This document shows positions 1 to 21,065 of a stretch of DNA of 21,065 bases, one piece after another; position 1 is the first letter of the stretch; each line of letters begins with the position of its first letter. Source of the stretch: a virus. The stretch spans positions 1 through 21,065 of IMG/VR virus record IMGVR_UViG_3300031839_001771, one strand, 5' to 3'. Position numbers and translations under genes: made by a program. Under the pieces are notes generated by a model that was not told the origin of the DNA, searched no databases, and was given only the letters and a program-made list of their open reading frames with translations.

Positions 1-1203
1 CTCGATGATCGAGGTCTGCCGGTTGAACCGGATCGAGCCCTGTCGGATGCACATTACATCTGCGAGGGAGGTGGCTGCCGGATCAACGATGATGATCGAG
101 TCCGCATGATCGACAATGGCATGTGGGTTCCGGCTGGTCAGCGAGTCAATAAACGCGGCCAGTTGCTGGGCGAACCGGAACGATCACCACGCGTCACCGG
201 GTACAACGCCACGTCGATGATCGGCAAGCATGTTACGTTCGGGAAGATCGCCGCCGAATACTGCCGCAGTCACGGAGACCCGAAGAAAGAGCAGAACTTC
301 GTCAACAACTGGCTTGGTGAGAAGTACGTTGCGCGAGCCAAAGCCATCCGCTGGAAGGATCTGCACCCGAAGCTGATCGGCGGGCATCCACGTGGATCGG
401 TGCCGCCGTCTGCCTACTTCCTGACGGCTGGCATCGACAAGCAGAAAGACCGGGCCTACTGGTCAGTGCGAGCGTGGGGCAGTGGCAAAACCTCGTGGCT
501 GGTTGATTGGGGAGTGATCAGCCAGTCCATGGACGAAAACGGAGCGGCCCGGCAGGCATCAGACCTGCAACGCGTCTGGTCGGAGGTGATCCTGCGTGAT
601 TACCCGGTCGTTGGTGGTGCAAACGTGATGGGCTGGCCGACGCTGCGAGTCGTCAAAGCCGGCTGTGACACGCAATATCGTCCACTGCTGGTCTGGAACT
701 GGGTCCGGCAACTGCCAGGCGACATCGTGCGAGCCTTCGCCGGTGACCATGCGGTGCTCGGTCCGTATCGGCGGTCTGTTGTTGAGCAGAATTCCCGCAC
801 CGGCGAACCGTATCCCGACGGCGGCATGGTCGTGTGGCGAGTCAACACGGCGGAGTACAAGTCAGACATTCGCGACCGATGGAAATCCAGTCAGAGCGAG
901 CCCGGTTTCTGGTGGACATCACACACCAAGCTGGAAGAAATCGCCGACTACCTGCAGCACCTCACCAACGAAGTGGAAATCAGCAAGCCGACACCGAAAA
1001 ACCCACAGGCCACCATCTGGCAGCCCAGCGACATGGGTATGCGCTGGGACTGGTGGGACACCGAGGTCTACTCCAGTGCCGCCGCCGACATGGTGACCGG
1101 TCACGAATGGGCCAACCTGCGAGCCCTCTGCGAACCCCTGCACACCGCTCCCGCACCGGAGCCAATCAGCTTCGAAAATCACACAGAATGGTCAGCACGA
1201 TGA
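1..1203 (+). CDS. Phage terminase large subunit, GpA family (5' truncated)
   Basis: Motor/nuclease subunit that cuts and packages phage DNA into the prohead. The reading frame is open from base 1, so the N-terminal ATPase domain lies outside the window; 400 residues remain. Visible GpA-type features are a Cys pair (C21, C26 of the partial) in the YICEGGGCRI stretch followed by M..G.WVPAG, then FVNNWLGEKY, matching the family pattern F.NT.LGE. Next comes FLTAGIDKQKDR (Asp146), matching the strand that opens the nuclease domain with its catalytic Asp, and near the C-terminus GMRWDWWDTEVY. It overlaps the next gene by ATGA. The ATG at 106 is internal to the domain and is not the true start. The family call is confident; nuclease residues beyond Asp146 are not assigned. 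Confidence 0.9.
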   Translation, partial: LDDRGLPVEPDRALSDAHYICEGGGCRINDDDRVRMIDNGMWVPAGQRVNKRGQLLGEPERSPRVTGYNATSMIGKHVTFGKIAAEYCRSHGDPKKEQNFVNNWLGEKYVARAKAIRWKDLHPKLIGGHPRGSVPPSAYFLTAGIDKQKDRAYWSVRAWGSGKTSWLVDWGVISQSMDENGAARQASDLQRVWSEVILRDYPVVGGANVMGWPTLRVVKAGCDTQYRPLLVWNWVRQLPGDIVRAFAGDHAVLGPYRRSVVEQNSRTGEPYPDGGMVVWRVNTAEYKSDIRDRWKSSQSEPGFWWTSHTKLEEIADYLQHLTNEVEISKPTPKNPQATIWQPSDMGMRWDWWDTEVYSSAAADMVTGHEWANLRALCEPLHTAPAPEPISFENHTEWSAR

Positions 1204-1508
1204 GTGACGTAACAGCCAGTGATCAGGTACTTCAGGAAATACGTAAAGCGATCAGCGGAGAGTGTTCCGTATCGCTGGTGGAACCGATGCGTAGTTGGTC
1301 CGACTGGGATGCAGGTGAAGTCGAGTTCCGGTTTGGTGATTGGGTGATCGCATTTTTTAAGGATGCTGACGACCTTGACTACACATCATATGTGATGACA
1401 CCGGAAGGAATCACTATCGATTACGACGACTTGACTCCGGATCCATTGGACAGACTCAAAGACATTGAGTTACAGGCGATTGAAATACTGTTGATGGCTG
1501 CGAAGTAG
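1200..1508 (+). CDS. Small acidic protein, DUF7693-like
   Basis: A 102-residue protein whose ATG overlaps the terminase stop (ATGA), so it is probably translationally coupled. The pattern (helix with VLQEIRKAISG, then VEFRFGDWVIAFFKDADDLDYTSYVMTPEG, then acidic DY/DP.DRL and a C-terminal helix) resembles the DUF7693 family as I remember it: W.....V.V.GW.L..FND.D.LDY....PDG. The biochemical function of that family is unknown to me. Codon use is clearly more AT-rich than in the terminase (for example GCATTTTTTAAGGAT), which suggests separate acquisition as a moron. An upstream in-frame extension to 834 overlaps the terminase and was rejected in favour of the coupled ATG. Confidence 0.65.
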   Translation: MSDVTASDQVLQEIRKAISGECSVSLVEPMRSWSDWDAGEVEFRFGDWVIAFFKDADDLDYTSYVMTPEGITIDYDDLTPDPLDRLKDIELQAIEILLMAAK

Positions 1509-1561
1509 AAAATGAACTCTGTCTTAATATCCCAACACACTGCAAAAGAAAGGCGGCATGG

Positions 1562-2035
1562 ATGGCTGAAAAAATCACATCACTGCGGAAACTGAAAGAG
1601 GCACTCGGTGAAATGGGCGTGGAGGTGTCCGAGAGAAAACTCACGGCCGCGATGGATGACGGCTGCCCGGGAAAATCGGTGGAAACCGACGAATACGAAC
1701 CCGCACGAGTCCGCGAATTCCTCGCAGAACGAGGGCTGATTGATATACCGGAAGACAACGACACGCCAGATCCGGCACCCGCCGAGGCAGAGACCGAGTC
1801 ATCACTCGACGAAAAACGTGCTCCCGTCGGTGCGGTGTTCTGTCCACCCTGTTTCGATCGCGGTGACGAAGTGCGCCTGCACTGCAACCGGAGCACGGGA
1901 ATTTTCCAGCTCTACAAACCCTGTCCAAAGTGTGGATTCAAACATCCCGCCCGGGTGAAGCCGAAAGTCAAGGATCTGGTGGCCCAGGCACGCCACCAGC
2001 AGGCCCGCAGCGAACCCGCGGTTCAGCGTCCGTAA
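1562..2035 (+). CDS. Putative DNA-binding protein with N-terminal winged-helix-like and C-terminal zinc-ribbon regions
   Basis: A 157-residue protein. Residues 1-60 (a KLKEALGEMGVEVSERKL helix, then DDGCPG, then EYEPARVREFLAERG) look like the Nu1/MerR-like winged helix of terminase small subunits, where a 'G.P...Y....V..WL' pattern follows the recognition helix. Residues 61-85 are an acidic, Pro-rich linker. Residues 94-124 carry two CxxC pairs (C94/C97 and C121/C124) plus C108, consistent with a zinc ribbon. The ATG is preceded by GAAAGG about 9 bases upstream. Position beside the terminase would suit a packaging cofactor or DNA-recognition protein, although small subunits normally precede the large one. 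Function is inferred; it could equally be a transcription-related zinc protein. Confidence 0.6.
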   Translation: MAEKITSLRKLKEALGEMGVEVSERKLTAAMDDGCPGKSVETDEYEPARVREFLAERGLIDIPEDNDTPDPAPAEAETESSLDEKRAPVGAVFCPPCFDRGDEVRLHCNRSTGIFQLYKPCPKCGFKHPARVKPKVKDLVAQARHQQARSEPAVQRP

Positions 2036-2078
2036 GCGTGTTGCGCATTTGACCGATTTATTCTCAGGAGAAAGAACG

Positions 2079-2471
2079 ATGACGGATCCACCGCAGACGG
2101 AAAATGAAGAGAACCTAACGAGAAAAGAATTCGTCGAACGGATCAGCCCTATTGAAGAAGCGCTGGGCACATACCTTAATATGGTGCTGAATTATCGGAA
2201 ACAAATAGCGGCGCTCGAACAAAAAACCGCAGAACTCACCGCAACGGTGGATTCTCTTACAGCATTTGTGAGTAATAACTCGCGGGCGAACAGAGAACTA
2301 ACGGAAATCGTCAGTGTGCTGCATGATGGGCATCACCACCACGATAAGGCGATCATCAAACTGCAGCAGCAGCGCCGCAAAAGACAACCCCGCCTGAAAA
2401 AGCCCGCAACAAAACCGCCAGAAGAACAGACGCCCAGGCAGATGTTTGGATCAAAGGTGCACAAGGCGTGA
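2079..2471 (+). CDS. Hypothetical coiled-coil protein with basic tail
   Basis: A 130-residue protein of unrecognised family. The ATG at 2079 is chosen because AGGAG lies 8 bases upstream; the in-frame TTG at 2049 has no such site. Residues about 12-85 are a long amphipathic helix with heptad-like spacing (YRKQIAALEQKTAELTATVDSLTAFV), then a His-rich patch (DGHHHHDK) and a strongly basic Lys/Arg/Pro C-terminus. This suggests an oligomeric coiled coil with a nucleic-acid-binding or otherwise unstructured tail. It overlaps the RusA-like gene by GTGA. Base composition of the first two thirds is more AT-rich than the flanking structural genes. No function is assigned. Confidence 0.65.
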   Translation: MTDPPQTENEENLTRKEFVERISPIEEALGTYLNMVLNYRKQIAALEQKTAELTATVDSLTAFVSNNSRANRELTEIVSVLHDGHHHHDKAIIKLQQQRRKRQPRLKKPATKPPEEQTPRQMFGSKVHKA

Positions 2472-2887
2472 CTGCCGTGCGAACCTACCTGCTGCCGTTT
2501 CCACCGTCGGTCAACCATTACTGGAAGAACGCGCGGCGGTACAACGGACGCGGCACCGCTTACAACGGCAAGGTGCTGACCGACAACGCCAAAGCCTTTC
2601 GAGCCAACGCCATCGAAGCGGTGCTCAAAGCCCACGGCCACCGCTATCCGACACCCATCACCGGGCGGCTGGATGTCACGCTCACTCTGTACTGGCCGGA
2701 TCTCAAAGCCTACGACGTGGACAACTACTCCAAAGGCGTGCTCGACGCGCTGACGCATGCAAGGGTCTGGCATGATGACGTGCAGGTCCGCAATCAGCAT
2801 CAGCTCGATGGTGAGGTCGTCAACGGCGGAGCGGTGCTGGTGGAAATCCGCGAATGTCTGCACGATCCCGTTCCGTTTCCGGAATGA
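2468..2887 (+). CDS. RusA-like Holliday-junction resolvase / branched-DNA endonuclease
   Basis: A homodimeric, metal-dependent nuclease family that resolves four-way junctions; in phages it also removes branches before packaging. The 139-residue length is close to E. coli RusA. Motifs: FPPSVNHYW (11-19), then AYDVDNYSKGVLDAL (81-95) and VWHDDVQV (100-107). Asp83, Asp85, Lys89 and Asp104 reproduce the spacing of the known E. coli RusA active residues D70, D72, K76 and D91. The GTG start overlaps the preceding stop, with AAGGTG 7 bases upstream. It sits between terminase and head genes rather than with replication genes, which suits a role in clearing branched DNA for packaging. Confident family call. 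Confidence 0.92.
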   Translation: MTAVRTYLLPFPPSVNHYWKNARRYNGRGTAYNGKVLTDNAKAFRANAIEAVLKAHGHRYPTPITGRLDVTLTLYWPDLKAYDVDNYSKGVLDALTHARVWHDDVQVRNQHQLDGEVVNGGAVLVEIRECLHDPVPFPE

Positions 2888-2952
2888 CAATTTCGGAGTG
2901 AGGTCCAACCGTTGGACTTCAACTTCTCGACAATTCGGAATTCCGGTCAACG

Positions 2953-3411
2953 ATGCCAGGCATGTCGTTGACCGATCAGCAGGAACTGGACGCTGTCGAA
3001 GCCACCATCGTGGCGCTGGTGGATGGTACGCAGCCAGAACAGTTCACGATTGGAGAAGAAACCACACAGCTGGTTCGCTTCATCGACCTGCATACACGCC
3101 GGGAAACGCTGCTGGCTCGTGGTGCCACGTCGACCGTTGTGACCGACGCCGAGCTGATTGCGAAGCTCGATACACGCATCAGTGAACTGACCAGCGGAGA
3201 CGATGCTGTCAGCGTCACGATCGGCGAAGAAACAGTTCGTGGCCCCTCGCTGAAAGTGCTGCAACAGGCACAAAAGACCATCGAAAACCGAGTGCCTGCC
3301 GAGACTGCTGCCGCCGGCAACGCGTTTTCCTACTACGAACGCCCCGCTTATACCGACGACTACGGCTCGTCGAGCTTTCCCGTGGTCGAATTTGATTACA
3401 CGGGGCTGTGA
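2953..3411 (+). CDS. gpW-like head-tail joining protein with duplicated domain
   Basis: In lambda, gpW is a small head-completion protein at the portal vertex, needed for DNA retention and tail joining. This 152-residue protein appears to hold two gpW-like units. Unit 1 (about 11-57) is ELDAVEATIVALVDG, then FTIGEET, then a helix. Unit 2 (about 68-113) is LIAKLDTRISELTSG, then VTIGEET, then a helix. Each has helix, beta hairpin, helix order, as in gpW. The tail (120-152) is Tyr/Asp-rich (SYYERPAYTDDYG), like the flexible C-terminus of the family. It precedes the portal, as W precedes B in lambda. Two starts are possible, ATG 2953 and ATG 2962; neither has a strong ribosome site. Its stop overlaps a possible GTG start of the portal gene. 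Confidence 0.75.
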   Translation: MPGMSLTDQQELDAVEATIVALVDGTQPEQFTIGEETTQLVRFIDLHTRRETLLARGATSTVVTDAELIAKLDTRISELTSGDDAVSVTIGEETVRGPSLKVLQQAQKTIENRVPAETAAAGNAFSYYERPAYTDDYGSSSFPVVEFDYTGL

Positions 3412-3413
3412 GC

Positions 3414-4967
3414 ATGGGTATCGCACTCCCCAATCTGCTGTCGAACATGCTCCGGGCGATCACGTCTCCGATCACGTCACTGGAAGCGTATCGCGGCGCT
3501 CACCTGACCAAGAAAAACGCATCGTGGATCCCCGACCACGTCAGCGGTGATGCGGCCATCGACAACTCGTTCGACATGCTGCTGCGTCGCATCCGTGAAA
3601 TGGGTCGCGATGATCCAGTGATTCAGGCCAGTAAGCGAGCCGTCGTCAAACACGTGATTGGCTCGGGAATTCTGGCCTTCGCCGATGCTCTGCTGCCGGA
3701 TTCGAATCAGGAGTACGACGACGACTTCAACGATCCGTCCGACGCCTGGTTCGAACGCTGGTCGGACGAGCGGGAGTGTGACATTGAAGGCCGGTTTTCC
3801 TTCGAGGAAATGCAGGTCCATCAGTGGAACGAAATGATGGAGTCCGGTGAATCACTCTGGCTGCATGTCGATGACGACACGCCAGGCCGCTCGGTGCGAC
3901 TGGCGTATCAACTGCTCGAAGCTGAACAGCTCGACGAATCACGAGACTGGGAAGCCGGTGGCGAAACAGAATTCGAATGCCGCCGCGGCATCGAATACGA
4001 CCATCTCGGCCGTCCTCAGTTCTACTGGATTTTCGACGCGCATCCGTACGGGTTGCGGCTGGCTCATTCCATCGAATCACGTTCTCGCCGGATTCCAGCC
4101 AGCCGGGTCATTCACACGTATCTGCCGAATCGAACGTCAGAACATCGCGGCGTGACATGGTTCACCAACCTGCAATCAGCCAAAGATCTCGACTGGTATC
4201 TGGGCAATGAACTCACCAGCAAGGCGATCGGCTCGTTGTTCGGGGTGTACTTCAAACGCGACCGGAACGCCGGCAGCGGCACGGGTCTGGGTGGCGACAG
4301 CTCCACCGGCAACACGCAGAAACTCGGTGCCGGCATCATCGGCGACCTTGGACCGAACGACGACATCAAAATCGTTGAAGCGAAACGCGGTTCTGCTGAC
4401 GCCGATCCGTTTATTCAGTTGATGCTCCAACTGCAGGCCATGTCGATCGGCGTCAGTAAGCTCCGACTGACCGGCGACTACAGCCAGTCCAGCTACACAT
4501 CAGCACGAGCGGCACACCTGGATGATGCCACGTTCTTTTTAATGCTGCAGAACTTCGCCCGGCACAATTTCGTGCGGCCCATTCGGCGATCTCACCAGCG
4601 GCAGGCAGTCGCTGCCGGACTGATCAAAAGCATGACCCCGCGGCAGTATCTGCAGGATCAGATGCGGCTGGAGAATTTCTTCATTCAGCCGCCCGGTCGG
4701 GAACAGATCGACCCGGAAAAAGAGACCAACGCAGCAGCCGCCCGTGTCCGCTTCGGGTTCAGCACCCACGCCGAAGAGTGCGGCAAACGTGGAAAACACT
4801 GGCGGAAAGTCGCGCGTCAGCGGGCTCGTGAAGAGAACTACTGGACAGACACCGTCGGACGGCTGCCGGATCTCGGCGAGTCCAAAGCCTATCTCGAAGA
4901 GTACAGCCAGCGAAGCGCCCGCGAAGAAGCGGCCACCGCCACACAGACAGCAGGGAGCCCCGCCTGA
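3414..4967 (+). CDS. Phage portal protein, lambda family (GpB-like)
   Basis: Forms the dodecameric ring at the head vertex through which DNA enters and leaves. About 517 residues, normal for the family. The N-terminus (LTSLEAYRGA-like, HVSGDAAIDNSFDMLLRRIREMGRDDPVIQASKRAVVKHVIGSG) matches the lambda-type portal pattern of 'R.R.L.RNN....A........VG.G'. Further support is GESLWLHVDDD, LLEAEQLDE, GIEYDHLGRPQFYWIFDAHP and RVIHTYLPNRTSEHRGVTWF, the typical 'G.e.d..Grp.aYw......h.....R.GQ.RG.s.l' block. The ATG at 3414 or GTG at 3408 can serve as start; GTG overlaps the gpW stop, suggesting coupling. The stop shares one base with the next ATG. Confidence 0.93.
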   Translation: MGIALPNLLSNMLRAITSPITSLEAYRGAHLTKKNASWIPDHVSGDAAIDNSFDMLLRRIREMGRDDPVIQASKRAVVKHVIGSGILAFADALLPDSNQEYDDDFNDPSDAWFERWSDERECDIEGRFSFEEMQVHQWNEMMESGESLWLHVDDDTPGRSVRLAYQLLEAEQLDESRDWEAGGETEFECRRGIEYDHLGRPQFYWIFDAHPYGLRLAHSIESRSRRIPASRVIHTYLPNRTSEHRGVTWFTNLQSAKDLDWYLGNELTSKAIGSLFGVYFKRDRNAGSGTGLGGDSSTGNTQKLGAGIIGDLGPNDDIKIVEAKRGSADADPFIQLMLQLQAMSIGVSKLRLTGDYSQSSYTSARAAHLDDATFFLMLQNFARHNFVRPIRRSHQRQAVAAGLIKSMTPRQYLQDQMRLENFFIQPPGREQIDPEKETNAAAARVRFGFSTHAEECGKRGKHWRKVARQRAREENYWTDTVGRLPDLGESKAYLEEYSQRSAREEAATATQTAGSPA

Positions 4968-7543
4968 TGCCTCAGAAGTCAGCCGCCAAGCGGCAGTATC
5001 CACTGATTCTCGACGCCGTCTGCAACACCGTCTGGGCGTGTCATGAAGACCATGTCCAGACGATTGCGGACATCATGAATGGTCGCGTAGCCGGCATCAC
5101 GTTGTCTGAATCCGAAATTCGAGCCCGTATTGGCGGCGAGTACCAGTCGAACGGATCCATCGGCCTGCTGGGCATCGAGGATGTTGAGAAGTCAGACCAG
5201 CCTGGCCCACGCATCATTGATGGCGTGGCCGTGCTGCCGGTGCATGGTGTGATGGCACCTCGCATGTCGGCGTTCATGCACGTCTCTGGTGGGACCAGTA
5301 CACAGCAACTCATGCAATGGATCGAAGACGCCGCCACCAATCCGAAGGTGAAACACATCCTGCTGGACATTGATTCGCCCGGCGGCGATGCCCACGGAAA
5401 TCAGGAAGTCGTTGACCTGATCAACGAAGTCAAACAGACGGTTCCGATTCACGGCCACGGCACCAATCTTGTCGCCAGTGCTGGTTTCTACATCTTCAAA
5501 GCCTGTACCACGACATCAGCCTCACCCTCGACCGAGCTGGGGTCTGTCGGCACGTACTTCGTCCACGGCGAAGCATCGAAAGCAAATGAAGCAGACGGCC
5601 TGACCTACACCGTGTTTCGTGGCGGTTCCTACAAGAACGCCGCCAACGAACACGAGCCGCTGAACGCCAAAGGTCGCGAATACATCACCGAGCGAATCGA
5701 TGGCATGTACCGGCAGTTTGTCGGCAGCGTGGCGAAGTGCTGCGGCATGAGCATGTCCGAAGTGGAACAGCAGTTCGGTGCTGGAAAGCTCTACCTGGCA
5801 GACGAAGCCCAACGCCGCGGCATGGTCGACCGAATCGCCACGCTCAAACAGGTCTTCAACGAATTGCGGCAGACGGGCAAAGCGGCGCCCGGTGCCCGTC
5901 AAACCATCTCAGCCGCTGTTGCCCCGCAGTTTTCAACCAAGGAAATGACCATGAATCCACTGATTCGAAACGCCGCCATTGCGGCTGGACTGGCACAGGA
6001 AGACGCGACTGATGAAGTGGTTCAGGCCGCCATCAATGGTTTCTTCCATGCCCGAGCAGAATCGCCGCCAGACGATGAGAAAAAACTCGCCACCATCCTG
6101 CTGAATCCAGAAAACCGGGTCAGCGGGAAAATCACAGACGCCACACCGCCGCTGGATGCCGCCAGAATCGGTCGTGACGCCATCTCTGCCGATGCCGCTC
6201 GTCGTCAGGACATTCTCGCCGCCGGAAAACTGATCGGCATTGATGACGAAATCATTGCCGAGTGCTGCGACGACCTGACCTGCACCGTCGAGCAGGCAGA
6301 GCGTCAGTTCAAGCGACTGGCCGTCGCCAGCAACCAGCCCGTCGGTGTGGGCATTCGCGTCAACAGATCAGCCGAAGACAAATTCGCGGCTGCGGTCGTT
6401 GATGGCCTGTTCGAAAACCATGCACGCGAACATTTCGACCGCTACGAAGCCCGCGACCTCGACAAATCCGCCATCGATGCCGGTAACCTGAGTGGTCTGG
6501 ATATCGTCAGCCGTTGCCTGAACGCCACTGCAGATCGCTCGCAAACCTTCGGTCTCGATGCGGAAGAGCTGGCCGCCCTCGCGCTGCGTGGCGACGGTTC
6601 GGACTTCTATTGCCGCCTCGGTGGTCTGGACAACGAAGGGCGAATGGTATCCGCCACCACGATGAGTCCTTCATCGTTTCCGAACATCATGTCGAACCTC
6701 ACAGGTCGAGTGATCAATGAAGCCATGAAGCAGGTCGAGTCGACCTATGCTGGATGGGCCAAGCGGCGGGAAGAGGATCTGAAAGACCATCAGCCCTCCG
6801 AAATCATCGACACCGGTCACCTGTCCGAGTTCGATCAGGTCAACGACGACCGTGACGGCGCAGAAGACACGATCGTCGAAGAGCCGAACTGGATTCAGGC
6901 CGCGGACTACGAGAAGCGTCTGAAGCTCACCCCGTACATGATCGTGAACGGTCAACTGCTCACGTTCATCAACTGGGTAGCTCTGGCCGCTGCGGCCCAC
7001 GAACGGACGATCAACCGCGCGTGTGTGAATCAACTGGTCTATGGTCAGACCGGTGATGGAAAAACGCTGTTCCATACCGACCATCTGAACAAGGTCACGT
7101 CCGGTGGAGTGCCGTCGCAGACAGAATTCCAGAACTGCCGGGCCAAGCTGCGAGCCCAGAAGGATCCTGGCAATCAGACCACACTCGGCCTGCCTCTGAC
7201 CAGCATTCTGGTTCCGTCGGCTCTCGAAACGGACGCCGAAAAATGGCTGAATCCCGATAACCGGGTGTCTCCGACATCGGACACAAACGGCAACACGTTC
7301 CGAGGAAAGCTCAGCTACGCGATCGAGCCAATGCTTGACGACCTGTCAGCCGTCAAGTGGTACGGGTTCACCTCGAAGATGCGAGCCGCCGCTGTCATGT
7401 ACGCGTATCGCCGCGGCTACCGCAACATGAGGCGCCGGGCTTACGTCGATCCGAGCACACAGGCTCGAATTTTCGTGTTCGAAGGCTCGTTCGCCACAGC
7501 CGCCGTCAACTGGCGAGGAGCCGTCGAAGACGCTGGCCAGTAA
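4967..7543 (+). CDS. S49-type prohead protease / scaffold / gpT-like major capsid protein fusion
   Basis: An 858-residue polyprotein combining capsid maturation protease and shell protein. Residues about 83-300 are an S49 (SppA/lambda gpC-like) protease: DIDSPGG (134-140), nucleophile Ser171 in VASAGFYIFKA, and general-base Lys223 in GGSYKNAANEHEPL. Residues about 329-455 are charged and helical, as expected for a scaffold. Residues about 470-858 resemble the Mu gpT-like major capsid family (KLTPYMIVNGQL, LAAAAHERTINRACVNQL, DGKTLFHTDHLNKV, MRAAAVMYAYRRG). The ATG is preceded by AGGGAG and overlaps the portal stop. Protease-capsid fusions are known, so the architecture is uncommon rather than unique. 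An internal start at 5951 may yield scaffold-capsid separately. A strong terminator follows. Confidence 0.88.
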   Translation: MPQKSAAKRQYPLILDAVCNTVWACHEDHVQTIADIMNGRVAGITLSESEIRARIGGEYQSNGSIGLLGIEDVEKSDQPGPRIIDGVAVLPVHGVMAPRMSAFMHVSGGTSTQQLMQWIEDAATNPKVKHILLDIDSPGGDAHGNQEVVDLINEVKQTVPIHGHGTNLVASAGFYIFKACTTTSASPSTELGSVGTYFVHGEASKANEADGLTYTVFRGGSYKNAANEHEPLNAKGREYITERIDGMYRQFVGSVAKCCGMSMSEVEQQFGAGKLYLADEAQRRGMVDRIATLKQVFNELRQTGKAAPGARQTISAAVAPQFSTKEMTMNPLIRNAAIAAGLAQEDATDEVVQAAINGFFHARAESPPDDEKKLATILLNPENRVSGKITDATPPLDAARIGRDAISADAARRQDILAAGKLIGIDDEIIAECCDDLTCTVEQAERQFKRLAVASNQPVGVGIRVNRSAEDKFAAAVVDGLFENHAREHFDRYEARDLDKSAIDAGNLSGLDIVSRCLNATADRSQTFGLDAEELAALALRGDGSDFYCRLGGLDNEGRMVSATTMSPSSFPNIMSNLTGRVINEAMKQVESTYAGWAKRREEDLKDHQPSEIIDTGHLSEFDQVNDDRDGAEDTIVEEPNWIQAADYEKRLKLTPYMIVNGQLLTFINWVALAAAAHERTINRACVNQLVYGQTGDGKTLFHTDHLNKVTSGGVPSQTEFQNCRAKLRAQKDPGNQTTLGLPLTSILVPSALETDAEKWLNPDNRVSPTSDTNGNTFRGKLSYAIEPMLDDLSAVKWYGFTSKMRAAAVMYAYRRGYRNMRRRAYVDPSTQARIFVFEGSFATAAVNWRGAVEDAGQ
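5939..5953 (+). promoter_or_regulatory. Possible internal ribosome-binding site and start within the protease-capsid gene
   Basis: AAGGAA (5939-5944) is followed by two in-frame ATGs, at 5945 and 5951; AAGGA is 7 bases from the second. Initiation at 5951 (Met329) would give a 530-residue scaffold-capsid protein lacking the protease. Lambda makes its scaffold Nu3 from an in-frame internal start in the protease gene C, so there is a direct precedent for the mechanism. The junction falls exactly where the protease domain ends. Use of this start is inferred. Confidence 0.5.
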
Positions 7544-7553
7544 CCAACCACCC

Positions 7554-7575
7554 CGGCTCTTTCGCCTGAGAGCCG
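7554..7575 (+). other. Small hairpin after the capsid gene
   Basis: A 7-bp perfect stem (CGGCTCT 7554-7560 with AGAGCCG 7569-7575) and an 8-base loop, lying directly before the stronger terminator hairpin. It has no T run of its own. It may protect the 3' end of the capsid message or assist termination; the role is inferred. Confidence 0.5.
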
Positions 7576-7583
7576 CCTCGCTG

Positions 7584-7622
7584 GGCCGGCGGTAAACCAG
7601 CCCTTTACCGCCGGCCTTTCTT
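7584..7622 (+). terminator. Strong Rho-independent terminator after the capsid gene
   Basis: A perfect 13-bp GC-rich stem (7584-7596 with 7604-7616), a 7-base loop, then TTTCTT. It splits the otherwise continuous late operon between head shell and tail genes. This would lower tail-gene transcription relative to capsid, or require antitermination or a second promoter; no convincing promoter is seen between 7617 and 7657. Confidence 0.85.
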
Positions 7623-7657
7623 ACTACCAAACAACAGCCCCAACAGGAAACAGAATC

Positions 7658-8344
7658 ATGTCCCGTCGAGCCAAACAATCCCACGTCGTCGATATCGACT
7701 TTCTGGGCGCGGTGATTCCGCCGCAACTCAACTACAGCGACCTCAACACAGCCAGCGGTGCCGCCGCTGGTGATCATTACCTGCTTTCGCTCGAAGCCAC
7801 CAACGAAGCCCAGGTTGCAGAACTGAACTTCAACGACCTGCTCGGCCTGGATATCGACGACCTCCAGTACGTCGACTTCTGGGTGGAACTCTCAGCGAAT
7901 CTGGCGGCCAACGCTCAACTGTCTGTTGGTGTCGGTTCCGCTCGAAACGCCGACGCCCGCAGTGTCGCACAGCGAGCGATCTTCACGGTTTCCGGCGGAT
8001 CAACCGCGCTGCAGGTCGAAACCGACGACGGCACGACCGAAAACGAAGTGCTGTCATCCGTCAACCTGACAGCCGGTGTCGTCACTCGTCTGCGGCTCGA
8101 CTTCAAGGAAGGGATTCAGCAGATCGTCGGAGCCACCAGCAAGGCTGGTAAAGGCTCGGTGAGGTTCTACGCGGACAACGCACAGGGCCAACTGACACGA
8201 ATTCCGACGCCGGGCCGCCACATGGACATGAGTGCCTACGCGGGTGGTCTGCAGCCAATCGTGCAGCTGCGCAAGGCGTCTGGCACATCCGCCGAAACGC
8301 TGAAGGTGCATCGCATCCGGTTCGACTTCCTGAAGGTTGGTTAA
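7658..8344 (+). CDS. Beta-rich virion protein of unknown family, possible head decoration or tail protein
   Basis: A 228-residue protein, family not recognised. AGGAAAC lies about 7 bases before the ATG. The sequence is dominated by alternating hydrophobic strands (DDLQYVDFWVELSANL, AQLSVGVGSARN, SVNLTAGVVTRLRLDFKEG, LKVHRIRFDFLKVG), suggesting a jelly-roll or lectin-like beta sandwich. No signal peptide or membrane segment is seen. Its position directly after the major capsid protein is where decoration proteins are usually encoded, but length and composition also permit a surface-exposed tail or carbohydrate-binding role. It is isolated from its neighbours by a terminator upstream and a hairpin downstream, so its expression may be separately set. 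Confidence 0.6.
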   Translation: MSRRAKQSHVVDIDFLGAVIPPQLNYSDLNTASGAAAGDHYLLSLEATNEAQVAELNFNDLLGLDIDDLQYVDFWVELSANLAANAQLSVGVGSARNADARSVAQRAIFTVSGGSTALQVETDDGTTENEVLSSVNLTAGVVTRLRLDFKEGIQQIVGATSKAGKGSVRFYADNAQGQLTRIPTPGRHMDMSAYAGGLQPIVQLRKASGTSAETLKVHRIRFDFLKVG

Positions 8345-8362
8345 CCGCACTCCATCCCAGGG

Positions 8363-8400
8363 GACGGGAGTCAGAGCACGCCTCCGTTCTGGCTCCCGTC
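8363..8400 (+). other. Imperfect hairpin in the 8345-8458 gap
   Basis: GACGGGAG (8363-8370) pairs with CTCCCGTC (8393-8400), a T-G wobble follows, and CAGA (8372-8375) pairs with TCTG (8388-8391), leaving a 12-base loop. Only a weak T/C-rich tract follows, so it is a poor terminator candidate and more likely an mRNA-processing or stabilising structure. A (TC)7 run occupies 8423-8436. No gene is seen in this gap. Confidence 0.5.
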
Positions 8401-8458
8401 ACTCCTGTCTTCTGTTCTGAAGTCTCTCTCTCTCTCAGTTCCGGCTCTGGTCGCTCCT

Positions 8459-8863
8459 ATGGTCTCAGCAGCAAACATGGCGTTGAAATCCGCTGCACTG
8501 TTTGCGGCCGGGCCGAGTGTTACCACGGCTGTCTACTACCCCACGCACGACACGGCGGTTGAATCGGCCATCACCTACGCCACCGTGCGGCTGCAACGGC
8601 CGACATCGGCCAATAACAACGACGGAACCGGTCAGCGGGAAAGCAGTGCCGCCACGCTGATCCTGCCGCCACCGGAAGATGACGAAACCGCCATTGATGT
8701 CCGCCGCGGGCAGTTTGTCGTCGACGGCATCCGCTATCAGATCAAAGGGCTGGTGCAGGATTCGCCGCTGTGCCGCAAATATCGAGTCTCGCACATTGAC
8801 GCCACAACGGTCGTGACGCTCAAAGACAAACTGCGGTCTGAACAGGCAGGAGGTTCACGATGA
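8459..8863 (+). CDS. Putative head-tail adaptor / neck protein
   Basis: A 134-residue protein without a family I can name firmly. The N-terminus is helical (MALKSAALFAAGPSVTTAVYY); the rest is beta-rich (ITYATVRLQRP, AATLILPPPEDD, IDVRRGQFVVDGIRYQIKGLVQ). Small mixed helix/strand proteins in this place, after capsid and before the tail-terminator-like gene, are usually head-closure or connector proteins. The start is uncertain: ATG 8459 and ATG 8477 are both in frame and neither has a clear ribosome site. It overlaps the next gene by ATGA. Function is inferred from gene order. Confidence 0.5.
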   Translation: MVSAANMALKSAALFAAGPSVTTAVYYPTHDTAVESAITYATVRLQRPTSANNNDGTGQRESSAATLILPPPEDDETAIDVRRGQFVVDGIRYQIKGLVQDSPLCRKYRVSHIDATTVVTLKDKLRSEQAGGSR

Positions 8864-9414
8864 CACTCCTGACCGCCGTCGGACCACTCGCCAAATCCAT
8901 CAAGGGCACCGCCGAACTGATTGCCGGAACTGATCAGTTCCAGCTCGAAACCGGCAAGTCAGCCACGCTCTCACTCGAAGAAAACTGCTACTGGCCACAC
9001 ATCCCGCTGGTTGATCGCGGAGACGGTGAAGACCAGCAGTTCATCACCGCGCCGCTGTGCTGTGTGCATGTCGATCCGGGTCAGGCTTACAACCGACCGT
9101 ATCCCGGCAGCACGAATCAACTCGTCACCGGCGAAGTCTTCGTGCAGCTGGCTCTGATCGCGGACACCGGCACCTACACGGACTCGCGAGACCAGTACAC
9201 CGACCTGTTGAATCGAGCGGATCAGATCATTCTCGAAGCGCTGCGGATCGCGTCACAACGCACCGCCGAAACGCAGTGGCTGACAGTGCATTCGTTCTTC
9301 ATCACTCAGCCGCCGGAAGAAAACGACATCTCGCAGGTGCAGTTTCAGGACGCGGATGGAGACCCGATCAAGGTTCACATTTTCCCGATGATCGCTGCCT
9401 GGAGTGCCAACTGA
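8860..9414 (+). CDS. Putative tail-terminator / tail-completion protein
   Basis: A 184-residue protein beginning at an ATGA overlap, with AGGAGG 6 bases upstream. N-terminal helix (LAKSIKGTAELIAG), a central strand-rich part (GEVFVQLALIADTGTYTDSRDQYTDLLNRADQIILEALRIA) and a final strand, VHIFPMIAAWSAN. A strand, a long helix and further strands with a C-terminal hydrophobic strand is what gpU-like tail terminators look like, and the position two genes before the probable tube fits. No decisive motif is present; the call rests mostly on synteny. Confidence 0.45.
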   Translation: MTLLTAVGPLAKSIKGTAELIAGTDQFQLETGKSATLSLEENCYWPHIPLVDRGDGEDQQFITAPLCCVHVDPGQAYNRPYPGSTNQLVTGEVFVQLALIADTGTYTDSRDQYTDLLNRADQIILEALRIASQRTAETQWLTVHSFFITQPPEENDISQVQFQDADGDPIKVHIFPMIAAWSAN

Positions 9415-9938
9415 TGACGCTCTCCATCACGGTCACCGCCAACACGCCGGAACCCGGCACGATGGGCCGCAAGGTCGATGGCTGGATCCGGGAAACCGCC
9501 AAAGCGGAAGCCGAATTCCACCAGTCACAGCACACGAAACTCCACTTCCGTCGCGGAGCTTCCACGCGGTACGGCTACAAACGCCGGTCATCGAAGTACG
9601 TCAAGGAAAAACGACGCATCACCGGGCAGGCTCAGCCGCTGGTGTTCAGCGGAGCCACCCGCGAATCGGTGCAGCAGAACTTCAAGGTGCAGGGCACCTC
9701 CACACGTGGAGCGAAACTGACGCGAGTCGCCGCGTTCAAAGGCGGTTCCGGACGTTATCGCCTGAAGGATGGCCTGACCACGCTGACGCGGCAGCAGGAA
9801 GTCGCGTTGCAGCTGGTCGAGGAAATCAGAGCCATCACGGTCGACGAAGTGAACGAAATCGGCAGTCACGGCGCGAGGGTCTACGACGACTTCGTTGAAG
9901 TCGGTCTCAGTGCGGGCCGTCGCCGCAAACTTGGATAA
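9414..9938 (+). CDS. Putative HK97-gp10-like / minor tail (neck) protein
   Basis: A 174-residue basic protein. The ATG at 9414 shares a base with the preceding stop (TGATG) and is chosen over a longer in-frame extension to 9057, which only shadows the upstream gene. The block STRYGYKRRSSKYVKEKRRITGQAQPLVFSG resembles a recurring signature of phage neck or minor-tail proteins, in which 'Y.Y..R..KY...K........PLV.SG' precedes an oligomerising core; the C-terminal DFVEVGLSAGRRRKLG fits that group. It lies directly before the tail-tube candidate. The HK97-gp10 assignment is an inference from pattern and position. Confidence 0.45.
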   Translation: MTLSITVTANTPEPGTMGRKVDGWIRETAKAEAEFHQSQHTKLHFRRGASTRYGYKRRSSKYVKEKRRITGQAQPLVFSGATRESVQQNFKVQGTSTRGAKLTRVAAFKGGSGRYRLKDGLTTLTRQQEVALQLVEEIRAITVDEVNEIGSHGARVYDDFVEVGLSAGRRRKLG

Positions 9939-9949
9939 GGAACGGAATC

Positions 9950-10858
9950 ATGGCACTCGAACTCTATACCGGCTTTCCGGCCGTCATTGATGGAACCAGC
10001 ATCGGCCACAGCCAGAACGCGGAAGGCGATATCGGCCTGAAGCGCATGGACATCAAAGGCGAAGGCCGTCTGACGCCCATCAACTACAGCGAAGCCTTCA
10101 TCGAGCCTGTCGGGTCGCTGGAAACAGCCGATCTGAAAAGCATTCTGGACAGCGGTGACATCGGCATCAATCTGCAGACCGGTCTCGTGTCGACCGGCAA
10201 CAACATCATGCAGTTTCAGCAGGTCACCGACGACCAGGCTTTCCAGTCGGGCAGTAATCACTTCACGGTCAGCTCGACCAAAGCGTTCTGGGGCATCGAA
10301 TCGATTTCGGTCGCTCAGGACGATGATGCCCCGGCGATGGCCAAACTGTTTGCCCACTTCATGAAGGGCAGCGGCGAACCGATGATCGCGGCATCCGGCC
10401 AGGCACTGACCGGCACCGTCGCTCTGTCGGACTGGTACACGCTCGGCCCGGTCTATGTGAACGGCACACTGATCGGCGGCGAAATGTCCGTCGAGATCGT
10501 CACGGGAGTCCAGTTCGGGCAGATGCGTTCCGGCGGCGAGAAACGAGCCACCAAAGGCCGCATCACCGCTCAGCAGGCAGAATGCCGGCTCGGTATCAAG
10601 AACCTGACCGAACTGGAGAACGCCGGGTTCGGCATCAGTGCCGCCGCTGGTGACGTGGATATCTACCTCCGCCACAACAACGACAGCGGCCGTACGGCGG
10701 ATGCGTCGAGTGCTCACATTCTGATCACGTTCAGCGCCGCCAAGTGGGACATGAGAAAGCTCGGCTCGAAACAGCAGGGCGAAGTCGTCTTCACGCCGAC
10801 GCTGCTGAATACCGGCACGGTTTCGGTGTCCGTTGCCTCACCCATTCCGCACGCGTAA
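9950..10858 (+). CDS. Probable major tail tube protein
   Basis: A 302-residue protein with AAGGAACGG upstream of its ATG. It is beta-rich with many Gly/Thr turns (LELYTGFPAVIDGTSIG, FTVSSTKAFWGIESISVAQ, YTLGPVYVNGTLIGGEMSVEIVTG, HILITFSAAKWDMRKLG, GEVVFTPTLLNTGTVSVSV). The closing 'sAkwd' strand followed by 'g.v.ftp.l' resembles the end of the tube-protein fold. It precedes the chaperone and tape-measure genes, the usual order in siphoviruses. It is too short for a contractile sheath. The specific family is not identified. Confidence 0.55.
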   Translation: MALELYTGFPAVIDGTSIGHSQNAEGDIGLKRMDIKGEGRLTPINYSEAFIEPVGSLETADLKSILDSGDIGINLQTGLVSTGNNIMQFQQVTDDQAFQSGSNHFTVSSTKAFWGIESISVAQDDDAPAMAKLFAHFMKGSGEPMIAASGQALTGTVALSDWYTLGPVYVNGTLIGGEMSVEIVTGVQFGQMRSGGEKRATKGRITAQQAECRLGIKNLTELENAGFGISAAAGDVDIYLRHNNDSGRTADASSAHILITFSAAKWDMRKLGSKQQGEVVFTPTLLNTGTVSVSVASPIPHA

Positions 10859-10874
10859 CCACTCACCGCCACCG

Positions 10875-10896
10875 GTAGGCCGCATGAAATGCGGCA
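10875..10896 (+). repeat. REP-like palindrome, copy A
   Basis: A 22-base element: GTAG, then a perfect 7-bp hairpin (GCCGCAT gaa ATGCGGC), then A. It lies in the gap after the tail-tube gene. The GTAG foot followed by a short GC-rich hairpin is the layout of REP sequences mobilised by RAYT transposases. The remaining part of the 10859-10972 gap holds no gene. Confidence 0.85.
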
Positions 10897-10972
10897 CAAG
10901 TAAGACTCAGGACATTGATCGCACAACGTCAGCCCCGCTCCGGCGGGAAACCAGCACACAGGAAACTCAATC

Positions 10973-11422
10973 ATGCACATTCACGGCATCGGCTTTTCGC
11001 TCGCTTCCGGCCGTCGCAGTCACGGCGGTCAGCATCTGGAAGTTTCCGTCGACGATCAGGCTGCCGGTCGACTGGCCCTGTCTCCGGGCGAAGAGCATGA
11101 AATCACGATCAACGGCCGAGTGGCCACGCTGCTGGCCATCGCGTCCCGCAACGGAGTGCCCGACGCGGAAGCCTCGTTACTGATCAACAACGAACGAGTG
11201 GCGAATCTGAATCGAGGCCCGCTGGTGTGGTACGAGTTCGGGCATCTCGAGATCCCGGTGCTCGACGACGGTCAGCAGGTCGACGTGATCACGATCCGCA
11301 ACGACAACGAACGCGAATCCTGTCAGATTGACTACGCCATCGGCTTCACCCCGGCAGAAGACACGCGACCGGTAGTCGCGGAAGCCGCCACCGAAGAACC
11401 GGTCACCCCGTCGGCCGCGTGA
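10973..11422 (+). CDS. Beta-rich tail-module protein of unknown family
   Basis: A 149-residue protein with AGGAAA about 9 bases before its ATG. It opens with MHIHGIGFSLASGRRSHGGQ and is strand-rich in the middle (LEVSVDDQAAGRLALSPGEEHEITINGRVATLLAIAS; VWYEFGHLEIPVLDDGQQVDVITIRND), ending in an Ala/Glu/Pro-rich tail. This suggests a small Ig-like or jelly-roll fold, perhaps a tail-tube accessory or decoration protein. Its last codons and stop lie inside a degenerate REP-like palindrome (11410-11431), so the C-terminal residues may derive from that repeat. No function assigned. Confidence 0.6.
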   Translation: MHIHGIGFSLASGRRSHGGQHLEVSVDDQAAGRLALSPGEEHEITINGRVATLLAIASRNGVPDAEASLLINNERVANLNRGPLVWYEFGHLEIPVLDDGQQVDVITIRNDNERESCQIDYAIGFTPAEDTRPVVAEAATEEPVTPSAA

Positions 11423-11431
11423 CCTGCGGCA
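11410..11431 (+). repeat. Degenerate REP-like palindrome, copy B, overlapping a stop codon
   Basis: This copy begins GTCG instead of GTAG, then GCCGC ... GCGGC-A with the same total length of 22 bases as the other copies. It covers the final codons and TGA of the 10973 gene. With the reverse-oriented copy at 11483 it forms an inverted doublet spanning 95 bp. Confidence 0.6.
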
Positions 11432-11482
11432 ACCTGCCACCGATCAACGTGCCGACGCTCAACAATCAAACCATCAACATCC

Positions 11483-11504
11483 TGCCGCATTCCCTGCGGC
11501 CTAC
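11483..11504 (-). repeat. REP-like palindrome, copy C (reverse orientation)
   Basis: On the minus strand this reads GTAG, then GCCGCA ... TGCGGC-A, 22 bases. It is the right half of an inverted doublet with copy B, the spacer being 51 bases of C/A-rich sequence. It ends 9 bases before the start of the chaperone-like gene, where a ribosome site would be expected, so it may affect initiation. Confidence 0.85.
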
Positions 11505-11513
11505 TGGTTGCCG

Positions 11514-12296
11514 ATGCAATACCTGCTCTACACGCCACCGTCGATCGGAAACCCGATCACCACTCACCTGCCTGATCTGGTGCAGGCCAACGATGCTCCG
11601 GTCAGAAAAACGGAACCGCTGGAGATTGCTGGCCCGGACGGTCTGACTGGAGGATTGATCTGGTACTTCGATGACAGTGCCACCGATCCGCACCGGCTGT
11701 CTCAACTGCCGACGCTGGACTACCGCCCGGCCGAACAGGACTGGAAACAGATTGGCGGCACTCCGGTGTGGATCGGTACGCAGCACGATAAACCAGTCAC
11801 ACCGGCGGATCTGATTCGTGCCGGCGGTCAGGCGGATGGCCATCGCTTCGCCGGAAATCATGCACTGCTGCTGGATCAGAATCTCTGGCTCGTACCGAAT
11901 CAGACACGGCTGCCGTGCCTGCTGGCTCTGAACGAAGCCGGCGACATCGTGACCGCTCCCGAGAAAGCTCATCGGCTGACCTACGACCGCATGCAGTGGG
12001 CGTTCGATCAATGTTCGGCACTGCTGCAAGGCCAATGGGAAGGCCCGGACGCGAAACCGGCAGCGACTGATCGAGATCTGCTTGAGTACGTCGGGCTGGT
12101 GCTGGGTCTGAACTATCGCCTGACGTGGCGGATCATTCTGACGCTGGAACTGGTCAAGGCAGAAACCGTCTGGGTCATCGTGCGGGCCTCCACCGATGCC
12201 GCCGCCATCAACCGGCTGCTGGATGAGCTTCAAAAAAAAACGGAAGCAACGACCCCCGCTGGCAGCGTTTCGGCTGCTGGCGATCCGGACTCCTGA
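11514..12296 (+). CDS. Putative tail assembly chaperone (gpG-like, zero-frame product)
   Basis: A 260-residue protein directly before the tape measure, where siphoviruses encode chaperones that coat the tape measure during tail assembly. The N-terminal half (YLLYTPPSIGNPITTHLPDLVQA ... GGLIWYFDD ... NLWLVPNQTRLP) is unfamiliar; residues about 155-240 are helical (RMQWAFDQCSALLQG, DLLEYVGLVLGLNYRLTWRIILTLELV, AAAINRLLDELQKK). The call rests on position and on an A9 run near the 3' end that allows a -1 shift into an extension. ATG 11514 is preferred; TTG 11508 is also in frame. The ribosome site is weak and a REP element abuts it. Longer than lambda gpG (about 140 residues), so an extra N-terminal domain is likely. 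Confidence 0.5.
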   Translation: MQYLLYTPPSIGNPITTHLPDLVQANDAPVRKTEPLEIAGPDGLTGGLIWYFDDSATDPHRLSQLPTLDYRPAEQDWKQIGGTPVWIGTQHDKPVTPADLIRAGGQADGHRFAGNHALLLDQNLWLVPNQTRLPCLLALNEAGDIVTAPEKAHRLTYDRMQWAFDQCSALLQGQWEGPDAKPAATDRDLLEYVGLVLGLNYRLTWRIILTLELVKAETVWVIVRASTDAAAINRLLDELQKKTEATTPAGSVSAAGDPDS

Positions 12297-12358
12297 CCAC
12301 CGATTTCAAACCTACCTGGCTCGACTGGCACCTGTTGTTTCACGGTTTCCACAAGTAG
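11514..12358 (+). CDS. Predicted -1 frameshift product of the chaperone gene (gpGT-like)
   Basis: If ribosomes slip back one base on the A9 run (12232-12240), the product keeps the first 242 residues and gains 39 more (from NGSNDPRWQRF to HLLFHGFHK), ending at TAG 12356-12358. The -1 extension has a GC-rich third codon position, like neighbouring genes, and no stops, whereas the competing +1 frame is less biased. The extension ends inside REP copy D. In lambda the G/GT ratio is set by a -1 shift just before the tape measure; the arrangement here matches but is not proven. Confidence 0.5.
12231..12241 (+). other. Candidate programmed frameshift slippery site
   Basis: C-A9-C, read in the zero frame as CAA AAA AAA ACG. 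The heptamer A AAA AAA is correctly phased for tandem -1 slippage. It is the longest homopolymer inside a coding region of this GC-rich window and lies at the 3' end of the gene preceding the tape measure. Confidence 0.6.
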
Positions 12359-12376
12359 GCCGCCTGCAATGCGGCA
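12355..12376 (+). repeat. REP-like palindrome, copy D
   Basis: GTAG followed by a 5-bp GCCGC/GCGGC hairpin with a 7-base loop, then A; 22 bases. The first bases of the element supply the TAG stop of the predicted frameshift product. It lies 29 bases before the tape-measure ATG and has no inverted partner here. Confidence 0.8.
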
Positions 12377-12405
12377 CCCACTCACGGCGATAAGACGGCG
12401 AATCC

Positions 12406-14649
12406 ATGGCCACCACCAACATCACCACCGAATTCGCGACGATCGGAGCCGACAAGGTCGTCTCAGCGATGGCCGCCACCGATGCGGCACTGGTGAAGGC
12501 CACGGAATCCGCCCGACGACAGACCGACGTGCAGCAGAAACAGGCCGAGGGTCTCCGGAAACTCCGCGACGCCGAACGCGAAGAGCAGCAGCAGCAGAAA
12601 CAGGCGGCGGGCATCATCGCCGGAACCATCACCGCCGAAGAGCGCTATCAGAAAGAGATCGCCGAACGGCAGTTACTGCTGAAAAAAGGACTGCTGACAC
12701 AGGGCCAGTACAATCGCGCCGTGGGGGAATCACGAGCCCGCCTGGACGCCGCGACCGGTTCCAACAAATCAATGATCGGCAGCATCGCCCAGACGGCTGG
12801 TGCTGTGGCTGGTGTGACGGGTGCGGTGGGTGTTCTGATGCTGGCTGCCAGAGCACTTCGAGCCGAGTGGCAGAACCTGGTCGATCGACAGAAGAACGCC
12901 AAAGACCGTGCCATCGGTTTCGAGAACGCTCTGACGGAAACTCGATTCAACGTCGGCAAGTTCATGTCAGCGGAAGAACAGCGGGCAACAGCGCTGGAGC
13001 TGTCCACGAAATACGGCATCGCTCCGGAACGGGCAGCCATGCTGCTGGGCAAAACTGCCACATCAACCGGTATCCAGAACAAGGACGACCTGCAGACCGC
13101 GTTGAATGCTGCTGCTGGCGCCGCTGCCATTCGTCCGGATCTGGCGGACGAGGAACTGGCGGCTCTGGGGGCCGCGGCTGGCTCGCTGGGAAAAACGTTC
13201 AACATCACCCCGCAGCAGGCGATCGGATTTATCAACCAGGTCGGTCAGCAGTCGAACATCGGAGAACTTTCCAAGCAGGTCGACAACATCACACCAGCGG
13301 TAGCGGGCCTGATGGCCAACGGCTTCACGGAAGGCGAAGCCGGAGCCCTGCTGGCAACGATCACTCAGAAGGGCTTCGACACCGAGGGAGCGAAGTCGTT
13401 CACCGGTACGGTGGCGGTGGCGGACTCACTGCGTCAGGCCTTCGGTGATCGTGAAGAGTTTCAGCGGGAAGATGGTTCCTTCAACGCCATCGCGGCGATT
13501 GAGTACCTGCAGAATAATCAGGCCGACGCCAATACATTCATCCGAGGCGGCAAACTGGAATCCGGCAAGAAGATCAAAGCCGCGAAACTCGGTAAAGGGC
13601 AGTTGAGGCCGTTCTTCGAACAGTTGTTCGGCCTGCTGGAAGGGGATACCGACGACCGCTTCGCCGCGTCAGTCGACGTGATCGGCTCGTTCGAAGACGC
13701 GGGCCTGAACTATGACCAGCTGCTGGCGGATAACAAAGCCAATAATCGACTCTCCAATCTGGATCGCGGATTTGACGCCGCCATTCAGTCGATTCAGGCA
13801 ACAGAGTCAACGGCGATTTCAGGAATACTGCGTGAACGGCTGCCGGAACTTGAGCAGTCTCTAGGTGGCACATCGATCGGCCAGAAGATCTCACAGATCA
13901 GCCGAGAGTTCAGTAGTAATGCGGGAACGGATTCTGCCGCGGCGACGCAGGCCGCGTTCGAGCAGTTGCTGGCAACGATGACGCAACTCGAATCCGCTGG
14001 CGGCGATCGCAATAACCAGTTAGCCGGTTTTCTCAGACCAGTCATCCAGCAGTTACAGGACGCGGTGCCGGCGTTGCGCACGCAACAAATCTCAGAAGGT
14101 TTAAGTTCGGCCACGGGCTCGCAACACAATAAAGACGCGCAGGCCATCGCGCAGGCAGGGTTCGACGAGTTTCTGCAGGGTGTTGTCGATCCGGAATACC
14201 GGGACTATTTGCGTGAACGTGTGGATCTCAATGCAACCGGTCCAGTCGATCCCAGAGAAGCGGCTCAGAAAGCCATCGAGAATTTCGATCTGGCAGGCTC
14301 TGGCCGATTTGCGATCAAAGACCCTGAATCATTCGCTCAGAAGCAACTCGCCGCCGCCAGTGCGGGATTATCAGCAGAGCAGCAGCAGGATTTGCAGGAC
14401 CGGCTGAGTGAAGGCAACAACCCGGCATCACGTGGCACCGGCCGTCTGCGACCGCTGCATGATGCCAGGGACATCATCGATAACTTCGATCTGGAGAAAA
14501 CACCGCAAGGGGCTTCAGTGCTGGCGGTGCTGGAAAAGATTCTGCAGGTCAACGAAAAGCAGATTGCTCCAGATAATCAGCGGCCGTTTATTCCTGAACC
14601 GTCGCGTATTCCGCCGGATACCGTCCTCCTGTCGCGGGGGGCGAACTGA
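12406..14649 (+). CDS. Tail tape measure protein
   Basis: Sets tail length and is later ejected with the DNA. 747 residues, mostly Ala/Gln/Glu-rich helix. Residues 25-110 are strong coiled coil (TESARRQTDVQQKQAEGLRKL, then a Gln-rich stretch); residues 123-148 are a hydrophobic, probably membrane-inserting segment (MIGSIAQTAGAVAGVTGAVGVLML) typical of tape measures. The middle has repeated Ala/Gly helices (MLLGKTATSTGI, EELAALGAAAGSLGKTFNITPQQAIGFINQVGQ). No peptidase or lysozyme motif is seen. At the usual relation of about 1.5 angstrom per residue the tail would be near 110 nm. No strong ribosome site precedes the ATG; it overlaps the next gene by TGATG. Confidence 0.88.
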   Translation: MATTNITTEFATIGADKVVSAMAATDAALVKATESARRQTDVQQKQAEGLRKLRDAEREEQQQQKQAAGIIAGTITAEERYQKEIAERQLLLKKGLLTQGQYNRAVGESRARLDAATGSNKSMIGSIAQTAGAVAGVTGAVGVLMLAARALRAEWQNLVDRQKNAKDRAIGFENALTETRFNVGKFMSAEEQRATALELSTKYGIAPERAAMLLGKTATSTGIQNKDDLQTALNAAAGAAAIRPDLADEELAALGAAAGSLGKTFNITPQQAIGFINQVGQQSNIGELSKQVDNITPAVAGLMANGFTEGEAGALLATITQKGFDTEGAKSFTGTVAVADSLRQAFGDREEFQREDGSFNAIAAIEYLQNNQADANTFIRGGKLESGKKIKAAKLGKGQLRPFFEQLFGLLEGDTDDRFAASVDVIGSFEDAGLNYDQLLADNKANNRLSNLDRGFDAAIQSIQATESTAISGILRERLPELEQSLGGTSIGQKISQISREFSSNAGTDSAAATQAAFEQLLATMTQLESAGGDRNNQLAGFLRPVIQQLQDAVPALRTQQISEGLSSATGSQHNKDAQAIAQAGFDEFLQGVVDPEYRDYLRERVDLNATGPVDPREAAQKAIENFDLAGSGRFAIKDPESFAQKQLAAASAGLSAEQQQDLQDRLSEGNNPASRGTGRLRPLHDARDIIDNFDLEKTPQGASVLAVLEKILQVNEKQIAPDNQRPFIPEPSRIPPDTVLLSRGAN

Positions 14650-15062
14650 TGACCACAGCCGCCACGTTCAACGGCACGGCTCTTTCCGGAATCGTCATCA
14701 CCCGATCACCCGGCCGCACGGGAGTGGCGGTGCAGGAGCAGCGTCTGTTCGGAAATCCCGGAGCCACTCAGCTGACCGGCGGAGCGGAACCGGCGGATCT
14801 GGATCTGGTGCTCTGGCTGACCGGCTTCGCGTCCAGTGCTGCCATCAACACCTACATCACGGCCCTCGAAGCGCTGGCCGTTAATGGTGCTGTCGGTTCA
14901 CTGGTGCTGTCGGGAGACCTCAACGACACGTACGCCAGCGCCGCACTCCGCACCGTCGAACGAGTGAAGGTCTCCGGTCAGGATGGCCCGCTGCCGAATG
15001 ATCCCGACACACCGGGCCAGTGGACTGACTTCATCCGTCTCCGGTTCAGGAGGCTCGGCTGA
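14649..15062 (+). CDS. Small distal-tail-region protein, unknown family
   Basis: A 137-residue protein translationally coupled to the tape measure (TGATG). It opens with TTAATFNGTALSGIVITRSPGRTGVAVQEQRLFGNPGA and continues with the helix AAINTYITALEAL and strands GSLVLSGDLNDTYASAALRTVERVKVSG and WTDFIRLRFRRLG. A mixed alpha/beta protein with strands at each end, placed immediately after the tape measure, where distal-tail or tail-tip components are found. It is much shorter than lambda gpM-gpL or Dit proteins taken together. Function is inferred only from position. Confidence 0.55.
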   Translation: MTTAATFNGTALSGIVITRSPGRTGVAVQEQRLFGNPGATQLTGGAEPADLDLVLWLTGFASSAAINTYITALEALAVNGAVGSLVLSGDLNDTYASAALRTVERVKVSGQDGPLPNDPDTPGQWTDFIRLRFRRLG

Positions 15063-15652
15063 TGTTCGACATCATGCACGTACCGATCATGGGCTTCACG
15101 CAGAACGCCGCCCGTCGCACCGGTCTCGAAGATCTCTGGTACAAGATGCGTCGATCAGTCCCGCTGGAACGCCACAGCGTGCTCCCGCCGCTCCGCTGGA
15201 ACTCCGATTTCAAAGGCATGGCCGAATTCATCCGCCGCAACCTGTCCGCCAGTGGAGAAGTTCGAGTCTACGCGTACTCGTGGGGTTGCGGGCATGGAGC
15301 TCTGAAGCTGGCCCGCGAACTGCATCGCCGGGGCATCACCGTCACTCAGATGGTCCTGTGCGACCCGGTGTATCACTCATGGTTCCGGCCGTGGCGAGGT
15401 CTGTTCCAGGCGTCATGGAACCCGCCGATCGTTTATCCGCCGAACGTGCGGCGAGTCATCTCGTTCTTTCAACGGCAGAACCGACCGCAGGGCGTGGAAG
15501 TCCTGTTGACGCATCCTGAAGGCATCGTCGAACCGCCGGTGCAGTTGCATCGAGATCACGCGTTCATGGATGACGCCGCCGAATTTCACGACACGGCGCT
15601 GAGTGTCGCGGCGTTACCGGCGGCCGTCCAGCGACGGAAGAAACCCCCATAA
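15062..15652 (+). CDS. Alpha/beta-hydrolase fold protein (putative esterase/lipase-like)
   Basis: A 196-residue protein with an ordered Ser-Asp-His triad: nucleophile elbow VRVYAYSWGCGHGA (Ser73, flanked as A-Y-S-W-G), Asp101 in MVLCDPVYHSW after the next strand, and His166 in LHRDHAFMDD, followed by Met/Asp-Asp as is common at the catalytic His. The elbow helix GALKLARELHRRG fits the fold. No signal peptide or membrane segment. The start overlaps the previous stop. In a virion gene cluster it could de-esterify host surface polymer, act as a lysin-B-like lysis enzyme, or be a moron acting on host lipids; the substrate cannot be told from the sequence. Confidence 0.75.
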   Translation: MFDIMHVPIMGFTQNAARRTGLEDLWYKMRRSVPLERHSVLPPLRWNSDFKGMAEFIRRNLSASGEVRVYAYSWGCGHGALKLARELHRRGITVTQMVLCDPVYHSWFRPWRGLFQASWNPPIVYPPNVRRVISFFQRQNRPQGVEVLLTHPEGIVEPPVQLHRDHAFMDDAAEFHDTALSVAALPAAVQRRKKPP

Positions 15653-15741
15653 CCAGCATCAGGAAGAACGGAAGCGGCCACCGCCACCAGGCACGGCCAG
15701 TGATGACGACAGAAAACGGGCAGGTTTTCGGAGTGTTCCAG

Positions 15742-16473
15742 ATGACAACAGAGAAAGGCCTCGAAGACGTGTCTGTCCATGCCAGAATTCTGATCGTTGA
15801 AGACAGCGAGGCGGATGCCGAACTGCTGAAGCGGCACCTGTCCGTGGCGTTTGAGCAGAGCATCACCTGCGTCCGAGTCAAAACGCTGCACGACGCCATC
15901 GAAGCACTCAACCGCACCGATCAGCCGTTCGATGTCATCCTGCTGGATCTCACGCTGCCGGACAGTGTCGGAGTCAGCACGCTGTCACGCATTCAGCCAC
16001 ACGCTTCCAGTGCCGCTGTCATCGTCGTCAGTGGTCAGGCCGACGCTCAGCACATGGTGCTGCTGCAGGGAGCCACCGATTTCGCCCACAAGGGCGATTA
16101 TCAACGCATCGTCACGCAGATCATTCAGAATCTGCAACTGCAAAGACAGGATCGTCAGCAGTTCAACCGTCTGTCACGAGGTCTCGATTCCGTGGCCCGA
16201 GGCTTTGCGGAACTTCGTGCCGAAAACGCCAGTCAGTCGGAAACCATGAATGAGCTTTCAGAGTCCGTCGGCAGACTGTCCACCGCCGTGGACCGGTTCA
16301 CGCACACCATTGAAGGCCGGGACGGAGTGGATGACCGCCTGACCGAACTCGAGAACTGGCGGACAGCGGTGACCAGTGCCATCCGCTGGACCGTCCGCTG
16401 TGTCACCGGTGCCAGTGTCGCGGCAGCCATCGCGGCGATCTTCGCGAAGATCTTCGGAGGGTCCACGTCATGA
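15742..16473 (+). CDS. Receiver-domain (response-regulator) protein with coiled coil and C-terminal membrane helix
   Basis: A 243-residue protein. Residues 14-133 form a complete CheY-like receiver domain: acidic pair Glu20/Asp21 (ILIVEDSEAD), phosphoacceptor Asp69 (VILLDLTLPD), Ser97 (VIVVSGQAD) and Lys117 (DFAHKGDY). Residues 134-207 are helical/coiled-coil (RLSRGLDSVARGFAELRAEN, MNELSESVGRLSTAVDRFTHTI, DDRLTELENWRTAV). Residues 214-238 are a hydrophobic segment (IRWTVRCVTGASVAAAIAAIFAKIF). No DNA-binding or enzymatic output domain follows. The coiled coil plus C-terminal helix recalls XhlA-type holin-accessory proteins. ATG 15742 is chosen for GGAG 8 bases upstream; GTG 15700 and ATG 15703 are also in frame. 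ATGA overlap with the next gene. Confidence 0.8.
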   Translation: MTTEKGLEDVSVHARILIVEDSEADAELLKRHLSVAFEQSITCVRVKTLHDAIEALNRTDQPFDVILLDLTLPDSVGVSTLSRIQPHASSAAVIVVSGQADAQHMVLLQGATDFAHKGDYQRIVTQIIQNLQLQRQDRQQFNRLSRGLDSVARGFAELRAENASQSETMNELSESVGRLSTAVDRFTHTIEGRDGVDDRLTELENWRTAVTSAIRWTVRCVTGASVAAAIAAIFAKIFGGSTS

Positions 16474-17111
16474 CCGCGTTCCTCGGCGGAACTGTCATCA
16501 CCGAACTCGCCTGGACCGGACTCAACGCGTTGCAGGTTTCGTTTGCCGTCTCGACCGCCTGGGCCGACAAACGCTTTCAGGTCTACGTCGGCAAGCGGCT
16601 GGCCGGAACCACGCTGACCGCTGACCAGCGCAGCCTGATTGTCGATGTGCCGTACACCTCGCGAGCCATCCCGCTGTCACTGGTAGTGGTCGATCCCGCC
16701 GACTCCAGCACGGATTTCAGCAGCCTGTTCGAGTGGAAGCCGTGGAACATCTACTGCATTTCGTTCACCGCTCCCGATCCACTGCCGGCAGACATTGACC
16801 GCTATGAAGTCGTGATGTCGACCGAAGCCGGTGGAGCGTACGACACCTCGAACGTCGTGCGAGTCATCCCGCACACGGCGGGACGCACCATCTACAGCGT
16901 GGAACTGCCGGACATCGCCTCATCCGGTGACTGGGAAGTCGCGGTGATTCCACGAGACAACGCCAAACCCTCCGGCAATGCCGGTACCGCGGCCGAGACC
17001 ACCATTCCGGCGGTGGTGTACCCCGCTGATTTAACACTCGACACCAGCGGCCGCCGCTTCACCGCCACCGTCGAAAGTGGAACCCTGACCGCCACGTTCA
17101 CTTGTCCATAA
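16470..17111 (+). CDS. Tail/fibre-associated protein with FN3-like domain
   Basis: A 213-residue, beta-rich protein starting at an ATGA overlap. Residues 1-85 contain one or two short beta units (TELAWTGLNALQVSFAVSTAWADKRFQVYVGKRLAGTTLTA). Residues about 92-175 look like a fibronectin type III domain: WNIYCISFTAPDP, DIDRYEVVMSTEAGGAYDTSNVVRVI, RTIYSVELPDIASSGDWEVAVIPRDNAKPSGN. FN3 domains are common in tail tips and fibres, where they aid surface attachment. It precedes the fibre gene, separated from it by a 133-bp palindromic element. The exact structural role is not determined. Confidence 0.6.
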   Translation: MTAFLGGTVITELAWTGLNALQVSFAVSTAWADKRFQVYVGKRLAGTTLTADQRSLIVDVPYTSRAIPLSLVVVDPADSSTDFSSLFEWKPWNIYCISFTAPDPLPADIDRYEVVMSTEAGGAYDTSNVVRVIPHTAGRTIYSVELPDIASSGDWEVAVIPRDNAKPSGNAGTAAETTIPAVVYPADLTLDTSGRRFTATVESGTLTATFTCP

Positions 17112-17125
17112 CCAACAGAAGATCA

Positions 17126-17258
17126 ACCACGAAACACACGAAAGATCAGGATGTCTTTTCTCACGCGAAGCAAGGAAGACGCGAAGATGTCAGGAATTCT
17201 TTTCTTCGCGGCTTAGCGACTTCGCGTGAGCCTTTTTTTCTTTCGCGTCTTTCGTGGT
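17126..17258. repeat. 133-bp nested palindromic element (MITE-like)
   Basis: Terminal inverted repeats of 20 bases (17126-17145 and 17239-17258) match at 18 of 20 positions. Inside are a perfect 11-bp pair (17160-17170 with 17220-17230) and a perfect 7-bp pair (17180-17186 with 17204-17210). CACGAA / CGCGAAG words recur throughout. It fills nearly all the 17112-17283 gap and has no credible gene of its own. It looks like a non-autonomous mobile or structured intergenic element. Confidence 0.75.
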
Positions 17259-17283
17259 GGAACAATCAGTAACGGAATACGAC

Positions 17284-19587
17284 ATGACCACAGCCACACG
17301 CTCCACCACGGTTTTCAGTTCGGCCCGAGTCAAAGCGCCGGTGCGGCTGCTGATCGACGCCAACGGCACACTGTCCACGGCCTTCGCCGCCGGGCAGACA
17401 CATCAGAGCAAAACGCTGGTCACCGGAGACCGGATTGCTCTGGCCGCTCAGACCACAGCCAGCGAAAACGGGCTGTACGAGGTCAACGCCAGCGGAGCCC
17501 CTTCCCGAGTGCGAGACCTGCCCGCTGGTGCCGCCGCGTCAGGAGTCTCGTTTCAGGTCCAGGCCGGAACGCATGCGGGCAAAATCTACTCCATCAACGC
17601 CGAACCCGGCAGCGATGTCGTCGGCACCAACAACCTGACAATTGCTCCACCACCTGTCACCGTTGATTGGGGAGATGTCGGAGGCACTCTGGCCGATCAG
17701 ACGGACCTGCAAGCGGCGCTGGATGCCAAAGCCGCTGCCACTCACGCCTCGAATCACACCGACGGAACAGACGATATTCAATCCGCCACATCCGGGCAGA
17801 AGGGGCTCGCAACGGCGGCACAGATCACAAAGCTCGATGGAATTGAAACCGGAGCCACCGCCGATCAGTCAGCGGCTGAAGTGCCGGTCACTCCCACAGG
17901 TAATCTGGCCGCGTCAGACGCTCAAGCCGCGCTGGTCGAGTTGCAGGGCGATATCGATACGATCAATACCACGCTGGGTAATCTGGATGCCGCGATCATT
18001 TTCAAGGGCACCTGGGATGCGTCCAGCGGTTCGTTTCCAGGCAGCGGCAGTGCGCAGGCGGGTTGGAAATACAATGTCAGCGTGGCCGGTACAGTCGACA
18101 GCGTGGCGTTTGATATCAACGACACGATTCTGGCAATCACCGACAACGCCAGCACGTCTACGTTCGCCAGCAACTGGTTCAAGGCCGACGACACTGACAA
18201 AGTGGTTTCGGTGGCTGGCAAAACAGGTGCGGTAACGCTGGACGCGAACGATGTGTCAGAAGTCACTGACAAGCGGTACATGACTGACGCTCAGGAAACA
18301 AAACTCGACAGTGTGGAATCTGGAGCCACCGCTGATCAGTCAGCCGGTGAAATTGAAACCGCGTACAACAGTCAGGTGGCGGCTGCATCACAGGCTGAGA
18401 TGGAAGCCGGTACGGAATCCGCGATCCGCCGCATGAGTCCTTTGAGAGTCGCCCAGGCAATCTCCGCACTCGGCGGTGGAGGAGCTTCTGATCACGGAGC
18501 CCTGACCGGGCTGTCGGATGATGATCACACGCAGTACCTGCGGACGGACTCAACGCGGGCGAGCACGGGAATTCAGGAACTCAAAGGGCTGAACCTGACG
18601 GACGCCACCGAGCTGACGATCAGTTCCGGAGCGATCACGGTCACTCAGGGATATCACACGGTCGACACGGAATCAGATGCGGCCAGCGATGATCTGGACA
18701 CGATCACCGCGGCGAAAGGTCAGGGCGACATCATCATCCTGCGCCCGGTTCACGCCGACCGGACGATCGTGATCAAACACGGCACTGGAAACATCAAGTG
18801 CATCGGCAACTGTGACATCACACTGGACGACGTGCATGACGGCTGCCAGCTCGTGAACTACGACGGCACCAACTGGATGGCCACGCCTCACGGTTCGCTG
18901 CTGTACTGCGAAGATTCCACACTCGGGACACAGGCGGGTGATATCACCTACGCGATCGCTGATGGTGGTCCGTTCGTGAATCTGCACCCAGGCGACGATG
19001 GCGACACGCTCACGCTTTCGAGCGGTCTTCCGAGCTGGCAACCAAACTCTGGACTTCATGGTCCTGGATACTTTGCACAGGATGGTTCGTTTCAGTTGTT
19101 CCCGACTATGGTCGGCAGCGCGACAGCAGGCGGCAAATCAATCGTCGCTGACCTGCTGTACGCGGTGCCGATACGGATCCCGCGAGATTTGACACTGACC
19201 ACGATCGGGCTCGAAGTTCACACCACGGGAACGGCTGCCAATGCAAGGATTGGTCTATACGCAAATGCGGAGGGACATCCTGGCGCCTTGATTGTGGATT
19301 CCGGCGCGTTCTCCGTGGGTACGACCGGCGTGAAAGAGCAGACGATTTCCACGGCCGTCACCGATGGATGGGTGTGGGTTGTGTTTATCGCTGACGGCAC
19401 AGTGACTCTGAAATCGATCCCGAGTGGAAACGTCGTCAACCTTCTGGGTTGTTCATATTCTGCGGGCACAATCTCATCAGTCGGATACATGCTTTTGAGC
19501 AGCACTTACGGCGCGCTTCCGGATCCGTTCCCGTCTGGCAGTTCGGTTCCGCAAGCCGGTGCCTGCCCGCTCGTTTACCTCGAATGA
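17284..19587 (+). CDS. Tail fibre protein
   Basis: A 767-residue receptor-binding-type protein. Residues 1-125 form an N-terminal beta region probably attaching to the tail. The middle carries fibre repeats: TKLDGIETGATADQSAAE (182-199) and TKLDSVESGATADQSAGE (339-356), KVVSVAGKTGAVTLDANDV (306-324) and HGALTGLSDDDHTQYL (404-419), all common in trimeric fibres. The C-terminal part (about 590-767) is a beta-sandwich-like head (DLTLTTIGLEVHTTGTAANARIGLYANAEGHPGALIVDSGAF) that could bind carbohydrate. ATG 17284 has GGAA 6 bases upstream; an in-frame GTG at 17254 lies inside the palindromic element and is rejected. No chaperone gene follows. Confidence 0.85.
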   Translation: MTTATRSTTVFSSARVKAPVRLLIDANGTLSTAFAAGQTHQSKTLVTGDRIALAAQTTASENGLYEVNASGAPSRVRDLPAGAAASGVSFQVQAGTHAGKIYSINAEPGSDVVGTNNLTIAPPPVTVDWGDVGGTLADQTDLQAALDAKAAATHASNHTDGTDDIQSATSGQKGLATAAQITKLDGIETGATADQSAAEVPVTPTGNLAASDAQAALVELQGDIDTINTTLGNLDAAIIFKGTWDASSGSFPGSGSAQAGWKYNVSVAGTVDSVAFDINDTILAITDNASTSTFASNWFKADDTDKVVSVAGKTGAVTLDANDVSEVTDKRYMTDAQETKLDSVESGATADQSAGEIETAYNSQVAAASQAEMEAGTESAIRRMSPLRVAQAISALGGGGASDHGALTGLSDDDHTQYLRTDSTRASTGIQELKGLNLTDATELTISSGAITVTQGYHTVDTESDAASDDLDTITAAKGQGDIIILRPVHADRTIVIKHGTGNIKCIGNCDITLDDVHDGCQLVNYDGTNWMATPHGSLLYCEDSTLGTQAGDITYAIADGGPFVNLHPGDDGDTLTLSSGLPSWQPNSGLHGPGYFAQDGSFQLFPTMVGSATAGGKSIVADLLYAVPIRIPRDLTLTTIGLEVHTTGTAANARIGLYANAEGHPGALIVDSGAFSVGTTGVKEQTISTAVTDGWVWVVFIADGTVTLKSIPSGNVVNLLGCSYSAGTISSVGYMLLSSTYGALPDPFPSGSSVPQAGACPLVYLE
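17851..17873 (+). repeat. Fibre-gene internal repeat, copy 1
   Basis: Encodes GATADQSA in the fibre; identical at 22 of 23 bases to 18322-18344. The protein repeat extends further on both sides than this well-conserved DNA core. Confidence 0.75.
18322..18344 (+). repeat. Fibre-gene internal repeat, copy 2
   Basis: Second copy of the 23-base core at 17851-17873, 471 bp downstream in the same frame. It could serve as a recombination point for fibre-domain exchange or deletion. Confidence 0.75.
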
Positions 19588-19608
19588 TTAGAACTCACAT
19601 GTCTGCCC

Positions 19609-19630
19609 GTAGGCCGCGTGTAACGCGGCA
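19609..19630 (+). repeat. REP-like palindrome, copy E
   Basis: GTAG, then a perfect 7-bp hairpin (GCCGCGT gta ACGCGGC), then A. Compared with copies A and F the inner A-T pair is replaced by G-C, a compensatory change that keeps the stem. Left half of an inverted doublet with copy F. Confidence 0.85.
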
Positions 19631-19663
19631 GGGCTTACCACGACCAACAACCTCAACACACGC

Positions 19664-19685
19664 TGCCGCATTTCATGCGGCCTAC
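19664..19685 (-). repeat. REP-like palindrome, copy F (reverse orientation)
   Basis: Reverse-oriented copy; on the minus strand it is base-for-base the same 22-mer as copy A. With copy E it forms a 77-bp inverted doublet with a 33-base spacer, in the gap before the glycosyltransferase gene, ending 8 bases before its ATG. Confidence 0.85.
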
Positions 19686-19693
19686 GGTGAGAC

Positions 19694-21040
19694 ATGAAAA
19701 CTGCCGTTGCGATCATCAGCCACAACTACGGCCACTACCTGCGGGACGCGGTTCAGAGCGTCCTCACGCAGACCAGTCCCGCTGATGAAATCCTGATCGT
19801 GGATGACAGTTCCACCGACGATACCGCCGAAGTTGCCGCCGAATTCGCCAGTCAGGGAGTCCGGTATCTGCGAGGCGACTGGCGGAATGTGCAGCGGGCT
19901 CGACATGCCGCCACCCGGCACACGTCCAGTGACGTGCTCTGCTGGCTCGATGCGGATGACATTCTCCCGGCGAACTATCTGGCCGCCGGTGTGCCGCTGT
20001 TTCGGGATCCGGCGGTCGGCATTGTCTACAGCGACATGCAGCGGTTTGGTAACTCGACCGACTGCAGCCGCTACCCGCAACCGTCACGCATTGATCTGTC
20101 CGTCCGGAACTGCTGCCACGCCTCGTCACTGGTCCGGCGTGCCGCTCTGGAAACCAGCGCAGCGTTTGATGCGTTCGTCACCAGGAACACTCACGCCGAC
20201 TGGTACGTCTGGCGACGAATTCAGCAGGCTGGCTGGAAACTCGCGAAAAGCACCGCCCCGCTGCTCTATCGTCAACACGGCGATTCCATGAAAACCACCG
20301 CTCAGCGGCTGAATTACCGGCACCTGATCTCCGCCGAACTCGAACCACTCACGCTGTTTATTCCGTTGTCTGGACGCTGGGAACGCTGGCCGCAGACACT
20401 CGACTGGCTCGACCGGCAGACCTGGCCGACAGACGTGATCCGGCTGATTCTGTGCGACACCTCCGGGGATCCGGAATTCAGCCGCATGGTCCGGCGTGAC
20501 GTGCTTGAACTGCCGTTTGACGATGTCCGGGTCATGACGCTGCCGCCCCTCTCCGTCGGCCTGGCGGATGCTGACCGGCACGATGCCGCCGTGTGTTCCG
20601 CAGTGCAGCAGATGGTGGCTCGTATCTACCGCACTATGACCCAGCAGTTGACCACCGATTTCGTCTGCGTGCTGGAAGATGACATCATCCCGCCACTCGA
20701 TGGAATCTCGCTCCTGTGGGATGGCATGGATCTGAGAATCGCCAGTGTCAGCGGTGCCTATCGTTCGCGGTTCGACGATCGCTACGTCGGGCAAAGTCTG
20801 ACGGGAAAACCACTGTGGGACCGACACACGGGTCTGATGCAGGTGCAGTCAAACGGCTTCGGTTTCGTCCTGCTGAGATCTCAGGCGCTGCGTGATATCG
20901 GCATTCAGCACGCATCACCCGGCGGCAACTACGACCACAACTTCTACGCGGCACTCCGCACCGGCGAAGCACTCGCCCTGATGAACTGGTCGTGCGAATG
21001 CCAGCACCTTGATTCTCAACCAGCTCTCCAACCGGCCTGA
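19694..21040 (+). CDS. Tandem glycosyltransferase: family-2 GT-A domain plus second GT-A-like domain
   Basis: A 448-residue protein. Domain 1 (1-205) is a GT2 enzyme: AIISHNYGHYLRDAVQSVL (6-24), ILIVDDSSTDDT (33-44; Asp37/Asp38 for nucleotide), metal-binding WLDADDIL (84-91) and HADWYVW (167-173) as likely catalytic base region. Domain 2 (220-448) repeats the layout: LFIPLSGRWERWPQTLDWLDRQTWP, LILCDTSGD and VCVLEDDIIPPLDG (EDD 328-330 in the DxD place). No signal or membrane segment, so it acts in the cytoplasm. At the end of a phage late cluster, after the fibre, it could glycosylate virion proteins or alter host surface glycans; the donor and acceptor are unknown. An inverted REP doublet immediately precedes it. 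Confidence 0.85.
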   Translation: MKTAVAIISHNYGHYLRDAVQSVLTQTSPADEILIVDDSSTDDTAEVAAEFASQGVRYLRGDWRNVQRARHAATRHTSSDVLCWLDADDILPANYLAAGVPLFRDPAVGIVYSDMQRFGNSTDCSRYPQPSRIDLSVRNCCHASSLVRRAALETSAAFDAFVTRNTHADWYVWRRIQQAGWKLAKSTAPLLYRQHGDSMKTTAQRLNYRHLISAELEPLTLFIPLSGRWERWPQTLDWLDRQTWPTDVIRLILCDTSGDPEFSRMVRRDVLELPFDDVRVMTLPPLSVGLADADRHDAAVCSAVQQMVARIYRTMTQQLTTDFVCVLEDDIIPPLDGISLLWDGMDLRIASVSGAYRSRFDDRYVGQSLTGKPLWDRHTGLMQVQSNGFGFVLLRSQALRDIGIQHASPGGNYDHNFYAALRTGEALALMNWSCECQHLDSQPALQPA

Positions 21041-21065
21041 CCACAGACAACACAACAACAACCGG

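Follow-up and report, generated by a model that had tools for sequence, protein, structure and literature searches.

In phage infection, the moment of lysis and of other late events at the membrane is usually described as being set by holin assembly itself, by antiholins, or by the membrane potential.

XhlA-type holin partners (PF10779; XhlA/XhlB of PBSX) are small phage proteins from late modules, in which a coiled coil is followed by a C-terminal membrane helix, and XhlA is essential for PBSX lysis (PMC6834076). In REC-kinase and REC-GGDEF proteins (PF00072; DgcR, LvrB), the α5-helix of the receiver domain is prolonged into a signalling helix. Receiver-type domains encoded by phages are represented by the cREC domains of jumbo phages (PF20274), which are divergent, are not linked to histidine kinases, and sit among NAD and cyclic-nucleotide enzymes (PMC7824862). 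A literature search for a link between receivers and holins, or between receivers and lysis, returned nothing. Here, we analyze a receiver protein encoded in a 21,065-base virus record (this whole stretch is called the window below), whose host may be a planctomycete.

Domain Organization of the Receiver Protein

The gene under study (15742..16473, + strand; its 243-aa product is called P0001 below) encodes a receiver, a coiled coil, and a C-terminal hydrophobic helix. The ATG start codon (15742) is preceded by GGAG at the usual spacing, an in-frame GTG at 15700 being the alternative start, and at the 3' end the stop codon overlaps the start of the next gene (ATGA). Codon usage of the gene equals the average for this phage, and the other two frames of the + strand score much lower. 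The open reading frame, its translation, and every active-site residue named in an earlier, sequence-only reading of the window are present as claimed.

The receiver domain comprises residues 14–130 (15781..16131, + strand). According to Pfam, residues 16–120 match PF00072 (Response_reg) with E-value 6.1e-13 and 49.4 bits, the cut-off being 30.2, and P0001 is also matched by sequence to receivers from PDB. The active site is complete, consisting of the acidic pair Glu20/Asp21, the phospho-acceptor Asp69, Ser97, and Lys117; Asp21, Asp69, and Lys117 are invariant across ten aligned receivers, and the codon of Asp69, the predicted phosphorylation site, occupies positions 15946..15948 (+ strand). 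In the AlphaFold2 model, built from the ten-sequence alignment, this part adopts the (β/α)5 receiver fold with pLDDT 90–97, and its best fold matches are solved PDB receivers, so that structure prediction bears out the receiver fold. The top viral fold match is BFVD A0A8S5LY51 (Myoviridae sp. ctrnx29, 298 aa), with 222 aligned columns that extend past the receiver; this protein, too, may consist of a receiver extended by helices.

The coiled coil and the C-terminal hydrophobic helix, also expected from the earlier reading, are both predicted. A long helix (residues 120–191; 16099..16314, + strand; pLDDT 57–93) prolongs α5 of the receiver and is predicted to form a coiled coil, its hydrophobic residues recurring with the corresponding period of 3.5 residues. 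After a break at residues 192–196, a second helix (residues 197–238, with the segment RLTELENWR; 16330..16455, + strand) ends in a membrane-type hydrophobic stretch, residues 220–238, which is the top 19-residue hydrophobic window of the protein (Kyte–Doolittle mean 1.94); most of this helical half is modelled at pLDDT of only 57–75. The claimed absence of an output domain agrees with Pfam and other domain and sequence matching, which found none.

Gene Neighborhood and the Nearest Relative

All recognized genes of the window lie on the + strand and include a gpA-type terminase, a RusA-like nuclease, a lambda-family portal, a fused S49 protease/capsid protein, and head and tail genes. The RusA-like Holliday-junction nuclease (2468–2887, + strand) lies between the terminase and portal genes and has 82% identity in the nearest relative described below. 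The codon-position GC of ORF 9404–9898 (+ strand) is atypical (GC3 0.47), and this ORF probably shadows a gene that is read in a different frame. The structural module is closed by a GT2-family glycosyltransferase (19694–21040, + strand).

The P0001 gene is located inside the tail module. Upstream, a tape-measure-sized gene (12406–14649) is followed by a conserved tail-type gene (14649..15062, + strand) that ends approximately 0.7 kb before P0001, and by a gene for a 196-aa protein (15062..15652, + strand); downstream lie a gene for a 213-aa protein (16470..17111, + strand) and a virion-type gene (17254–19587, + strand). The 196-aa protein has a nucleophile-elbow-like motif Y-A-Y-S-W-G-C-G, as well as LCDP and HRDHAFMDD, and a low-confidence single-sequence model gives it a strand–helix–strand core whose weak matches include Bacillus lipases and other folds; it is a possible small serine α/β hydrolase. 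Given this position, the description of the surroundings as a lysis-end region is not supported: no endolysin or holin was recognized in the window, which is a fragment record. Neither does the window record contain HATPase_c, and, having no histidine kinase, it does not hold a complete two-component set of kinase and receiver.

The location between tail-type genes, together with one weak coiled-coil match to tape-measure families, could be taken to mean that P0001 is a virion component, with the coiled coil lying in the tail, the hydrophobic helix aiding DNA entry via the inner membrane, and the receiver sensing the signalling state of the new host. We regard this as highly improbable, as coiled coils match such profiles by chance and a gene of tape-measure size is already present in the record.

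The alignment of portals yielded one close record, IMGVR_UViG_3300005611_002138 (L012/L092), in which the terminase, the tail-tube-like gene, the portal, and the gene starting at 14649 are, respectively, 84, 81, 73, and 76% identical to those of the window; searches with the tail-tube-like gene, the terminase, and the following gene revealed no other close relatives. The 196-aa protein is absent from this relative, and the gene at 16470 is conserved, delimiting the slot. In the relative, the slot between the homologues of genes 14649 and 16470 is occupied by a single 148-aa ORF with a membrane helix and a coiled coil and no receiver, which shares the ATGA overlap with the next gene. The membrane helix is N-terminal in this protein and C-terminal in P0001. 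Since the ORF in the slot of the relative is a receiver-less membrane coiled coil, both phages likely have a coiled-coil protein of the membrane at this site, the receiver being the variable part.

An anchored coiled-coil protein retained in the slot of the relative is what one would expect if P0001 acted in the membrane or envelope of the infected cell or lysogen, for example in superinfection exclusion or an entry block, and the tail-module position and the membrane anchor are compatible with such a function. The receiver would then be regulatory or merely serve as a scaffold for folding or dimerization, the latter leaving the intact active site unexplained. With no repressor or lysogeny gene seen nearby and no known exclusion protein found to match P0001, we consider this explanation unlikely.

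Origin of the Receiver

Among cellular proteins, the P0001 receiver comes closest to the N-terminal receivers found in sensor kinases and in GGDEF proteins (identity of at most 37%), which are marked by the signature LLDLTLPDS.G...DYLVKG; the α4-helix of P0001 is shorter by two residues than in these relatives. Judging by its sequence, the receiver is canonical, as opposed to the divergent cREC type.

Single-protein scans of the viral_contigs and phages collections revealed no close homologues of P0001, and the three matches obtained from genome_contigs are all unrelated cellular regulators. Six weak receiver matches inspected in the phages collection bear output or enzyme domains and resemble host DNA in phage records. 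Matches of P0001 to PADLOC defence families reflect the receiver alone.

Response regulators had been said to be unusual in phage structural operons, and the counts support this: none of 48 other phage contigs (837 kb in total, mostly found through the portal) contains a receiver, in a search in which the receivers of two phage records described below (L126 and L127) scored.

Recurring Receiver–Anchor Pairs

Scanning of the IMG/VR viral collection was limited to two peptide patterns, and the last scan used the receiver alignment. The receiver-pattern scan yielded five records (L123–L127), and the search for the same fusion elsewhere, proposed in the sequence-only reading, thus gave a positive answer. 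In all five, the receiver is accompanied by a coiled coil with a C-terminal membrane helix, fused to it in two records and encoded by the next, overlapping gene in three; in two records, the pair directly follows a tail-fibre gene. Counting the window, the receiver and the C-terminally anchored coiled coil share a single chain in three cases and are encoded by two overlapping genes in the other three, and, as far as the sequences tell, the window protein unites in one chain a pair that other records keep as separate genes.

Two of the records are small phages with recognizable structural genes. In L126 (35.5 kb), with terminase, portal, and protease, a collagen-like tail-fibre gene comes first, a stand-alone receiver next, and then an overlapping gene for a protein of 110 aa that combines a coiled coil and a C-terminal membrane helix. 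In L127 (26 kb), with terminase and tape measure, the receiver, again stand-alone, comes after a gene that weakly matches tail fibres; it is followed by an overlapping gene for a 72-aa protein of the same coiled-coil/C-terminal-membrane-helix type and then by a 67-aa holin-like protein. No kinase was seen in either record by the HATPase_c search.

In the other three, a PAS histidine kinase adjoins the pair, and HATPase_c is present in these records; their phage identity is based on the IMG/VR classification and a few phage-type neighbors, and Terminase_6N was not found in them. In L124 (177 kb), tail-fibre-type repeats are followed by the PAS kinase (5.5e-34 to a PDB kinase, with HATPase), the receiver, and an overlapping gene for a protein of 133 aa, likewise a coiled coil with a membrane helix at its C terminus. 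The kinase, receiver, and membrane protein genes of L124 are consecutive (4498–7181) and flanked by structural-type genes, and a second kinase lies at about 60.6–60.9 kb. In L125 (113 kb) and L123 (371 kb, with surroundings that look cellular), the receiver, a helical linker, and the C-terminal membrane helix are on one chain, the two proteins being 41% identical to each other, and the gene overlaps that of a PAS-HisKA-HATPase kinase, beyond which lies a stand-alone receiver. These three-gene sets occupy L125:1947–4402 and L123:5968–8565, and the kinases are approximately 54% identical over 229 aa, though one of the contigs looks cellular.

Compared with shuffled sequences, the membrane halves of P0001, L126, and L127 have no detectable homology; for L123/L125 it is weak (p 0.02–0.04). 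In the tree, the receivers of the window, L126, and L127 are placed apart from one another (weak support). As the receivers are not grouped and the membrane halves are unlike, the likeness of these three loci is one of design, not of demonstrated descent. Among 398 Pseudomonadota genomes, no close receiver of the L126 type was found in a prophage, the lone match being a LuxR-type regulator; the receiver–anchor protein of L123/L125 had no full-length match in approximately 700 Pseudomonadota and Acidobacteriota genomes, where the best hits have no C-terminal anchor.

In a set of 729 phage genes taken from loci of this kind, 4% encode a single C-terminal membrane helix, and 2% have a touching small downstream gene with one. 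A crude pairing rule is passed by five out of six receiver cases (L123, with its longer tail, fails) against a base rate of 6%, which is a guide and not a formal test, the rule having been devised after the cases were seen.

The ungrouped tail-end receivers look separately captured, the receivers most similar to that of P0001 come from cells (identity of at most 37%), and the nearest relative has none, all of which would agree with a host receiver that was captured, became fused to a membrane protein by chance, and has no function. Against this speak the intact active site, the phage-like codon usage, and the recurrence of the pair in other phages, as a pairing reached by separate captures, and often located next to tail-type genes, points to selection. 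A useless capture is therefore quite unlikely, in line with the earlier argument against a decayed gene.

The distribution of kinases bears on another explanation, namely, that the anchored receiver acts on host signalling as a decoy or phosphate sink for a host kinase at the membrane, changing host physiology during infection. P0001 has no output domain, its receiver is of the class of cellular kinases and GGDEF proteins, and neither the window nor the L126 and L127 records contain a kinase, as would suit a decoy. However, a decoy has no need of the kinase that three records supply beside the pair, and the gene is located among late tail genes rather than early ones; we consider such a role improbable. 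Superinfection exclusion and the host-kinase decoy are the main rivals of the function proposed below.

Proposed Function

We tentatively propose, with a probability of about 0.45, that P0001 is a phage-encoded, tail-anchored phospho-switch whose likeliest target is a late membrane event, i.e., holin-type permeabilization and lysis timing. The sequence-only reading likewise supposed that a host phosphorelay may govern a membrane-associated phage function, be it lysis timing or superinfection exclusion. The hydrophobic helix would be placed in the inner membrane and the receiver in the cytoplasm, where Asp69 could be phosphorylated by a histidine kinase (of the host in the case of the window, encoded next to the pair in three other records) or by a small phosphodonor. 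Phosphorylation would alter dimerization of the receiver, shift the register of the coiled coil, and modify how the membrane helices assemble; P0001 would either be a holin partner like XhlA or brake one.

The switch is favored by the predicted single continuous helix leading from the receiver to the anchor region. On the other side, the membrane helix is at the opposite end in the slot protein of the nearest relative, and no homology can be detected among the membrane halves of P0001, L126, and L127. Lysis timing as the target is favored but unproven, because the pair lies among late tail genes, the layout is that of XhlA, and the pair of L127 precedes a holin-like protein; the absence of a recognized lysis gene from the window and the sub-threshold XhlA profile score speak against it.

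The recurrence of fused and split pairs in unrelated phages suggests that a phosphate signal controls a late membrane event, such as lysis, in some phages. A broader generalization is possible and rather doubtful: phages may repeatedly and independently couple a receiver, sometimes together with their own PAS kinase, to a membrane coiled coil of the late module, which would constitute an undescribed class of phosphorelay-gated control over lysis or some other membrane event, with the window containing the single-chain version of a small tailed phage. Through a receiver joined to an anchor like that of a holin partner, the phosphorelay of the cell, or a PAS kinase of the phage, would decide the moment of membrane opening. 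The kinase-bearing records (L123–L125) provide a complete set for rebuilding in the laboratory, and Asp69 is a single-residue test point.

Comparison With Known Systems

As in the jumbo phages with cREC domains, a receiver-type domain is encoded by a phage; unlike cREC, P0001 combines a canonical receiver and an anchor, has no match to PF20274, and no NAD or cyclic-nucleotide enzymes were seen among its neighbors. With REC-kinase and REC-GGDEF receivers, P0001 shares the sequence signature, the active site, the fold, and the prolonged α5-helix, and it differs from them, besides the shorter α4, in that the coiled coil and membrane helix replace the kinase, GGDEF, or other output.

The pairs of L123–L127 likewise bring together a receiver and a coiled coil that has a membrane helix at the C terminus and, in L124, L126, and L127, adjoin tail-type genes, but in these last three records the pair is formed by two genes, in L123, L124, and L125 a kinase stands beside it, and the membrane parts have no detectable homology.

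The resemblance to XhlA-type partners noted in the sequence-only reading holds for the layout, the predicted end of P0001 (RLTELENWR followed by the membrane helix) being similar, and does not extend to the sequence, as the PF10779 profile gives 15.9 and 15.4 bits on P0001 against the curated cut-off of 34.7. The neighborhood also differs from that of XhlA, which has holin and endolysin neighbors, none being recognized in the fragment record of P0001. Finally, XhlA has no receiver, whereas P0001 carries one.
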